A DNA stretch of 64,000 nt, from assembly GCF_900129545.1 (NCBI RefSeq), contig NZ_FQWB01000005.1:62001-126000 (forward strand), given 5' to 3'. The stretch is from Flavobacterium fluvii (GTDB lineage Bacteria; Bacteroidota; Bacteroidia; Flavobacteriales; Flavobacteriaceae). The translations under genes were made by a program, and so were the position numbers. Within the stretch, counting starts at the first letter, position 1. Every line of letters begins with the position of its first letter. A model generated the notes under the pieces. The model was not told the origin of the DNA. It did not search any database and worked only from the letters and a program-made list of their open reading frames with translations. Shown one piece after another: positions 1 through 64,000 of this stretch.

Positions 1-1
1 C

Positions 2-226
2 AGCGATGCCATTGTTCGTGGCGGTGCTGCTTATTTGCTTAATAACGACATGCAAATTGATGCTTCCATAAGTACAAGTTTAAAAGACACGCCTTCCATA
101 CTTTATGGTGGAATTGGATTTTCTTGGCGTTATGATGCCAGATATAAAGAAGTGCGAATGAAAGTTGACACGGGAGATTCAGACAAAAAAGCCAAAAGAA
201 GAGCCAAAAGAACCAAAAAAGGATAA
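2..226 (+). CDS. C-terminal end of an outer-membrane beta-barrel protein (partial)
   Basis: The reading frame is open from the first complete codon at base 2 and stops at 224-226; the start lies outside the window. The roughly 74 residues seen alternate polar and hydrophobic residues like the last strands of a transmembrane beta-barrel (segments reading YLLNNDMQIDAS and YGGIGFSWRYD), then a very basic tail rich in Lys and Arg. Flavobacterial proteins ending this way usually belong to the phenol-degradation MetA-like putative transporter family; that is a family inference from a short fragment. Only 23 bases separate it from the next gene, so the two may be co-transcribed. Confidence 0.55.
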   Translation, partial: SDAIVRGGAAYLLNNDMQIDASISTSLKDTPSILYGGIGFSWRYDARYKEVRMKVDTGDSDKKAKRRAKRTKKG

Positions 227-249
227 ACTCACAATACCTAATACACAAA

Positions 250-1368
250 ATGATTACCATAAAAGAAGCCGTTACAAAAAAGGAAATGACCGAATTCGTC
301 AAATTCCCTTTCTCCTTGTACAAAGACAACAAATATTGGGTTCCTCCCATCATTGCCGATGAATTGGAATCCTTCGACAAAACCAAAAATCCAGCTTTCG
401 AAAGCGCAGAAGCCTATTTTTATTTGGCCTACAAAAACAATGAGATTGTCGGCAGGATTGCCACCATCATCAATTGGAACGAAGTGAATAATCAACACAA
501 AAAGAAAGTTCGTTTTGGTTGGTTCGACGTGATTGATGATATCGAAGTGACCAAGGCTTTATTGGAAAAAGCCTATGAATTAGGAAGAAAAAACAATTTG
601 GAACACGTAGAAGGACCGATGGGTTTCTCCAATCTGGATAAAGTTGGCGTTCTCACCGAAGGTTTTGAAGAAATGGGAACCATGATCACTTGGTACAATC
701 ATCCTTATTTCGCGACTCATTTGGAGCAATTGGGATTTGTCAAAGAGAAAGAATACATAGAAAGCATCTTTCCTTTTTCGAACGTAAAACCCGAATTCTT
801 CCTGAAAGCACAAGCGTTAATCAAAAAGCGTTATGAACTGACGAGTTTGAACTTTACCAAAACAAAAGACATAATGCCTTATGTGGACAAAATGTTTGAT
901 TTGTTCAATAATTCTTATGCCAGTTTGTCTTCGTTTGTGGCCATAACCGATATTCAAAAAGAATATTTCAAGAAGAAATACATCAGTTTCATCAATCCGG
1001 AATACATCAAATTCGTGATGGACAAGAACAATGACATTGTGGCTTTCAGCATTGTGATGCCTAGTTTTTCGGAAGCGTTGCAAAAAGCCAAAGGCAAACT
1101 TTTTCCATTTGGGTTTTACCATTTACTTAAAGCCCGAAAAGATAGCAAAGACGTTGTTTTTTACTTGATAGGCGTTCATCCTGAATACCAAAACAAAGGG
1201 GTAACGGCAATCATATTTGATGAATATTTCAAGACTTTCAGTGAAAAAGGAATCGTCAACTGCATCCGAACTCCAGAACTGGAGGAGAATCACGCCATAC
1301 ACAATTTATGGAAAAATTTTGATCCAAGAGTGCATTGTAGAAGGAAAACTTTTATCAAAAACCTGTAA
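250..1368 (+). CDS. GNAT-fold acyltransferase-like protein
   Basis: This 372-residue protein has no signal peptide or membrane segment. The N-terminal part contains the FPFSLYKDNKYWVPP segment typical of a conserved two-lobed family in Bacteroidetes, and the last third carries a GNAT-like acetyl-CoA loop (GVHPEYQNKGV, about residues 305-315) followed by an amphipathic helix. Members are often labelled 'GTP cyclohydrolase' in databases, but I see no cyclohydrolase motif, so an N-acyltransferase of unknown substrate is the better call. A strong bidirectional hairpin terminator lies 25 bases after the stop. Confidence 0.7.
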   Translation: MITIKEAVTKKEMTEFVKFPFSLYKDNKYWVPPIIADELESFDKTKNPAFESAEAYFYLAYKNNEIVGRIATIINWNEVNNQHKKKVRFGWFDVIDDIEVTKALLEKAYELGRKNNLEHVEGPMGFSNLDKVGVLTEGFEEMGTMITWYNHPYFATHLEQLGFVKEKEYIESIFPFSNVKPEFFLKAQALIKKRYELTSLNFTKTKDIMPYVDKMFDLFNNSYASLSSFVAITDIQKEYFKKKYISFINPEYIKFVMDKNNDIVAFSIVMPSFSEALQKAKGKLFPFGFYHLLKARKDSKDVVFYLIGVHPEYQNKGVTAIIFDEYFKTFSEKGIVNCIRTPELEENHAIHNLWKNFDPRVHCRRKTFIKNL

Positions 1369-1392
1369 AAAAGTTTGCAATATCAGTTAACA

Positions 1393-1431
1393 CAAAAAAA
1401 ATCCATTCACATAACGAATGGATTTTTTTTA
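1393..1431. terminator. Bidirectional intrinsic terminator
   Basis: An eight-base-pair stem (ATCCATTC / GAATGGAT) with a seven-base loop is flanked by A and T runs on its two sides. It can end transcription from the upstream acyltransferase gene and from the oppositely oriented oxoamine synthase gene. Confidence 0.85.
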
Positions 1432-1475
1432 TATAATTTCACTGTAAACTGTGACTGCAAACTATAAACTAAATA

Positions 1476-2738
1476 TTAAGCATCCAAATCAACCTTAGTT
1501 CTACTGGCTATCTCTTTATAAGTTCCGTTTACCAATTTCTCACGAATTGCTTCAAACGCAGTAAGTGTTTGATCAATATCATCCAATGTATGTGGAGCAG
1601 TAGGAATAACACGCAGTAAAATCATTCCTTTTGGAATAACCGGATAAATTACTATCGACAAGAAAATACCATAATTTTCTCTTAAGTCATTCACCATTAC
1701 CATCGCTTCCGGCACACTTCCTTCCAAATAAACCGGTGTAACGCAAGTATTGGTGTCACCAATATTAAATCCTTTGCTTCTCAAACCATTTTGCAAAGCA
1801 TTTACGTTTTCCCATAATTTGTCTTTCAATCCCGGGTTATCACGCAATAACTGTAAACGTTTCAAAGAACCGATAGTCTGAATCATTGGCAATGCTTTGG
1901 CAAACATTTGGGAACGTAAATTGTATTTCAAATAATCGATAATATCTTTATCGGCAGCCACAAAAGCTCCAATATTCGCCATTGATTTGGCAAACGTAGA
2001 AAAATAAACATCAATTCCATCTTGACAACCTTGCTCCTCGCCTGCTCCGGCACCTGTTTTACCAAGTGTACCAAAACCGTGGGCATCATCAACCAAAAGA
2101 CGGAAATTGTATTTCTTTTTCATTTCCACAATTTCTTTCAACTTTCCTTGCTGACCGCGCATTCCAAAAACACCTTCAGTAATAAAAAGGATTCCTCCAC
2201 CTGTTTCCGTAGCTATTTTGGTAGCGCGTTGCAGGTTTTTCTCCATACTTTCAATGTCGTTGTGCTTGTACGTAAAACGTTTTCCGCTGTGTAAACGAAC
2301 CCCGTCAATAATACAAGCGTGCCCATCAACATCATACACAATCACGTCGTTTCTTGTAACCAAAGCATCGATGATGGAAACCATTCCTTGGTAACCGAAA
2401 TTCAATAAATAAGCTGATTCTTTCATTACAAAAGCAGCCAATTCTTGCTCTAATTGTTCGTGATATTTAGTATGACCACTCATCATGCGCGCACCCATTG
2501 GGGCAGCTGCACCAAATTCCAAGGCTGCATCTGCATCTGCTTTACGCACTTCTGGATGGTTTGCCAGACCTAAATAGTCATTCAAACTCCAGTTTAAAAC
2601 CTCTTTTCCTTGAAATTTCATTCTTGGTCCCAAGTCTCCTTCCAACTTTGGAAACACAAAATAACCTTCTGCTTGTGAAGCCCATTTTCCTAGTGGACCT
2701 TTATTGTTTTGAATTCTTTCGAATAAATCTTTTACCAT
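1476..2738 (-). CDS. PLP-dependent alpha-oxoamine synthase (serine palmitoyltransferase / cysteate acyltransferase type)
   Basis: The 420-residue protein is a fold-type I PLP enzyme of the alpha-oxoamine synthase family, which condenses an amino acid with an acyl-CoA or acyl-ACP and releases CO2. The stacking histidine is H140 (DGH), the cofactor-binding DDAH is at 217-220, and the Schiff-base lysine is K251 in STFAKSMANIG. The N-terminal LNWSLNDYLGLA motif (about 48-59) is typical. Related flavobacterial enzymes act in sphingolipid or sulfonolipid synthesis (serine palmitoyltransferase or cysteate C-acyltransferase); 2-amino-3-ketobutyrate-CoA ligase and 8-amino-7-oxononanoate synthase are less likely because the active-site lysine motif differs from theirs. 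The substrate cannot be read from sequence. It stands alone between a terminator and a repeat-bearing spacer. Confidence 0.8.
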   Translation of the reverse strand: MVKDLFERIQNNKGPLGKWASQAEGYFVFPKLEGDLGPRMKFQGKEVLNWSLNDYLGLANHPEVRKADADAALEFGAAAPMGARMMSGHTKYHEQLEQELAAFVMKESAYLLNFGYQGMVSIIDALVTRNDVIVYDVDGHACIIDGVRLHSGKRFTYKHNDIESMEKNLQRATKIATETGGGILFITEGVFGMRGQQGKLKEIVEMKKKYNFRLLVDDAHGFGTLGKTGAGAGEEQGCQDGIDVYFSTFAKSMANIGAFVAADKDIIDYLKYNLRSQMFAKALPMIQTIGSLKRLQLLRDNPGLKDKLWENVNALQNGLRSKGFNIGDTNTCVTPVYLEGSVPEAMVMVNDLRENYGIFLSIVIYPVIPKGMILLRVIPTAPHTLDDIDQTLTAFEAIREKLVNGTYKEIASRTKVDLDA

Positions 2739-2828
2739 AATATAAATGAAGTGATACTATTAATTTTAAGAAGTTGCAAAAATAATTATTTAAATTTTAT
2801 TATGGTCTCGAAAGCAAAATTATTTTTA

Positions 2829-2930
2829 GGAGCTAATCCTGCTGTCCACTATATCTTTTGCTTTTAAAGAAAAAAGCAAAAGGATACCGTTTAACTTCGT
2901 TGAATCTTCGATTTCCATCAGGGCTAGGCA
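2829..2930. repeat. Interspersed Flavobacterium-type palindromic repeat
   Basis: The spacer begins AGGAGCTAATCCTGCTGTCC, contains an inner inverted repeat (ATCTTTTGCTTTT / AAAAGCAAAAGGAT, about 2853-2885) and ends with CATCAGGGCTAGG. This framework of outer GGAGCTA..CCTGCTGTCC and GGGCTAGG around a variable palindrome is one I recognise from intergenic regions of many Flavobacterium genomes. No protein gene is visible in it. Confidence 0.5.
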
Positions 2931-2952
2931 TCTTTGGTAACAATAAACTTTG

Positions 2953-2960
2953 TACATTTG
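2953..2960 (+). promoter_or_regulatory. Candidate -7 box (TACATTTG) for the NYN-domain gene
   Basis: TACATTTG matches the Bacteroidetes -7 consensus TAnnTTTG. A TTTG sits 16 bases upstream as a possible -33 element. The start codon follows 40 bases downstream. Confidence 0.5.
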
Positions 2961-2999
2961 AATACTATTTTTCATTAGCAAAAATCATATCAATAAAAT

Positions 3000-3857
3000 A
3001 TGTCACAAACCTCCAAAGAATTAAAACTCGCCGTTCTCATTGATGCCGACAACGTTCCTTACAGCAATGTCAAAGGAATGATGGAAGAAATAGCCAAATA
3101 TGGCACACCTACCACCAAGCGTATTTATGCCGATTGGACCAAACCCAATGCCGGAGGTTGGAAATCGGTTTTACTCGAACACGCCATCACTCCTATCCAA
3201 CAATACAGTTACACGGTGGGAAAAAACTCTTCGGATTCTGCTTTAATCATTGATGCGATGGATTTGCTGTATTCTGGAAAACTGGATGGTTTTTGCATTG
3301 TTTCCAGCGATAGCGATTTCACCCGATTGGCCATTCGTTTGAGAGAATCCGGAATGAAAGTAATTGGCATTGGCGAGAAGAAAACACCAAGCGCCTTTAT
3401 CGCTGCTTGTGATAGATTCGTGTTTATTGAAGTGCTGGACGGAGCCATCAAAAAGACTAGAGCAATTGCAAATGGACAAAACAAATTACCAAAAAGCAAG
3501 ATTGTGGAGGAGAACAAAAAAGTAATAGACCCGACCGCTAACGAACAGGCGAAGCAAAAAATAACGGCAAAATCTCCTGAAAAAATAGTACAAAAACCGC
3601 TCAATAAAATTGACAATCAAACCATAGAACTCATTGAAGACACCCTCGAAGCGATTGGCGATGAAGACGGTTGGGCTTTTCTTGGCGATGTCGGCAACCT
3701 CATCGTGAAGAAAAAACCCGAATTTGATCCCAGAAATTATGGTTTTTCGAAACTGACTCCAATGCTTAAATCACTGACCGATATTCTCGAAATCGACGAA
3801 AGAGAATCCGACAAAAAAGGAATCAAGCATGTTTATGTAAGATTACGTTTTGCATAA
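3000..3857 (+). CDS. NYN-domain ribonuclease-like protein with C-terminal OST-HTH/LOTUS domain
   Basis: The 285-residue protein has an N-terminal NYN (PIN-like) domain, residues about 9-145, with the acidic positions expected of the metal-dependent nuclease fold: D15 and D17 in VLIDADN, the SSDSDF motif near residue 100, and a later ACDRF. A basic linker follows, then residues about 205-283 match the OST-HTH/LOTUS RNA-binding fold (GWAFLGDVGNLI). This pairing (LabA/DUF88-like plus LOTUS) is known in bacteria and in animal germline proteins; the bacterial role is poorly defined but RNA binding or cleavage is the likely activity. A TAnnTTTG box precedes it. Confidence 0.85.
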   Translation: MSQTSKELKLAVLIDADNVPYSNVKGMMEEIAKYGTPTTKRIYADWTKPNAGGWKSVLLEHAITPIQQYSYTVGKNSSDSALIIDAMDLLYSGKLDGFCIVSSDSDFTRLAIRLRESGMKVIGIGEKKTPSAFIAACDRFVFIEVLDGAIKKTRAIANGQNKLPKSKIVEENKKVIDPTANEQAKQKITAKSPEKIVQKPLNKIDNQTIELIEDTLEAIGDEDGWAFLGDVGNLIVKKKPEFDPRNYGFSKLTPMLKSLTDILEIDERESDKKGIKHVYVRLRFA

Positions 3858-3910
3858 TAGTCAGAATCAAAAACTTCAATCCATAAAAAATTTTTAAATT
3901 TTTCTGATTA

Positions 3911-5419
3911 ATGAGAAAACAATTATTCGCAATTGGCTTAACACTATTGACAATTTCCTTTTGTTTTAACTACTTTCTAAAAACAGGATTTGTGTTTTCA
4001 ACTTTAATGATAATTCTAATAATTATCGGATTCTACAATACCATACAACAAAAACACGCCATACTTAGAAATTTTCCGGTTTTGGGTTATTTCAGGTATT
4101 TGTTCGAAAAAATTGTACCCGAAATCCAGCAATACTTCATAGAGCGCACTACCGACGGGAAACCGTTTTCAAGGAACCAACGCAGCTTGGTCTATCAAAG
4201 AGCCAAAAATATTGATGCCACATCCCCTTTTGGAACTCAATTGGTACTGAATCAAGACAGTTATGAAGGAATCAAACATTCGATATTTCCGGCAACAGTC
4301 AACGAAGAACTGCCAAGAGTTATCGTTGGCGGACCAGCTTGTACCCAACCTTATTCGGCTTCTTTATTGAATATTTCTGCCATGAGTTTTGGGTCATTGA
4401 GTGAAAACGCCATTGTTTCACTCAACAAAGGCGCACAAAAAGGAAATTTCTACCACAATACCGGAGAAGGAGGTTTAACCGAATTTCATCAAAACGGTGC
4501 CGATATTACTTGGCAAATCGGAACGGGTTATTTTGGTTGCCGCGATGACAGAGGCGGTTTTGACGGTGGGAAATTTGCGGAAAAAGCCAATCTTTCTGCC
4601 GTAAAAATGATTGAAATAAAATTGTCGCAAGGTGCAAAACCAGGTCACGGAGGCGTACTTCCTGCTTCCAAAAACACGGAACAAATTGCAAAAATAAGAG
4701 GCCTTCAACCCCACACAACCATACTTTCGCCACCTTGCCACAGCGCTTTTTCCGATGGTAAAGGATTAATTGAATTTATTACTCGTTTACGCCAATTATC
4801 CAATGGAAAACCTATTGGATTCAAATTATGCATTGGTGACACGTCCGAATTTGAAAACTTGTGCCAGGAGATGATTCATCAAAATTGCTATCCCGATTTC
4901 ATAACCGTTGATGGTGCCGAAGGCGGAACGGGAGCTGCTCCATTGGAATTTGCCGACGGTGTTGGAATGCCTCTTGAACCTGCCTTGATTTTTGTAAACA
5001 AAACCTTGATTCGATTGGGAATTAGAGATGAGATCAGGGTAATTTGCAGTGGGAAAATCATTTCGGGTTATTCCATATTAAAAGCGATTGCCTTGGGAGC
5101 GGATATGTGTAATTCAGCACGTGGGTTCATGTTTTCTTTGGGCTGCATTCAAGCATTGCGATGCAACAACAACGAATGCCCAACGGGAGTGGCCACGCAA
5201 AACAAAATGTTGATAAAAGGATTGGTGGTTACCGATAAATCCGAAAGAGTGTTTCATTTTCACAAAAACACCTTGCACGCCGCCAACGAATTACTGGCTG
5301 CAGCCGGAAAAAACTCTTTTGCCGAAGTCGACATCAACATCTTTATGCGGGGAGACGAGTTTTCGAACCTTGCCGATCACTATTTTCCGGATAATTTAAC
5401 GAATGTCACTAAGCATTAA
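3911..5419 (+). CDS. Membrane-anchored FMN-binding glutamate-synthase-like protein
   Basis: The 502-residue protein starts with two hydrophobic helices (about 5-23 and 27-45), then a glutamate synthase central/FMN-binding TIM barrel. The GGPACTQPY, ISAMSFGSLS and GEGGL segments are typical, and the Fe-S cysteines are conserved as C-x5-C-x4-C in the segment LGCIQALRCNNNECPTGVA. The glutaminase domain and the GltD partner are absent, so this is the stand-alone FMN/3Fe-4S family rather than GOGAT. Proteins of this type are common in Bacteroidetes and their electron partners are unknown. It lies 53 bases after the NYN gene on the same strand and may be co-transcribed. Confidence 0.88.
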   Translation: MRKQLFAIGLTLLTISFCFNYFLKTGFVFSTLMIILIIIGFYNTIQQKHAILRNFPVLGYFRYLFEKIVPEIQQYFIERTTDGKPFSRNQRSLVYQRAKNIDATSPFGTQLVLNQDSYEGIKHSIFPATVNEELPRVIVGGPACTQPYSASLLNISAMSFGSLSENAIVSLNKGAQKGNFYHNTGEGGLTEFHQNGADITWQIGTGYFGCRDDRGGFDGGKFAEKANLSAVKMIEIKLSQGAKPGHGGVLPASKNTEQIAKIRGLQPHTTILSPPCHSAFSDGKGLIEFITRLRQLSNGKPIGFKLCIGDTSEFENLCQEMIHQNCYPDFITVDGAEGGTGAAPLEFADGVGMPLEPALIFVNKTLIRLGIRDEIRVICSGKIISGYSILKAIALGADMCNSARGFMFSLGCIQALRCNNNECPTGVATQNKMLIKGLVVTDKSERVFHFHKNTLHAANELLAAAGKNSFAEVDINIFMRGDEFSNLADHYFPDNLTNVTKH

Positions 5420-5423
5420 ACAC

Positions 5424-5472
5424 AAAAAAGGAGGGCTTTTTACAGCCCTCCAATTATTGATTTTGATTTGCC
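5424..5472 (-). terminator. Minus-strand intrinsic terminator, third copy of a repeated 3' RNA module
   Basis: On the minus strand the stem GGAGGGC / GCCCTCC with loop TGTAAAAA is followed by a T run, so it can end the PL4 lyase transcript. The hairpin and the preceding AAATCAAAATCAATAATT are nearly identical to the 3' ends of the two RNAs at 7563-7699 and 7895-8050. The matching 5' half is weak here, with at best a degenerate GGTTGTTTTTTGC near 5518-5530, so this looks like a partial or decayed third copy. Confidence 0.75.
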
Positions 5473-5561
5473 TATGTCCACAATAGTTATTAAAGAAAGT
5501 CACATAAAGCATTAAGTGCAAAAAACAACCTAAGTTTTGAAACGAATTCTTTATATTTCAT

Positions 5562-7421
5562 TTATTTTGAATCATCCAACTCTAAACGTAAATAATCGTA
5601 CAATACACCGAAAGGCCATTTTTTTGCATCAAAAGAGAGTTGAATAGTATTCTTGCCTTTTTGAAGTAATTGGGCATCAAAAACCAAATTTATTTCCACT
5701 TCTTTTCCTCTTATCCCATCACGGTGCATTACTCCCATTTCTGGTAAATGTCCTGTGTTTCCAATTGGTTTACCATTCAAAGTAACATAAATAATTTCTC
5801 CTTTTCTACTACCACAAATGGCCAATCTCAAAGTCCCTTTACCCTTTTTTTGTTCGGCTAAATCAAAATTTACATTCCATTTTGTACCACCTACAACAGT
5901 ATAATCTGCATCAATAACCGTGGGTTGGCAATAATTCCAATCTTTACTCCAATCACTCTTTCCAATGGTAAAATTTACATCATTGGGAAATTCTTTTGGA
6001 TATAACATGTACAGTCCCCATTGCCAGTAATGGTCTCCGTGTTTGAATTCGGAAGCTGAACGATTGGGAATTCCTATTTCCCATAATTGTTTTCCGTATC
6101 GAATGGGTGTCCAAATTTGTGTTCCTATATCCAATTTGCTTCCAGAAGTAATTGTTATGGCTGTTTTTTTAAACTCTCCCAAAATTCCATCGGCAAAAGC
6201 ATATAAATTGTATTTTCCAGCACGAATATTGGGAATTGTAAAAGTTCCATTTGCGTCAGCATGTACCCAAAATTGATAATTTTTCCCTTCATATTGCCAA
6301 TTTGTATCCATTGTCGCTAATCCAACCCAAATATTTGAAATAGCAGTTGTTGGTGTTAAGGAATCATTGATTTTAATTTGACCTTCTAAAGTTCCTCGTT
6401 CTTGTTTTAACGGATATTCTTTATCTTTAACCCAACTAAAAGGCCATTGCAGTTGCTGTTTTTTAGATTCCTCGATGGCGTCATTCCACATTAAATCACT
6501 GTTTGCACCCGAATTGCAATAAAAATAGAAAGGACCAATAAATTTATTCCAATCTTCATTTGGGTTAAATTTTAGTGCAGTACCTCCATAATGCCCATCT
6601 TGCCAATGATTTAGCAAAATAGCTTCTACATGACCCGTGTTGCCTACTTGTGTTGGACCTCCGTTAATGTATTCAAAACTGGGATTTATCACCCAAAAGC
6701 CAATGTTTTTTTGTGTACTGGTCCAACCCCAAGTGGGAGTTTGGGCCAAAATAGCCGAATAATCGTATTTATGCTCTACTTCGCCTTTTCTAATTCCGGT
6801 AGTAAGAAGCTTTGCTTCTTTTACATTTCGTTTTATGCCGTTTTCAACATCAAAAGCTGAAGCCATTTTTTGTTTTCGGTTAGCATCAACAGTATAAAAA
6901 TCAAAAATAGTTGGATTTAATTCAACAATCATTCTTCCTTGTCCTAATTTAAATTTAGGATAATCTGGGCGATGATGGAAGTACGCTGAAAGATAAACTC
7001 CTTTGTCTTGCTTTCCTAACGTAAATCGAAGGTCAATATCCAAGGGAATAGTTGTAGTGTCATTTTCGTATTTGAATTTAAAACTTACTTCTGCACGTTC
7101 ACCATTATTTTCAGAAGGATTGGTGCGAATACTATAGCTCATCTTTTTAGAAAATTGAACTAATTTTTCATCATCATGAAATTCATCGGTAGTGGCTACA
7201 ATATTCCAATTAGCCCTTTGTTTTCCAACCATTTCCAGTCCTTTGTATTTGATTGAAGATATATACGCACTTTTTTTATTGAGTGTTACTTGCACAAAAT
7301 CGTTTGAAAGTATTACGGTAGTACCTTGATCGTTTATTGCTACACCTTTTTGGGAATAACCAATGGATGTAATGAAAATGATAGCTAGAAGGAAGGGGTT
7401 TTTTAGACTTTTTTTTATCAT
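5562..7421 (-). CDS. Rhamnogalacturonan lyase-like protein (polysaccharide lyase family 4)
   Basis: This 619-residue exported protein has a signal peptide in about the first 23 residues (ending GYSQ). The order is an N-terminal beta-sandwich catalytic-like domain (about 30-340, with WNIVATTDEFHDDEK and NHWQDGHYGGT), a fibronectin-type III/carboxypeptidase-regulatory-like domain (about 350-440, GTLEGQIKIND) and a C-terminal carbohydrate-binding jelly-roll domain. That three-domain order matches PL4 rhamnogalacturonan endolyases, which cleave the rhamnose-galacturonate backbone of pectin by beta-elimination. The chosen start (ATG at 7421) gives the signal peptide directly; an upstream in-frame ATG at 7448 would spoil it. 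No SusCD pair or other pectinase is beside it. Confidence 0.75.
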   Translation of the reverse strand: MIKKSLKNPFLLAIIFITSIGYSQKGVAINDQGTTVILSNDFVQVTLNKKSAYISSIKYKGLEMVGKQRANWNIVATTDEFHDDEKLVQFSKKMSYSIRTNPSENNGERAEVSFKFKYENDTTTIPLDIDLRFTLGKQDKGVYLSAYFHHRPDYPKFKLGQGRMIVELNPTIFDFYTVDANRKQKMASAFDVENGIKRNVKEAKLLTTGIRKGEVEHKYDYSAILAQTPTWGWTSTQKNIGFWVINPSFEYINGGPTQVGNTGHVEAILLNHWQDGHYGGTALKFNPNEDWNKFIGPFYFYCNSGANSDLMWNDAIEESKKQQLQWPFSWVKDKEYPLKQERGTLEGQIKINDSLTPTTAISNIWVGLATMDTNWQYEGKNYQFWVHADANGTFTIPNIRAGKYNLYAFADGILGEFKKTAITITSGSKLDIGTQIWTPIRYGKQLWEIGIPNRSASEFKHGDHYWQWGLYMLYPKEFPNDVNFTIGKSDWSKDWNYCQPTVIDADYTVVGGTKWNVNFDLAEQKKGKGTLRLAICGSRKGEIIYVTLNGKPIGNTGHLPEMGVMHRDGIRGKEVEINLVFDAQLLQKGKNTIQLSFDAKKWPFGVLYDYLRLELDDSK

Positions 7422-7562
7422 AAGTAGGTGTTTGGGGACATACAGCATTCCTTAAGATAAACAAATAGGGATTTGGTTTAAGGGTTAATATAGAAAAAGG
7501 CAAAAAGGTTCAACTTTTGACTACAACCAAAATTAAGCCGATCCATTTTACCCAATGATGAC

Positions 7563-7699
7563 AAAAAAAGGAGGGCTTTTTACAGCCCTCCAATTGTTGA
7601 TTTTGATTTACAATTGTTTACATCTACTTACCCTTTAGTTGACTAATAAATAATCTTCCATATTTCGGTACTTATGTAAATAAGTAATGAATCAAAACC
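7563..7699 (-). ncRNA. Candidate structured small RNA, copy A (6S-like)
   Basis: The RNA is read on the minus strand, about 137 nt. A -7 box TACATTTG lies at 7712-7705 with TTTG 15 bases upstream. The 5' end GGTTTTGATT (7699-7690) can pair with AATCAAAA near the 3' end (about 7608-7599), and ATTACTT can pair with AAGTAGAT, closing an extended helix; a terminator (GGAGGGC / GCCCTCC plus seven T) ends it. Copy B has the same design with compensatory changes. The long closed helix with internal loops, the length and the phylum recall 6S RNA, and the 6S-Flavo motif is described for Bacteroidetes; that identity is inferred. No open reading frame is conserved between the copies. Confidence 0.6.
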
Positions 7700-7894
7700 A
7701 TATTCAAATGTACAATAATTTCACTTTCAAATATTTCAAAAACAAACATTTAACACCAAATTAACTCCGTTGTTTTTTCACCATTGAAATTGAATGGAAA
7801 CCTTTTAATTTTAAATTATTTTAGAAATAAATCAGGTCTTCGCAATCAATTTTCAAAACCCTTAATTTACCCAAAAATCAAATCCCTAATTGTC

Positions 7895-8050
7895 AAAAAA
7901 AAAGGAGGACTTTTTACAGTCCTCCAATTTGTACGTTCTGATTTATCATTATCTAACTTATACTTAAATTCGGTATAGCTGACTATTGAGATACTTTTTC
8001 TAATATTAAAATATTTATGATATTATATGCTCAAGTAATTAATCAGAACC
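7895..8050 (-). ncRNA. Candidate structured small RNA, copy B (6S-like)
   Basis: This is the minus-strand homologue of copy A, about 156 nt. The -7 box TAAATTTG is at 8063-8056 with TTTG 15 bases upstream, as in copy A. The 5' arm GGTTCTGATT (8050-8041) pairs with AATCAGAAC (about 7943-7935). Relative to copy A a T-A pair has become C-G. In the terminator stem GGAGGAC / GTCCTCC a G-C pair has become A-T. These paired changes show selection on structure. Conserved unpaired blocks include AGTCA-CTA in the middle and ACAATTGG or ACAAATTGG before the terminator. Confidence 0.6.
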
Positions 8051-8158
8051 ACACCCAAATTTACGATTAATTACAACACAAAACATTGTTTTCAAATACT
8101 TTAACAACGAATTAAGAGTCTTTTGTCTTCTTTCTGTAAAAAAGAAAACAATTCCTGC

Positions 8159-8602
8159 TTATTTCTTGAAATACAGGTTAAATGTCCCGGATTGTCCCGA
8201 ATAGGTTCCGTCAATTTTCAACAACAAATCGGTTGCCGAAAGACTGGCCACATTAAAAGTTCCGTTAAAACTGGTGCCTGAAACAGCAATTGTAATCGTG
8301 TTTCCACTTTGCGTCCAAGTTCCCGTTTTTTCTTCAAAGGCACAAGCCGTTGTATAATTGCCATATTTTGCATTACCTCCAGCATTAAGTTCAATATAAT
8401 CCTTGTTGCAACCATCTTCATTCTTGAAATAATCAGTTGAATATGGGATGGTAAACGCTCCAGAAGTTGCGGTTGATTTGTTGAAATTCCATTTTCCTTC
8501 AATATAATTCATGTCCACAGGACCGCTGTCATCTTTGGTGCAAGAAGCAAAGATTGTCACTAAAATTAATGTCAAAAGAAATAAAGTACCTGTTTTTTTC
8601 AT
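8159..8602 (-). CDS. Lipocalin-like lipoprotein
   Basis: The 147-residue protein starts at the ATG ending at 8602, which begins directly with a type II signal peptide (hydrophobic stretch then TIFASCTKDD, lipidated Cys about residue 20). The mature part has the lipocalin-like pattern of the Bacteroidetes PF13648-type family: YIEGKWNF near the start, NEDGCNKDYIEL in the middle with paired cysteines, then GTWTQSGNTITI. Such proteins are small secreted beta-barrels of unknown ligand. A longer in-frame start at 8692 would put extra hydrophobic residues before the signal and is unlikely. Confidence 0.75.
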   Translation of the reverse strand: MKKTGTLFLLTLILVTIFASCTKDDSGPVDMNYIEGKWNFNKSTATSGAFTIPYSTDYFKNEDGCNKDYIELNAGGNAKYGNYTTACAFEEKTGTWTQSGNTITIAVSGTSFNGTFNVASLSATDLLLKIDGTYSGQSGTFNLYFKK

Positions 8603-8784
8603 GGTTTTTTCTAATTTGGTTAGCATTACAATAATAAGCAAAAAAAATCCAACCCAAAAGCTTGTCAGTTCATCTACCGACAATAACAACAAATAACAAG
8701 TTAAAACTTATGTTTTTTTCGTTTGTTTAATGAACATTCCACAAAATGAAAATCGGATATCATGATACCATTTTCAAAAGATTG

Positions 8785-8792
8785 TATCTTTG
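8785..8792 (+). promoter_or_regulatory. Candidate -7 box (TATCTTTG) for rdgB
   Basis: TATCTTTG fits TAnnTTTG and lies 27 bases before the ATG of the nucleotide pyrophosphatase gene. No clear -33 TTG is visible. Confidence 0.45.
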
Positions 8793-8818
8793 TTTTTCAT
8801 CCTATTAAAAACAAAAAA

Positions 8819-9391
8819 ATGAAACTCGTTTTTGCCACCAACAACAAAAATAAAATCCTTGAAGTCCAACAATTGCTTCCTTCCACTATCGAAATTATAA
8901 GTTTGGAAAGCATTGGCTGCTTCGAAGAAATACCGGAAACCGCCGATACCATCGAAGAGAATGCCATAATGAAAGCCAATTACGTGACCCAAAAATACGG
9001 TTACAATTGTTTTGCCGACGACACTGGACTGGAAGTGGAAGCGCTAAACGGAGCTCCCGGCGTTTACTCGGCACGATACGCGGGCGAACAACGCAATGCC
9101 GACGACAACATGAACAAGCTATTGGAAGCATTGACCGACAAGACCAATAGAAATGCCCAATTCAAAACCGTAATCGCCTTAAACCTGGACGGCAAACAAC
9201 ATCTTTTCACTGGAATTGCCCGTGGCGAAATCACTTTGGAAAAAACAGGAAATCAAGGTTTTGGCTATGATCCCATCTTTCAGCCGGAAGGTTTTACAGC
9301 CACTTTTGCACAACTTTCCATGGCAGAAAAAGGCATTATCAGCCATCGTGGCAAGGCTACACAGCTCTTGATTGACTTCCTGAAAAACTAA
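8819..9391 (+). CDS. rdgB: RdgB/HAM1 family non-canonical purine NTP pyrophosphatase
   Basis: The 190-residue enzyme hydrolyses ITP, dITP and XTP to monophosphates, keeping deaminated purines out of nucleic acids. The family signatures are present: the N-terminal substrate loop FATNNKNK, the central ADDTGLEVEAL with GAPGVYSARYAG, the GFGYDPIF motif and the C-terminal SHRGKA. The start at 8819 puts the FATNNK motif at residue 4, as in the family, and lies just downstream of a TAnnTTTG box; the longer in-frame start at 8762 would lie upstream of that promoter. Confidence 0.95.
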   Translation: MKLVFATNNKNKILEVQQLLPSTIEIISLESIGCFEEIPETADTIEENAIMKANYVTQKYGYNCFADDTGLEVEALNGAPGVYSARYAGEQRNADDNMNKLLEALTDKTNRNAQFKTVIALNLDGKQHLFTGIARGEITLEKTGNQGFGYDPIFQPEGFTATFAQLSMAEKGIISHRGKATQLLIDFLKN

Positions 9392-9462
9392 CTAATTGAT
9401 TTTCAAATGACAATAAAATATTAAATCTGAATTTTCTATTAGATTATATCGTTTTTAAACTG

Positions 9463-9470
9463 TACTTTTG
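9463..9470 (+). promoter_or_regulatory. Candidate -7 box (TACTTTTG) for the DEAD-box helicase gene
   Basis: TACTTTTG matches TAnnTTTG and sits 22 bases before the helicase ATG at 9492. Confidence 0.5.
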
Positions 9471-9491
9471 CACCAAATTTTAAAAACATAT

Positions 9492-11432
9492 ATGAATAAA
9501 TTTGAACAATTAGGATTGAGTGAGTCGCTACAACGTGCGATTATCGATCTAGGATTTGAGAATCCGACCGAAGTACAGGAGAAAGCGATTCCCCTATTAT
9601 TGGAACAAGACACAGATTTAGTTGCGTTGGCTCAGACAGGGACAGGGAAAACGGCAGCTTTTGGTTTTCCAGTCATCCAAAAAATTGATGCCGACAACAG
9701 AAATACACAGGCGTTAATCTTATCACCTACCCGCGAACTATGTTTGCAAATTACAAACGAACTTAAAAACTACTCCAAATACGAAAAAGGTATTAATGTA
9801 GTGGCTGTTTATGGTGGTGCGAGTATTACAGAACAGGCTAGAGACATCAAAAGAGGTGCGCAAATTATTGTGGCTACTCCAGGTAGAATGCAGGACATGA
9901 TTAACAGAGGATTGGTAAACATCTCTCAAATTAGTTACTGTATTCTTGACGAAGCAGACGAAATGTTGAATATGGGCTTCTATGAAGACATCGTAAACAT
10001 TCTTTCTACTACGCCAGACGAAAAAAACACATGGCTGTTCTCGGCTACAATGCCGGCAGAAGTAGCCCGAATTGGAAAACAATTTATGACCAACCCAGTT
10101 GAAATCACGGTTGGAGCAAAAAACTCGGGTTCAGCTACCGTTTCTCACGAATTTTACTTGGTAAATGCCCGTGACCGTTACGAAGCTTTGAAAAGATTGG
10201 CCGATGCCAATCCAGACATTTTCTCGGTAGTTTTTTGTAGAACAAAACGTGACACACAAGCGGTTGCCGAAAAATTAATCGAAGACGGATACAGCGCTGC
10301 TGCCTTGCACGGAGATTTATCTCAAGCGCAACGTGACGGTGTGATGAAATCTTTTAGAGGTCGTCAAATCCAAATGCTTGTGGCTACTGACGTTGCTGCT
10401 CGTGGAATTGACGTTGACAACATTACTCACGTAGTAAACTATCAATTGCCTGACGAAATAGAAACCTACAATCACCGTTCTGGCCGTACAGGTCGTGCAG
10501 GGAAATTGGGAACTTCTATCGTTATTGTAACCAAAAGTGAAATCCGCAAGATTTCTTCCATCGAAAGAATCATCAAACAGAAATTCGAAGAAAAAACAAT
10601 TCCTTCTGGAATTGAAATTTGCGAAATCCAATTGTTGCATCTTGCCAACAAAATCAAGGATACTGAAGTAGATCACGAAATTGACAACTATCTTCCGGCT
10701 ATCAACAGCGTTTTGGAAGGTTTGACAAAAGAAGAATTGATCAAGAAAATGGTATCTGTAGAATTCAACCGTTTCATCAATTACTACAAGAAAAACAGGG
10801 ACATCTCTAATCAATCTTCGGGTTCTGAAAGACGTGAGCGTGACGACAGAGAACCAAGAGAAAACAACAATGGCGGTGCCACAAGATATTTCGTGAACAT
10901 CGGGTCCAGAGACAATTTCGACTGGATGTCATTGAAAGATTACTTGAAAGAAACATTGGACTTGGGTCGTGATGATGTTTTCAAGGTAGATGTAAAAGAA
11001 GGTTTCTCTTTCTTCAACACCGATCCGGAACACACGGATAAAGTAATGGAAATATTGAACAACGTACAATTAGAAGGACGTCGTATCAATGTTGAAATTT
11101 CTAAAAACGACGGTGGCGGAAGACGCGATCATAACGGAAGAAGTTCTGGAGGTTTTGGTGGCGGAAGAAGTTCTGCTCCAAGAAGAGAAGGAAACTTTGC
11201 TCCAAGACGTGAAGGTTCTGGTGGTGGATTCAGAAGCGACAGAAGTTCTGCTCCGAGAGAAGGTGGTTTTGGACCTAGAAGCAATTCAGCTCCAAGAACT
11301 GGTGGTTTCTCTGATAGAGCTCCAAGATCATCCGATGCTCCAAGACGTGACGGTGGTTCTTCGGAAAGACCGGCAAGACGCTCTGAAAGCTTTGGTGATG
11401 CACCAAGAGAAAGAAGACCGAGAAGAAGTTAA
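9492..11432 (+). CDS. DEAD-box ATP-dependent RNA helicase (DeaD/CsdA-like)
   Basis: The 646-residue protein has the full set of DEAD-box motifs: Q motif near the start, Walker [25 protein letters not shown], then helicase C motifs ending HRSGRTGRAG. After the core come a linker and a DbpA-type RNA-binding domain (about 465-545, starting RYFVNIGSRDNFDW), and a long tail rich in Gly, Arg and Ser with repeated SSAPR and PRRE elements. Such enzymes remodel rRNA and structured mRNAs, often in the cold. The start follows a TAnnTTTG box by 22 bases. The tail is low complexity and probably disordered. Confidence 0.93.
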   Translation: MNKFEQLGLSESLQRAIIDLGFENPTEVQEKAIPLLLEQDTDLVALAQTGTGKTAAFGFPVIQKIDADNRNTQALILSPTRELCLQITNELKNYSKYEKGINVVAVYGGASITEQARDIKRGAQIIVATPGRMQDMINRGLVNISQISYCILDEADEMLNMGFYEDIVNILSTTPDEKNTWLFSATMPAEVARIGKQFMTNPVEITVGAKNSGSATVSHEFYLVNARDRYEALKRLADANPDIFSVVFCRTKRDTQAVAEKLIEDGYSAAALHGDLSQAQRDGVMKSFRGRQIQMLVATDVAARGIDVDNITHVVNYQLPDEIETYNHRSGRTGRAGKLGTSIVIVTKSEIRKISSIERIIKQKFEEKTIPSGIEICEIQLLHLANKIKDTEVDHEIDNYLPAINSVLEGLTKEELIKKMVSVEFNRFINYYKKNRDISNQSSGSERRERDDREPRENNNGGATRYFVNIGSRDNFDWMSLKDYLKETLDLGRDDVFKVDVKEGFSFFNTDPEHTDKVMEILNNVQLEGRRINVEISKNDGGGRRDHNGRSSGGFGGGRSSAPRREGNFAPRREGSGGGFRSDRSSAPREGGFGPRSNSAPRTGGFSDRAPRSSDAPRRDGGSSERPARRSESFGDAPRERRPRRS

Positions 11433-11518
11433 CACATTTTGTTAATTTTCTTATAATTATATTGAAACTACAAAATATTTAATACCGTTTTATTACTTTT
11501 AAAGTTTTAAACCAGTTT

Positions 11519-12286
11519 ATGAAATATTTTGTAGTTTTCTTTTTTTTAATACTCTCCTCAACAGCTTTTTCGCAAGTTATTGAACCAGCCCAAACCGTTA
11601 CTGGGACTATTATTAATGACAATACGAAATTCCCTTTACCAAATGTAAACATCATCAACATCAATAAAGTAAAAGGCACAACCACGGATGACAAAGGTAA
11701 TTTTGTACTTGCCGTTTCCGTAAACGACACCTTGCACATTAGCTGTATTGGATTTCAATCTTTAAGAATCAAGGTTACCAATGACTGGGTAAAAACCAAA
11801 ACCACCACCATACAACTGACCGAAAAAGCCTATGCGCTGGAAGAAGTAATCGTTGGACGATACAACTTGACGGGCTATCTGGAAGTGGATTCCAAATTAA
11901 TTCCAACCCACGAAAACTACCGCTACAGCATCAATGGATTGACCGAAGGATATGAAACCGGAGACACTTCACCCAATGCATTCAGCAAAACAATGGGAGC
12001 TATTTTCAATCCCGCCGACAAGCTTTACAACTTTTTTGGCAAGAAACCCACCGAACTCAAAAGACTAAAAGAAATGAAGAAGGACGATACCGTTCGCAAT
12101 CTTCTGGAAACCAAATTTGATCGTGAAACCATTTCCGTATTGCTGGGCATCGACAAAAAAGAAATCGCCGAAATCCTGGAACGTTGCAGTTACTCCGAGT
12201 CCTTCGTGAGAACCGCCAACGACCTGCAAATTCTGGACGCCATAAGCGGTTGCTATGAAGAATACAAAATTTTGAAAAAGAAATAG
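11519..12286 (+). CDS. Exported protein with carboxypeptidase-regulatory-like domain
   Basis: The 255-residue protein has a signal peptide (about 1-19, ending FSQ). Residues about 28-105 form a CarboxypepD_reg-like beta-sandwich (VTGTIINDNTKFPLPNVNI, DDKGNFVL, CIGFQSLRI), the same module found at the start of SusC-like receptors, followed by an alpha-helical region of unknown function. There is no barrel, so it is not a receptor. This architecture is frequent in Bacteroidetes and its role, probably in the periplasm or at the outer membrane, is not established. Confidence 0.75.
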   Translation: MKYFVVFFFLILSSTAFSQVIEPAQTVTGTIINDNTKFPLPNVNIININKVKGTTTDDKGNFVLAVSVNDTLHISCIGFQSLRIKVTNDWVKTKTTTIQLTEKAYALEEVIVGRYNLTGYLEVDSKLIPTHENYRYSINGLTEGYETGDTSPNAFSKTMGAIFNPADKLYNFFGKKPTELKRLKEMKKDDTVRNLLETKFDRETISVLLGIDKKEIAEILERCSYSESFVRTANDLQILDAISGCYEEYKILKKK

Positions 12287-12341
12287 TTTTTTTCAGTACT
12301 CCGTTTTCATTCGCAGTAGGCAGAACTCCCGTAAATAAAAC

Positions 12342-12376
12342 TAATCCCTAATTGTGAATCAGTTAGGGATTTTTTA
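12342..12376 (+). terminator. Intrinsic terminator after the carboxypeptidase-regulatory gene
   Basis: The stem AATCCCTAA / TTAGGGATT with a short loop is followed by a T run (TTTTTTA). Confidence 0.8.
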
Positions 12377-12428
12377 TTGGTGTTTTGGGTTGAAAAAGTG
12401 GATTGAAAACATAAAGTGGATTGGATAA

Positions 12429-12458
12429 TTTGTAATAAAAATATTATTTCTATATTTG
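12429..12458 (+). promoter_or_regulatory. Promoter (TTTG-N18-TATATTTG)
   Basis: TTTG at 12429-12432 and TATATTTG at 12451-12458 are 18 bases apart, a full match to the Bacteroidetes promoter. It would give a leader of roughly 95 bases for the unknown gene at 12560. Confidence 0.65.
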
Positions 12459-12535
12459 TTGACATTCACTATTCAATAGCGACTATACACCCTAAATTGG
12501 GTAGATTGTTGCTACTTTGTAGCGAGTATATGCAA

Positions 12536-12549
12536 GTTACCAGTAATTG
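12536..12549 (+). repeat. Left arm of an inverted repeat flanking the unknown gene
   Basis: GTTACCAGTAATTG here and its inverted copy at 13191-13204 (one mismatch in 14) lie just before the start and just after the stop of the gene at 12560-13189. Confidence 0.5.
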
Positions 12550-12559
12550 AAAAAATAAA

Positions 12560-13189
12560 ATGAGAATAACCAACGTAGAAAAGAAGCAATTATCTGATGT
12601 TTTTCATAAATACAAATTAAATATTTTAGACTTTGAAGCAACAGGAGAATACGAAGTATTTAAAATTAAATTTAAATATGATTATTTTTCGTTTTCTATT
12701 ATCAAACAAAAAACCAATGGTTATCTAATTGAATATTTTTCAGTCGACGATAAAAATGCAATTTCAATATCAACAAGTTGGAATGGTTTGGTGCAACATT
12801 TTTTGATGTGGACAGAGAAACTTGTTGCTGAATTTAATTCTCCAACTGGTTGGGAATCTTTTCAAAATACAAATTTCCTTAATGCTGAATATGAAGAACT
12901 AAACAGCAAATTTACAGATATTGAAAAAATTCAGACTAAACAAAACATAGAAGACTTAAAAGTAAAAATTAAGCTTTTAAATTTAAGTCCAGAGAAATTA
13001 GAAATAATTGAAAGTAAATTAGATTCTTTGTCTGCAAAAGTTGACGAGTTGAATAAATTTGATTGGAAATCAATGTTTATTGGTACAATTGCAAGCTTAA
13101 TAATGACTTTTGTAGTTCCTCAAGAAGCAAGTGGAATGTTTTGGGAATATGTAAAAAGCTCATTTCATAATTTAAAGATTAGTGCATAA
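12560..13189 (+). CDS. Unknown protein with coiled coil and C-terminal hydrophobic segment
   Basis: I do not recognise this 209-residue protein. The N-terminal half (about 1-95) is a mixed alpha/beta domain rich in aromatic residues (KYDYFSFSII, ISTSWNGLVQHFLMW). Residues about 115-170 are a predicted coiled coil with heptads of Leu and Ile, and residues about 175-193 (MFIGTIASLIMTFVV) could form one membrane helix. It is more A+T-rich than its neighbours, has its own good promoter and is bracketed by a 14-bp inverted repeat, all of which suit an acquired single-gene unit. A membrane-anchored sensor or effector is possible but unproven. Confidence 0.7.
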   Translation: MRITNVEKKQLSDVFHKYKLNILDFEATGEYEVFKIKFKYDYFSFSIIKQKTNGYLIEYFSVDDKNAISISTSWNGLVQHFLMWTEKLVAEFNSPTGWESFQNTNFLNAEYEELNSKFTDIEKIQTKQNIEDLKVKIKLLNLSPEKLEIIESKLDSLSAKVDELNKFDWKSMFIGTIASLIMTFVVPQEASGMFWEYVKSSFHNLKISA

Positions 13190-13190
13190 T

Positions 13191-13204
13191 CAACTACTGG
13201 TAAC
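13191..13204 (-). repeat. Right arm of the inverted repeat flanking the unknown gene
   Basis: CAACTACTGGTAAC is the inverted counterpart of 12536-12549 and begins two bases after the stop codon. Confidence 0.5.
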
Positions 13205-13395
13205 AGCTACAACTGATTTTGGCAATTGGATTAATGGAAAGTTGGTTTTATTTGGAAGTTTTGACAAATCCGAAAATAGGGATTAATTTAGCGACAAACT
13301 ATTTATTACCAAAACATTATAGGTTTTGTAAAACGACAGCTCGTATGACAGATAATAACGACTCGAAAGATTGAGACAAACAAACATTTAACATT

Positions 13396-13854
13396 ATGAA
13401 AAAGTTACAATTCAAAGTAAGCATCAATGCTCCCGTGACCGAGATATATGATTTTATGCTTGGCATTAACAGTAAATCAACTTATGAACAATGGACTGCA
13501 TTGTTTAATCCTACATCGACCTATGAAGGAAGTTGGGACAAGGGAACTAAAATTCTATTTGTTGGAGTAGACGAAAAAGGAGAAAAGGGAGGCATGGTTT
13601 CCAGGATAGCTGAAAACATTCCCAACCAATTTGTTTCGATTCAACATTATGGCCTTTTAAAAGGGGACAAGGAAATTACGGAAGGACCAGAAGTGGAAAA
13701 ATGGGCAAACGGATTTGAAAACTATACCTTCGAAGAAAACAATGGAACAACAACCGTTACAGTAGACTTAGACACCACAGAAGATTTTGTGGGTTATATG
13801 AACGAGAACTACCCAAAGGCACTAGACAAGCTGAAAGAACTTTGTGAAAAATAA
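13396..13854 (+). CDS. SRPBCC (START-like) family protein
   Basis: The 152-residue cytosolic protein has the helix-grip pattern of the SRPBCC superfamily: an N-terminal strand FKVSINAPVTEIYDFML, the middle strands around WDKGTKILFVG and GGMVSRIAENIPNQFV, and the long C-terminal helix (YPKALDKLKELCEK). These domains bind hydrophobic ligands in a deep cavity; those resembling AHSA1 may act in stress response, but no ligand can be read here. It is one of a series of separately spaced small genes on this strand and resembles the next gene in fold only. Confidence 0.8.
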   Translation: MKKLQFKVSINAPVTEIYDFMLGINSKSTYEQWTALFNPTSTYEGSWDKGTKILFVGVDEKGEKGGMVSRIAENIPNQFVSIQHYGLLKGDKEITEGPEVEKWANGFENYTFEENNGTTTVTVDLDTTEDFVGYMNENYPKALDKLKELCEK

Positions 13855-13981
13855 CAATTTCAAGAATATCTTAAAAAGACAAAGAAGCGAAGTTCAACGA
13901 CAGCATTAGAAAAAATAATACTGGAGTTAAATAAACACAGCCTATAACCGCGGTTTTGCAAAATAACTAAATCTATAAATT

Positions 13982-14440
13982 ATGGTAAATATAATTCACA
14001 GAGTAGGCATTAAAGCAGAAATTCAAAAAGTATACGAAGCTTTGGCAACGATACAAGGAATATCGAATTGGTGGACAAAAGACACAAGCGGAGAATCCGA
14101 AATTGGGAAAACGGTTACGACCCGATTTCATACTTTGGAAGGAAATGAAATTGGCAGCATGAGTTTTGAAATAAAAGACTTGGAACCCAATAAAAAAATT
14201 CATTGGAAATTTCTGGAAGGTCCAGAAGAATGGATTGGAACTGAAGTCATATTCGATTTACATCAAGAAGAAAACTATACAATCGTATTGTTTAACCACG
14301 TTAATTGGTCTGAAGAAGTAGAATTCAAAGCGCATTGCAGCATGAAATGGGCAATTTTTATGCTTAGTTTAAAACAACTCATCGAAAACGGAGAAGGAAA
14401 ACCTTCGCCTCATGACATAAAAATAGATAACTGGAATTAG
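13982..14440 (+). CDS. SRPBCC family protein, AHSA1-like
   Basis: The 152-residue protein has the AHSA1/START-like organisation: first strand HRVGIKAEIQKVYEALATIQG, the WWTKDTSG motif, IKDLEPNKKIHWKF and a C-terminal helix with HCSMKWAIFML. The fold is shared with the previous gene, but sequence similarity is low and 127 bases separate them, so this is not an obvious recent duplication. Function beyond ligand binding is unknown. Confidence 0.82.
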   Translation: MVNIIHRVGIKAEIQKVYEALATIQGISNWWTKDTSGESEIGKTVTTRFHTLEGNEIGSMSFEIKDLEPNKKIHWKFLEGPEEWIGTEVIFDLHQEENYTIVLFNHVNWSEEVEFKAHCSMKWAIFMLSLKQLIENGEGKPSPHDIKIDNWN

Positions 14441-14539
14441 CTGTCTTCACGGCAATGAACTGCCAACAGCGGTGTGACGTTGTGAAAAACGCTGTCAGAA
14501 ACCGTAAAATCAAGAAAACATTATTTAAAAACTACTCCA

Positions 14540-14968
14540 ATGAAAGCATTTTTTACAATTTTAATTTTAATTTCAAGTATGACGGTATTCTCTCAAGTGG
14601 ACAAATCGGCTGGTGACTACCTGCGTACTCTTAAAACTGATAACGGTGACTTGATAGAATACAAATTGACTTTAAACGAAGATGGAACTTTTATATTCCA
14701 CTCTTATTCAAACATTAAACAGGCAGTTCCACCCGAAACAAACACATATGGTAAAGGAAAATGGACTGTAGAAAACAACGTGATTTCATTCTTTGCCGAT
14801 AAACAAAAAGACATTGATAAAAAAAATACTTTGGACTTTACTAATTCCAAGGCGAGGTTCATCACAAAAAATCCTAGAAACAAAACGGACCAAATAATTA
14901 AAACAAGACTTCAATTCTTACAATCAGATATTTTCTGGATGGCAAGAATTGAAATGTTTAAAATATAA
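14540..14968 (+). CDS. Small secreted protein of unknown function
   Basis: The 142-residue protein has a clear signal peptide (about 1-18, ending FSQ). The mature part begins DKSAGDYLRTLKTDNGD and has alternating beta-strand stretches with KGKWTVENNVISFF in the middle, similar in layout to small secreted lipocalin- or NlpE-like beta proteins of flavobacteria. I cannot assign a family. It stands alone with about 100 bases of non-coding sequence before it and 240 after. Confidence 0.65.
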   Translation: MKAFFTILILISSMTVFSQVDKSAGDYLRTLKTDNGDLIEYKLTLNEDGTFIFHSYSNIKQAVPPETNTYGKGKWTVENNVISFFADKQKDIDKKNTLDFTNSKARFITKNPRNKTDQIIKTRLQFLQSDIFWMARIEMFKI

Positions 14969-15207
14969 AAACTCATTACCGTATAGTCAGCTTTTCTCTC
15001 AACAGCTTCCACAACGGATTTACTTCGTCCGTTCGGCTTGCAGCCTCGGGTGTACAATAGGCTTAATTTGAAAATGGCTTTGTATTTTAAAGTTTAACAA
15101 TAACCAAAAGACAAACCTTGGTCAAGCCACGACAAGACTGTATTACAACACATTAACACCAACTTTCAAAAATATTTTGTAAATTCAAGGTCTTAAAACC
15201 ATGAATT

Positions 15208-16923
15208 ATGCGAACCACTTACTATTTACTTTGTTTTATTATAATTTGCTGTTCATGCTCCAAAAACAAGACAGTAAATGAAGCTAAATCTGTATCCAGT
15301 AATTTTAGCTGCAGCACACCTGAAGTAACAGACAAAAACTGGTATTCTTCAGGCAAAAAAGCCCCTTTATTCAAAGGGCTAGATGGTCTTCATTTTCCTA
15401 TTTCGACAAAAAATGCAGAAGTACAAAAATATTTCCATCAGGGATTAATGCTTTCCTTTGGATTTAATCATGCTGAAGCTGCCCGTTCCTTTTTTGAAAT
15501 CACGCGACAAGAGCCCAAATGCGCCATGGGTTGGTGGGGTTTTGCCTATGTTCTTGGCCCAAATTACAATGCAGGCATGGAAAAGGATAATTTTCTGCGG
15601 GCTTACAACGCTGTCAAAAAAGCAAAATTATATTCGGCCTCCTGCACGGAAAAAGAAAAAGATTTGATTGAAGCCTTAATGCTTCGCTATTCCAACGATA
15701 CCATTATTGAGCGTTCTGTACTCGATTCGTCTTATGCCTCTGCCATGCGAAAAGTGTATAAAAAATACCCAAAGGATGCAACGGTAGGTGCACTGTTTGC
15801 GGAATCGTTAATGGACATGCATCCCTGGAATTTATGGAATAAAGACGGAACACCACAGCCTTGGACACCTGAAATAATAACAGTGCTCAAAAAATGCCTG
15901 CAATTGGAACCAAAAAATGCAGCTGCAAACCATTTTTACATACATGCCGAAGAAATGTCACAGAAACCCGAAAATGCAGAAGCCAGTGCAGACTTGCTTC
16001 TCGATTTGGTTCCGGGTTCCGGACATTTAGTGCATATGCCATCCCATATTTACATAAGAAACGGGCGTTATCATGATGGTGTCACAACCAATCTAAAAGC
16101 TGTTGCAATTGACAGTTCCTACATAGATGCATGTCATGCCCAAGGAGCCTACCCCCTTGCCTATTACCCTCACAATTATCACTTCATCGCGGCTTGCGCC
16201 ACACTTAGCGGAGAAAGCAAAATTGCCCTGAAAGGTGCGCATGCAACGGCAAACCATGCCCACAAAAAATTATTGCTCGATCCGGCTTGGTCCACTTTAC
16301 AGCATTATTATTCAATTCCTTGGTATGTGAAAACAAAACTTGGTTTATGGAATGACATCCTGAACACTCCCGCACCCGAAAAAGAGTTGAAATATCCATT
16401 GCTGATTTGGCATTACGCCCAAGGAATGACAATGCTTTCCAAAAATAAACCAACCGAAGCCAAAAAACATCTCGCCACGATAAAAAAAATAATGACCGAT
16501 CCCAAACTAAAAGATTTGACAATTTGGGGTATTAACAGTGTATTGGACTTATGCGAAATAGCCTCGAAAACTTTGGAAGGAGAAATCAATGCCAACGAAA
16601 AAAATTATGTCAAAGCAATTTTACTTCTGAAGGAAGCTGTGGCAAAAGAAGACGCACTGAATTATAATGAACCACCAGATTGGTTTTTTTCGGTTCGCCA
16701 TCATTTAGGCGTCATATTGATTGATGCAGGAAAATATCAAGATGCCATAAAAATATACGAAGAAGATTTAAAAAACTTCCGCAATAACGGTTGGGCTTTG
16801 AAAGGACTAATGAATGCCTACGAAAAGCTTGGCGACAAAAAAAGACATGAAGAAACAAAAGTTCGTTTTAACGAAGCCTGGAAACATGCCGATATGCAAA
16901 TTGCTTCTTCAAGAATATTATAA
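15208..16923 (+). CDS. TPR-repeat lipoprotein
   Basis: The 571-residue protein has a type II signal peptide with the lipobox ending CCSCSKN (lipidated Cys about residue 17). Tetratricopeptide-like helix pairs run through most of the chain: HQGLMLSFGFNHAEAARSF (about 78-96), the central helices around 190-290, and typical TPR units near the end (AGKYQDAIKIYEEDL, then WALKGLMNAYEKLGDKKRH). Conserved HAEEMS and HMPSHIYIRNGRY motifs occur in bacterial homologues of about this length, in which the TPR solenoid is thought to mediate protein contacts. Function is unknown. The flanking spacers on both sides carry no other gene. Confidence 0.78.
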   Translation: MRTTYYLLCFIIICCSCSKNKTVNEAKSVSSNFSCSTPEVTDKNWYSSGKKAPLFKGLDGLHFPISTKNAEVQKYFHQGLMLSFGFNHAEAARSFFEITRQEPKCAMGWWGFAYVLGPNYNAGMEKDNFLRAYNAVKKAKLYSASCTEKEKDLIEALMLRYSNDTIIERSVLDSSYASAMRKVYKKYPKDATVGALFAESLMDMHPWNLWNKDGTPQPWTPEIITVLKKCLQLEPKNAAANHFYIHAEEMSQKPENAEASADLLLDLVPGSGHLVHMPSHIYIRNGRYHDGVTTNLKAVAIDSSYIDACHAQGAYPLAYYPHNYHFIAACATLSGESKIALKGAHATANHAHKKLLLDPAWSTLQHYYSIPWYVKTKLGLWNDILNTPAPEKELKYPLLIWHYAQGMTMLSKNKPTEAKKHLATIKKIMTDPKLKDLTIWGINSVLDLCEIASKTLEGEINANEKNYVKAILLLKEAVAKEDALNYNEPPDWFFSVRHHLGVILIDAGKYQDAIKIYEEDLKNFRNNGWALKGLMNAYEKLGDKKRHEETKVRFNEAWKHADMQIASSRIL

Positions 16924-17141
16924 AACGGCTGTAGAATTAAATCTTGGCGGTTATGCTAGATGTTTGCTGGTAGCCATAATTATCGAAGATTTTGACGGAC
17001 ACACTTGGGAGATTCTCTATATGGACATTTCCAAATTTCCAAAAGAACAACCAGCCAGACAATAACAGCAAAATGCCAACGTCGGTTTCGCTCGTGTAGC
17101 AAATATAGCAGCTGAAAAAAAAACACTTAAAAATATAAATT

Positions 17142-17579
17142 ATGGCACTTATCAATCCGCACATTAACTTCAACGGAAATGCCGAAGAAGCATTTAATTT
17201 TTACAAATCGGTATTTGGTGGAGAGTTCACAAAGATTATACGCTTAAAAGACCTATCAAGCCCCGAATTTCCGGTAGCCGAAAATGATGCCAACAAGATT
17301 ATGCACATTGCTTTGCCCATTGGCCAAAACATTTTGATGGCCAATGACATTCCGGAAAGCATGGGACAAGTAAATGAAAATGAAAACAGATCCAAAATCT
17401 CCATCAGTGCAGAAAGTCGTGAAGAAGCCGACCAATTATTCAACGGACTTTCAGCAGGCGGAACTATTGAAATGCCCATTGGCAACAGTCCTTGGAATTC
17501 CTATTTTGGAATGTTTAGAGACAAGTTCGGCATTGAATGGATGGTGGATTTAGACCCAAACCATAAAGGGAAACCATAA
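17142..17579 (+). CDS. VOC family protein, PhnB-like
   Basis: The 145-residue protein matches the PhnB/3-demethylubiquinone methyltransferase-like branch of the vicinal oxygen chelate superfamily: INPHINFNGNAEEAFNFYKSVFGGEF at the start, HIALPIGQNILMAND in the middle, and WNSYFGMFRDKFGIEWMVD at the end. The fold is made of paired beta-alpha-beta-beta-beta modules and the proteins are usually dimeric; no enzymatic role is established for this branch. Confidence 0.85.
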   Translation: MALINPHINFNGNAEEAFNFYKSVFGGEFTKIIRLKDLSSPEFPVAENDANKIMHIALPIGQNILMANDIPESMGQVNENENRSKISISAESREEADQLFNGLSAGGTIEMPIGNSPWNSYFGMFRDKFGIEWMVDLDPNHKGKP

Positions 17580-17694
17580 GCGAAAATTAACTAATACTTG
17601 ATTGAATAATGGGCTTAATTTAATCCAAAACTCGTTGTAGTAGCGGGATATTATAGCAACTTAAAGAAAATCCGTTTAAAATAAATTTTAGACC

Positions 17695-18141
17695 ATGACA
17701 AAAAATAATTTGCTTAGAATGGACAATGTCGGAATTGTGGTGGAATCTCTTGACGAAACCATTTCTTTTTTCCTTGAACTCGGCCTAGAGTTGGAAGGAA
17801 GAGCAATGATTGAGGGCGAATGGGCCGGTCGTGTAACAGGACTTGGCAATCAATCCGTGGAAATTGCCATGATGGTTACACCAGACGGAAACAGCCGACT
17901 GGAGTTATGTAGATACATTAATCCGAAAGTAATTGAAGATCATCGCAACGCTCCGGTAAATGCCTTGGGTTATTTGCGCGTCATGTTTGCGGTTGCCGAC
18001 ATAGACGATATGCTCGAAAGACTTTATAAGCACGGCGCACAACTTGTCGAAGAAGTTGTGCAATACCAAGACGCTTATAGACTTTGTTACATTCGTGGAC
18101 CCGAAGGGATTTTAATAGGAATTGCTGAACCACTTAAATAA
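17695..18141 (+). CDS. VOC family protein, glyoxalase/bleomycin-resistance type
   Basis: The 148-residue protein has two VOC half-domains: RMDNVGIVVESLDETISFFLELG and, after a linker, YLRVMFAVADIDDMLERLYKHGAQLV. The final YIRGPEGILIGIAE supplies the Glu typical of the metal site, and the first His-equivalent is replaced by GIVV, so metal binding is uncertain. It could be a lyase, dioxygenase or resistance protein; nothing in the context decides. It lies 115 bases after the other VOC gene. Confidence 0.83.
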   Translation: MTKNNLLRMDNVGIVVESLDETISFFLELGLELEGRAMIEGEWAGRVTGLGNQSVEIAMMVTPDGNSRLELCRYINPKVIEDHRNAPVNALGYLRVMFAVADIDDMLERLYKHGAQLVEEVVQYQDAYRLCYIRGPEGILIGIAEPLK

Positions 18142-18177
18142 AAATAAGTAGTGGATATGCAAATAAAAATTGCGGTT

Positions 18178-19197
18178 TTAATTGGTGCCATTTATTTCAT
18201 CCACAACTTCTTTGAGCAGGCGCAAGCTTTTCAGTTTATCTTGATGGTCAAATATGGCACTGTTAATCATCAATTCGTCCACACGGGAATAACCGATAAA
18301 CTCTTTTAATTCCGCAGTCAAGGTCTGCTTGCTTCCCACAAACGAACAAGCCGTCATTTGGTTGACCTGAAAACGGGCTTCTTCGCTCATTCCATTCATC
18401 AGCTGGGTCAATGACTCGACTGGTGGTTGCAACGGTTTTCTATTGTTTTGCACCAAGTTCCCAAACATTTGATACAAACTGGTCGAAAGGATTTCGGCTT
18501 CTTGATCCGTGTCGGCCGCTATGGCATTGACACAAGCCATTGTATGGGGACGTTCCAGAAACTCGGACGCCTGAAAATTATCGCGATACAATTGAAAAGC
18601 CACCAACATTTCTCTGGGGGCAAAATGTCCCGCAAACGCATAAGGCAAACCTTTGGATGCCGCCAAAACAGCACTCTCCCTACTCGATCCCAATATCCAA
18701 ATGGGAACATTCGCGCCTTCGGAAGGAAAGGCACGCACTTTTGCCATGGCGTTCTCCACAGAAAAATAAGCCTCCAAAGCCTCCACATTTTGCGGAAACT
18801 GTTGGGATTGTTCATAGAAATCTTTCCGAATGGCCAGGGCTGTCTGCGTGTCGGTTCCGGGTGCTCTTCCCAAACCCAAATCAATACGGTTGGGATAAAG
18901 GGTTTCCAGTGTTCCAAACTGTTCCGCAATGATGAGCGGGGAATGGTTGGGCAACATGATTCCGCCAGACCCCACTCGAATATGTTGGGTTTGACCGGCA
19001 ATATAGCCTATCAAAACCACCGTTGCCGCACTGGCCACATGAGGCATGTTATGATGTTCCGCCAACCAAAATCGTTTGTATCCCAAAGTATCCGCCATTT
19101 GGGCTAGTTCTTTTGTTTTTTCGAATGTTGTGGCGGCATTGCTGTCTTGGGAAACCAAGGCCAACTCTAATAAGGAAATGGGAATCGTATTAGTCAT
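18178..19197 (-). CDS. LLM-class flavin-dependent oxidoreductase
   Basis: The 339-residue protein is a luciferase-like TIM-barrel monooxygenase. Typical segments are ISLLELALVSQDSNAATTFE at the start, RFWLAEHHNMPHVASAA (about 41-57, with the conserved EHHN), RIRVGSGGIMLPNHSPL-like text near 75-90, and the IDLGLGRAPGTD motif near 110. It resembles the E. coli YhbW group, which uses reduced flavin and has unknown substrates. It converges with the VOC gene and is divergent from the PH-domain gene. Confidence 0.88.
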   Translation of the reverse strand: MTNTIPISLLELALVSQDSNAATTFEKTKELAQMADTLGYKRFWLAEHHNMPHVASAATVVLIGYIAGQTQHIRVGSGGIMLPNHSPLIIAEQFGTLETLYPNRIDLGLGRAPGTDTQTALAIRKDFYEQSQQFPQNVEALEAYFSVENAMAKVRAFPSEGANVPIWILGSSRESAVLAASKGLPYAFAGHFAPREMLVAFQLYRDNFQASEFLERPHTMACVNAIAADTDQEAEILSTSLYQMFGNLVQNNRKPLQPPVESLTQLMNGMSEEARFQVNQMTACSFVGSKQTLTAELKEFIGYSRVDELMINSAIFDHQDKLKSLRLLKEVVDEINGTN

Positions 19198-19378
19198 TAA
19201 ATTTTTGGATTTCAGTAAAATTACTCTTTTACAGTAAAAAACCGCCTATTCGTTTGTGTTAATTGAATGGTAATGTTTCGAAAAAAATCTACGACTATTT
19301 TGAAAACTCAAGGGTTTACCCAATTTCCGTGGTCAAAACAATTGTTGCCTTTTTTATTCAAAACTGCCCGCAAAAGTT

Positions 19379-19386
19379 TACTTTTG
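19379..19386 (+). promoter_or_regulatory. Candidate -7 box (TACTTTTG) for the PH-domain gene
   Basis: TACTTTTG fits TAnnTTTG and lies 45 bases before the ATG at 19431, supporting that start over the in-frame start at 19263. Confidence 0.5.
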
Positions 19387-19430
19387 AAATATCAAACAAA
19401 ACTCACACAATAACAAATAAAAACATCATT

Positions 19431-19811
19431 ATGGGATTTTTTTCAGCCTTGTTAGGCAACGCCGGAGCAGTAAGCCAAGAAAGTTTAATGAAAGACTACA
19501 GCAAATTATTAATTGAAGGAGAAGAAATAGAATTGGGTTTCAAACTCATTCGCGATGTATTCATCTTTACCACCAAACGTTTGATCTTGGTCGAAAAACA
19601 AGGTTTGACCGCCAGCAAAGTCGAATACAAATCCGTTACTTATAAGAGTATTTCCAGGTTCAGCATTGAAACTGCGGGTACTTTTGATTTGGATGCAGAA
19701 CTTAAAATTTGGGTTTCCAGCGAAACACAACCCAGTATCAGGAAACAATTCAACAAATCGGTAAACGTATATGACGTGCACATGGTTTTGGCATCACACG
19801 TGTTGGGTTAA
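19431..19811 (+). CDS. Bacterial PH-domain protein (bPH_1 family)
   Basis: The 126-residue cytosolic protein matches the bPH_1 family of bacterial pleckstrin-homology-like domains: LIEGEEIELGFKLIRDVFIFTTKRLILVEKQG, then YKSVTYKSISRFSIETAG and a C-terminal helix (VNVYDVHMVLASHVLG). In structures of the family this domain forms ring-like oligomers; its ligand is unknown. The start is chosen because the residues encoded upstream of 19431 are unrelated to the family and a TAnnTTTG box lies inside that region. Confidence 0.85.
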   Translation: MGFFSALLGNAGAVSQESLMKDYSKLLIEGEEIELGFKLIRDVFIFTTKRLILVEKQGLTASKVEYKSVTYKSISRFSIETAGTFDLDAELKIWVSSETQPSIRKQFNKSVNVYDVHMVLASHVLG

Positions 19812-19872
19812 AAAGTCATTGTGAAGAACGAAGCAATCCTATTTGTTGCATCCTTCTTGGTCATAATTACAT

Positions 19873-19910
19873 CAAATCTCCGAAGTTTCATGACTTCGGA
19901 TTTTTTTTTA
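19873..19910 (+). terminator. Intrinsic terminator after the PH-domain gene
   Basis: The stem TCCGAAGT / ACTTCGGA with a six-base loop is followed by nine T residues. Confidence 0.85.
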
Positions 19911-19943
19911 TTCATAAATAAGCGAACATTCATTTATATTCAA

Positions 19944-19951
19944 TACATTTG
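19944..19951 (+). promoter_or_regulatory. Candidate -7 box (TACATTTG) for the TetR operon
   Basis: TACATTTG lies 20 bases before the TetR start. The preceding GCGAACATTCATTTATATTCA has partial repeat character (ATTC twice, ten bases apart) and is the obvious place for an autoregulatory operator, but no clean palindrome is visible. Confidence 0.45.
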
Positions 19952-19971
19952 CTCCTTTAAAAATAAAAACA

Positions 19972-20562
19972 ATGCGAACTAGAGATACAAACAAAGAAGA
20001 GCTCGTCAAACAGAAAGCCATAGAAATGATGGTGAAATTGGGCATTGAAGGCTTTGGAATGAATCGGTTGGCAAAGGAAAGCGGCGTTTCGGTGGCGACT
20101 TTGTACATCTATTACACCGACAAGGAAGACTTGATAAAAAAAATCGGTATCGAAATTGGACAAAATTTCTTTAATGAAATGGTCAAAGATTTCTCCCCCA
20201 CCATGTCGTTCAAGGATGGGTTACGCAAACAATGGGAAAACAGGGCACGATTTGTCATCAAATACCCTTTGAATGTTGCTTGTTGGGAGCTTTTGAGTCA
20301 CTCCAGTTATCGAGATTATATCATGAAAGAAAGTCTGTGTGATTTTAAATCCATAATGACTGAATTTATAAAAAATTCCATTGACAAAAAAGAATTAATG
20401 CCCATATCCAAAGAGATATTTTGGAGTATAGCCTACGGTCCATTATATTCTTTGCTCCGTTTCCACAATGAAGGAAAAAGTATGGCTGGAACGCCTTTTG
20501 AGCTTACCAAAGAAGCTGCCGAGGAAGCATTTGAATTAGTAATAAAAGCATTGACACCATAA
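19972..20562 (+). CDS. TetR/AcrR family transcriptional regulator
   Basis: The 196-residue protein has the TetR helix-turn-helix at about 10-55 (KAIEMMVKLGIEGFGMNRLAKESGVSVATLYIYYTDKEDLI) and a diverged C-terminal ligand domain. It is the first gene of a three-gene unit: 12 bases separate it from a 75-codon gene, which is followed 70 bases later by an MFS exporter. That arrangement suggests that the repressor controls the exporter and itself. Confidence 0.92.
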   Translation: MRTRDTNKEELVKQKAIEMMVKLGIEGFGMNRLAKESGVSVATLYIYYTDKEDLIKKIGIEIGQNFFNEMVKDFSPTMSFKDGLRKQWENRARFVIKYPLNVACWELLSHSSYRDYIMKESLCDFKSIMTEFIKNSIDKKELMPISKEIFWSIAYGPLYSLLRFHNEGKSMAGTPFELTKEAAEEAFELVIKALTP

Positions 20563-20574
20563 AACAATACAGCC

Positions 20575-20802
20575 ATGGAAAACCTGACAGAAAACATATT
20601 GGTATTCGCCACCAATATCCGAACCGTAACCGACAAGCTAACGATAAGCGCAGCATTGGATAAAAATCCTGCCATCGAGAAATGGAATATTGACCAAGAA
20701 GACGTCGATTGTGTATTGCGAATCATAAGCAAAACCTTGTCCGAAGAGGAAATAATCAACATTGTCGAGAATCAAAATTTCAAATGCGCTTCATTGGAAT
20801 AA
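20575..20802 (+). CDS. Small HMA-fold-like protein between regulator and exporter
   Basis: The 75-residue protein has the beta-alpha-beta-beta-alpha-beta spacing of a heavy-metal-associated domain (ENILVFATNIRT, then ALDKNPAIEKWNIDQEDVDCVLRI, then IINIVENQNFKCASL) but lacks the CxxC metal-binding pair at the first loop. Proteins like this are frequent in Bacteroidetes. Without the cysteines, copper chaperone activity is unlikely; a ligand-binding or structural role is possible. It is probably translated with the tetR gene 12 bases upstream. Confidence 0.7.
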   Translation: MENLTENILVFATNIRTVTDKLTISAALDKNPAIEKWNIDQEDVDCVLRIISKTLSEEEIINIVENQNFKCASLE

Positions 20803-20872
20803 ACAAAAAACGGGATTGGTTTGATATCTTTGTCGAAGATCAAAATTTTGGCAAAGATTAAAAAAATTAAAA

Positions 20873-22105
20873 ATGGAAAAACAAACAGCATCGATACCTT
20901 TCACAGCCTATCAAAAATTTGCTGTTTTCATACTTGCCATTACACAATTTACCGTGATTCTCGATTTTATGGTAATGTCTCCACTGGGTGACATTCTAAT
21001 GAAATCACTGGATTTAAAACCGGCACCTTTTGGCTTGGTCGTTTCCGCTTATGCCTTTAGCGCAGGAATCTCCGGTCTTCTCACGGCAGGATTTGCCGAT
21101 AAATTCGATCGAAAAAAACTTTTGTTGTTTTTTTATATTGGTTTCATCATTGGAACCATTCTCTGCGGAATCGTCAACTCCTATCCTTTACTTCTGGCTG
21201 CCAGAATAGTGACGGGTTTGTTTGGAGGCGTTATTGGCTCCATTTCCATGGCAATAGTTGCCGATTTATTCAGTCTTCAACAACGTGGCCGAGTTATGGG
21301 ATTTGTTCAAATGGGATTTGGGGCAAGCCAGATTTTGGGAATTCCAATTGGGTTGTATCTTGCCAATGCCTGGGGTTGGCACGCTCCCTTTTTATGGGTA
21401 GCTGGTATGGCTGGAATCGTGGCTGTCGCAATTGCCGTCAAACTAAAACCAATCACGAAACATTTGGAAGTGCAACGAGACAAATCTGCTTTTCTGCACT
21501 TAATCCACACCCTTGCCAAAAAGGATTATCGAATTGGATTTACTGCCACGGCTTTGCTTTCCATTGGCGGTTTCATGATGATGCCATTTGGAAGTGCATT
21601 CGCCATCAATAATTTAAAAATTACCGAGCATCAATTACCCATGATGTTTATGGTCGCCGGTTTATCTACATTGATAATTATGCCGCTAGTGGGAAAATTA
21701 AGCGACAAAATAGACAAATACAAAATATTCGCTTTTGCCTCAATATGGACTATGATAATGGTGGGGGTTTACACTAATCTTGGCGTTACCCCTTTTTATT
21801 TGGTCCTTGTTTTCAATGTCCTGATGATGGCAGGAATCATGAGCCGCATAGTGCCTTCCACGGCTTTGGTTACTTCCATCCCCGATGTGCAGGACAGAGG
21901 CGCTTTTATGAGCATTAATTCCTCGTTGCAACAAATAGCAGGCGGCATTGCAGCCGCTTTTGCAGGTACAATCGTGGTACAAAAAAACAAATTGAGTCCT
22001 TTGGAACATTACGACACCTTGGGAATCATAATCATTTTCGTTTTAATCCTGTCCATAATTCTTATGTATCGAGTGGATCGACTAGTCAAAAAGAAAGCCA
22101 AATAA
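20873..22105 (+). CDS. MFS transporter, drug/arabinose-exporter type
   Basis: The 410-residue protein has 12 predicted membrane helices, the loop 2-3 motif of the family (GFADKFDRKKLLL, about 79-91) and a second related loop in the C-terminal half (GKLSDKIDKYKIF). The first helix contains ILDFMVMSPLGD, an Asp-containing segment seen in DHA1-type exporters. With the TetR regulator upstream it is probably an efflux pump whose substrate induces the operon. Confidence 0.88.
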   Translation: MEKQTASIPFTAYQKFAVFILAITQFTVILDFMVMSPLGDILMKSLDLKPAPFGLVVSAYAFSAGISGLLTAGFADKFDRKKLLLFFYIGFIIGTILCGIVNSYPLLLAARIVTGLFGGVIGSISMAIVADLFSLQQRGRVMGFVQMGFGASQILGIPIGLYLANAWGWHAPFLWVAGMAGIVAVAIAVKLKPITKHLEVQRDKSAFLHLIHTLAKKDYRIGFTATALLSIGGFMMMPFGSAFAINNLKITEHQLPMMFMVAGLSTLIIMPLVGKLSDKIDKYKIFAFASIWTMIMVGVYTNLGVTPFYLVLVFNVLMMAGIMSRIVPSTALVTSIPDVQDRGAFMSINSSLQQIAGGIAAAFAGTIVVQKNKLSPLEHYDTLGIIIIFVLILSIILMYRVDRLVKKKAK

Positions 22106-22123
22106 GAATCATCATCCCCTTTT

Positions 22124-22302
22124 GGGCGTGACCCTGCAGACTGCTTCGTCATTCCTCCTCGCAACTTCGGGTCGGGCTTTCCGTTCCCGCTTTTTTGGAA
22201 GCGTCTAAAAACCGCCGCTCCCAAAAAGAGCTCCACTACAAACGAAGTTCACTGAACTCCGATGAAAATAAAAATTAAGTGAAGTAATCCCTCACGCAAA
22301 GC
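22124..22302. repeat. Composite intergenic repeat (GGGCGTGACCC element plus a 45-bp unit)
   Basis: The first part (GGGCGTGACCC to about 22240) is unusually G+C-rich for this window and contains GGGTCGGGCTTTCCGTTCCCG, a string I recognise from repeats dispersed through Flavobacterium genomes. The second part (about 22250-22302, CTGAACTCC then AAAATAAAAATTAAG then AATCCCTCACGCAAA) recurs at about 33699-33743, also between genes. Confidence 0.5.
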
Positions 22303-22325
22303 ACAATATTATTAAGTTAAAAATT

Positions 22326-22445
22326 CGTCAATTCGAGTGTTTTATTAAAAATGCGACAGCTTTTTTAATAAAATGTATCGAGAATACTATCCGTGTAGGC
22401 TTCTCGATACAATCCTGCCCAAAAGCGGGACCACTCGAAGTGACG
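22326..22445. repeat. 120-bp stem-loop repeat
   Basis: Outer arms CGTCAATTCGAGTG (22326-22339) and CACTCGAAGTGACG (22432-22445) match at 13 of 14 positions, and an inner pair TATCGAGAA / TTCTCGATA lies between them. TTCTCGATACA followed by a CCACTCGAAGTGACG end is a dispersed Flavobacterium repeat I recognise. No protein is encoded. Confidence 0.55.
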
Positions 22446-22586
22446 GATTAAAATCTAAACGAAATGACATTACACAAGTACAACAAACAAAAAAACTCTA
22501 ACTTATATGCCTTATATGGTTTAAAAATAATTAAAGAATCTGCAAACATTTAGCCTTTATTCTTCTTCCCTTTTTTATTAAATTAA

Positions 22587-22594
22587 TACATTTG
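22587..22594 (+). promoter_or_regulatory. Candidate -7 box (TACATTTG) for guaC
   Basis: TACATTTG fits TAnnTTTG and lies 24 bases before the chosen ATG at 22619. Confidence 0.5.
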
Positions 22595-22618
22595 TTAGAC
22601 AACCTAAGAATTAACATC

Positions 22619-23659
22619 ATGAGAATTGAAACCGAACTCAAATTAGGATTTAAAGACGTAATGATTAGGCCCAAACGTTCTACTTTAAAAAGCAGATCCG
22701 AGGTTTCATTACTTAGGGATTTCAAGTTTTTACACGGTTCCGTCAGCTGGTCTGGCGTACCCATTATGGGAGCCAACATGGATACTGTGGGCACTTTTGA
22801 AATGGCATTGGCATTGGCCAAAGAAAACCTTTTTACGGCCATTCACAAACATTATACAGTCAATCAATGGACCTATTTCATGAAAAATGCTCCAGAGAAT
22901 ATTGAAGATTATATTGCCGTCAGTTCTGGAACCGGCAAAAGCGATTTCAAAAAAATAGGCGAAATATTTGAACAAAATCCACAACTAAAATTCATCTGCA
23001 TTGATGTTGCCAATGGTTATTCGGAGCATTTCGTGAATTTCCTGAAACAAGCACGAAAACAATATCCCGACAAAGTAATTATAGCAGGAAACGTGGTTAC
23101 CGGCGAAATGGTCGAGGAATTATTGTTGGCCGGCGCCGATATCGTGAAAGTGGGAATTGGTCCAGGTTCAGTTTGTACCACAAGGGTAAAAACAGGCGTT
23201 GGTTATCCCCAACTTTCTGCCATTATCGAATGTGCCGACGCAGCCCACGGATTGGGAGGACACATCATCAGCGATGGCGGATGCACCACTCCGGGAGACG
23301 TGGCAAAAGCTTTTGGCGCCGGAGCCGATTTTGTAATGCTCGGAGGAATGTTGGCTGGACACACCGAAAGTGGTGGCGAGCTCATTGAAATTGAAGGCGA
23401 AAAATATAAAAAATTCTACGGAATGAGTTCCGAAACGGCAATGACCAAACACGTGGGTGGTGTCGCTGAGTACCGCGCCAGCGAAGGAAAAACTGTTCAG
23501 GTTCCTTTTAAAGGTCATGTTAGTGCTACTTTGAAAGATATTCTTGGCGGTATTCGAAGTACTTGTACTTATGTTGGCGCATCCAAATTGAAAGAGCTGA
23601 CCAAGAGAACAACTTTTATTCGGGTTTTGGAACAGGAAAATGTGATATTCAACAAGTAA
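22619..23659 (+). CDS. guaC: GMP reductase
   Basis: The 346-residue enzyme converts GMP to IMP with NADPH, recycling guanine nucleotides. It is an IMPDH/GMPR barrel without CBS domains. The catalytic cysteine is C186 in [11 protein letters not shown], the same number as in E. coli GuaC (347 residues), and the phosphate-binding SDGGC motif follows. A TTG at 22592 could extend the frame by nine residues, but the ATG at 22619 aligns with known starts and lies downstream of the TAnnTTTG box. Confidence 0.94.
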
Positions 23660-23667
23660 ACTTAAAA

Positions 23668-23704
23668 AAACGGAATAGTCTATAGTAGACTATTCCGTTT
23701 TTTG
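23668..23704. terminator. Bidirectional terminator between guaC and the cupin gene
   Basis: A 13-bp stem (CGGAATAGTCTA / TAGACTATTCCG) is flanked by A and T runs. The stop codon of the cupin gene lies inside the stem. Confidence 0.88.
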
Positions 23705-24139
23705 GTATTTTTTCATCACCAGATACTTCAATTCCGTGTCTCCTGCATTACTGATTCCGTGCTCCGCATTGGAAGGACAATAAAAACTGGTATAAGGTCC
23801 TGCCGTTACCGTTTTTCCATCCAAATAAAAAGTAGCAGTTCCTTCCAAAACAAAAAAGAATTCCTCTTCAATATGTCTATGCGGTGCATGTGTCGATAAA
23901 CGTGGCCCAACGATGCTCATTTTAAGCGTATTTCCATCGATAAAATTCTTGTCGATAAACCAATATTGATACCCCACTTTGTTCTTTGTGGCTTTATCCA
24001 ACTCAAAGTGATTGACGCAATTTTCAATTGTATACTTTTCTTTTGGCAAAGTCACCTCTTTTTTTGCCTCTTGTCCCATAATCGATTGTTGGGTCATTAG
24101 AAAAACGATCAGGATTTTAATAACTTGTGTTAGTTTCAT
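23690..24139 (-). CDS. Exported cupin-domain protein
   Basis: The 149-residue protein has a signal peptide (about 1-22) and a cupin barrel with the two motifs STHAPHRHIEEEFFFVLEG and, later, PSNAEHGISNAG. The first motif keeps the His pair and Glu expected of a metal site (H-x-H, E), the second supplies a His. The substrate is unknown; it may be a periplasmic sugar- or small-molecule-binding cupin. It shares a terminator with guaC. Confidence 0.8.
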   Translation of the reverse strand: MKLTQVIKILIVFLMTQQSIMGQEAKKEVTLPKEKYTIENCVNHFELDKATKNKVGYQYWFIDKNFIDGNTLKMSIVGPRLSTHAPHRHIEEEFFFVLEGTATFYLDGKTVTAGPYTSFYCPSNAEHGISNAGDTELKYLVMKKYQKTE

Positions 24140-24245
24140 ATTTGTGTAATTTTAAATGATATAAAAAATTTGGCTTTCAAAATTAAGCCATTAATATCCA
24201 AATAGGACATAATATCACAAGAATTTTGCATTTCAACTTTGGTCA

Positions 24246-24285
24246 AAAAATAACCCCGAAGTAAACTTCAGGGTTATTTTAATTT
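24246..24285 (-). terminator. Terminator of the hexuronate operon
   Basis: On the minus strand the stem AATAACCCTGAAG / CTTCGGGGTTATT is followed by a T run, 18 bases past the transporter stop. It can also act weakly in the other direction. Confidence 0.8.
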
Positions 24286-24302
24286 TATTTTATTTCTATG
24301 AC

Positions 24303-25838
24303 CTACAAATCCTTGATAGGTGCATATTTAGGAACTAATGATTTCATTACTGTCCAGCCTATTAAATAACAAACCGCACAGATAGAGAAAATAATCATGT
24401 ATCCCGTGTCGATACCATCAGAAATTACCACTCCTGTTTTCTTTAATTCTGCAAAAAAAGTTTCAGGTATTGGCTCTGTTACATATTGTGGGAATTTTTC
24501 CAAAAATGGTTGACCATCCACAGTAGTCCAATTTCTATGAGTAAAATCAAATAACACTCCAGAACCTTTGTTGATTAAAGTAGAACCTAAACCTCCTGCT
24601 AAACCTCCAATACCCGTGATGGTGGCAATTGCTTTTTTAGGGAACATATCTCCAACTGTCGTGAAAATATTAGCAGACCAAGCTTGGTGTGCAGCTCCAG
24701 CGATACCAATAATAATTACGGGTACCCAATAGCTAATATATCCTAAAGGTTGCGCCACTAATGCCAATAATGGAAAAAATGCAAAAATCAACATCGCTCT
24801 CATTCTTCCTTCGTAAGGATTCATTCCTTTCTTGTCAACAAAATAAGTTGGCAACCAACCTCCAATAATTGAAAGCAAAGTAATCATGTAAAGTACAAAT
24901 AAAGGAAAAGCAGCTTCAGTAGAATCCATGCCATAAACAGATTTTAAATAAGCTGGAGTCCAGAACAAGAAAAACCACCAAACACCGTCTGTCATAAACT
25001 TACCAAAAGCAAAAGCCCATGTTTGTTTGTATCTAAAGCAATCTTTGAAAGTTACTTTGATAGTTGTTTCAGGCACATAACCCACTAATTTACTGTCGGC
25101 TACATCATCTTGTTGGATATATTCCAATTCAGCTGCATTAACTCTTGGGTGTCTCTCTGGTTTATCATACATAAAAATCCAAAATCCCATCCAAACAAAA
25201 CCTAAAGCTCCAATAATGATAAAAGCCATTTCCCAACCAAAAGCTTCCGCAATAAACGGAATAGTTATTGGGGCAGCCAATGCTCCCACTGTGGCACCTG
25301 CATTAAAAATACTGGTAGAAAAAGCCCTGTCTTTCTTAGGAAAATATTCAGCTGTTGTTTTAATAGCTGCAGGAAAGTTTCCTGCCTCTCCAACCGCCAG
25401 AACAAAACGAGCAAAAATAAACAAGGTAACACTCACGTTAATTACCAAGGCTGTATCATTTACGGTGCTAATAGCTTCTTTAGCTCCTTCAAAACCAACA
25501 AACCAATTTCCTGTTATCCATCCTGATGTTGCAATCCCTGCAAAAGCGTGCAAACAAGCTCCAATAGACCATACACCAATAGCCCATAGAAAACCTTTTT
25601 TGGTATCCATAAAATCTACAAATTTCCCTGCAAACAATAAAGAAACTGCGTAAAAAATAGAGAATAAAGCTGTAATATTTCCGTAGTCATTATTTGTCCA
25701 GTGGAATTCTGGTGCTATGAAATCGCTCCATGTCAAGGAAAGTACTTGTCGGTCCAAGTAGTTGATCGTCGTTGCAAAAAAGAGTAAACCGCAAATTGAC
25801 CAGCGGTAATTTCCAATTGATTGTTTTGTTTTGCTCAT
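24303..25838 (-). CDS. Hexuronate-type MFS transporter (ExuT-like)
   Basis: The 511-residue protein has 12 predicted membrane helices and the organic-anion:cation symporter signature of hexuronate transporters: NYLDRQVLSL in helix 1 (about 24-33), a central GEAGNFPAAIK motif (about 151-161) and FPKKDRAFSTSIFNAGATVGA. It is longer than E. coli ExuT (about 430) because of an extended central loop and a roughly 50-residue insertion near the end. As the last gene of the uronate operon it should import glucuronate or galacturonate. Confidence 0.85.
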   Translation of the reverse strand: MSKTKQSIGNYRWSICGLLFFATTINYLDRQVLSLTWSDFIAPEFHWTNNDYGNITALFSIFYAVSLLFAGKFVDFMDTKKGFLWAIGVWSIGACLHAFAGIATSGWITGNWFVGFEGAKEAISTVNDTALVINVSVTLFIFARFVLAVGEAGNFPAAIKTTAEYFPKKDRAFSTSIFNAGATVGALAAPITIPFIAEAFGWEMAFIIIGALGFVWMGFWIFMYDKPERHPRVNAAELEYIQQDDVADSKLVGYVPETTIKVTFKDCFRYKQTWAFAFGKFMTDGVWWFFLFWTPAYLKSVYGMDSTEAAFPLFVLYMITLLSIIGGWLPTYFVDKKGMNPYEGRMRAMLIFAFFPLLALVAQPLGYISYWVPVIIIGIAGAAHQAWSANIFTTVGDMFPKKAIATITGIGGLAGGLGSTLINKGSGVLFDFTHRNWTTVDGQPFLEKFPQYVTEPIPETFFAELKKTGVVISDGIDTGYMIIFSICAVCYLIGWTVMKSLVPKYAPIKDL

Positions 25839-25908
25839 TAGTGGTCTTTTTTTTAATTGGTTAGAGAATAAGGATCTCTTTTGCCTAAATGTTTATATTA
25901 ATTTAATT

Positions 25909-27072
25909 TTATTGAAACAGGCTTTTTTCTATTCCCATCTCTAATCCACGCAATTCGGCTAAACCTCTTAAACGGCCAATTCCTGAGTAACCTGGATTTG
26001 TTTTTTTGTTCAAATCATCCAACATTTGATGTCCGTGATCCGGACGCATCGGAATGATTCGTTTTGTTTGTTTTTGCACTTTAAGGATAGATTTCACTAC
26101 CTCGTACATATCTACATCGCCTTCCAAATGGTTGGCTTCATAGAAATTTCCTTCAGCATCGCGTTGCGTGCTTCGCAAATGTATGAAATTCATTTTACTT
26201 CCATGACGATCCACGATTCCCGGCAAATCATTTTCGGCAATAACACCGTAAGAACCCGTGCACATGGTAAATCCGTTTGATGGAGAATCAATTGCGTTTA
26301 ACAACTGTATTAAATCCGCTTCCGTACTCACAACTCTAGGCAAACCTAAAATTGGATAAGGAGGATCATCAGGGTGAATTGCCATTTTTACGCCTACGCT
26401 CTCTGCCACTGGCACAATTTCACGCAAGAAATAATATAAATTTTCTTTCAACCTATTGGCATCAATACCATCATATCCTTGAAGAACTTTCAAGAAATCT
26501 TCCACTGAATAGGATTCTTCTGCACCCGGTAATCCTGCAATAATGTTTTGTTGCAATTTTACTTTATCGGCATCGGTCAACTTTTCAAAAGTGGCTTTTG
26601 CTTTCTCTTTTTGCGCTTCTGTATAAGTGTTTTCTGCTCCAGGTCTTTTTAGAATGAATAATTCGAAAGCGGCAAATTCGTTGATGTCAAAACGAAGTGC
26701 TTTTGAACCGTCGGGCATTTTATAAGACAAATCAGTTCTAGACCAGTCCAAAACAGGCATAAAATTATAGCAAACAGTATAAATACCGCAAGTTGCCAAG
26801 TTTTTGATGCTTTGCTTGTAGTTTTCTATGTAGTTTAAATAATCACCCGATTGCTTTTTGATATCCTCATGAACAGGAATACTTTCCACAACAGAAAAAG
26901 TCAATCCTGCCGCTTCCACTTCATTTTTTCTCTTCATGATTTCATCCACTTCCCACACTTGACCATTTTTAATGTGGTGCAAGGCAGTAACAATTCCAGT
27001 AGCTCCGGCTTGTCTGGCATCAGATAATTTTACGGGATCATTTGGTCCGTACCATCTCCATGTTTGTTCCAT
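25909..27072 (-). CDS. uxuA: Mannonate dehydratase
   Basis: The 387-residue enzyme dehydrates D-mannonate to 2-keto-3-deoxygluconate (KDG). Typical segments include [10 protein letters not shown] at the start, the HPDDPPYP motif (about 239-246), [16 protein letters not shown] and the terminal [10 protein letters not shown], which carry the His, Cys and Asp ligands of the metal in UxuA. Length agrees with the family (about 390). It lies 33 bases downstream of the SDR gene and 70 upstream of the transporter gene. Confidence 0.94.
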
Positions 27073-27105
27073 ACTTTATGTATATAATATTTTAAGTACT
27101 GTTTT

Positions 27106-27930
27106 TTAAACTCCGCTAAACGCACTAAAACCTCCATCGATAGGAATAACGACACCCGTCACAAAAGAGGATGCGTCATCACATAAATAAAGCGTGGTGC
27201 TGATTAAATCTTCAGGTTCTCCAAATCTTCCCATAGGGGTTTGACCAATGATGGTATTCCCTCTAGGTGTTAATTCGCCGTTTTCCGTAGTCAATAAAGC
27301 ACGGTTTTGGTCTGTCAAGAAAAACCCTGGAGCCAAGGCATTCACACGAATACCCACTTTTGAAAAATGTACTGCCAACCATTGCGTAAAATTGGAAACA
27401 GCAGCTTTTGCGCCGCTGTATGCCGGTATTTTCGTCAAAGGTGTAAAGGCATTCATCGAAGAAATATTCAAAATGCTGCAACCTTTTTTACCAATCATGT
27501 CTTTTGAAAAAACTTGTGTTGGCAATAAAGTCCCGATAAAATTCAAATTGAAAACAAATTTTATCCCTTCGGCGTCCAAATCGAAAAAAGTTTTGAAACC
27601 TTCGGTATCATTTAGCAAGTCCTCCTCCAACAAAAATGGATTAGAAGTGGTTCCCAATGGATGGTTTCCTCCTGCTCCGTTGACCAAAATATCGCAGCTT
27701 CCCAATTTTTCGTTGACTTCTTTTTTGGCGGCTTCCAATGAGTCTCTTTCCAACACATTGGCGGCAAAGCCAATGGCTTTGCCCCCTGCTGCATTGATTT
27801 CGTCGGCAACTCGATCTGCCGCATCTTTTTTCAAGTCCAAAACGGCTATTTGGTAGCCCTGTTTGGCCAATGCTTTTGCCAATGTACCACACAAAACTCC
27901 TCCTGCACCAGTTATTACTACTGTTTTCAT
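27106..27930 (-). CDS. SDR-family D-mannonate oxidoreductase
   Basis: The 274-residue protein is a classical short-chain dehydrogenase: GAGGVLCGTLA nucleotide-binding loop (about 8-18), NGAGG (about 84-88), the catalytic Ser in NISSMNAF and YSGAKAA (Tyr-x-x-x-Lys). E. coli UxuB is an unrelated long-chain enzyme; in Bacteroidetes this SDR adjoins uxuA and is annotated as the fructuronate reductase, so the call rests on family and neighbourhood. It starts 3 bases after the aldolase stop. A DEH reductase or gluconate 5-dehydrogenase role is the alternative. Confidence 0.82.
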   Translation of the reverse strand: MKTVVITGAGGVLCGTLAKALAKQGYQIAVLDLKKDAADRVADEINAAGGKAIGFAANVLERDSLEAAKKEVNEKLGSCDILVNGAGGNHPLGTTSNPFLLEEDLLNDTEGFKTFFDLDAEGIKFVFNLNFIGTLLPTQVFSKDMIGKKGCSILNISSMNAFTPLTKIPAYSGAKAAVSNFTQWLAVHFSKVGIRVNALAPGFFLTDQNRALLTTENGELTPRGNTIIGQTPMGRFGEPEDLISTTLYLCDDASSFVTGVVIPIDGGFSAFSGV

Positions 27931-27933
27931 CTA

Positions 27934-28596
27934 TTATTTTTTAATAGAATGAATCAAACTTAGCACTTTTTTGGTTTCAGATTCGATAGTTGCGTAATCT
28001 TTGTCAGCCATTAATTGTTTGCTGATTAATTTGCTTCCCATACCTACTGCAGAAACTCCGGCTTTGAACCAACCACCGATGTTTTCGGCTGTTGTGTCAA
28101 CACCACCTGTAGGCATAAATCTTAAATTTGGGAAAATATCTTTGATTCCACTCAAGAAATCAGGTCCCAACATGTTTCCAGGGAACAATTTGATGAATTT
28201 TACTCCTGCATTTTCGGCAGCAATAATTTCTGTAGGAGTCATACAACCTGGGCTGTATAAAACTTCTTTGCTTTTCAAGAAAGTAGCCACTTCGGGAACA
28301 AAACCAGGACTGATAAAGAAATCAGCTCCAACAGCCAAATATTCTTGAGCTTGTTGCAGGTTTTTGATGGTTCCAATTCCAAGCAATAAACCAGGCATTT
28401 CTGCATTTCTTACTTGAACCATTTTAGTGAAGTTGCTTAAAGCAGTTTCTCCACGACTTGTATATTCAACCGCTTTGATTCCAGCTCTGTAAATTGCTCT
28501 TAACACTTCTATTGTTACGGTTTCGTCTGCATTGAAGTACAAAGGAAGCATTCCTTGTTCTACGATTGCATCTGTTACATTTTGAATTTTACTCAT
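27934..28596 (-). CDS. eda: KDPG/KHG aldolase
   Basis: The 220-residue enzyme cleaves 2-keto-3-deoxy-6-phosphogluconate to pyruvate and glyceraldehyde-3-phosphate. The Schiff-base lysine is K136 in KFIKLFPGN, and the catalytic Glu and Arg are E44 and R48 in AVEYTSRGE, in register with E. coli Eda (E45, R49, K133). The start at 28596 is used because upstream codons encode a Lys-rich stretch overlapping the preceding gene. Confidence 0.94.
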   Translation of the reverse strand: MSKIQNVTDAIVEQGMLPLYFNADETVTIEVLRAIYRAGIKAVEYTSRGETALSNFTKMVQVRNAEMPGLLLGIGTIKNLQQAQEYLAVGADFFISPGFVPEVATFLKSKEVLYSPGCMTPTEIIAAENAGVKFIKLFPGNMLGPDFLSGIKDIFPNLRFMPTGGVDTTAENIGGWFKAGVSAVGMGSKLISKQLMADKDYATIESETKKVLSLIHSIKK

Positions 28597-28603
28597 TTTA
28601 TTT

Positions 28604-29053
28604 TTAGATTTTAACTTTAAATACCAATTTTTTGATTTCTCCTTCTCCAATCATTGGAGCATGCACATCCTCTGGGTAAAATATTCCAAATTGTCCATCG
28701 GTTAATTGAAAATACATGTCGGGAGCATCATTAAAAAAACGCACGTCCTTTTCTGGATTATAATCTCCATTTGGCGTCACACATTTTTCTCTTGGTTTCC
28801 AAGCTATAGTTTCCAATCCATTTACGCAAACTTGAATGTCTATGTTTTTATCATGACATTCAAACTTGGCCAAACTAGCTTCCGCAGTTTTTCCATTTGC
28901 AGTACTTACAATAACTTTCAGGCCGTCTTCAATTTGAATAACTCCGTTTTCTAAAGTTGCAATGTCATTTTGATTTATAAAATCAAATGCTTTTGCAAAT
29001 AAAGGGTTCAAGCCACTGTATTTTGATGCGTTATTTAGTGTATCTATTATCAT
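28604..29053 (-). CDS. YhcH/YjgK/YiaL family protein
   Basis: The 149-residue protein matches the DUF386 cupin-like family: AKFECHDKNIDIQVCVNGLETIAW (about 63-86), FNDAPDMYFQL and FYPEDVHAP with the conserved metal-binding His and Glu. Family members sit in operons for sialic acid, uronate or other sugar use and are thought to act as sugar-processing anomerases or auxiliary cupins. It lies 10 bases after the kinase gene, inside the uronate operon. Confidence 0.88.
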   Translation of the reverse strand: MIIDTLNNASKYSGLNPLFAKAFDFINQNDIATLENGVIQIEDGLKVIVSTANGKTAEASLAKFECHDKNIDIQVCVNGLETIAWKPREKCVTPNGDYNPEKDVRFFNDAPDMYFQLTDGQFGIFYPEDVHAPMIGEGEIKKLVFKVKI

Positions 29054-29063
29054 AATTACTTAA

Positions 29064-30107
29064 TTATCTGGCAACTCTTCCAGAAGCATCACCTCCCATA
29101 AGTTTAGAAACTTCTTCTACAGTAACCAAGTTAGCATCACCTTTGATAGTGTGTTTCAAGCAAGAAGCTGCAACAGCAAAATCCAATGCGTTTTGATCAT
29201 CATCTGGATAAGTCAATAATCCGTAGATCAAACCTCCCATAAATGAATCTCCACCACCTACTCTATCAACGATATCCGTAATTTGATATTGACGAGTTTG
29301 CAACATTTGTTTTCCATCGTATAAAACTCCAGCCCAAGTGTTGTGAGATGCAGAGATAGAACCTCTTAAAGTAGTAATTACTTTTTTGGCTCTTGGGAAT
29401 TTTGCCATCATTTGTTGACAAACAGACAAGAAAGCTTCTGCTTTTACATCATGTCCATGAGTTTGAACTGCTGCTCCTTCTGGTTTGATTCCAAAGTGCA
29501 TTTCAGCATCTTCTTCATTTCCTAAAATCACGTCGCAATAAGATGTCAACTCAGTCATGATAGCTTCACGATCTCCACCGTATTTCCATAGTTTAGCACG
29601 GTAATTCAAATCTGTTGAAATAGTAACACCCAATCTACTTGCAGCTTTTACAGCTTCCAAACAAGCATCGGCAGAACTTTGAGAAATTGCTGGAGTAATA
29701 CCGGTCCAGTGGAACCACTCTACTCCTTTGAAAACTTCGTCCCAGTTGATCATCCCTGGTTGGATATCAGACATTGAAGAGTGTGATCTATCGTAAACTA
29801 CTTTACTTCCTCTGCTTACAGCTCCAGTTTCAAGAAAATAAATTCCCAAACGATCTCCACCCCAAACAATATTATCTACACCAACTCCTCTTTTGCGCAT
29901 TTCCATCATCGCACATTCTCCAATATCATTTTTTGGTAAACGTGTTACAAAATCAACTGAAATTCCATAGTTTGCCAGTGAAACAGCTACATTAGACTCT
30001 CCACCTCCATAAACAACATCAAAATTGTCTGCTTGTGAAAATCTTAAAAATCCTTGTGGTGCTAATCTCAACATAATCTCACCAAATGTTACTACTCTTT
30101 TTCCCAT
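29064..30107 (-). CDS. kdgK: Sugar kinase, 2-keto-3-deoxygluconate kinase (paralogue 1)
   Basis: The 347-residue PfkB-family kinase phosphorylates KDG to KDPG. It has the N-terminal substrate motif (YGGGESNVAVSLA, about 33-45), the STDLNYRAKLW segment and the C-terminal DRVGGGDSFMGGLIYGL motif with the catalytic Asp. The next gene upstream is a diverged copy of it with all catalytic motifs kept. It is separated from the second kinase by about 45 bases, so they are in the same operon. Confidence 0.9.
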   Translation of the reverse strand: MGKRVVTFGEIMLRLAPQGFLRFSQADNFDVVYGGGESNVAVSLANYGISVDFVTRLPKNDIGECAMMEMRKRGVGVDNIVWGGDRLGIYFLETGAVSRGSKVVYDRSHSSMSDIQPGMINWDEVFKGVEWFHWTGITPAISQSSADACLEAVKAASRLGVTISTDLNYRAKLWKYGGDREAIMTELTSYCDVILGNEEDAEMHFGIKPEGAAVQTHGHDVKAEAFLSVCQQMMAKFPRAKKVITTLRGSISASHNTWAGVLYDGKQMLQTRQYQITDIVDRVGGGDSFMGGLIYGLLTYPDDDQNALDFAVAASCLKHTIKGDANLVTVEEVSKLMGGDASGRVAR

Positions 30108-30152
30108 CTTTCTAATTGTTATTAATATTTATATTTAGTTTATTTATTTAAG

Positions 30153-31160
30153 TTATCTAGATACTCTTCCACCTCCGGAACCTCCCATAAGTGCCTTTAT
30201 TTCATTTACGGTAGCCAAATTGATGTCTCCTGAAATGGAGTGTTTCAAACAAGTCGCCGCCACTGCAAATTCAAGTGCCGTTTGAAAATCTTCCGGCCAA
30301 GTAATCAATCCATAAATGATTCCGGCCATAAAGGCATCTCCTGCACCAATTCTATCTATAATGTGCGAGATATTGTATTCTCGGGAATGCAATAATTCTT
30401 TGCCATTCCATAACGAAGCACTTATGCTGTTCGAAGAAGCGTTGGCGTGCATTCTATGAGTGGACACCACGATCTTCAATTTAGGAAATGCTTTCATCCA
30501 ATTGGCAAAAACTATGTCTTCGGTATCATTTTCTTTTGCTTCAACTCCCAACACTGATTCGGATTCGCCAATACCCCCCAATAACAAGTCGCAATGCTTG
30601 ACCAAATTAGGCATTATTTCATTGGCCTTTTTTCCATATTTCCATAAAGTAGGTCGGTAATTCAAATCGGCAGATATCGTCAATCCCATTCTGGAGGCAA
30701 CCAATAATGCTTCTTCGCATATTTCAGCCAAATCAAGAGAAAGAGACGGAGTTATTCCCGACCAATGAAACCCATCGGCATCCTTGAAAATAGTTTCCCA
30801 GTCAATCATGCCCTTTTTCAAAGTGGAAAACGAAGAATCTTCCCTGTCATAAACGACTTTTCCCGGTCTTTCTGATGCGCCTTGTTCAAAATAATATATT
30901 CCGAGTCTTTTACCTTGAATCAAGGCAACTGGATCCACACCAAAAGAACGCAACATACTCAAGGAAGATTCTCCCAATTCATTTGGTGGTACAGCGGTTA
31001 TAAATTTCACGGGGAGCCCAAACTTAGACAACGAGGCAGCAACGTTGGCTTCTGCACAACCATAATATAAATCAAATGAGGTGGCTTGGGTAAGTCTCAA
31101 GTGGCTTGGAGGAGAAAGTCTGAGTAATATTTCTCCAAAAGTTACGATTCGTTTAGACAT
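30153..31160 (-). CDS. Sugar kinase, KdgK-like (paralogue 2)
   Basis: The 335-residue protein is a PfkB-family kinase aligned over its whole length with its neighbour. The motifs are intact but altered: YGCAEANVAASLS instead of YGGGESNVAVSLA in the substrate loop, and DRIGAGDAFMAGIIYGL with the catalytic Asp. It lies first after the promoter. The start is taken at 31160 (MSKRIVTFGEI); an in-frame ATG at 31187 overlaps the promoter region. It may prefer a different keto-deoxy sugar acid. Confidence 0.88.
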   Translation of the reverse strand: MSKRIVTFGEILLRLSPPSHLRLTQATSFDLYYGCAEANVAASLSKFGLPVKFITAVPPNELGESSLSMLRSFGVDPVALIQGKRLGIYYFEQGASERPGKVVYDREDSSFSTLKKGMIDWETIFKDADGFHWSGITPSLSLDLAEICEEALLVASRMGLTISADLNYRPTLWKYGKKANEIMPNLVKHCDLLLGGIGESESVLGVEAKENDTEDIVFANWMKAFPKLKIVVSTHRMHANASSNSISASLWNGKELLHSREYNISHIIDRIGAGDAFMAGIIYGLITWPEDFQTALEFAVAATCLKHSISGDINLATVNEIKALMGGSGGGRVSR

Positions 31161-31195
31161 AGAAATATAATTTTCGTGTTCGCACACGCACCTTG

Positions 31196-31225
31196 CAAAT
31201 ATAAAAAAAAAGTTAGGTTAAACAA
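31196..31225 (-). promoter_or_regulatory. Promoter of the hexuronate operon (TTG-N19-TATATTTG)
   Basis: On the minus strand TTG at 31225-31223 is 19 bases from TATATTTG at 31203-31196, a textbook Bacteroidetes promoter, about 35 bases before the first kinase start. Confidence 0.75.
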
Positions 31226-31234
31226 GGGATTTAA

Positions 31235-31279
31235 AAAAAATATAAATTATGGTTTTTGACATAAAAAAATATAAATTTA
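31235..31279. promoter_or_regulatory. Direct repeat in the divergent control region
   Basis: AAAAAATATAAATTAT (31235-31250) and AAAAAATATAAATTTA (31264-31279) lie 29 bases apart between the operon promoter and the LacI-type regulator gene. They could be operator half-sites, but the A+T content makes chance similarity possible. Confidence 0.3.
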
Positions 31280-31308
31280 CACCATATTAAAAAACACAAA
31301 CAGCCATC

Positions 31309-32337
31309 ATAACAATCAAGAAAATAGCAAAAATTGCCAACGTGTCTGTTGGAACAGTAGATAGAATTATTCACAATCGCGGTCAAGTATCTGAAGAGAA
31401 TATAGAAAAAGTGAACGCGATAATTAAAGAATACGGCTATACCAAAAATATTTTTGCCAGTAATCTAGCCTTCAACAAAAAATTCAAATTTGCCGTTTTT
31501 CTTCCTAAAAACAAAAATATAGAGTATTGGCAAGCTCCCATAATTGGAATAAAAAAAGCTGCGGAAGAGCTGGCTAAATTTGGAGTCATTATTGATTATT
31601 TTTTCTTTGATTACAATACCATCTCTTTCAACGATACGGCTAGCAAACTATTGGAACTCGACTACGAAGGTCTTTTGTTTGCCCCCATATTTTACGAAGA
31701 ATCGATTTCCTTTTTGAAAGAATACAAGAAAAAAAACATTCCAATCGTGATGATTGATTCCAATCTTCAGGAGATTGATGGCATTGCCTACATTGGTCAA
31801 GATTCTTATCAAAGTGGGTATCTGGGAGGAAAACTGATCAGTTACGGCATCAAAACCGAGAGTAATGTCTTGATATTGAAAATTACCCGAAATGTGGAAA
31901 GCACGACAAGAACCAACGTTTTTCTACAAAGAATAAAGGGGTTTTATTCCTATTTTAAAGAGAACAAACATCTTCCAAAATTTAATTTTACCGAAATAAG
32001 CATAAAATATGATACGGAAAAACAATTGACAAAAGACATGTTTGTTGGGATTGATTGTGTTTTCGTGCCTAATTCCAGAGTTCACGTCATCGCCAAATTC
32101 ATCAAAGATAACAACCTAAAAGATATCCGGGTGGTTGGTTACGAATTATTGAAACAAAATTTAAAATTCTTGAACGACGGTGTCATCGACTTTTTAATTC
32201 ATCAGAAACCAGAAGACCAGGGTTATCTGGGAATCAATCATTTGTACAAAAAAAGTGTACTGAAAGAACCGGTTGAAGACATACACTATATGCCGCTAGA
32301 AATTATTGTCCAAGAAAATTGCACCATAAAAAAATAG
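31309..32337 (+). CDS. LacI-family transcriptional regulator with a non-standard start codon
   Basis: The protein has a LacI-type helix-turn-helix (IKKIAKIANVSVGTVDRIIHN) followed by a periplasmic-binding-protein-like sugar domain (from about residue 60, KFAVFLPKNKNIEYWQAP). The only ATG, GTG or TTG at the front is GTG at 31342, which would remove the first DNA-contacting helix. The frame upstream to a stop at 31288 has no ATG, GTG or TTG, so translation probably begins at ATA (31309) or ATC (31306), or the start codon has been changed. It is divergent from the uronate operon and should sense a pathway intermediate. Confidence 0.8.
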   Translation: MTIKKIAKIANVSVGTVDRIIHNRGQVSEENIEKVNAIIKEYGYTKNIFASNLAFNKKFKFAVFLPKNKNIEYWQAPIIGIKKAAEELAKFGVIIDYFFFDYNTISFNDTASKLLELDYEGLLFAPIFYEESISFLKEYKKKNIPIVMIDSNLQEIDGIAYIGQDSYQSGYLGGKLISYGIKTESNVLILKITRNVESTTRTNVFLQRIKGFYSYFKENKHLPKFNFTEISIKYDTEKQLTKDMFVGIDCVFVPNSRVHVIAKFIKDNNLKDIRVVGYELLKQNLKFLNDGVIDFLIHQKPEDQGYLGINHLYKKSVLKEPVEDIHYMPLEIIVQENCTIKK

Positions 32338-32381
32338 CAGTATCCTAATTTTTGATTGTTTCCTAATCATTTCCAAAAACC

Positions 32382-32416
32382 AAAAACCCCACAAAATTAG
32401 ATTCTGTGGGGTTTTG
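32382..32416. terminator. Bidirectional terminator after the regulator gene
   Basis: The stem AACCCCACA / TGTGGGGTT with flanking A and T runs serves both the regulator and the opposing exported-protein gene. Confidence 0.8.
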
Positions 32417-32470
32417 ATATTAAAATTTACTCGAAAAAACTATCTAAACAAAGAGGACTTAAATCTTCAA

Positions 32471-32974
32471 TTATTTAGCGTTAACTACATTCTGCAAATT
32501 TGTTTTAAATTCCTTGCTTTTTTCGGGTGTTATGGTATAAACCACTTGTTTCGTGCCAGTATTAATGATGACTTGTTTTAAATCCAAGGTCAATCCAAGT
32601 ACAGGAGGACTTGCCAATTTTAAAGTACATGCACCATCAAAATAACCATCAGTCTCGATTGTTTCCTGCTCGGTCACAGCTGTACCATCACTGAACACTG
32701 CCGAAATAGTCATGTTACTGTTAAGCGCATCCGTAAAAAAACCATCCATTACCAACATGACATGATAGGTATTTTTCAAATCGGCACCCTTAAATTCGTG
32801 ACGCGTGATAGTATACTTCAACCCTTTGGCCAAAACTGGAAATCTTTTACTACAATCCAACTCAAAACGACCTACATCACCAGCTTCATTAACTGAAGTA
32901 ATTATTTTTGCGACCTGAGCATTCATCACTAAACTTGTTAGCACAAATACGATTGATAATGCAAGTTTCCTCAT
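32471..32974 (-). CDS. Exported protein of unknown function
   Basis: The 167-residue protein has a signal peptide (about 1-19, ending MNA). The rest is beta-rich with a GDVGRFELDCSKRFPVL segment near the N terminus and a YTITPEKSKEF end. I do not recognise a family. It precedes the transaldolase gene in the opposite reading order: it lies 12 bases downstream of the transaldolase stop on the same strand, so both may be on one transcript. Confidence 0.65.
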   Translation of the reverse strand: MRKLALSIVFVLTSLVMNAQVAKIITSVNEAGDVGRFELDCSKRFPVLAKGLKYTITRHEFKGADLKNTYHVMLVMDGFFTDALNSNMTISAVFSDGTAVTEQETIETDGYFDGACTLKLASPPVLGLTLDLKQVIINTGTKQVVYTITPEKSKEFKTNLQNVVNAK

Positions 32975-32986
32975 TATTTACAAGTT

Positions 32987-33643
32987 TTATTTATTTCCTT
33001 TTTCGAAATCAGCAACGAATTGTGCCAATCCAATATCTGTCAATGGGTGTTTCAACAATCCGTAAATTGCAGAAAGTGGTCCAGTGATAACATCTGCACC
33101 AATTTTGGCACAGTTTACGACATGCATCGTGTGACGAACTGAAGCAGCAAGAATCTGGGTTTCGTAACCGTAGTTATCATAAACCAATCTAATTTCTTCT
33201 ATAAGTGCCAATCCGTCTGTAGATATATCATCCAATCGACCAATGAACGGAGAAACATAAGTAGCTCCTGCTTTAGCAGCCAACAAAGCTTGTCCAACCG
33301 AGAAAACCAAAGTAACATTGGTTCTGATTCCTTTGTCCGAAAAATATTTGGCAGCCATGATACCTTCTTTGGTCAAAGGCAATTTTACCACGATTTGCTC
33401 ATGCAATTCAGCCAATTCTTCCCCTTCTCTCACCATTCCTTCAAAATCAAGCGCATTCACTTCGGCACTTACGTCACCATCCACAAGATTGCAAATGTCA
33501 ACATAATGTTTCAAGATATTGTCTTTACCCGCAATACCTTCTTTTGCCATCAATGACGGGTTTGTAGTAACTCCATCCAATACGCCTAACGCTTGCGCTT
33601 CCTTAATCTGGGCTAAATTAGCCGTGTCAATAAAAAATTTCAT
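32987..33643 (-). CDS. tal: Transaldolase, small type
   Basis: The 218-residue enzyme belongs to the transaldolase/fructose-6-phosphate aldolase family (FsaA 220, TalC about 215). It starts [10 protein letters not shown] and has [13 protein letters not shown] (about 24-36). The Schiff-base lysine is K87 in [10 protein letters not shown]. At the position of FSA's Q59 it has Glu (E61 in SAEV), a change that favours transaldolase over aldolase activity. It transfers dihydroxyacetone units in the pentose phosphate pathway. Confidence 0.9.
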
Positions 33644-33698
33644 GTTCTGTTTATTTATTTAATTTGTGTTTTATAATGATTTATTTGGGTATTGCTGA

Positions 33699-33743
33699 AC
33701 TCCCAAAAAATAAAAATTAAGCACGAGAATCCCTCACGCAAAA
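33699..33743 (+). repeat. Second copy of the 45-bp intergenic unit
   Basis: CTGAACTCC, AAAATAAAAATTAAG and AATCCCTCACGCAAA occur in the same order and spacing as at about 22250-22302. Confidence 0.55.
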
Positions 33744-33773
33744 TTCGGTGCCAATTTACAAATTTATAATCAC

Positions 33774-33905
33774 TTAACAGAATTGTTTTTGTTCAATTCT
33801 TTCAATTCGTACCGGTTTTTTTTCCAGAACTTCCATTAAATCATCACCATAAATTTCGATATTGTCAATTATCCCACTCGTTTCTTTGGATATTCTGCGA
33901 ATTAT
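33774..33905 (-). pseudogene. Possible C-terminal remnant of a protein gene
   Basis: Reading the minus strand from a stop at 33906-33908 down to the stop at 33774-33776 gives about 44 codons with normal composition, including ETSGIIDNIEIYGDDLMEVL and then EKKPVRIERIEQKQFC, with no ATG near the front. It could be the tail of a lost gene; I cannot name a family. Confidence 0.25.
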
Positions 33906-34125
33906 TTACCACAAGCAGCCAAACAGGAATGATGATACATTTATTATGACTATCCGTAACCAATAACAAAAGCCTAAAAACACGCAACCGATTGTGTGAA
34001 TTAACACAAATCTCTCAAGAAAAGCAAAAAAAATCTGTGGAAATCAGTGCAATTTTGGCCAAAAAAATTGTCTGATACCCTTTGCGAACTGCCAAGTTTC
34101 CCAATTAGTCTAAAAAAAAACACAA

Positions 34126-34929
34126 CTACAATCCATAATGATTCATCAACATTTTTTCATATACTTTGTCGGGTAAAATTCGTTTCAATACAATAGAAAA
34201 TTTCTGTAAAAAAGCACCCACTTTATAATGAATTCGAGGTTCTTTGGTTTCGATGATTCGATACACCGCTTCTGCCATTTCGTTAGGATTACTGCCGCTA
34301 TCCACGTGTTCGTCCATCATTTTAAGCGTATTTCCATATGGAATCTCATAAGCAGAGTCCTTGAACAAGGGAGCGTGAAAACGTCCCGAAGCAATATTGG
34401 TGGCAAAATCACCCGGAGCCACATTGGTAATATGGATTCCAAAAGATTTAACTTCCATCCTCAAAGCTTCCGTAATTAATTCCAACGCCCCTTTGGAAGC
34501 CGAATACACGCTGCGATACGGCAATCCCATATATCCCGCAATAGAAGTTATATTGATGATCAACCCAGATTTTTGGGCTCGCATTTGGGGCAAAACCGCT
34601 TTCATCACTTCTATGGGACCAAAGAAATTGGTCTCGAAATTGTTCCTGATTTCCTCGGTTGGAATTTCTTCCAAAGGCCCCGTGATACCCACTCCTGCAT
34701 TATTGATGACAATATCCAATCGACCTGAAACAGCAATAATTTTGGCGACAGCCGATTGAATCGAATCTGTATTTCGAACATCCAAAGCAACTAGAGGAAA
34801 AACTGAATTCGGTACTCGTTCCGGATTTCTGCTCGTTCCGTAAACCACGAAACCTTTATGATGCAAATACTCTCCAATGGACTTCCCTATTCCTGAAGAA
34901 CCGCCTGTAATTAAAACTACTTTGCTCAT
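34126..34929 (-). CDS. SDR-family oxidoreductase
   Basis: The 267-residue protein is a classical short-chain dehydrogenase: GGSSGIGKSIGE (about 9-20), NNAGVG (about 77-82), the catalytic Ser in NITSIAGY and YSASKGAL, and the downstream NVAPGDFATN. Substrate is not predictable. It is transcribed away from the SRP RNA region and has an A+T-rich leader. Its neighbours suggest no pathway. Confidence 0.88.
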   Translation of the reverse strand: MSKVVLITGGSSGIGKSIGEYLHHKGFVVYGTSRNPERVPNSVFPLVALDVRNTDSIQSAVAKIIAVSGRLDIVINNAGVGITGPLEEIPTEEIRNNFETNFFGPIEVMKAVLPQMRAQKSGLIINITSIAGYMGLPYRSVYSASKGALELITEALRMEVKSFGIHITNVAPGDFATNIASGRFHAPLFKDSAYEIPYGNTLKMMDEHVDSGSNPNEMAEAVYRIIETKEPRIHYKVGAFLQKFSIVLKRILPDKVYEKMLMNHYGL

Positions 34930-35002
34930 TTTTAAATTTTAGATATAGGTAAAAATAAAAAAATCTTCCCTTGGGAAGACTACTTTTCGTATAAAATAAA
35001 AA

Positions 35003-35099
35003 AAATGGCAAGCGACCTACATCGCACCGCTCAACCACTTACCCTTGCTATGTTCCCATCCTGGGGGATTCTGCAGGAGCTGGTCGTGTAGGACTTGCC
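35003..35099 (-). ncRNA. ffs: Signal recognition particle RNA (small bacterial 4.5S type)
   Basis: The RNA of about 93 nt reads on the minus strand. Its ends pair (GGCAAG with CTTGCC, then CCTACA with TGTAGG) and the apical region contains CAGCTCCTGCAG, CCCCCAGGATGGGAACA and TAGCAAGGGTAA, the conserved domain IV loops of bacterial small SRP RNA. It guides Ffh-dependent membrane targeting. A T run after the closing stem acts as terminator, and a full TTG-N19-TATATTTG promoter sits directly before the 5' end. Confidence 0.9.
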
Positions 35100-35103
35100 G
35101 GTG

Positions 35104-35133
35104 CAAATATACACTCTTTTTATATTTTTGCAA
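35104..35133 (-). promoter_or_regulatory. Promoter of the SRP RNA gene (TTG-N19-TATATTTG)
   Basis: On the minus strand TTG at 35133-35131 and TATATTTG at 35111-35104 are 19 bases apart. The RNA would start about five bases downstream. Confidence 0.75.
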
Positions 35134-35187
35134 GCGCTTTGCGACTATTAAATAAGGTTGTATATTGCATTATCAAAAATTTATTTC

Positions 35188-36237
35188 ATGAAAAAATATA
35201 ACTTCCTATCTATCATTTTATTAGGAATAGCAATAACAAGTTGTGGCGACACAAAAAAAAGCGACAATAGTCTGTTTAGTTTCGACGAATCCAAATTCCA
35301 AGCCCATTATGTGCCCCAAGAAGGTATAGAATTGGGGGTTTTAAATCCCAATTCAAAAGAAGTTGACAGCGTGGTTTATTTCGTGAACGACACGAAAATT
35401 GGCAGCAAAAAAGGACTTGACAAATTATCCTTTGCATTGCAAACCCAAAAATTGGGTTACCAAAACCTGAAAGCCGTAGTCTATTATAATGGAGAAAATG
35501 CCCAAGCTTCCACCAGAATCGAGTTGGTTTCCAATATTCAACCCAAATTGCTCCAATACAAAATCATAAATACCTATCCCCACGATATTGGCTCGTTTAC
35601 AGAAGGTTTGGAGTTTTACAAAGACACTTTGTATGAAAGCACGGGGCTAAACGGAAAATCTTTTTTGAGAAAATACGATTATAAAACAGGAAAAACATAC
35701 CAGCAAGTAGATTTGGATTCCATATATTTTGGCGAAGGAATCACTTTCATCAACAACAAGGTTTATCAATTGACTTGGCAAGAGAAAACCGGTTTTATCT
35801 ACAATGCCAACACCTTGAAACTCGAAAAAACCTTCACTTACGACAAAGATATCGAAGGTTGGGGAATGACCAATGACGGCAAATACATTTATCAAACCGA
35901 CAAAACGGAGAAAATTTGGAAAATGGATCCGGAAACCCAAAAAATGATTGATTATGTAAATGTTTATTCGGGAAATTCAAAGATAAAAGCAATAAATGAG
36001 CTCGAATGGATAAATGGCAAAATCTATGCAAATGTTTGGGAAAAAGAGGCCATTGCAGTTGTTGACCCAAAAACTGGTGCTGTTGAAGGAATATTGGATA
36101 TGTCGGGTTTACGAAAATTTATTACTGCCGAACCAACCGATTACTTAAATGGTATCGCCTACAACCCCAAAACAAAAACCATTTTCGTGACCGGAAAAAA
36201 CTGGGACAAAATGTTCGAAATCACGGTTTCGGAATAA
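35188..36237 (+). CDS. Glutaminyl-peptide cyclotransferase, lipoprotein
   Basis: The 349-residue protein has a type II signal peptide (lipobox ITSCGD, Cys about residue 20). Residues about 40-110 form a Bacteroidetes-type N-terminal domain and residues about 130-345 a five-bladed beta-propeller of the plant-type glutamine cyclotransferase family (PHDIGSFTEGLEF, STGLNGKSFLRKYD, GWGMTNDGKYIYQTDKTEK, NELEWINGKIYANVWE). It would convert N-terminal Gln of exported peptides to pyroglutamate. The start at 35188 gives the lipoprotein signal; an in-frame ATA-starting extension to 35158 is unlikely. Confidence 0.87.
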   Translation: MKKYNFLSIILLGIAITSCGDTKKSDNSLFSFDESKFQAHYVPQEGIELGVLNPNSKEVDSVVYFVNDTKIGSKKGLDKLSFALQTQKLGYQNLKAVVYYNGENAQASTRIELVSNIQPKLLQYKIINTYPHDIGSFTEGLEFYKDTLYESTGLNGKSFLRKYDYKTGKTYQQVDLDSIYFGEGITFINNKVYQLTWQEKTGFIYNANTLKLEKTFTYDKDIEGWGMTNDGKYIYQTDKTEKIWKMDPETQKMIDYVNVYSGNSKIKAINELEWINGKIYANVWEKEAIAVVDPKTGAVEGILDMSGLRKFITAEPTDYLNGIAYNPKTKTIFVTGKNWDKMFEITVSE

Positions 36238-36295
36238 TTGCAACAACCGCAAATTGTCAATTCAAAAAGTGAAATTTGTGTAAAAGATAATTACA

Positions 36296-36372
36296 TTTAA
36301 ACCATTAAGAAAATTTAAGATTGACATCATTCTTAACCATCTTAATTTACTCAATTTCCTTAATGGTTTAAA
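36296..36372. repeat. 77-bp imperfect inverted repeat before hutI
   Basis: Outer arms TTTAAACCATTAAGAAAATT and AATTTCCTTAATGGTTTAAA match at 18 of 20 positions, with a weaker inner pair. AACCATTAAG...CTTAATGGTT elements are common intergenic repeats in flavobacteria. Confidence 0.55.
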
Positions 36373-36427
36373 AAAATGTGTTCACAATAGTTCCAACAGA
36401 ACCTAAATTATAAATCTTTCACGCCCA

Positions 36428-37669
36428 ATGAAAACGCTAATCATCAATATCAAGGAATTACTTCAGGTGCGGGATTCCTCGGTTTTGAAGGTTTCCGGTG
36501 TTGAAATGGCGGTACTTCCCACCATCAAGAATGCCTATTTGTTCATTCAAAATGGACTTATTGCCGATTTTGGCTCGATGGAAGATATGCCCGAAGATTT
36601 CAATCCCGAAAAATGCATTGATGCAGATGGAAAAATGGTGTTGCCATCTTGGTGTGACAGCCATACCCACATTGTTTATGCCGGCAATCGGGAACAAGAA
36701 TTTGTAGATCGAATCAATGGACTTTCTTATGAAGAAATTGCACGTCGCGGAGGCGGAATTTTAAATTCGGCACGAAAACTAAACGAAACATCCCAAGAAG
36801 AACTTTACGACCAGTCCAAAGCCAGATTGGAGGAAATCATTCGATTGGGAACCGGTGCCGTGGAAATAAAATCAGGTTACGGACTCAGCCTCGACGGCGA
36901 ATTGAAAATGCTTCGGGTAATCAAACAATTGTCGCAAAATTATCCCATAACCATAAAAGCCACTTTTCTGGGTGCACACGCCATTCCATTGGAATACCAA
37001 AACAATCGAAAGGGTTATATCGATGTAATCATCAACGAAATGCTTCCTCAAATTGCCGAAAATAAATTGGCTGATTTTATAGACGTATTTTGTGAAACCG
37101 GTTATTTCACCGTAGCCGAAACCGAACAAATTATGGAAGCAGGAATTCGTTTTGGCTTAAAACCAAAAATTCACGTCAACCAGTTCCACTCCATTGGAGG
37201 AATTCAAGCGGCCATAAAACACGATGCCCTTTCGGTCGACCATCTGGAAGTCATGACGACCAAAGACATAAAGGCCTTGACAAACACTGAAACAATGCCA
37301 GTTGCCTTGCCTTCTTGCTCCTATTTTCTGGGTATTCCTTATAGTCCGGCAAGAGAAATGATGGCAAACGGATTACCATTGGCACTTGCCAGCGATTATA
37401 ATCCAGGTTCCTCTCCATCTGGGAACATGAATTTTGTGGTTTCGACAGCCTGTATCAAAATGAAAATGACTCCCGAAGAAGCCATAAATGCCGCCACCAT
37501 AAACGGAGCTTACGCCATGGGGATTTCTGAAACCCACGGAAGTATTGCCATTGGCAAAAAAGCCAATTTCATTATCACAAAACTCGTTTCTTCCTACTAC
37601 CAACTACCCTATTCTTTTGGCAGTAATTTGATAGAAAGCACATATATTGAAGGCGAAATTTGGACATAA
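36428..37669 (+). CDS. hutI: Imidazolonepropionase
   Basis: The 413-residue amidohydrolase converts 4-imidazolone-5-propionate to formiminoglutamate in histidine degradation. The metal-binding HTH motif is at H79 and H81 (CDSHTHIVYAG), EIKSGYGL is at about 155-162, the third metal His is in GAHAIPLEY and the catalytic His in HVNQFHSIGG. Length agrees with the family (about 410). The partner formiminoglutamase is found 3.6 kb downstream on the same strand; hutH and hutU are not in the window. Confidence 0.95.
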   Translation: MKTLIINIKELLQVRDSSVLKVSGVEMAVLPTIKNAYLFIQNGLIADFGSMEDMPEDFNPEKCIDADGKMVLPSWCDSHTHIVYAGNREQEFVDRINGLSYEEIARRGGGILNSARKLNETSQEELYDQSKARLEEIIRLGTGAVEIKSGYGLSLDGELKMLRVIKQLSQNYPITIKATFLGAHAIPLEYQNNRKGYIDVIINEMLPQIAENKLADFIDVFCETGYFTVAETEQIMEAGIRFGLKPKIHVNQFHSIGGIQAAIKHDALSVDHLEVMTTKDIKALTNTETMPVALPSCSYFLGIPYSPAREMMANGLPLALASDYNPGSSPSGNMNFVVSTACIKMKMTPEEAINAATINGAYAMGISETHGSIAIGKKANFIITKLVSSYYQLPYSFGSNLIESTYIEGEIWT

Positions 37670-37692
37670 AAAAAGACCAACAAATGTTGGCC
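37668..37692 (-). terminator. Minus-strand terminator of the small membrane-protein gene
   Basis: Read on the minus strand, a short stem (CCAAC / GTTGG with a four-base loop) is followed by seven T. It begins about 40 bases after the stop of the 42-codon gene. Confidence 0.55.
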
Positions 37693-37730
37693 CTTTCAGT
37701 AAAAGCTCAATCCCATCCTCTTCAAGGTGC

Positions 37731-37859
37731 TCATGCGTACGAAACACCAATCAACAATCCCAGCATAAAAGCTCCTAATACTATAGCAACCATAAAAAGC
37801 CTAAAGGAAGTCGGATCAACATCTAAAATATAGTAATCTACTCCATAATCCTTTTTCAT
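37731..37859 (-). CDS. Small membrane protein (42 residues)
   Basis: Reading from ATG at 37859 gives 42 residues: a polar N terminus (MKKDYGVDYYILDVDPTSF) followed by one strongly hydrophobic helix (about 21-40, rich in Leu, Val, Ala and Gly) and stop TGA at 37731-37733. A purine-rich AGAGGAAAC precedes the ATG, an unusually good ribosome site for this genome type, and a terminator follows. No homologue is known to me. It may act as a small membrane modulator; the function is unknown. Confidence 0.55.
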   Translation of the reverse strand: MKKDYGVDYYILDVDPTSFRLFMVAIVLGAFMLGLLIGVSYA

Positions 37860-38098
37860 TGTTTCCTCTTTATTTTTTAAAATTTAAAAATCTTCTTTAG
37901 GCTTTTTTTATCGTAAAATTAATGGCATTAGAATTTACTTTTTTGAATCTTAATGGGAATAAAACTCTACTATCCAAGATTTACGATTTGGTTACTATAA
38001 CCTGAGGGTTGATTATTATTCCACCACATGGGAATTAAAATCCTGTAATTCGAATAATTATCAATCTCAGGCTAGATATCATGTTACATTTTTTCTAT

Positions 38099-38548
38099 TT
38101 ATTTGGAATAATGCAATTCAACATTTCTATAAAAATATTTCAAAATTACTTTGACAATGGTATTGTTTTCCAATAATACCGAAATACCGTAATCCGAAAA
38201 GAAAACTCCCATGGAATCATCCCCATATCCGCACAACTCCAATCTATTTTTGGAGACTTCCTTTATTTTCATCTGTTTTATGGCCATTTGAACATCATCT
38301 CCCCATCTGTTCTTTTGGTAGTCCAAAGTTCTTATCTTGACAAAATAGGAATCCTCCTCAATATTGGAATTTTTGTCAATTTGTATCCCTCTCCAACAAT
38401 TGTCGATAGTGGCTGTTTGAATTCCATTTTCGAATTTTGAATGCTTGCTTGAAACGAACATAAAATTGGATAAATCGATCGATAATTTTTTCAATCTACT
38501 CTCTTTCCCTTTATCCTTGTTATTTTTAAAAAATGAAAACATTTTCAT
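38099..38548 (-). CDS. Unknown cytosolic protein
   Basis: I do not recognise this 149-residue protein. The N terminus is very basic (KNNKDKGKESRLKKL), then mixed alpha/beta sequence with few clear motifs (WRGIQIDKNSN, YGDDSMGVFFSDYGISVLL). It is transcribed from the direction of the AraC gene, and the second operator-like repeat with a promoter-like CAACTTTG box is about 250 bases upstream, so it may belong to the regulon proposed there. Confidence 0.6.
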   Translation of the reverse strand: MKMFSFFKNNKDKGKESRLKKLSIDLSNFMFVSSKHSKFENGIQTATIDNCWRGIQIDKNSNIEEDSYFVKIRTLDYQKNRWGDDVQMAIKQMKIKEVSKNRLELCGYGDDSMGVFFSDYGISVLLENNTIVKVILKYFYRNVELHYSK

Positions 38549-38794
38549 AATTTATTTGTTTAATTTTTAATGAATAAACACGACAACATTGCTAATCGAA
38601 CCTTGTAAAGGTCCACAATCTATAATGATACAAAATAAATAGCCAGACCATTTTCCATCTTTACATTGGTTTAAATTCGCTTTAATAATGGGGAATACCC
38701 TCCATTATTCTTAACTATTTTATTGTACAACAAAATAATTAAACAGGTAATAATCATAATTTTTGGTTTTTTAGTAATATTTAGTAATTGGCTT

Positions 38795-38872
38795 ATTTTA
38801 TAGTACAAAGTTGCAACTATTACCAGTCTATTTAATAACCAAAACAAGAGCATTTATGACCAAAATTATCCT
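38795..38872 (-). repeat. 78-bp direct repeat, copy 1 (operator-like)
   Basis: It aligns without gaps to 39199-39276, about 83% identical and 404 bases away. It contains ATAACCAAAA and ATGACCAAAA 21 bases apart, and on the minus strand a CAACTTTG box follows (one mismatch from TAnnTTTG). Confidence 0.65.
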
Positions 38873-38916
38873 TGCTGTAGTTCTATATTTTTCTATGGTT
38901 TAATTGATTTTGAAAT

Positions 38917-38944
38917 TAAAAAACACCCAACCACAAAGTTGGGG
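38917..38944 (-). terminator. Minus-strand terminator after the 22-residue peptide gene
   Basis: A six-bp stem CCCAAC / GTTGGG with loop TTTGTG is followed by TGTTTTTT on the minus strand. Confidence 0.65.
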
Positions 38945-39080
38945 AACTTCATGGAAGGATGCTTTATATTGCATTATCCAAAGTGTTATCTTATAGTTGT
39001 TTTACAAAAAAAAAATTCGTAGAGCAGACCAATTTTGAGAATTGGATAGAAACATGCAATTTAATTTTCGAATTATAACT

Positions 39081-39149
39081 TTATCCTATGGCAATTGTTG
39101 AGATCAAAAACGCAATCCAAAGAAGTAAACTCAATGCAAAATTTTTCAT
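39081..39149 (-). CDS. Very small hydrophobic peptide (22 residues)
   Basis: From ATG at 39149 to TAA at 39081-39083 the frame encodes one short hydrophobic helix (MKNFALSLLLWIAFL and then ISTIAIG). It is downstream of repeat copy 2, which ends in a promoter-like box, and upstream of a good terminator, so a transcript of about 280 bases is likely. Whether the peptide, or the RNA itself, is the product cannot be decided. Confidence 0.35.
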   Translation of the reverse strand: MKNFALSLLLWIAFLISTIAIG

Positions 39150-39198
39150 AAAGTGTTCTTTTAAATTTAAGCTTGCTTTTACCTAAGCCTATCATTTC

Positions 39199-39276
39199 AT
39201 TTTATGGCACAAAGTTGCGATGATTACCAAAATACTTGATAACCAAAACGACAGCATTAATGACCAAAATTATCCT
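39199..39276 (-). repeat. 78-bp direct repeat, copy 2 (operator-like)
   Basis: It overlaps the last codons of the AraC gene. It has three ACCAAAA sites (39226, 39242 and 39263), the last two 21 bases apart as in copy 1, and the CAACTTTG box on the minus strand. Confidence 0.65.
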
Positions 39277-40160
39277 TTTTGGATTCTGTATTCTTTTGGA
39301 GTTCGTTGAGTGTGCGTTTTGAAGAAACGAATAAAGTGTGTAGGTTCATCAAAACCAATGGTGAAGGCAATTTCAGAAATGTCGTTCGAAGTATAGATCA
39401 ACATTTTTTTGGATTCTAGTATTACTTTATCATTTATGATTTCTTTGGCAGTTTTGCCGGTCAAATCTTTAACTATTTTATTCAAGGTGTTTGCGGAAAT
39501 AAACAATTTATCGGCATAATCGCCAACTTGTTTGTACGTTATAAATAGGTTGTTTACTAAATTCTTGAATTTAAAAACCAAAGTTTGTTTTTTGCTGGGC
39601 AATACATCTTCTGCCGAAAATTCTTCCTGGATTCCCTTGAACTTGTATAATAATGTCAATACCAATGTTTGCAGTATTTGTTCCCTGTACACACTTGGAG
39701 TATGGAATTCTTTGTACAACTTTTTAAAATCTTCTAAAACTTCTTCAATTTTGGAAGGAGAAAGGGCAATAATATTGCTGTCTGCAAGGTCAAAAAATGA
39801 AAAGTCTTTTTCAAAACTACCTGTGTAAAAATTAAGGAAGGACGGTTTAAAAAATACGGTAAGTCCTTTAATATCAAAATCTCTTTGCCAAGAAAAGATA
39901 TGTTCAGGGGAGAGAAAATACAGAAAATTTTCTTGAATGGTGTTGTGTTGCTCGTCAATGGTTATTTCTGCATTATTTGCGTTCAAAACCAAAGTAATAT
40001 GGTAAAAGTCTTTTTGATAAGGTTGCATTGACATTATCCCATTTTCGGAAAAATCGTCAAAAGAAAACACTGAAAAATCTGGAATATCGGTTCGCATTTC
40101 AAAACCCGTGGCTTCAAAAAACTCGTTAATTTCTTTAAAACGTCTTATTGGATTTCTCAA
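39270..40160 (-). CDS. AraC-family transcriptional regulator
   Basis: The 296-residue protein has a cupin-like N-terminal ligand domain and a C-terminal double helix-turn-helix of the AraC/XylS type (about 200-293): ISANTLNKIVKDLTGKTAKEIIND and DISEIAFTIGFDEPTHFIRFFK, ending with TPKEYR. It is transcribed toward the repeat region. The repeated ACCAAAA sites directly downstream, two of them 21 bases apart, fit the two-subsite binding of AraC proteins, so I infer autogenous or local control. Confidence 0.9.
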   Translation of the reverse strand: MRNPIRRFKEINEFFEATGFEMRTDIPDFSVFSFDDFSENGIMSMQPYQKDFYHITLVLNANNAEITIDEQHNTIQENFLYFLSPEHIFSWQRDFDIKGLTVFFKPSFLNFYTGSFEKDFSFFDLADSNIIALSPSKIEEVLEDFKKLYKEFHTPSVYREQILQTLVLTLLYKFKGIQEEFSAEDVLPSKKQTLVFKFKNLVNNLFITYKQVGDYADKLFISANTLNKIVKDLTGKTAKEIINDKVILESKKMLIYTSNDISEIAFTIGFDEPTHFIRFFKTHTQRTPKEYRIQKG

Positions 40161-40282
40161 TATCTGTAGCGATTAAATTTCAATACTTGCACCTATCTGG
40201 TAAATTTAATCAATTATAATGTAAATGAAAAAAAGGATTTTAGTAATCGGGAAATTTATTGCTTCAGGAAAAATTTGGGCAT

Positions 40283-40312
40283 AAAAAAAGAGGAACATTT
40301 TGTTCCTCTTTT
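40283..40312. terminator. Bidirectional terminator
   Basis: A perfect stem AAAAGAGGAACA / TGTTCCTCTTTT lies 17 bases past the stop of the coiled-coil protein gene on the minus strand, with a T run on each side. Confidence 0.85.
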
Positions 40313-40328
40313 GTATAAATAAAAATTA

Positions 40329-41210
40329 TTATTTTAAGGTAAAACTTGTTTTGGAAACCAATTCGTTTTGGTCAAAAACATTGACAAAGTAAGCTCCTTT
40401 TGCAAAATCTTTTCCTCTTAAATCTTGTGAAACTTGAACTGTTTTATTTTCATATTTCACTTTGGAAATAAAACTATAAGTCAATGAATTGTCGCCGAAA
40501 GTAGCTGTTTGTTTTTCTCCAAGAACATTGTTTTTGCTGTCAATTACTTGAACATAATATTCTTTGTCCCCAGATTTTGCAATTTGGTTTTCGGCAATCG
40601 TGAAGCTGATTCTAAGAACATCCGCTCTACCCGCTTTGTCAGTTTCTATTTGTTTTCCAGAACTTCTTATTTTGTAAGCTGATGTTTTCATGTTCAAAAC
40701 AGACAATTTAGATCCTTTTTCAACTGTTTTTGACAATTCTTCATTTTGACCTACCAATACCTGATTGTATTTTTGGGATTCACCCAAAACAACAATCGTA
40801 CTGTCCCTTTGAGTGGTCAAGGTTTTATTTTCTTTTTTCAGGGTTTCATTTTCAGCTATTAAAACCTTCATGTTTTTTTCCAGTTTAGCATATTGTGTTT
40901 TGTATTTTGACACATCCCCTTTTGATTTGCTTACCTCGTCCATCAATTTTACCACTTTGTCTCTCTCTTTTACTAATTCGTCAGACATTGAGGTGTTTTC
41001 CGCTATTGCAGCATCATAAGTTGTTTTCAACTCTTGTAAATCTTTCATGACCATATCTTTATCAGATACTGTTTTGGTCAATTCGGTTTTCACCTCTTTT
41101 ACATCTGTTGAAATCTTATAAATATACACTAAACTTCCTACCAGTAGGACTGCTAAAATTGCGATAATCACTTTTAGACTTGAACTTGAATTGTTTTGTT
41201 GTTCTTCCAT
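40329..41210 (-). CDS. Membrane-anchored coiled-coil protein
   Basis: The 293-residue protein has a short cytosolic N terminus, one membrane helix (about 13-32) and a long coiled coil (about 38-175, with regular heptads such as YAKLEKNMKVLIAENETLKK). It ends in a beta-rich domain (about 190-290) containing RADVLRISFTIAENQIAKSG. The layout resembles cell-envelope or cell-division accessory proteins, but I cannot name a family. The ATG at 41210 is used; seven extra codons to 41231 precede it. Confidence 0.72.
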   Translation of the reverse strand: MEEQQNNSSSSLKVIIAILAVLLVGSLVYIYKISTDVKEVKTELTKTVSDKDMVMKDLQELKTTYDAAIAENTSMSDELVKERDKVVKLMDEVSKSKGDVSKYKTQYAKLEKNMKVLIAENETLKKENKTLTTQRDSTIVVLGESQKYNQVLVGQNEELSKTVEKGSKLSVLNMKTSAYKIRSSGKQIETDKAGRADVLRISFTIAENQIAKSGDKEYYVQVIDSKNNVLGEKQTATFGDNSLTYSFISKVKYENKTVQVSQDLRGKDFAKGAYFVNVFDQNELVSKTSFTLK

Positions 41211-41278
41211 TTTTAAATGTTTTTTATACAAATTTAATAATATAATATGACCTATTAACGTATTCTAAACATTTATAT

Positions 41279-41286
41279 TATATTTG
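41279..41286 (+). promoter_or_regulatory. Candidate -7 box (TATATTTG) for hutG
   Basis: TATATTTG fits TAnnTTTG and lies 16 bases before the hutG start, so the leader would be very short. Confidence 0.5.
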
Positions 41287-41302
41287 GGGGATTAATATTT
41301 TT

Positions 41303-42346
41303 ATGGAAAATCTTATTATTTTTACGGTCAATGACCTTGCAAAAGTAACCAACCACAGAAGTGGCGAAATAAAATTTGGGGAGAAAATGCTGACCATTCC
41401 CAAAGGAACGGATCCTGCTGCATTTTTAAAAACTTCGGATGCAAAATATGTGTTGTTTGGCATACCGGAAGACATCGGCGTAAGAGCCAATTATGGTCGA
41501 CCAGGAGCTGCATCGGCTTGGAAAAGCGCCATTGGCAGTATTGCCAATATTCAGCACAATCGGTTTTGCAAAGGCAGCCAAATTCTAGTTTTGGGTCAAT
41601 TGGACGTGAGACAGGAAATGGAGGATGTAGAGGATCTGGATTTCAACAAATTTGACGATCGTGTCAAACTAAGCCAGTTGGTAGAAAAAATTGACAAGGA
41701 AGTTTCCCATATTATTTTCAACATCATAAAATCAGGCAAAACACCAATAATCATTGGAGGTGGCCACAACAATGCCTACGGAAACATAAAAGGAACGGCA
41801 CTCGCCAAAGGAAAACCAGTCAATGCCGTCAATTTTGATGCCCATTCCGATTTCAGGATTCTCGAAGGAAGACACAGTGGAAACGCTTTTTCTTATGCTT
41901 TTGAAGAAGGTTTTTTAAAAAAGTATTTCATATTTGGCTTGCATGAAAATTATACCTCAAAAAGTGTCTTGGACATTATCAAAAAAACAGATGACCGAGT
42001 ACGCTATACCACTTATGACTCCATCAAGATAAGAAAAGAAAAAGATTTTATCCAGGAACTTGTCAATGCATCCGATTTTGTTCAAACGGATTGTTATGGA
42101 ATTGAAATTGATTTGGACGCAATTCCAAATATTCCAAGCAGCGCCATGACTTTAAGCGGTTTTTCGGTTGAAGAATTGAGGCAGTTTGTTACTTTTTTCG
42201 GAAAAAACAAAAATGCGGCTTACCTCCATATTTCCGAAGGTGCACCGGACTTGGGAGATGAAAAAAACAGCCATTTAATTGGAAAACTCATTGGTTACCT
42301 GGTCACCGATTTTATAAAAGCCAACAACAGCATTTACCCATCGTAA
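41303..42346 (+). CDS. hutG: Formimidoylglutamase-like ureohydrolase
   Basis: The 347-residue protein is in the arginase/ureohydrolase family. The binuclear manganese ligands are conserved: H155 in GGGHNN, D179, H181 and D183 in NFDAHSDFR, and D270 and D272 in EIDLDAIP. Arginase would usually have SxDxDxxDP and a shorter N terminus; the long N terminus and GVRANYGRPGAASAW favour formiminoglutamase, which releases formamide and glutamate from formiminoglutamate. This completes the last steps of histidine degradation with hutI. An agmatinase role is less likely. Confidence 0.85.
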   Translation: MENLIIFTVNDLAKVTNHRSGEIKFGEKMLTIPKGTDPAAFLKTSDAKYVLFGIPEDIGVRANYGRPGAASAWKSAIGSIANIQHNRFCKGSQILVLGQLDVRQEMEDVEDLDFNKFDDRVKLSQLVEKIDKEVSHIIFNIIKSGKTPIIIGGGHNNAYGNIKGTALAKGKPVNAVNFDAHSDFRILEGRHSGNAFSYAFEEGFLKKYFIFGLHENYTSKSVLDIIKKTDDRVRYTTYDSIKIRKEKDFIQELVNASDFVQTDCYGIEIDLDAIPNIPSSAMTLSGFSVEELRQFVTFFGKNKNAAYLHISEGAPDLGDEKNSHLIGKLIGYLVTDFIKANNSIYPS

Positions 42347-42410
42347 TGAAATAACATTGTTTTTTGACATCCAAAAAATGTGAACTAATTTCCATCAAAA
42401 ATATTAATCC

Positions 42411-42418
42411 TATCTTTG
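42411..42418 (+). promoter_or_regulatory. Candidate -7 box (TATCTTTG) for the RhlE-type helicase
   Basis: TATCTTTG matches TAnnTTTG and lies 47 bases before the ATG. Confidence 0.45.
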
Positions 42419-42464
42419 CGTAACTATCCCTGTACTTATTGCAGGATATTTAATACACTAAAGT

Positions 42465-43709
42465 ATGTTATTCGAAGATTTATCACTTTCAAAAAGTATC
42501 CAAAGAGCCGTATTTGAAGAAGGCTATACTGAACCCACTCCTATCCAAGAACAATCCATTCCACTAGTTCTGTCAGGCAGGGATTTAATAGGTTGTGCAC
42601 AAACAGGAACCGGAAAAACGGCAGCATTCGCCATTCCCATCATACATCAATTGCACCGAATTGTTGGTTCATCCAAAAAAGCCAAAGAAATCAGGGCCTT
42701 AATCGTAACTCCAACAAGAGAATTGGCGGTACAAATTGGCCAAAGTTTTGACACCTACGGCAAATATACCAACTTGACCCAACTCACCATTTTTGGAGGA
42801 GTTTCACAAGTTCCACAAGTAGATGCTTTACGAAAAGGAATTGACGTCCTTGTGGCTACACCCGGAAGATTGTTGGATTTGCACAAACAAGGATTTATCG
42901 ATTTCGACTCTTTACATACGTTAGTCCTTGACGAAGCAGACCAAATGCTGGATATGGGATTCATAAACGACGTCAAAAAAATTGTAAAGCTTACGCCAAA
43001 AAACAGGCAAACCTTGCTGTTCTCTGCAACAATGCCCATTGCCATTCGAGAATTAGCCGAAATGTTCTTGAAAGACCCTGAAAAAGTGGAAGTTTCGCCA
43101 GTATCATCAACGGCAGAAAGTGTGGAGCAACGGGTATATTTTGTCGAAAAAGGCGAAAAAAGAAACTTGTTGTATCATTTGATAAAAACCGAAAATTTAT
43201 CGGATGTATTGGTTTTTTCGAGAACCAAACACGGAGCAGACAATGTAGTGAAAGCATTACGCAAAAAAGACATTCCTGCCGAAGCCATTCACGGCGACAA
43301 ATCACAAAATGCCAGACAACGCGTTTTGGATGCATTCAAAAACAAGGAAATCGGGGTTCTTGTGGCAACCGACATCGCTGCCCGCGGCATCGATATTGAT
43401 CAATTGCCCGTTGTAATCAATTTTGATTTGCCCAATATTCCTGAAACTTACGTTCACCGAATTGGTAGAACGGGTCGCGCTGGAAATGAAGGAATTGCTA
43501 TTTCTTTTTGCGGCAAAGACGAACACCAATACTGGAAAGACATTCAAAAACTGATAAAAGTAGATGTAAAAACAATAAGTGACCATCCTTATCCTTGGCA
43601 TTCCGGAAGTCAGGAAACGGCTCCACAGAAAAACTCAAATCGAAGTGGTGGCGCACATAAATCAAGGAAATCAGAAGTTTCCAAACAAAACAAAAAGCGC
43701 TGGTATTAA
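42465..43709 (+). CDS. rhlE: DEAD-box RNA helicase, RhlE type
   Basis: The 414-residue protein has the complete helicase core with short extensions: Q motif near 1-30, [24 protein letters not shown] and [10 protein letters not shown], then a short basic tail ([24 protein letters not shown]-like). The absence of a DbpA domain and the short tail separate it from the larger helicase at 9492. Such enzymes assist ribosome assembly and RNA turnover. Confidence 0.9.
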
Positions 43710-43738
43710 TTGCCAATCCATTTCGGAATCACGTTATT

Positions 43739-43780
43739 TAAAAAACACTTTTTAGTAAAAATAAAAGGTGTTTTTTTTTA
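43739..43780 (+). terminator. Intrinsic terminator after the RhlE gene
   Basis: Complementary AAAAACACTTTT and AAAAGGTGTTTTT arms with an A+T-rich loop are followed by a long T run. Confidence 0.75.
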
Positions 43781-43909
43781 TTAGTAACATTCTTGCTACC
43801 AACAAATTACGAGTTAATTATTTGTTATATTTCTTTACAAAAGGTCTGTTTTTAATTATATTTATATAGCAAATTTTAAACTTAAAATAACCTTAAACTA
43901 GTCAAAATT

Positions 43910-44380
43910 ATGGAAACTTTAGTTAAAAAAAGAAATGGCTTGTTTCCGTCAATTGGAAGCAAATCTGTCAACAGTTTTTTTGATGATTTTATCACAAAAG
44001 ATTTGTTTGATTGGACAGATAAAAATTTTGCAGGATTGGGCAGTAATCTACCCTCCGTGAATTTAATAGAAACAGACACCCAAATTGAAGTTGAATTGGC
44101 AGCACCAGGAATGAAAAAAGAAGATTTTAAAGTTGAAATCGAAAATGATGTGCTCATAATCTCTTCAGAAAAAGAAGAAGAAAAAGAGGAAGTCAGGAAA
44201 AAAGACAACTACGTTAGAAAAGAATTCAATTATCAATCTTTTTGCAGAACTTTTAGTTTGCCAGAAACTGCAAATGAAAACAAAATAGAAGCCACTTATA
44301 AAGATGGCATTCTTCACGTAGTTATAGCAAAAAAAGAAGGCACCAAAAAAAGAAATCTAAAAAGTATTCCCATCAAATAA
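43910..44380 (+). CDS. Hsp20/alpha-crystallin family small heat-shock protein
   Basis: The 156-residue protein has a short N-terminal arm, an alpha-crystallin domain (about 45-140, NLIETDTQIEVELAAPGMKKEDF and then the IEATYKDGILHVVI strand) and a C-terminal IPI motif (KSIPIK) that mediates oligomer contact. It is an ATP-independent chaperone. A symmetrical terminator ends it. Confidence 0.92.
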   Translation: METLVKKRNGLFPSIGSKSVNSFFDDFITKDLFDWTDKNFAGLGSNLPSVNLIETDTQIEVELAAPGMKKEDFKVEIENDVLIISSEKEEEKEEVRKKDNYVRKEFNYQSFCRTFSLPETANENKIEATYKDGILHVVIAKKEGTKKRNLKSIPIK

Positions 44381-44413
44381 ATATTGATCCTATTTTGGCC
44401 AACCCTCGAATAA

Positions 44414-44460
44414 AAAAGAAAACCATTTGAATAAGAAATTGTTCAAATGGTTTTCTTTTT
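44414..44460. terminator. Bidirectional terminator between Hsp20 and the hybrid kinase
   Basis: Thirteen-bp arms AAAACCATTTGAA and TTCAAATGGTTTT flank a 10-base loop; A and T runs lie on both sides. Confidence 0.88.
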
Positions 44461-44493
44461 ATCCAAAATCCTTAAAATTAAATCCTTTCAGCA

Positions 44494-46716
44494 TCAAGAA
44501 ACGTTGACATCACCAAGGTTTCTTGCTTTCTTGATTTGGTCGGTAATCACCTTGAACAATTTTATTGGTTCAAAAGGTTTCACCATGATGTCGTTCATTC
44601 CGGCAGAAATAGCTTCTTCGATTATTTCTCCTTTTGCGAAAGCTGTCAAAGCAATAATGGGAGTTTTTATTCCATTGTGACGAATCTTTCGGGTGGTTTC
44701 AAATCCGTTCATAATGGGCATGTTAATATCCATCAAGACAATATCAAAAACTTCCTTGTTTAATATTTCTATGGCCTGAAATCCATCATCGACTATGATG
44801 CAGCTGCAATTATTCTTTTGGATAATTCTTTTGGTAACCGTTTGATTAATCTTGTTGTCTTCCACCACCAATATCCTGAATATCTGGCTTGAACTTAAAT
44901 CCACCTTGATGTTCTTGATTATTTCATCAGTCTTGTCAGGATTATGTTCGAAAGCTATCGTGAACTTGAATTTTGTTCCCAAACCCAATTTGCTTTTAAG
45001 TGAAATGTCGCTATTGAACAAGGTCAACAATCGTTTCACTATGGCCAGCCCCAAGCCCGTTCCTTGATAATCATTTTCATTTCTTCCAATTTGCACAAAT
45101 TTTTCGAAAATTTTATCCTGGTCCTCTTTTGCTATTCCTATTCCGTTGTCCTCAACTTGAAATTCTATATAATGTGTTTTTCCTTCTACTTTAATTAAAT
45201 TGGCACTAATTTTAATTTCTCCGTTTTTGGTGAATTTCAATCCGTTGCTCGCTAAATTCATCAGTATTTGGGAAAGTCTCAATTTATCTCCAATCAAATA
45301 TTCCGGAATATTTGGGTCCACATTTATCGTTATTATGTCATTGTTGTTTTGTGCAATGAAAGAAAGCGAGTTTTTAATCATGTCTATCTCGTCCAAGACA
45401 TTGAAAGTCAAACTTTCGAGAACAATCCTGTTTTCCTCTATTTTGTTAATCTGGAGAATATCGTTCACCAACGACAATAAATACCGGGCGGAGAATTTTA
45501 AGGAACTCAGGTGAGGACTGTCGACCAGTTCTTTGTGTTCGTCCAACAGCATATTTGTGATTCCAATTACGCCATATAAAGGCGTTCTCAATTCATGGCT
45601 CATCGTCGATACAAACTGCGTTTTTAACAACGAGGCTTCTTCTGCTTTTTCTTTGGCGATATATAATTCCTCATTGGCAATGGTGAGATCTCTATTGGCC
45701 TTCTTCTTTAAACTGTAGTTTCTATACAAAGAATACATCAATAACAGCACCACGATCAAGGCCAAAATAAAAAGAATAACAATAATTCTGGATTTTTTCA
45801 AACTTTGGGCTTGTATATTTTTCTCGATTTCAATTTTGTCGACCTCTCTTTTGTATTCATCCAATTCAAGGTGTACTCCGGCTATATCAGCCTTTTTCAA
45901 CTTCTCCTCATTATACAATTTTTCGGTGATTTTATTGTAAATGACCAAGTTTTCGTAGGCTTGTTTATAATCCCCTTTTTTAAATAAAAACTTGGAATAC
46001 TCTTCGTGTGAATAGGACAAATCTGACTCTGGGCCTTTGTTTTTCCCTAATTGAATGGCATTCAAAAAATAGGATTCGGCTTTTTGATTTTCACCTTTGT
46101 AACTGGAATACATCCCGTTAAGCATATTTTGAACAACAATAGTCAATTCATTTCCAAATTTTGAATGGTATTTATTTACATATTCCAAATAGGGATTCCC
46201 TTCTTTGTACTGTCCAATGTCAAAATAAGCCCAGGCAATATTTAATTTTGTAAAAACAATCTGAGTAGTATCAGCCTCTTTTTGACTGTATACAAGAGAT
46301 TTTTTGTAATAATTAATTCCTTTTTCGTATTGCTTTTTTTCAAAACAATACACATTGCCCAAATTATTGTTTATGTAGTTTTTTATGGAATTATCATTGG
46401 TTTTATTGGCATAAAACAAGCCTTTATTGTAATAAAAAATGGCTTTGTCAAATTCGGACATTTCATCAAGATTTGCTGCAATTATATTATAGGAAACTGC
46501 AATAAGATAATTGTCTCCAATGAGGTTGGCATAATGCAGTACCTGTCTTGATGTCGACATTGATTTTTCAAAATTGGCATCATTCAGGTATTTTACAGCT
46601 TGTTTGGCTATTTTCTTGATTTCTGTTTTTGAAGGTGTTTTTGTCTGTGCAAAAGAAGTAGCACTGAAAGAATTCAGCAATACCAGCAAAAAAATAAAAA
46701 TTCTTGGTTGAATCAT
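44494..46716 (-). CDS. Hybrid sensor histidine kinase with TPR sensor region
   Basis: The 740-residue protein has a signal peptide (about 1-23), a periplasmic tetratricopeptide-like helical region (about 40-290), one membrane helix (about 311-332), a HisKA domain with phospho-acceptor H374 (STMSHELRTPL) and a HATPase domain (LMNLASNGLKF, DNGIGI and GTGLGLAI boxes). A C-terminal receiver has D663 (LMDINMPIMNGFE). This is the TPR-type hybrid kinase family of Bacteroidetes. The receiver could act as output or in a phosphorelay; no obvious response regulator or target gene is adjacent. Confidence 0.93.
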   Translation of the reverse strand: MIQPRIFIFLLVLLNSFSATSFAQTKTPSKTEIKKIAKQAVKYLNDANFEKSMSTSRQVLHYANLIGDNYLIAVSYNIIAANLDEMSEFDKAIFYYNKGLFYANKTNDNSIKNYINNNLGNVYCFEKKQYEKGINYYKKSLVYSQKEADTTQIVFTKLNIAWAYFDIGQYKEGNPYLEYVNKYHSKFGNELTIVVQNMLNGMYSSYKGENQKAESYFLNAIQLGKNKGPESDLSYSHEEYSKFLFKKGDYKQAYENLVIYNKITEKLYNEEKLKKADIAGVHLELDEYKREVDKIEIEKNIQAQSLKKSRIIVILFILALIVVLLLMYSLYRNYSLKKKANRDLTIANEELYIAKEKAEEASLLKTQFVSTMSHELRTPLYGVIGITNMLLDEHKELVDSPHLSSLKFSARYLLSLVNDILQINKIEENRIVLESLTFNVLDEIDMIKNSLSFIAQNNNDIITINVDPNIPEYLIGDKLRLSQILMNLASNGLKFTKNGEIKISANLIKVEGKTHYIEFQVEDNGIGIAKEDQDKIFEKFVQIGRNENDYQGTGLGLAIVKRLLTLFNSDISLKSKLGLGTKFKFTIAFEHNPDKTDEIIKNIKVDLSSSQIFRILVVEDNKINQTVTKRIIQKNNCSCIIVDDGFQAIEILNKEVFDIVLMDINMPIMNGFETTRKIRHNGIKTPIIALTAFAKGEIIEEAISAGMNDIMVKPFEPIKLFKVITDQIKKARNLGDVNVS

Positions 46717-46855
46717 AGCTTATTAATCTCATTCCAAATATACATTTTAAAAACATATGAAACTACAAAAGGAGCGCTTATATAAGCTATTTCTTAATAT
46801 AAATTGTTAATTTTGATATCTAAAAGTGATTAAAACCTGAAAACAAGACTTAATT

Positions 46856-48112
46856 CTAGTCATCACCTTCCCATTTCCCGACTACAGAAGTTGCCAAAGC
46901 ATTTCCCAATACATTGGTCGCTGTCCTAAACATGTCACAGAAATGGTCGATTGGAAGAATCAAGGCTATTCCTTCGATTGGAATTTTAAACATTCCGCAA
47001 GTGGCAGCCACAACCACTAAACTTGCTCTAGGAACTCCGGCAATTCCTTTACTGGTCAACATCAACACCAAAAGCATCACCATCTGTGTTCCTGCATCTA
47101 AATCAATACCATAAGCTTGGGCGATGAACAAACTGGCAAAAGTCATGTACATCATGCTTCCATCGAGATTAAACGAATAACCCAACGGCAACATGAACGA
47201 AACTATTTTGTCTTTTACACCAAACCGTTCCAATTCTTCGGTCAGTTTAGGAAACACGGCTTCACTACTGGTGGTTCCGAATGCAATGATCAAGGGACTG
47301 ATGATGTGTTTCAACAATATTTTCATCCTTTTTCCCAGAAAAATAAAGCCTATCAACAACAAGAAAACCCACAAAGATGTAATTCCAACCAAGAAAGAAC
47401 TGAAATATTTTATATAGGTAAACACTAAATCATTCAGGTCTTTTATGGCAAAAACACCTGCTATTGCCCCAAAAACACCCATTGGCGCAAACTTCATCAC
47501 GTAATTTACCATCTTCAAAATGATGTGCGATGATTTGTCCAAGGCATTGATAACCGGTTTGGCAAAACTGCCTATGGAAGCGGCTGCCAATCCAAAAAAG
47601 ATGGAAAAAATGACAATCTGCAAGATTTCATTGTTCGCCATTGCTTCAAAAATACTTTTGGGAAAAATATGCTCAATGAAATTTTGGGCAGAGAAACTTT
47701 GTGTTTTTTCGGTAACTTCAGAGACAGAAGTTACATCAACATCGGACAAATTGAGTCCAACTCCGGGTTTCAAAATGTTTACCCAGAACATTCCTATCAA
47801 CAGTGAAATAAATGAAGCACTAAAAAACCACCCCAGTGCTTTACCACCCACTCTTCCCACGGTTTTGATGTCGCCCAGTTTGGCAATTCCCACCACCAAT
47901 GTAGTAAACACCAAGGGCGAAATAATCATTTGAACCAACCGAATGAAAATAGTCGCCAGAATTTTGATTTTATCACTGAATTCTTTGGCAAAATCAGCAT
48001 CGTAGCTATTGTGGATAACGATTCCCAAGATTGCCCCAAGCAACATGGCAATTAGAATTTGAAAAGTAAGATTTCCTAATAATGATGTTTTTGGGGTATT
48101 GGTTGGCGTCAT
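46856..48112 (-). CDS. Dicarboxylate/amino acid:cation symporter (DAACS family)
   Basis: The 418-residue protein has the glutamate transporter (GltPh-like) layout with about eight membrane helices and two re-entrant loops. Key segments are FGTTSSEAVFPKL (HP1, serine-rich), GYSFNLDGSMMYMTFA (helix 7, NLDG-S-M) and a terminal DHFCDMFRTATNVLGNA with the conserved Asp and Arg of the substrate site. It probably imports glutamate, aspartate or C4-dicarboxylates with Na+ or H+. The start at 48112 is chosen; six extra codons to 48130 are possible. Confidence 0.9.
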   Translation of the reverse strand: MTPTNTPKTSLLGNLTFQILIAMLLGAILGIVIHNSYDADFAKEFSDKIKILATIFIRLVQMIISPLVFTTLVVGIAKLGDIKTVGRVGGKALGWFFSASFISLLIGMFWVNILKPGVGLNLSDVDVTSVSEVTEKTQSFSAQNFIEHIFPKSIFEAMANNEILQIVIFSIFFGLAAASIGSFAKPVINALDKSSHIILKMVNYVMKFAPMGVFGAIAGVFAIKDLNDLVFTYIKYFSSFLVGITSLWVFLLLIGFIFLGKRMKILLKHIISPLIIAFGTTSSEAVFPKLTEELERFGVKDKIVSFMLPLGYSFNLDGSMMYMTFASLFIAQAYGIDLDAGTQMVMLLVLMLTSKGIAGVPRASLVVVAATCGMFKIPIEGIALILPIDHFCDMFRTATNVLGNALATSVVGKWEGDD

Positions 48113-48119
48113 TTTTTTA

Positions 48120-48179
48120 GTATTCAGCATTCAGTGTCCAGCGTTCCGTCTTCAGCAAACCGAACACTGAAAATCGAAT
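48120..48179. repeat. Imperfect hairpin between aroC and the symporter gene
   Basis: GTATTCAGCATTCAGTGT and ACACTGAAAATCGAATAC face each other across a 20-base centre. The spacer has the look of small intergenic repeats found elsewhere in this genus. Confidence 0.35.
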
Positions 48180-48185
48180 ACTATT

Positions 48186-49247
48186 TTATAGATAGGTTTT
48201 GTTTATCAAATAAAAATCGGCAAGAACGATGGCTGCCATCGCTTCAACAATGGGAACAGCGCGGGGAACCACGCAAGGATCGTGACGTCCTTTTCCGGTC
48301 ATCTCGGTAATATTTCCTTTATTGTCCAATGATTCTTGTTTTTGCATAATGGTGGCCACGGGTTTGAAAGCCACACGGAAATAAATATCCATTCCGTTGC
48401 TGATTCCGCCTTGAATTCCACCCGAAAGATTCGTTCTGGTGGTTCCGTCCGGATTGTATAAATCGTTGTGTTCACTTCCTTTCATTTTTGAGCCACAAAA
48501 TCCGCTTCCAAATTCAAAACCTTTTACGGCATTTATCGAAAGCATGGCTTTGCCTAATTCAGCGTGTAGTTTATCAAAAACAGGTTCGCCCAAACCAATT
48601 GGCACATTCTTGATCACGCAAGTCACGGTTCCACCAACGGTGTCGCCGTCTTTTTTAATAGTTTTTATATATTCTTCCATTTCGGCAGCCATTTTCTCGT
48701 CTGGACAACGAACGGGATTGCTTTCAATTTTTGAAAAATCCAAGTCTTGGTAAGGCTTTTCCAAGAAAAGTGGTCCTACGGAAGAAACGTAGGCATTTAT
48801 TTTTATTTCAGGCAACATTTGTTTTGCAATGGCACCAGCCACTACTCTACTGGCTGTTTCACGGGCAGAACTTCTTCCACCACCGCGATAATCGCGAACA
48901 CCGTATTTTTTTTCGTACACGTAATCGGCATGACTGGGTCTGTAATTATCCTTTATGTGCGAGTAATCATCTGATTTTTGATTGGTATTCGGGATAATGA
49001 AACCTATTGGAGTTCCCGTGGTTTTTCCCTCAAAAATTCCGGATAGAAATTGAACGTCGTCTGGTTCTTTTCGTTGCGTCACAATTTTAGATTGTCCTGG
49101 TTTTCTTCGAGACATTTCCAACTGAATGGCTTCCATATCCAATTCTATTCCGGATGGGCAGCCGTCAATTATACCGCCTAAAGCTTCTCCGTGTGATTCT
49201 CCAAAAGTTGTTATTCTAAATAGTGTTCCGTAGCTATTTCCTGCCAT
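48186..49247 (-). CDS. aroC: Chorismate synthase
   Basis: The 353-residue enzyme makes chorismate from 5-enolpyruvylshikimate-3-phosphate with reduced FMN, the last step of the shikimate pathway. The family motifs are present: [18 protein letters not shown] at the start (catalytic His about residue 17), the [14 protein letters not shown] segment (about 103-116) and [20 protein letters not shown], and the final [19 protein letters not shown] TAnnTTTG box on the minus strand (49271-49264) precedes it. Confidence 0.96.
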
Positions 49248-49263
49248 TATGATTAGTTTTTAA

Positions 49264-49271
49264 CAAAAGTA
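49264..49271 (-). promoter_or_regulatory. Candidate -7 box (TACTTTTG) for aroC
   Basis: Minus-strand TACTTTTG matches TAnnTTTG and lies 17 bases before the aroC start. Confidence 0.5.
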
Positions 49272-49287
49272 CTATTTTAGATTAAAG

Positions 49288-49327
49288 TTTAAAAGTTTAT
49301 CCAATGATTTCAGGATAAACTTTTAAA
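49288..49327. repeat. Perfect 15-bp inverted repeat
   Basis: TTTAAAAGTTTATCC and GGATAAACTTTTAAA pair perfectly around a 10-base loop, upstream of the aroC -7 box. The rest of the 301-base spacer (49248-49548) is A+T-rich and shows no gene. Confidence 0.5.
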
Positions 49328-49548
49328 AGCTATTTCAATTGCCCTAAAAACTACTTTTAAAAACAACCTGATTTCGACAATAAAGTAATTTTGCATGTTT
49401 TATTTTCAGGCAATTTATTTCAAATTAAAACCTGCTTGACAATCAGTATATTCGAGAAAAAATGTGGCAATTATGCAACTTTTTTCTATTAATGTATAAT
49501 ATATTGGTTCGAAATTTGTTTAATCTTTGTAGTAACAAAAACACATTT

Positions 49549-50028
49549 ATGAAAAAAATTATTTTATCGGCCATAATGTTAATGGGATTAACATTCGCTG
49601 CAGAGGCTCAACACATTGCAAAAAATGCTTTAGGATTGCGCTTGGGAGACAATGATGGTTTTGGCGTAGAAATCTCTTATCAAAGGGGATTATCCCAAAA
49701 AAATCGTTTGGAATTGGATTTAGGCTGGAGAAACAGCAACGAAATTGACGCCTTCAAGCTAGCAGGTTTATACCAATGGGTATGGAATATTGACGGAGGA
49801 TTCAATTGGTATGCAGGAGTTGGTGGAGGTTTAGGCAGCTGGAGAGACAACAATTACGATGACAACGGAACATTCGTTTTTGCAGCCGGAGATATTGGAA
49901 TAGAATATAGTTTCCAAGATGCACCAATTTTGCTTTCATTGGATTATAGACCAGAATTTGGAAGTAACGGCTATAATGAAGACAATTATAATGGAGACAT
50001 CGCTTTGGGAGTTCGATTCAAATTCTAA
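49549..50028 (+). CDS. Small outer-membrane beta-barrel-like protein
   Basis: The 159-residue protein has a signal peptide (about 1-21, ending AEAQ) and alternating hydrophobic/polar strands rich in Gly, Asn and Asp (GVEISYQRGLSQKNRLELDL, WYAGVGGGLGSW, IALGVRFKF at the end with terminal Phe). The design fits an eight-stranded small outer-membrane protein. The start is at 49549 because it gives the signal peptide; the upstream frame lacks one. A terminator follows. Confidence 0.78.
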   Translation: MKKIILSAIMLMGLTFAAEAQHIAKNALGLRLGDNDGFGVEISYQRGLSQKNRLELDLGWRNSNEIDAFKLAGLYQWVWNIDGGFNWYAGVGGGLGSWRDNNYDDNGTFVFAAGDIGIEYSFQDAPILLSLDYRPEFGSNGYNEDNYNGDIALGVRFKF

Positions 50029-50048
50029 CAAAGTATTTATATAGACCA

Positions 50049-50087
50049 AGAATCCCGTTTCAAAACTATTGAAACGGGATTCTTTGT
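50049..50087 (+). terminator. Intrinsic terminator after the first beta-barrel gene
   Basis: Complementary arms AGAATCCCGTTTCAA and TTGAAACGGGATTCT with a five-base loop precede TTTGTTT. Confidence 0.85.
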
Positions 50088-50246
50088 TTATAGACTGAGA
50101 GTTCGATCATTATTTACCTGCAAGGATTATATGTTGACAACAATATCAACATAAAATCCCCATAAATGAAAATTATCCAAAAGTCAAAACAAACAAAAAA
50201 AACATTTCTGATGTTCAAGACATTGCAGAATTTATTCTTTTATTTT

Positions 50247-50279
50247 TTGTTAATTTTATTAAAAATACACTTATATTTG
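50247..50279 (+). promoter_or_regulatory. Promoter (TTG-N22-TATATTTG)
   Basis: TTG at 50247-50249 and TATATTTG at 50272-50279 are 22 bases apart, in the accepted range. They precede the beta-barrel gene by 25 bases. Confidence 0.6.
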
Positions 50280-50304
50280 TGTATAACATTTAAACAAAAA
50301 TCTT

Positions 50305-50751
50305 ATGAAAAAAATAACTCTATCAGTTTTTGCATTAGTATGTTTTGCAAGTGTTTCTGGACAAGCCAGAAAAGAATTAAACTTTGGTCTTATAGGTATT
50401 AATTATGAAATTCCTGTTCATAAAGATATTACAATTGCTCCAGGCGTTGGAACCAATTTTGATTTAGATTGGTTAAATGTTGGAGTAAAAGCCAATTATT
50501 ATTTCGATAATCTATTTGGAATTACAAATGCTGCTTGGGATGTTTATGGTGGCGCAAATGCTGGATACTCTTTTTGGATTGGGGACGACAATGCCAACGG
50601 CAACGCTAATGGTCACGATGATGATTTCGACATTGGACTTCAAGCTGGAGCCCGTTGGTTTTGGGATGATAAATGGGGTGTATACGCAGAATTGTCTGGC
50701 GGAAGTACCTCTGGATTTTCACCTGGAATTGGAATAACAATGAAATTGTAA
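50305..50751 (+). CDS. Second small outer-membrane beta-barrel-like protein
   Basis: The 148-residue protein has a signal peptide (about 1-19, ending VSGQ) and beta-strands like the preceding gene (LNFGLIGINYEIPV, GVKANYYFDNLFG, VYAELSGGSTSGFS, GIGITMKL at the end). It also contains a short Asn/Gly/Asp-rich loop (DDNANGNANGHDDDFD, about 95-110) that could bind cations. The two neighbours share a fold, but their sequences differ; each has its own promoter and terminator. Confidence 0.75.
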   Translation: MKKITLSVFALVCFASVSGQARKELNFGLIGINYEIPVHKDITIAPGVGTNFDLDWLNVGVKANYYFDNLFGITNAAWDVYGGANAGYSFWIGDDNANGNANGHDDDFDIGLQAGARWFWDDKWGVYAELSGGSTSGFSPGIGITMKL

Positions 50752-50774
50752 CAAATACAGCTTATAAAATGAAT

Positions 50775-50816
50775 AAAAAACAGCCGTCTCAATTTGAAAC
50801 GGCTGTTTTTATTTTA
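50775..50816. terminator. Bidirectional terminator between the second beta-barrel gene and the PrcB gene
   Basis: Arms AAACAGCCGT and ACGGCTGTTT with an inner partial pair are bracketed by A and T runs. The PrcB stop codon lies at the far edge. Confidence 0.8.
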
Positions 50817-51234
50817 TGATAATTTCCTTTTTAGAATTTATTTTAACAACACAATATGGATAAGTCATCATTTGCGAAACCATTGCATTGGGTTCGGGAA
50901 CCGTTTCTTTTACGGTAATAATTATGTTTTTATCCGTTTCCACGACACTCTCCACGCCTATTTTATACCCTCCAGAGGCTTTTTCTCCCATATTCAAAAC
51001 AACGAAATTGGAAGTTTGAACATCATTTGAATGGATTTTGTTTTTGAGTTTTTCATCATTTTGCAACATGGCAATTTCATTGGATTCAGACAAAATTTCA
51101 AAAAAACGAATACTGGCGCCTCCATCTACCTGTTGGGTCAAAACTTCAAACAAAGATTTGGTTTCCACAGGTTTTACGGTCGAGGAACAGGAAGCCAAAA
51201 TCACTATTAGCAACGCAAATACTATTTTTTTCAT
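50809..51234 (-). CDS. PrcB-like lipoprotein
   Basis: The 141-residue protein has a type II signal peptide (lipobox ILASCSS, Cys about residue 16). The C-terminal half (about 75-138, NFVVLNMGEKASGGYKIGV to YPYCVVKI) matches the PrcB C-terminal domain family, named for a spirochaetal protease complex subunit. In flavobacteria it occurs alone as a lipoprotein and the function is unknown. Confidence 0.8.
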   Translation of the reverse strand: MKKIVFALLIVILASCSSTVKPVETKSLFEVLTQQVDGGASIRFFEILSESNEIAMLQNDEKLKNKIHSNDVQTSNFVVLNMGEKASGGYKIGVESVVETDKNIIITVKETVPEPNAMVSQMMTYPYCVVKINSKKEIIIK

Positions 51235-51322
51235 ATGTTGTGCTGTTTATTGTTTTTTATCGGTCACATGTAATTCGCATATCAACATTAGTTTTTGCTA
51301 CCAATTATCGATTATGCTCATT

Positions 51323-52456
51323 TCATAAAAATTTATTTATGGCTTTTTGGTACAAGTCTTCATATAAAGGCAAAATGTGTTTAATGTCAAATTGTTTGGC
51401 AATGGACAAGGCATTCTTTTTGAATTCAGCCAAAACACTGTTGTCTTTTAAAATTTTCAGGGCGTTTTCGGCCATTTCATCGGTATTGCCCACGTCGCTC
51501 AAATAACCTGAAACTCCTTCAAAATTCACCTCCGGCAAACCTCCTGAATTACTGGAAATCACTGGAACGCTCCACGCCATGGCTTCTAATGCCGCAAGAC
51601 CAAAACTTTCAGTTTCGGAAGGCAATAAAAACAAATCGGTATAACTCAAAATCTTGTCTATCTCATTGCTGTTTCCAAAGAAAATCACTTTGTCTTGAAT
51701 ACCCAATTCTTGGCAAAAAGATTCGGCTTTTTCCTTTTCTGGCCCATCACCCACCATCATTAATTTGGCTGGAATTTCTTGCTGGATTTTATAAAATATT
51801 TTAATGATATCCGGAATTCGCTTTACTTTTCTAAAATTACTGATATGCGTAATAATCCTTTCATTTTCATTGGCAATAATCGAACGACGGCAAGAAGTAA
51901 CGGCTTCGACTTCATGTTTATCCAATTCGATAAAATTGGGAATTACCTGAATTTCATTTTTGATATTGAATAGCTTCAAGGTATCGTCTTTCAAACTTTG
52001 GGAAACCGAAGTAACGAAATCCGATTTGTTGATGCTGAAGGTTACCGCTGATTTATAAAACGGATGACTGCCCACCAAGGTAATATCGGTTCCGTGAAGC
52101 GTGGTTATCATGGGTAAATTTATTCCTTCGTCCTTGAGCATTTGCTTCGCCATATAGCCCGCATAAGCGTGTGGAATGGCATAGTGAACGTGCAATAATT
52201 CTATTTTATGCAACTTGACCATATCGACCAATTTGCTTGACAAAGCCAATTCGTAAGGTTGAAAATGAAACAAAGGATATTCTGGAACGTTGACTTCGTG
52301 GTAATGAACATTGGGGTTCAATAATGCCAATCGAACAGGTTGACTGTAAGTTATAAAATGGATTTCGTGACCACGACGAGCCAATTCAAGTCCTAATTCA
52401 GTAGCAACTACGCCACTTCCGCCAAACGTAGGATAACAAACTATTGCTATTTTCAT
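51323..52456 (-). CDS. bshA: N-acetyl-alpha-D-glucosaminyl L-malate synthase
   Basis: The 377-residue GT4-type glycosyltransferase makes N-acetylglucosaminyl-malate, the first step of bacillithiol synthesis. Typical text includes MKIAIVCYPTFGGSGVVATELG at the start, the acceptor loop near HYAIPHAYAGY, and the E-x7-E motif ESFGLAALE in the C-terminal domain. Presence of this gene is consistent with a low-molecular-weight thiol of the bacillithiol type in flavobacteria. bshB and bshC are not in the window. Confidence 0.92.
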   Translation of the reverse strand: MKIAIVCYPTFGGSGVVATELGLELARRGHEIHFITYSQPVRLALLNPNVHYHEVNVPEYPLFHFQPYELALSSKLVDMVKLHKIELLHVHYAIPHAYAGYMAKQMLKDEGINLPMITTLHGTDITLVGSHPFYKSAVTFSINKSDFVTSVSQSLKDDTLKLFNIKNEIQVIPNFIELDKHEVEAVTSCRRSIIANENERIITHISNFRKVKRIPDIIKIFYKIQQEIPAKLMMVGDGPEKEKAESFCQELGIQDKVIFFGNSNEIDKILSYTDLFLLPSETESFGLAALEAMAWSVPVISSNSGGLPEVNFEGVSGYLSDVGNTDEMAENALKILKDNSVLAEFKKNALSIAKQFDIKHILPLYEDLYQKAINKFL

Positions 52457-52576
52457 ATGTAATTTTTAGTGGAACGAAATTAAGGAAATTTGAGGTGTGT
52501 TTTATTAATATTTTGTAAAAAAATACGGTTTCTAAATAGGTTAGAAAGCGTAACAATAAATTTAATTAATCAACAT

Positions 52577-54544
52577 TTATAGCTTGATTTTTATGCCGCC
52601 ATTAATCGTGAAACCTTCGGTATGCATCCAAATATCATCAAAAGCAGGATTGTTGTTGGGACCGTTTACAACACGTTTGTAGTTGCTTTGTCGGGTATCC
52701 GTGAAATTTTCAAAATTAATAAAGAAAGAAAAGTGCTTCCACAATGTTTTTTCGGCCATAAAACCAAACTCCCAATAACTAGGTGTTTGTTCGCCATTAT
52801 TCAAATATTGCTTGTCCGTGAAATAACCTTCCAAGCCCAATTTAAAATTATTTTCCTTTTCATAAATCAACGCCAAATTCAATTTGTTTTTGGGTATTAA
52901 TGGCATAACCTGATTTCCAACAAGGTATTTCTCTTGGGCATTGGTAAAAGTATATCCGGCAAAAAGCTTGAAGTCTTCTTTGAAAACAAACTTGACATTG
53001 GTTTCAAATCCCTGGCTAACAACTGGCTCTGAAGCATTGGCAAAAAAGGAATTCGTTCCATCATTTTCCAAAACCAAAGGTTTATTAATCTGGGTCAAAA
53101 AAAACATTTGATTGACACTAACCAACAAATCTTGAAAAACCAATGTCTTGTAATTTACATCCACGGTTCCTCCCACACTGCGTTCTGCAACAACATTGTC
53201 CAGCGGCAATAGATTTTGATACTGGTTTTGCTCGGTTTCTTCAGTAAAAATAGTTGGGATTTTATAGCCTAATCCGCCACCAATTCTTGACGACCATTTA
53301 GAATCAATGATAAACAAGGCGGCAATTTTTGGCAAAAGGAAAGACTGGCTTTTAGAAAAGATGCTGTTCGAATAATTCACATTGTCGAAACGCAATCCGT
53401 TTTCCAATTTTATTTTTTCGGTGACGTCCCAAGTGTGCTGAATATACGCTCCTGAAGTAAACGATTTTGCATCCAATGTTTCAATATCCCTTTGATTAAA
53501 ATCATCATACATAATATTGATTCCACTAATAAACGTTTGATTTTCTTTGTTCCAAACATAAGAAACATCGGTAAAGGCGTTCGTATTGAAACCTGAAAAT
53601 TGATAATCTGGAATGTTTATTTTCCTGTCAAAAAGGCTCAAACTTTGTTTTAATTTAAGGCTGCTTGCATCCGCCATTTTTTTATCCAACTCAAACGTAG
53701 TGGTATTTCGCATCGTTTGGTTTTGCTCAAAATAAGTATGATCTGTATCACTATTTCCATCAATCACGTGCATATCTCCACCTTTCATATTTCCTTTCGT
53801 AAAACTATTTCCAATCATCAAACTGGTAGTTTCATTTGGATAATAAAATAAACGGGGATTTATCGTGAAATTATCCGATTTTGGAACTTCTGAAAAATCG
53901 TCATTATCCACATCATAAGAATCCTGAAAATTAACCAACCCTAAAATGGCATATCCCCATTTTCCTTTTCGTTGGGACGAATAAATACCTAAATTGGTTT
54001 GTCCAATGTTGGATTGGTTCAGGATAAAATTATGTTCTCCCTTTTCTGTAGGCGTTTTTGAAATAAAATTGATGACTCCGGCAATCGATCCACCACCAAA
54101 AAGTGTGGAAGACGGCCCTTTTATAACTTCTACCTGTTTTAAATCTAAAGGAGGAATTTCTAAAATACTCAATCCGCTGGCAAAATTTCCAAAATTAGTA
54201 TAACCGTCTTTGAGCAATTGAGTGTATTTTCCATCCAAACCCTGAACTCTAATACTTGCCGTTCCACTGGTTGCCGATGTTTGTTGCACTTGCAATCCTG
54301 TACTTTCGTGCAAAACCATACTCACATTGCTGGGTTTCATATTGGCTTTTTCATCCAATTCTTCGGCGTCAATGGATTCTATTCTTGTTGGCGTATTTTT
54401 TATGGTTCTACTTGTTCTGGTGGATTGAACAACAACCTCGTCCAATTCTTCTTCATTTTGTGGTATAGAATCTTTTGGAATTTCCTGGCTGTACAACAAG
54501 CCAAAATTCGTTACTAAAACCAGCAACATTAGTGTTTTTCGCAT
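52577..54544 (-). CDS. TonB-dependent outer-membrane receptor
   Basis: The 655-residue protein has a signal peptide (about 1-19, ending YSQ), a plug domain (about 45-165, EELDEVVVQSTRTSRTIKNTPTRIES then SIRVQGLDGKYTQLLKDG and VEVIKGPSSTLFGGGSIAGVINF), and a 22-strand barrel ending IKIKL. There is no CarboxypepD_reg domain, so it is not SusC-like but of the siderophore/metal type. It is last in a co-directional cluster after a Cys-rich small protein. The ATG at 54544 is used for the signal peptide. Confidence 0.9.
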   Translation of the reverse strand: MRKTLMLLVLVTNFGLLYSQEIPKDSIPQNEEELDEVVVQSTRTSRTIKNTPTRIESIDAEELDEKANMKPSNVSMVLHESTGLQVQQTSATSGTASIRVQGLDGKYTQLLKDGYTNFGNFASGLSILEIPPLDLKQVEVIKGPSSTLFGGGSIAGVINFISKTPTEKGEHNFILNQSNIGQTNLGIYSSQRKGKWGYAILGLVNFQDSYDVDNDDFSEVPKSDNFTINPRLFYYPNETTSLMIGNSFTKGNMKGGDMHVIDGNSDTDHTYFEQNQTMRNTTTFELDKKMADASSLKLKQSLSLFDRKINIPDYQFSGFNTNAFTDVSYVWNKENQTFISGINIMYDDFNQRDIETLDAKSFTSGAYIQHTWDVTEKIKLENGLRFDNVNYSNSIFSKSQSFLLPKIAALFIIDSKWSSRIGGGLGYKIPTIFTEETEQNQYQNLLPLDNVVAERSVGGTVDVNYKTLVFQDLLVSVNQMFFLTQINKPLVLENDGTNSFFANASEPVVSQGFETNVKFVFKEDFKLFAGYTFTNAQEKYLVGNQVMPLIPKNKLNLALIYEKENNFKLGLEGYFTDKQYLNNGEQTPSYWEFGFMAEKTLWKHFSFFINFENFTDTRQSNYKRVVNGPNNNPAFDDIWMHTEGFTINGGIKIKL

Positions 54545-54625
54545 TGGTAAATTATTTAAATAAATGAAATAAACTGAAACCAAATCAAAAACTTGAAATG
54601 GTTTAAAGAAAAAAATCCTGATTAT

Positions 54626-54949
54626 TTAACTATTTACTTGTGGTGGTTGCCAAATACTTCCGAAATAAGACGAAGTAAGTAATGATTGGCATTCAGGAAC
54701 TTTTGTGTAAATTATATTCCTGAATGATGAAAAACTATAATTAGTTTGATAAACTAAAATCTGGCTTCCGCAACAGTTGCAAACACAGAAAGGCGAACAA
54801 GCATCATTACTTTTTTCGTGTGAGTGTTTGTCGGTATTTGAGGTTATTTCTTGTGAAGGATGCGACAAACTGCCTACTTCCAAATCAGCGCAAGGCAAAC
54901 AGGAAAGCACTATTAAATAAATGGAGAATATGCAGTTTATTATTTTCAT
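54626..54949 (-). CDS. Cys-rich small exported protein (DUF6660-like)
   Basis: The 107-residue protein has a hydrophobic N terminus (about 1-19) and a central His/Cys-rich patch (HSHEKSND, then CSPFCVCNCCGS, about 55-70). The Cys pattern suggests metal binding. The family is common in Flavobacteriaceae next to TonB receptors and is linked by neighbourhood to metal uptake; the function is not established. Confidence 0.7.
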   Translation of the reverse strand: MKIINCIFSIYLIVLSCLPCADLEVGSLSHPSQEITSNTDKHSHEKSNDACSPFCVCNCCGSQILVYQTNYSFSSFRNIIYTKVPECQSLLTSSYFGSIWQPPQVNS

Positions 54950-54955
54950 TTCAGA

Positions 54956-55438
54956 TTAAAAGAAACGACTGTGCCAGCTGTCCATTGCTGGAACTTCCCA
55001 AGATTCGTTGTATTCCTGAATGGTATTGACCAAGTTGTTGAAAACGATTGTATTCTCTGTAACTGCTTTTTCTTTAGCCATTTTCTTGAAATCAATCAAG
55101 GTTTTGTGGGCAATGTGTTCGCCATTTTTGAAAGTGACGTTCATTTTATCCAATAAATCGACATTGTATTTTTGTTCCAATTTTTGGATAAACATAACCG
55201 ATTTATCTATGGAACAACCCGTTGCAGCTTGCACTTCCTGATTTACGGCAATGACGATGAATCGGTTGTATTTCAACTCATACGACGATTCCAGGCTTAC
55301 ACTATGTGCTTCCCAACTGTCAAGAAAAGATTTTATATCTGTTTCTATTTCTGAAAATTCTGCATCAGAGAATTTTCTATTGGATTGATATATCCAAATT
55401 TTGGAGTCTTCTGGTAAATTTTCGAAAGGAATATACAT
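54956..55438 (-). CDS. Conserved protein of unknown function
   Basis: The 160-residue protein is soluble and begins MYIPFENLPEDSKIWIYQSNRKFSDAEF. The sequence RFIVIAVNQEVQAATGCSIDKSVMFIQ (about 72-98) is the most conserved-looking stretch. Databases often call this family 'ABC transporter ATPase', but there is no Walker A, signature or Walker B motif, so I do not use that name. It is 7 bases from the small Cys-rich gene downstream and 46 from the Fe-S gene upstream, so probably in the same operon. Confidence 0.75.
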   Translation of the reverse strand: MYIPFENLPEDSKIWIYQSNRKFSDAEFSEIETDIKSFLDSWEAHSVSLESSYELKYNRFIVIAVNQEVQAATGCSIDKSVMFIQKLEQKYNVDLLDKMNVTFKNGEHIAHKTLIDFKKMAKEKAVTENTIVFNNLVNTIQEYNESWEVPAMDSWHSRFF

Positions 55439-55483
55439 TTGATTTTAGATTTAAGATTGTAAATTTAGATTGCAGATTTCATT

Positions 55484-56275
55484 CTACAAATCTTGTGCGT
55501 TGGCAATTAGTTCGGCGATATCCAACACTTTTACTTCGCCTTCTTTTTCTTTGTTTTTGATACCGTCCGTCATCATCGTGTTGCAAAAAGGACAACCTGC
55601 GGCAATAATATCTGGTTTGGTTTCCAATGCGTCTTCGGTTCTTTCGATATTGATTTCCTTGTTTCCAGGCTCGGCATCTTTAAACATTTGGGCACCTCCT
55701 GCTCCACAGCACAATCCATTGGCACGGGAACGTTTCATTTCGACTAATTCGGCATCCAATTTTTGAATTAAATCACGAGGCGCTTCATAGACTTTATTGG
55801 CTCTTCCTAAATAACAAGGGTCGTGAAAGGTGATTCGTTTTCCTTTGAATTGCCCACCTTCTATGGTCAATCTTCCATTATCCAGCAAGGATTTCAGAAA
55901 TTCGGTGTGATGCAACACTTCATATTTCCCTCCCAATTCAGGGTATTCATTTTTCAAGGTATTGAAACAATGCGGACAAGCAGTAACGATTTTTTTTATT
56001 TCGTAAGCATTCAGGACTTCGATATTCATCATTGCCTGCATTTGAAACAAAAACTCGTTTCCTGCTCTTTTTGCAGGATCACCAGTACAACTTTCTTCGG
56101 TACCCAAAACGGCAAAAGAAACATTGGCACGATTCAAAATTTGCACGAACGCTTTTGTTATTTTTTTTGATCGGTCATCAAAACTTCCAGCACAACCCAC
56201 CCAAAACAGCACTTCTGGTTGTTTGCCTTGGGCCAGCATTTCGGCCATTGTTGGTACTATTAAAACTTCTGACAT
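55484..56275 (-). CDS. (Fe-S)-binding protein, HdrB/CCG-domain type
   Basis: The 263-residue protein has two Cys-rich CCG-type domains as in the HdrB subunit of heterodisulfide reductase and LutA/GlpC: YWVGCAGSFDDR-like text near 23-33, CPHCFNTLKNEYP (about 125-137), GLCCGAGGAQMF (about 188-199) and AGCPFCNTMM (about 225-234). It would bind a non-cubane or linked 4Fe-4S cluster and work with the adjacent membrane Fe-S protein as a quinone- or thiol-linked electron carrier. Its substrate is not known. Confidence 0.87.
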   Translation of the reverse strand: MSEVLIVPTMAEMLAQGKQPEVLFWVGCAGSFDDRSKKITKAFVQILNRANVSFAVLGTEESCTGDPAKRAGNEFLFQMQAMMNIEVLNAYEIKKIVTACPHCFNTLKNEYPELGGKYEVLHHTEFLKSLLDNGRLTIEGGQFKGKRITFHDPCYLGRANKVYEAPRDLIQKLDAELVEMKRSRANGLCCGAGGAQMFKDAEPGNKEINIERTEDALETKPDIIAAGCPFCNTMMTDGIKNKEKEGEVKVLDIAELIANAQDL

Positions 56276-56291
56276 TATTTTTTGTTTAATT

Positions 56292-56323
56292 GGTTAATCG
56301 GTTAAACGTTTAACCGATTAACC
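56292..56323. repeat. Perfect 32-bp palindrome
   Basis: GGTTAATCGGTTAAAC is followed directly by its own reverse complement, between the two Fe-S genes. The flanks repeat the same words (CGATTAAAC and TTTAAAC). Confidence 0.6.
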
Positions 56324-56346
56324 GATTAAACATTTAAACTTTTAAA

Positions 56347-57681
56347 CTATATTTCGTTTTTCCAATTCAATCGGTCTTGCTGGCTGTATTGCCAAGGCGC
56401 TCCATTGTTTTCTATATTGCTCATCATGGCATTTATGGGAGTTGGCGCAGCGCTTTGTTCCATTACAAGATAACGTCGCATATCCATAATGATGGAAAGC
56501 GGACTGATATTTACCGGACATTCCTCGACGCAAGCGTTGCATGAGGTACAAGCCCACAACTCTTCGGGCGTGATGTAATCGTTCAACAATGATTTGTTGT
56601 CTGGAACAAAAATGCCTTTGTTGACATCGATATTTTTTCCTACTTCCTCCATCCTGTCTCTCGTATCCATCATGATTTTACGAGGAGAAAGTTTTTTTCC
56701 GGTTTGATTGGCAGGACAAGACGAAGTACAACGACCGCATTCTGTACAGGTATAAGCGTTCAATAATTGCACCCAATTCAAATCTTGTATGTCGCTGGCT
56801 CCAAATTTGGCTGGAACAGCATTTTCGTCAGGAGCTGGTGTTGCATAAGGATCGGCGTTGGGATCCATCATCAATTTTACCTCATTGGTAACCGATTCTA
56901 GATTGTCAAACTGTCCTTGTGGATTCAAATTGGCAAAATAGGTATTCGGAAAAGCCAATAAAATATGCAGGTGTTTTGAAAAATACAAATAATTCATAAA
57001 CACAAAAATTCCAATGATGTGCAACCACCAAAACAATTCTGATAGCAACATAACCAAGCCATTCGAATAGCCATTGAACAACGGCTCAATGAACTGGCTA
57101 ATCGGAAATGAACCTGCTTTTATAAAATGGGAATACCCTCCCGGGATATTTTGCAAATGCAAATCCGTGGCGTTCATTAATAGAAACAAGGTCATTAAAG
57201 TAATCTCAAAATACAAGATGTAATTGGCATCACTTTTTGGCCAGCCTTTTAAATCAGAATGAATAAATCTATTCAGCTTAATGATATTTCTTCTTATCAG
57301 GAATGCCGTAACAGCAAATAAAACTAAAAATGCCAATATTTCGAAAGAGCCAATCAAGACATTGTATGCTGTTCCCAAAAAGGCAAAAATCCTGTGGGTG
57401 CCAAATAAACCATCAATAATAATTTCCAGTAATTCGATATTGATGATGACAAAGCCAACATAAACAATGATGTGAAGGACTCCGGCAATTGGTCTTCGCA
57501 CCATTTTGGATTGTCCGAGCGCAATCATTGCCATATTTTTCCAGCGTGCTTTGGGATTGTCTTTACGATTTACGGCTGCACCAAGATTGATGTTCCTGAT
57601 TATTTTTTTTACATTCAAATAAAAATAACCAAAACCAATAACCAACAGTATTGTAAATAATATATTGTCCAAATAGCCCAT
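56347..57681 (-). CDS. Membrane 4Fe-4S dicluster protein (HdrC/NarI-like)
   Basis: The 444-residue protein has about five membrane helices in the first 250 residues (including SELFWWLHIIGIFVFMNYLYF with His residues likely to bind haem) and two C-terminal 4Fe-4S motifs: CTECGRCTSSCP (about 317-328) and CTSCNACVEECP (about 378-389). It pairs with the following HdrB-type protein to form an electron-transfer module that is very widespread in Bacteroidetes, always near MlaD and amidase genes. No donor is identified. Confidence 0.88.
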   Translation of the reverse strand: MGYLDNILFTILLVIGFGYFYLNVKKIIRNINLGAAVNRKDNPKARWKNMAMIALGQSKMVRRPIAGVLHIIVYVGFVIINIELLEIIIDGLFGTHRIFAFLGTAYNVLIGSFEILAFLVLFAVTAFLIRRNIIKLNRFIHSDLKGWPKSDANYILYFEITLMTLFLLMNATDLHLQNIPGGYSHFIKAGSFPISQFIEPLFNGYSNGLVMLLSELFWWLHIIGIFVFMNYLYFSKHLHILLAFPNTYFANLNPQGQFDNLESVTNEVKLMMDPNADPYATPAPDENAVPAKFGASDIQDLNWVQLLNAYTCTECGRCTSSCPANQTGKKLSPRKIMMDTRDRMEEVGKNIDVNKGIFVPDNKSLLNDYITPEELWACTSCNACVEECPVNISPLSIIMDMRRYLVMEQSAAPTPINAMMSNIENNGAPWQYSQQDRLNWKNEI

Positions 57682-57686
57682 AATTG

Positions 57687-58670
57687 CTAGTTTTTAACTT
57701 TAGCAACTGTATCCTTTACAGGAGCAACATAAGGTTTGTTTTTCTTTCCAAAAACAGAAACATTTACATATCGTGTAGGATTAAGTCGAACATCTTCCAA
57801 CAACAACTCCAATTCTTTGGTCGTTTTTTCCAAATTTTTGTAAACTTCCTCATCTGTCAACAATTTACCCATTGTCCCATTTCCTGCTTGAAGATTTGCC
57901 ATGATTTTATCGACACTGGCCAATGTTTTTTCAAGATTTTTGGCTGTTTGACCTAAATTGGCTTTGTTCAAAGAATCAGAGATTTTAGAAAAGTCGCTTG
58001 ACACTTTGTTAAAGTTGGAAACCATTCCTTTTATTTGACCTTTATTATCGTCTAAAATTGAATTTGCATTTACGGAAACTTTATGAAATTGTTCCATCGT
58101 TTGACTCAATTCAGCCAAAGTTTTTTTCAAATCGGCTTGTCCTTTCTCGTCAAGAATATTGTTTACTCCCACTAATAATTTATCTACGTTGAGGAGTACT
58201 TTTTCGAATTTTTCTTGAAGAGGAACTAATTTTTCTTGCAAGGATTCTGTAAGCCCTGCAGTTTCTGATCCTTTTAATGTATCTCCATCAACCACAACCG
58301 TTTTGTCGGCATAATTGGGATAAATGGCAATTTGTTTTCCTGTTATAAATCCAGGTGCATATATGGCAGCCGTGCTGGATTTAGAAATAGGAAAATCGGT
58401 TTTTAATTGCAATTCAACCAAAATCTTTCCTGTTTTCTGATTTAATGTAATATTGCTGACACTTCCTACAATCATTCCATTAAGGGTTACAACCGCTGAT
58501 TTAACAATTCCCTCAACATTATCGTATTCAACATACAACGTTTTATAATTGGTAAAAAGATCTTTCCCTTTTACGTAGCTATATCCCCAAATAAAGAGCA
58601 AAATAGACGAAATGACTAATATGGCGGTTTTAATTTCTCTAGTTATTTTCAAAGTGTAAAATTTTGGCAA
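57687..58670 (-). CDS. MlaD-family lipid transport protein
   Basis: The 327-residue protein has a membrane anchor (about 13-31) and one MCE domain (about 38-120, YDNVEGIVKSAVVTLNGMIVGSV and the AIYAPGFITGKQIAIYP end), then a coiled-coil-like region with many Leu/Lys/Asp residues. MCE proteins form hexameric tunnels that carry phospholipids between membranes with an ABC transporter. No MlaE or MlaF gene is visible here. The tail is longer than in E. coli MlaD. Confidence 0.88.
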   Translation of the reverse strand: MPKFYTLKITREIKTAILVISSILLFIWGYSYVKGKDLFTNYKTLYVEYDNVEGIVKSAVVTLNGMIVGSVSNITLNQKTGKILVELQLKTDFPISKSSTAAIYAPGFITGKQIAIYPNYADKTVVVDGDTLKGSETAGLTESLQEKLVPLQEKFEKVLLNVDKLLVGVNNILDEKGQADLKKTLAELSQTMEQFHKVSVNANSILDDNKGQIKGMVSNFNKVSSDFSKISDSLNKANLGQTAKNLEKTLASVDKIMANLQAGNGTMGKLLTDEEVYKNLEKTTKELELLLEDVRLNPTRYVNVSVFGKKNKPYVAPVKDTVAKVKN

Positions 58671-58701
58671 ATTTAATATAAATTAATTAAACTTATTGTT
58701 A

Positions 58702-59868
58702 TTAATTATTTAGGGCGTCTTGAACGCTAATCTTTTCTCCGTTTTTAAAGGCTATCAAATAAGCGGAACTGTATCCTTTGGATTTTGCTTCCTGCAATAG
58801 TTGTTTGGCTTCCTCATAATCAGTGGTTTCACCATACATATATTTGTAAAGGTTAGTACCTGATTCTATTGAAACATCTCTCAATCCTTTAAAATTACTT
58901 GGTATCAATTCCAGTTTCTTGGCACTTGCCGCCAATTGCACTTTAAAAATAACGGCTTTTGCATCTTTATTGTTTGTCGTTTTTTTAGTTGCAGGAACTT
59001 CCGCATCGGCTTTTGGTTTTATTGGCGTTGAGCTGTCATTTGTTGGCTTTGTAATTATTTTTTGGGATGGTCTATCGTTATCATCCATGCCTCCGTTTCC
59101 AAAATATTCGTTTTTATAACTGATAATGGCATCGGCTATGGCCCTGGCTATATCATTTTGCCCTTCTTCAGAATCTAAAGTACTGCCTTCAACAGGATTG
59201 GATATAAAACCTGTTTCTATCAAGACTCTCGGCATATAGGCTTTGTGCAGTACCATAAAAGGAGCTTGTTTTACTCCTTCTCCTCTAATTCTCTTGCCTA
59301 AAGCAGCAAAACCGTCTTCCACTTTACTGGCTAGAGTTATGCTGTTGTCTAAATATTCTTCTGCCATCAAGGTCATTCCAATCATTGTTTCTGGAGAATT
59401 GGGATCAAAACCTTCGTATTTTTGTTTGTAATCTTTCTCCAACTTGATTACCGAGTTCTCTTTTTTGGCCGCTTCAAGATTCGAAGCCGCCTTGCTCATA
59501 CCCATTACGTAGGTTTCCGTTCCATCGGCTGCAGTGTTTTTATTGGCATTGCAATGAATGGAAACAAAAATATGGGCATCGGCACGATTGGCAATATTGG
59601 CTCTTTCAATCAAATCTATAAAAACATCTGTTTTTCGGGTGTAAATAACATCAATTTTAGGATTTTGTTCCAGCAACTTTCCTACTTTAAGCACAATGGC
59701 CAAGTTGATATTCTTTTCGACACGCCCGCTGTAAACAGCACCAAAATCATGCGCACCATGCCCTGCGTCCAATGCTACCTTAAAAAGATTGGACTGTCCA
59801 TAAGAAACAAATGAAACAATCGTTAGAAAAAAAGCTAATTGTAATTTGAATTTATTTATTATATACAT
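58702..59868 (-). CDS. N-acetylmuramoyl-L-alanine amidase with SPOR domain
   Basis: The 388-residue enzyme has a signal peptide (about 1-24, ending YGQ) and an Amidase_3 catalytic domain with zinc ligands H37 (LDAGHGAHDFG), E51 (SGRVEKN) and H105 (FVSIHCNAN), and the catalytic Glu in RVLIETGFISN. A Thr/Ser/Pro/Lys-rich linker leads to a SPOR domain at about 305-380 (VQLAASAKKLELIP and the YLIAFKNGEKISV end) that binds denuded glycan at the septum. It splits daughter cells. It is divergent from lptD. Confidence 0.92.
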   Translation of the reverse strand: MYIINKFKLQLAFFLTIVSFVSYGQSNLFKVALDAGHGAHDFGAVYSGRVEKNINLAIVLKVGKLLEQNPKIDVIYTRKTDVFIDLIERANIANRADAHIFVSIHCNANKNTAADGTETYVMGMSKAASNLEAAKKENSVIKLEKDYKQKYEGFDPNSPETMIGMTLMAEEYLDNSITLASKVEDGFAALGKRIRGEGVKQAPFMVLHKAYMPRVLIETGFISNPVEGSTLDSEEGQNDIARAIADAIISYKNEYFGNGGMDDNDRPSQKIITKPTNDSSTPIKPKADAEVPATKKTTNNKDAKAVIFKVQLAASAKKLELIPSNFKGLRDVSIESGTNLYKYMYGETTDYEEAKQLLQEAKSKGYSSAYLIAFKNGEKISVQDALNN

Positions 59869-59948
59869 AAATCTAAAAAGTTAATTTTAATTAGAATACT
59901 AGAGCTATAAAATTTATTAATTGATTATTTTTGACAAAAATTTATATG

Positions 59949-59956
59949 TAAGTTTG
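59949..59956 (+). promoter_or_regulatory. Candidate -7 box (TAAGTTTG) for lptD
   Basis: TAAGTTTG matches TAnnTTTG with TTG 15 bases upstream. It lies inside the longest open frame, which favours a translation start further downstream. Confidence 0.45.
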
Positions 59957-60004
59957 ACACGTCAAAAAACAAGCCATATTTTTACAAAAATAGCATTAAA
60001 ACCT

Positions 60005-62695
60005 TTGAATACAAACTTATTTAATATCGTTTTATTATCAATTTTCCTAACAATAGGATCTTGTAATTTATATTCACAAGATATAAAGAATAAAACTAAG
60101 GCGATACCAGCACAAAAACAAAAAGACAGTTCCATTTTAACTCCTGATATTAAAGACGATACCGTTCCTATTGCAAAAACGGAAACGGATACTTTAAAAA
60201 AAGACAGCATTCAACCCAAAGCAATTCTTGAAGGTAAAGTAAAATATAATGCGGAAAATTATGTCAAAATCGAGCAAAAGAAAAAGCTGATTACTCTATA
60301 TGACAAAGCCGAACTTTACTATCAGGATATCGAGTTAAAAGCTGGAATCATAGTAATGAACTATGAAAAAAACGAGGTTTATGCTGGGCGAATAAAAGAT
60401 TCCACCGGCAAATACACCCAATTCCCCAATTTCAAGCAAGGTGAAAACGTCATAGAACCTGATTCTATCCGTTTTAATTTCAAGAGCAAAAAAGCCTTGA
60501 TTTGGAATTCAAGAACCGACCAAGGAGAATTCAAGGTCAAAGCCGCAATTACAAAAAAAGAAAATGATTCCGTTTATTTCTTGAAAGGAGCTCGATTTAC
60601 CACATCTACAGACGTTGATAACCCAGAATATTATTTCCAGACCAGCAAAGTAAAATTTATTCCCGGCAAGAAAGTGGTTACCGGATTGACCCACATGGTT
60701 ATAGCCAACGTTCCCACGCCAATAGCACTACCCTTCGCTTTTTTCCCAATGAGCAAGGAAACCAGTGTTTCGGGAATTCTGTTGCCAAGTTATAACGATT
60801 CCTCTCGAGGATTTTCGTTGCAAAATGGAGGGTATTATTTTGCACTTAGCGACAATTATGATTTAACCGTTTTAGGAGATTATTATACCAACGGAAGTTA
60901 TGCATTTCGATTTGAATCTTCTTACGCCAAAAGATACAGGTATCGAGGTAATTTTAACTTTAGATTCGAAAATTTAATTAACAGCGAAAGAGGCTACCCG
61001 GATTATTCGAAGCAAAACATTTACAATCTTCAATGGTCTCATTCAAAAGATTCCAAAGGAAGTCCCAATTCCAACTTTTCTGCATCGGTAAATATGGGAA
61101 GCAGTAAATATTTCAAAGAATCCATTAATCAAACCAATACCGGTTCTAATTTAAACAATACCCTAAGTTCTTCTGTTTCTTACAGCAAAACCTTCTACGG
61201 ATTAGTCGGATCTAGATTGTCTTTATCTGCAACACATTCGCAAAATACCCAAACTTCAGAAATCAACATGACATTGCCTGATTTGCAATACAGTGTAGAT
61301 CGTATTTATCCTTTCGTGGGCAAAGATGGTGTTAAAAAAGGTTTTTTCAAGAACATCAATTTACAATATAATGTAAGCGGGAAAAACAGTTTCGTGACTA
61401 CAGACTCCTTGTTCTTTAAATCCGAGATGTTTGATGAAGCGCAAATTGGGGCTAAGCATTCCATTCCATTAAGCACCAATTTCAAAATATTCAAATACTT
61501 TAGTGGTTCCGCTTCGACAAATTATGAAGAAGTTTGGGTTTTGAAAACCATACAAAGAAATTATAATGCCGACCAAAGCCAGGTAGTCGATAAAACAATG
61601 AATGGTTTTGATGCTTATCGTACCTACAATTTCACAAGTAGTTTGGGAACCACGATTTACGGAACATTTAATTTTGGCGAGGATAAAAAAATAAAATCCA
61701 TTCGACACGTAATGCGCCCATCCGTATCCTATGGCTATACTCCTAGTTTCGAAAAATACTACGACACCTACGCCACAGATGCAAGCGGAACAATGACCAA
61801 GGATTATACCCGATTTGAAGGTGGAATTTTTGGAGCTCCGTCCAATACTAATTCCAACCGACTAGGATTTGATTTGAGCAATACTTTTGAAGCTAAAGTT
61901 ACAGACAAAGACAGCACAAAAACGGAAGCCAAAAAAATTATGCTGCTGAACAATTTGAATCTTTCCACCGGTTATGACCTCAATGCAGATGGTGTCAACA
62001 CACTGGCTTGGGATCCCGTTAGAGTAAGTGGAGGAACACAATTTTTTGACAACAAGCTGAACATGAATTTCGGGGCAACATTAGACCCGTATGCCATCGA
62101 CAATTCCGGTAAACGAATTAATGAATACAACATCAATAATGGCGGTAGCTTGTTTAGAATGACCAGCGCCAACATGACCATGAATTATTCCGTTTCAAGC
62201 TCAAAAGAATCGGACAAAGACAAAGATAAAAACAAGCAAAGCCAAAGAAATGGTGGTCGCGATGACGATTTATTTGGTAGAAACACCATTGACCATACCA
62301 GAGGTGGCAGCCAATTGGAAGAAAAGGAAGAAGAAGGAAAAGATGCAGTTACAGAATTTTTTACTTCAGTAATACCTTGGGACATGACATTTGCCTATTC
62401 ATTGACCTATGGAAACAACAACAGGGAAAGTAAAATTATCGGTAATTCGATAATGGTCTCCGCCAATACCGACTTGACACCAAAATGGAAAGTAGGAGTC
62501 TCTACTGGATATGATTTTGTACAGAATGGAGTTACCTACACCCAACTTCGTTTTGAAAGAGATTTATTGAGTTGGAGAATGGATTTCACTTGGCAACCCT
62601 TTGGAGACAATGCAAATTGGAGCTTTTTCATCGGGATAAAATCAGGTATATTGAGCGATATTAAATTCGACAAGCGAAGCATAAACAACAACTAA
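60005..62695 (+). CDS. lptD: LPS-assembly protein LptD (OstA/Imp type)
   Basis: The 896-residue protein (from a TTG start at 60005) has a signal peptide followed by the OstA beta-jelly-roll domain (about 75-200, KYNAENYVKIEQKKKLITLYDKAELYYQDIELKAG-type text) and a large beta-barrel. The TNGSYAFRFESSYAKRYRY strand is typical. It forms the outer-membrane machine that inserts LPS. There is no ATG or GTG near the front; TTG at 60005 begins the best signal peptide and a promoter-like box lies upstream, so the longer frame from 59921 is less likely. A charged low-complexity insert (about 735-790) is unusual for the family. Confidence 0.87.
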   Translation: MNTNLFNIVLLSIFLTIGSCNLYSQDIKNKTKAIPAQKQKDSSILTPDIKDDTVPIAKTETDTLKKDSIQPKAILEGKVKYNAENYVKIEQKKKLITLYDKAELYYQDIELKAGIIVMNYEKNEVYAGRIKDSTGKYTQFPNFKQGENVIEPDSIRFNFKSKKALIWNSRTDQGEFKVKAAITKKENDSVYFLKGARFTTSTDVDNPEYYFQTSKVKFIPGKKVVTGLTHMVIANVPTPIALPFAFFPMSKETSVSGILLPSYNDSSRGFSLQNGGYYFALSDNYDLTVLGDYYTNGSYAFRFESSYAKRYRYRGNFNFRFENLINSERGYPDYSKQNIYNLQWSHSKDSKGSPNSNFSASVNMGSSKYFKESINQTNTGSNLNNTLSSSVSYSKTFYGLVGSRLSLSATHSQNTQTSEINMTLPDLQYSVDRIYPFVGKDGVKKGFFKNINLQYNVSGKNSFVTTDSLFFKSEMFDEAQIGAKHSIPLSTNFKIFKYFSGSASTNYEEVWVLKTIQRNYNADQSQVVDKTMNGFDAYRTYNFTSSLGTTIYGTFNFGEDKKIKSIRHVMRPSVSYGYTPSFEKYYDTYATDASGTMTKDYTRFEGGIFGAPSNTNSNRLGFDLSNTFEAKVTDKDSTKTEAKKIMLLNNLNLSTGYDLNADGVNTLAWDPVRVSGGTQFFDNKLNMNFGATLDPYAIDNSGKRINEYNINNGGSLFRMTSANMTMNYSVSSSKESDKDKDKNKQSQRNGGRDDDLFGRNTIDHTRGGSQLEEKEEEGKDAVTEFFTSVIPWDMTFAYSLTYGNNNRESKIIGNSIMVSANTDLTPKWKVGVSTGYDFVQNGVTYTQLRFERDLLSWRMDFTWQPFGDNANWSFFIGIKSGILSDIKFDKRSINNN

Positions 62696-62702
62696 TAATT
62701 GT

Positions 62703-62710
62703 TACTTTTG
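62703..62710 (+). promoter_or_regulatory. Candidate -7 box (TACTTTTG) for ridA
   Basis: TACTTTTG fits TAnnTTTG and lies 33 bases before the start of the RidA gene. Confidence 0.45.
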
Positions 62711-62743
62711 TTTTAAAAATTAGTACTTCTAAAATTAAAAACC

Positions 62744-63124
62744 ATGAAAAAAATAATTTTTACCGAAAATGCTCCAGCACCAATTGGACCTTACAACCAA
62801 GCAGTGCTATCAGGCAACACCCTTTATACTTCAGGACAAATTGCAATAGATCCTAAGACTGGAGAATTGGTTACAGCAAACATTGAGGCAGAAACCCAAC
62901 AGGTTATGCAAAATATGAAAGCGGTCTTGGAAGCTGCCGGAATGACCTTTGAAAACGTGGTAAAAACCAGCATTTTTATAATGAATATGGGGGATTTTGG
63001 CTCCATAAATACTGTTTACGGTTCTTATTTCAACGAAAAAACCGCTCCAGCACGTGAAACGGTTCAAGTGGCTTGTTTGCCAAAAAATGTAAATGTGGAA
63101 ATTTCTATGATTGCTGTGCTATAG
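62744..63124 (+). CDS. ridA: RidA family 2-iminobutanoate/2-iminopropanoate deaminase
   Basis: The 126-residue protein has the complete RidA (YjgF) signature, including PAPIGPYNQAVL at the start, SGQIAIDPKTGEL, and PARETVQVACLP near the end with the catalytic Arg. It removes reactive enamine/imine intermediates formed by PLP enzymes. Its last 20 bases overlap the end of the methylglyoxal synthase gene on the other strand. Confidence 0.93.
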   Translation: MKKIIFTENAPAPIGPYNQAVLSGNTLYTSGQIAIDPKTGELVTANIEAETQQVMQNMKAVLEAAGMTFENVVKTSIFIMNMGDFGSINTVYGSYFNEKTAPARETVQVACLPKNVNVEISMIAVL

Positions 63125-63485
63125 CATTCAATAATAATTGTGCTGTTGCTTCATTTGTAGCCAACGGCACATTATGAACATCGCAAACACGGATTAACAT
63201 ATTGACATCGGATTCGTGTGGATGACTGGATAAAGGGTCTTTGAAAAACAAGACCATTTTAGTTTTTCCTTCGGCAACCCTTGCGGCAATTTGCGCATCA
63301 CCTCCTTGTGGTCCCGAAAGCATTTTTTTTACCTTAATACCAACACTTTCTGCCTTGCCTCCAGTAGTTCCCGTGGCTATTATATTGATGGTGTCACGAT
63401 CCAGAATATGTTTGTTTTTGTTCAAAAACTGGACCATGTCAGCCTTTTTTCCATCGTGGGCAATAATTGCTATTTCCATTTTCAT
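63105..63485 (-). CDS. mgsA: Methylglyoxal synthase
   Basis: The 126-residue enzyme converts dihydroxyacetone phosphate to methylglyoxal and phosphate. It keeps the motifs of E. coli MgsA (152 residues): AHDGKKADMVQF near the start, ATGTTGG, SGPQGGDAQI with the catalytic Asp, and FFKDPLSSHPHESDVNML. The start codon overlaps the stop of the upstream kinase gene by one base (TAATG), a sign of translational coupling. Its 3' end overlaps ridA. Confidence 0.94.
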   Translation of the reverse strand: MKMEIAIIAHDGKKADMVQFLNKNKHILDRDTINIIATGTTGGKAESVGIKVKKMLSGPQGGDAQIAARVAEGKTKMVLFFKDPLSSHPHESDVNMLIRVCDVHNVPLATNEATAQLLLNAIAQQS

Positions 63486-64000
63486 TATTTATTGGCAATA
63501 TGATAAGCAATAAGTCCGTCGATAGGTCTTCTTAGCACATTACCCAATCGCAATTCATATTTATCAAAGGTCAATTGTAATTCCTCTTTCAGGTAAAAAG
63601 CAATCGAACCCACAAAATGAATCTGCACTTCTTTGCAATTATCATATTGTTTGATATAATTTTTCACGAAAGACTTCATTCCTTTCAAAATGATTTTTTG
63701 ACAAAATTCAGTTTCCTTGTGTTTAATCAAGAACTTCGCGAATGTCGCCAAATAAGCATTTGGATTTGGCTCTTTATATAGTTTGTTTTTAATAAAATCA
63801 GGATCTAAATTGTATTCCTTTTCGAATTCCTGTGCCAAATCCTTTGGCATTTTATTAAAATAATATTTTCTGATTAGTTCTTTTCCAAAAACGTTACCGC
63901 TGCAATCATCCATAACGATATAACCAAGTGATTGCACTTTTTGATGCAAAATTTTGCCGTCAAAATAGCTGCAGTTGGAACCTGTTCCCAAAATACTCAC
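63485..64000 (-). CDS. N-acetylglucosamine kinase-like ATPase (partial, start outside window)
   Basis: About 171 residues of the C-terminal part are seen, beginning SILGTGSNCSYFDG (phosphate-binding loop) and ending GNVLRRPIDGLIAYHIANK. The text VMDDCSGNVFGKELIRKYY and FVGSIAFYLKEEL matches the BadF/BadG/BcrA/BcrD ATPase family, in Bacteroidetes mostly eukaryotic-type N-acetylglucosamine kinases. It feeds directly into the mgsA gene (one-base overlap). The first roughly 110 residues are beyond the window end. Confidence 0.8.
   Translation of the reverse strand: MSILGTGSNCSYFDGKILHQKVQSLGYIVMDDCSGNVFGKELIRKYYFNKMPKDLAQEFEKEYNLDPDFIKNKLYKEPNPNAYLATFAKFLIKHKETEFCQKIILKGMKSFVKNYIKQYDNCKEVQIHFVGSIAFYLKEELQLTFDKYELRLGNVLRRPIDGLIAYHIANK

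Follow-up and report, generated by a model that had tools for sequence, protein, structure and literature searches.

Tandem genes for structured, probably trans-acting small RNAs in Flavobacterium

Introduction

OmrA and OmrB of enterobacteria are paralogous small RNAs (sRNAs) whose genes lie side by side under an OmpR-type response regulator, and they pair with mRNAs through Hfq. They are named as a paralogous pair in a study of the FopS/GibS sRNAs of Bacteroides (PMC11697453), which are described there as ∼65-70 nt long with a single-stranded 5′ seed and one terminator hairpin. Fourteen FopS copies are given in that study (9 intergenic, 4 antisense and 1 derived from a 3′-UTR), and RbpB-type RRM-1 proteins bind these sRNAs (PMC11697453). 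Within Flavobacterium, Rfp18 is described as a conserved, folded sRNA of F. psychrophilum; its deletion lowered two metalloprotease mRNAs, and it was proposed to pair with mRNA (PMC9723704). The same article gives TAnnTTTG as the sigma-A -7 consensus for F. psychrophilum. For F. columnare, a transcriptome study lists candidate sRNAs lacking Rfam matches in its supplement (PMC5395568).

The window analyzed here is a stretch of 64,000 nt from Flavobacterium fluvii (contig NZ_FQWB01000005.1, positions 62,001 to 126,000), and the subject of this analysis is a pair of neighboring minus-strand units within it (units 1 and 2). On sequence analysis, both belong to a real RNA family that is uncatalogued in Rfam and was detected in Flavobacterium only. 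We put the probability that the units are members of a Flavobacterium gene family of structured, trans-acting sRNAs at roughly 0.8.

FopS is the nearest kind within the phylum. It shares with the present RNAs the character of multicopy paralogous Bacteroidota sRNAs with canonical promoters and terminators and is set apart by size, fold and arrangement, the word "tandem" being absent from the main text of the FopS article (PMC11697453). A free 5′ seed of the FopS type was not found among the copies, as the 5′ end was paired within the closing helix P1 in 138/140 predicted folds. Units 1 and 2 gave no Rfam match by which to compare them with FopS (gathering score; positions 7450-8160 up to E 10). 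The likeness to OmrA/OmrB, which is by description only, lies in the side-by-side paralogous sRNA genes and the OmpR-type regulator; OmrA/OmrB depend on Hfq, whereas Hfq exceeded the cut-off in 0/199 genus genomes (one weak match below the cut-off had a stop inside). Rfp18 differs, by description only, in that no tandem copies are mentioned for it in the parts of the article covered (PMC9723704). It may or may not be a member of the family, and F. psychrophilum was not among the 80 matches listed (of at least 118) in the pattern scan of named genomes. Literature searches, with supplements and subscription papers outside their scope, returned no named description of tandem three-way-junction RNAs in Flavobacterium.

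Anatomy of the two units

Two covariance models were used. R1 was built from 7 copies, with unit 1 and not unit 2 in its seed; it gave 76 matches in 48/49 sources, from which R2 was built. The features of the array are as follows (G000 denotes the host genome and C11 the contig in it).

8100-8115, minus strand: upstream direct repeat of unit 1, TTAATTCGTTGTTAAA (TTAA-N6-GTTAA), exact match to the composite pattern (G000:C11:70056-70115)
8056-8082, minus strand: core promoter of unit 1, TTTG (8082-8079), 15 nt, -7 box TAAATTTG (8063-8056), from the sequence
7927-8052, minus strand: RNA core of unit 1, closing helix P1, three-way junction, long P2 and P3, from R1, R2 and the fold
7895-7925, minus strand: intrinsic terminator of unit 1, hairpin GGAGGACT..AGTCCTCC with T9, from the sequence
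7749-7765, minus strand: upstream direct repeat of unit 2, GTTAATTTGGTGTTAAA, exact matches to the composite pattern (G000:C11:69705-69765)
7705-7731, minus strand: core promoter of unit 2, TTTG (7731-7728), 15 nt, -7 box TACATTTG (7712-7705), from the sequence
7592-7701, minus strand: RNA core of unit 2, conserved P1 and a rod-shaped middle (rare variant), from R1, R2 and the fold
7563-7591, minus strand: intrinsic terminator of unit 2, hairpin GGAGGGCT..AGCCCTCC with T7, from the sequence
5424-5469, minus strand: partial third RNA copy on the downstream side of the rhamnogalacturonate lyase gene, consisting of just the P1 3′ arm, the linker and the terminator, 98% identity over 46 nt with the 3′ end of unit 2 (C11:67424-67469)

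The unit 1 RNA is predicted to start at ∼8052 on the minus strand and its P1 arms are GGTTCTGATT / AATCAGAAC; those of unit 2 are GGTTTTGATT / AATCAAAATC (minus strand). Alignment of the two cores gave a score of 104, against 50.2 ± 6.6 for 2000 dinucleotide shuffles. The homology was taken to exceed chance because 0/2000 shuffles scored as high. Unit 1 was scored by R1 at 80.6 bits (E 8.2e-13) and unit 2 at 39.5 bits (E 1.2e-4) in a search of 456 kb; the corresponding R2 scores were 75.0 and 52.6 bits. Fold z-scores relative to shuffles were -2.64 for each core and -4.85 for unit 2 core plus terminator.

The initial annotation had described two tandem, homologous, structured units on the minus strand, and this was borne out both by the shuffle test and by R1 finding the two of them. 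The -7 box with TTTG 15 nt upstream is present in both sequences as described, each unit has the 5′ and 3′ helix arms and the terminator, and the paired changes (T-A to C-G in the helix, G-C to A-T in the terminator) were found again. The proposed common middle did not hold up: unit 1 is predicted to fold as a three-way junction and unit 2 as an unbranched rod, and the lack of a three-way junction in unit 2 also counts against the family reading given below.

On one side, the window array has Ham1 and a lipocalin-like gene as neighbors; glutamate synthase and NYN-LOTUS genes lie on the other. A rhamnogalacturonate lyase gene (polysaccharide lyase family 4; 5562-7448, minus strand) lies inside the array. 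The partial third copy (5469-5424, minus strand) with its terminator is directly downstream of this gene, so the lyase transcript may terminate at the sRNA terminator.

Distribution of the RNA family

A DNA search with the window stretch gave matches in 12/40 genomes including the host, all of one genus. Several of these genomes had repeated matches in a row, and a few matches were short and chance-like. Among genus genomes, R1 was positive in 43/199 and R2 in 92/398; the samples overlap and both counts include the host. The presence of the RNA in only 92/398 speaks against the family reading, although the first-look filter undercounts: 9-18 first-look regions were scored per genome under strict filters, and presence and copy numbers are therefore lower bounds. 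In 299 family genomes R2 was positive for the host genome only, with 235 other genera negative, and R1 gave the same outcome. In 296 order genomes R2 was positive in 5, all Flavobacterium, with 89 other genera negative. Absence outside the genus is a soft statement because so few regions were scored per genome.

Hosts confirmed by R2 include F. frigoris, F. fryxellicola, F. psychrolimnae, F. soyangense, F. xinjiangense, F. glycines, F. daejeonense and F. pokkalii. When 80 named loci were scored with R2, 27 matched and 53 did not. The matching loci were 20 titled Flavobacterium (all those so titled), 6 metagenome-assembled genomes (MAGs) of Flavobacteriaceae, Flavobacteriales or Bacteroidota, and 1 Rhizobium MAG. 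The copy on the contig titled Rhizobium sp. MAG (L164:5563-5661, 70.4 bits) is perhaps on a misplaced Flavobacterium contig.

Over 69 stretches R2 gave 141 matches, corresponding to 140 distinct places in 67 loci. The 141st, on the minus strand of L072, is the same place as a plus-strand match; it was dropped from the 140-copy counts and kept in the covariation analysis of alignment A4. This RNA (L072:4110-4225) is nearly palindromic, since both strands match the model (62.1 and 36.0 bits). The 67 loci are places matched by the models or by DNA searches, and shares given below for arrays and synteny describe positives only.

Clustering at a distance of 0.45 gathered 111/140 copies into a single group to which neither window unit belonged, and 8/31 multi-copy loci contained two or more clusters. 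Units 1 and 2 are in two further clusters, both of which also have members from other genomes, so their duplication is taken as old. As a check on protein coding, reading frames were open across the RNA copies in 42/840 cases, which says little either way because the RNAs are so short.

Predicted structure and conservation

The consensus consists of P1 (10 bp, a 1x1 mismatch and 4 bp), a three-way junction, a variable hairpin P2, a conserved hairpin P3, a linker and the terminator. The first alignment (16 copies, RNAalifold) gave P1 and the terminator only, and the three-way junction comes from single-sequence folds and the models. By a simple script criterion, unconstrained single-sequence folding, which is independent of R2, closed P1 in 138/140 copies and gave a multiloop in 135/140. 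Three of the 140 are rods: unit 2 of the window, L058:5747-5856 and L064:4099-4211. The L058 copy has 5 differences from unit 2 in 110 nt and the same rod fold.

In alignment A4, 85.3% of cells were paired, against 31-48% when partners were slid by 1-3 columns. The covariation score was 0.356 (shuffled 0.223 ± 0.004), and 32/39 pairs had changes on both sides (shuffled 25.2). These values lean toward the model because the alignment was fitted to it.

P1 columns 9, 11 and 12 are identical in 140/140 copies, and in alignment A3 six P1 columns are identical in 76/76. Among unpaired bases in A3, column 161 is A in 74/76 and column 175 is A in 70/75, and the apical loop columns of P2 and P3 vary. 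By eye, copies differ most in P2. No long conserved single-stranded stretch was found; the conserved positions map to P1, to the junction and to a short linker.

Promoters, terminators and arrays

A -7 box TAnnTTT(G/A) was present just upstream of 136/140 copies, and repeats and terminators were counted without the 4 copies that lack it. The direct repeat (N)TTAA-N6-GTTAA was found at a fixed place upstream in 109/136 boxed copies (53/67 loci), lying exactly 53 nt before the -7 box in 84 of the 109. At other TAnnTTTG boxes of the same loci TTAA-N6-GTTAA occurred in 1/987; a final G was required of these control boxes, whereas either G or A was accepted in those of the RNAs. A third half-site is weak in the sRNA promoters (GTT at -31 in 21/136).

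Terminators were scored in 135 copies, those having both a -7 box and 60 nt of sequence on the downstream side. A loose script found a terminator in 120/135, and GGAGG..CCTCC was present in 111/135. With a stricter script GGAGG was found in 36/47 terminators behind copies vs 1/28 others.

Arrays of 2-7 copies were found in 31/67 loci, none of them with mixed strands, and start-to-start distances were 191-387 nt in 69/73 cases. Loci were called multi-copy within one stretch of sequence, and genes lie between copies in a few of them (e.g., L058, L064, L260). The RNA is on the opposite strand to Ham1 in 50/50 loci with a Ham1 gene. By marker, 44 loci have Ham1 and LOTUS/glutamate synthase, 6 have Ham1 alone, 4 have LOTUS/glutamate synthase alone and 13 have neither. 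What characterizes multicopy tandem sRNA genes in general was found here: a promoter and a terminator per copy, a conserved predicted fold and several copies.

A composite promoter shared with a two-component operon

The composite pattern TTAA-N6-GTTAA-N36-38-TAnnTTTG had 4 matches in the host genome (reversed-pattern control 0): unit 1, unit 2, a TetR-efflux operon and a histidine kinase/OmpR-family regulator operon. With the stricter pattern, 20 genomes gave 62 forward and 1 reversed matches; with the looser pattern, 5 genomes gave 22 and 6. In view of the latter control, lone matches outside the conserved groups may be chance.

The promoter of the TetR and outer membrane efflux operon (Pfam; L127:1501-1561, G000:C17:39901-39961) has two TTAAACA..TGTTTAA inverted repeats together with TTAA-N6-GTTAA at the same spacing. 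A homologue of this TetR gene is the next ORF after the pattern in 11 genomes, and a promoter of this type was recognized in 16/20 genomes by likeness of the matched stretch. The operon on contig C22 (L299:1225-5548) encodes a histidine kinase and then an OmpR-family response regulator (L299:1225-1920; Response_reg + Trans_reg_C, Pfam). Its promoter has three GTTAA at 11-bp steps, with an OMP_b-brl_3 gene divergent, and the operon looks autoregulated. The kinase homologue is the next ORF in L104, L120, L123 and L294 (85-100% identical), with a distant one in L121 (34%). By genome, the kinase gene is found behind the pattern in G109, G172 and G183 at 85-91% identity; the kinase behind it in G071 is 34% identical. 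In G010, G165 and G183 the pattern is followed by an OsmC-like gene (Pfam for two of three). Behind further sites are a Met-zincin family gene (L117; by eye also L126) and, in L293, a rhodanese/metallo-beta-lactamase gene.

Regulators of the OmpR family recognize direct repeats spaced by about one helical turn, and the 11-bp-phased repeats fit an OmpR-family candidate for this reason. As for an OmpR-family regulon, the direct repeat is phased, sits at a fixed promoter position and is common to the kinase operon (5 kinase promoters among the loci examined: L104, L120, L121, L123 and L294). The odds that this OmpR-family response regulator, or a relative, is the activator of the sRNA units are judged to be even; against it, the repeat might serve to strengthen promoters in general.

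Relation to known RNA classes and alternative explanations

The initial annotation had assigned the units to 6S-type RNA, which binds RNA polymerase, and a closed helix, the size and the free-standing unit suit this, as does the folding of unit 2 as a rod with internal loops. A typical 6S RNA is a long rod with a central bubble, and the multiloop of 135/140 family copies does not agree with this. The search for 6S and 6S-Flavo covariance matches that the annotation had proposed was run on both segments. Scanning the window against Rfam 15 at the gathering score gave a small SRP RNA as the one match and no 6S family, and 7450-8160 up to E 10 gave 9 weak matches, none to any 6S family. The host carries a separate 6S-Flavo match on another contig (G000:C6:49493-49599; L001, L102) at 83.2 bits (E 2.5e-14), which a default Rfam scan would miss as it falls below the gathering score of 85. 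The 6S-Flavo RNA (RF01685) is thus alike in being a free-standing RNA of comparable size in the same organism, and unlike in its separate locus and in giving no covariance match to either unit. The 6S assignment, which does not stand on these results, is considered highly unlikely. A Y RNA-like partner of a Ro60/TROVE protein would likewise have both ends in a closing helix of conserved sequence. TROVE was found in 17/199 genus genomes, of which only G172 is among the 43/199 RNA-positive genomes (assuming that both searches drew the same 199), and the host genome (G000) gave no TROVE match; a Y RNA identity is hardly conceivable and was ruled out. A cis-acting leader or attenuator of the downstream lyase gene (5562-7448) is suggested by position, since the lyase ORF, which is on the same strand, begins ∼115 nt beyond the end of unit 2 and its terminator. 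The lyase label, however, occurs only in the window among 48 array loci (genes near the array), a further copy or an oppositely oriented gene is usually next elsewhere, and what follows unit 1 is unit 2. The leader was rejected as scarcely credible for the uniqueness of the lyase label. Spread of the repeats by phage, plasmid or transposon, without a host regulator, could account for copies at other sites, as in the 13/67 loci having neither the Ham1 nor the LOTUS/glutamate-synthase marker. Against this, orientation is fixed at one syntenic site, the units are complete from promoter through RNA to terminator, and a search of 72,556 plasmid and 50,697 phage records returned nothing for units 1 and 2; a phage or plasmid origin was rejected on the last ground, and the mobile-repeat explanation in general was given scarcely any credit.

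Other RNAs were found nearby. The small SRP RNA (RF04183) of the window is at 35002-35107 (minus strand, 95.7 bits). Flavo-1 RNA (RF01705) is located near the array in L055, L058, L059, L062, L063 and L065. It resembles the array RNAs in being structured and present in 6/15 array loci scanned, and differs in that its matches lie ∼0.9-3.5 kb from the array and on none of the array copies. Flavo-1 had no match in the window and none on array copies in the 15 loci, and no Rfam family at gathering score fell on array copies in these 15 related loci.

Discussion

The preferred reading is that of a trans-acting sRNA gene family. The units would be neighboring, separately transcribed genes for structured RNAs of ∼135-160 nt, in arrays that would grow by tandem duplication with the copies then diverging. 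The C22 response regulator or a relative may bind the 11-bp-phased repeats, and the RNAs may be switched on together under envelope or surface stress; they would then regulate in trans, with their dose depending on how many copies there are.

For the mode of action, recognition of P1 and the junction by an RNA-binding protein, in preference to a loop-borne pairing seed, is given just under an even chance. It is somewhat the likelier of the two because conservation is seen in P1, in the junction and at a few unpaired bases, with the apical loops varying. RRM-1 proteins such as RbpB are candidate partner proteins, by analogy. Hfq was rejected as the partner, none of the 199 genus genomes having it over the cut-off. 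Antisense-type multicopy sRNAs pairing with mRNAs near start codons, with the copies giving both dose and target diversity, are a tentative alternative against which the odds lie; it concerns the mode of action only, and the gene anatomy is common to both. FopS acts by pairing and Rfp18 was proposed to (PMC11697453; PMC9723704), and pairing also suits the divergence of P2. Against pairing stand the variable apical loops, the want of a long conserved single-stranded stretch and the Hfq result, yet FopS in Bacteroides works with another protein.

A more specific version of the sRNA reading is on the doubtful side: a genus-specific three-way-junction RNA, dosed by tandem amplification (1 to at least 7 copies per locus) and read by a protein, as the RNA arm of an envelope-stress regulon. 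If it were true, an OmpR-family regulator would co-activate, via TTAA-N6-GTTAA, the sRNA array, its own operon, the TetR-efflux operon and OsmC, and Flavobacterium would have arrived independently, and without Hfq, at an equivalent of OmpR-controlled sRNAs.

The analysis adds an unlisted family to the RNA annotation of Flavobacterium. In our judgement from the literature searches, little of the sRNA regulation of Bacteroidota other than Bacteroides has been charted. The family has defined ends, promoters and a shared upstream element that leads to a named two-component system, and it offers a natural copy-number series. Both the way in which such regulation operates in these bacteria and the reason why sRNA genes are amplified in tandem can thereby be tested directly.
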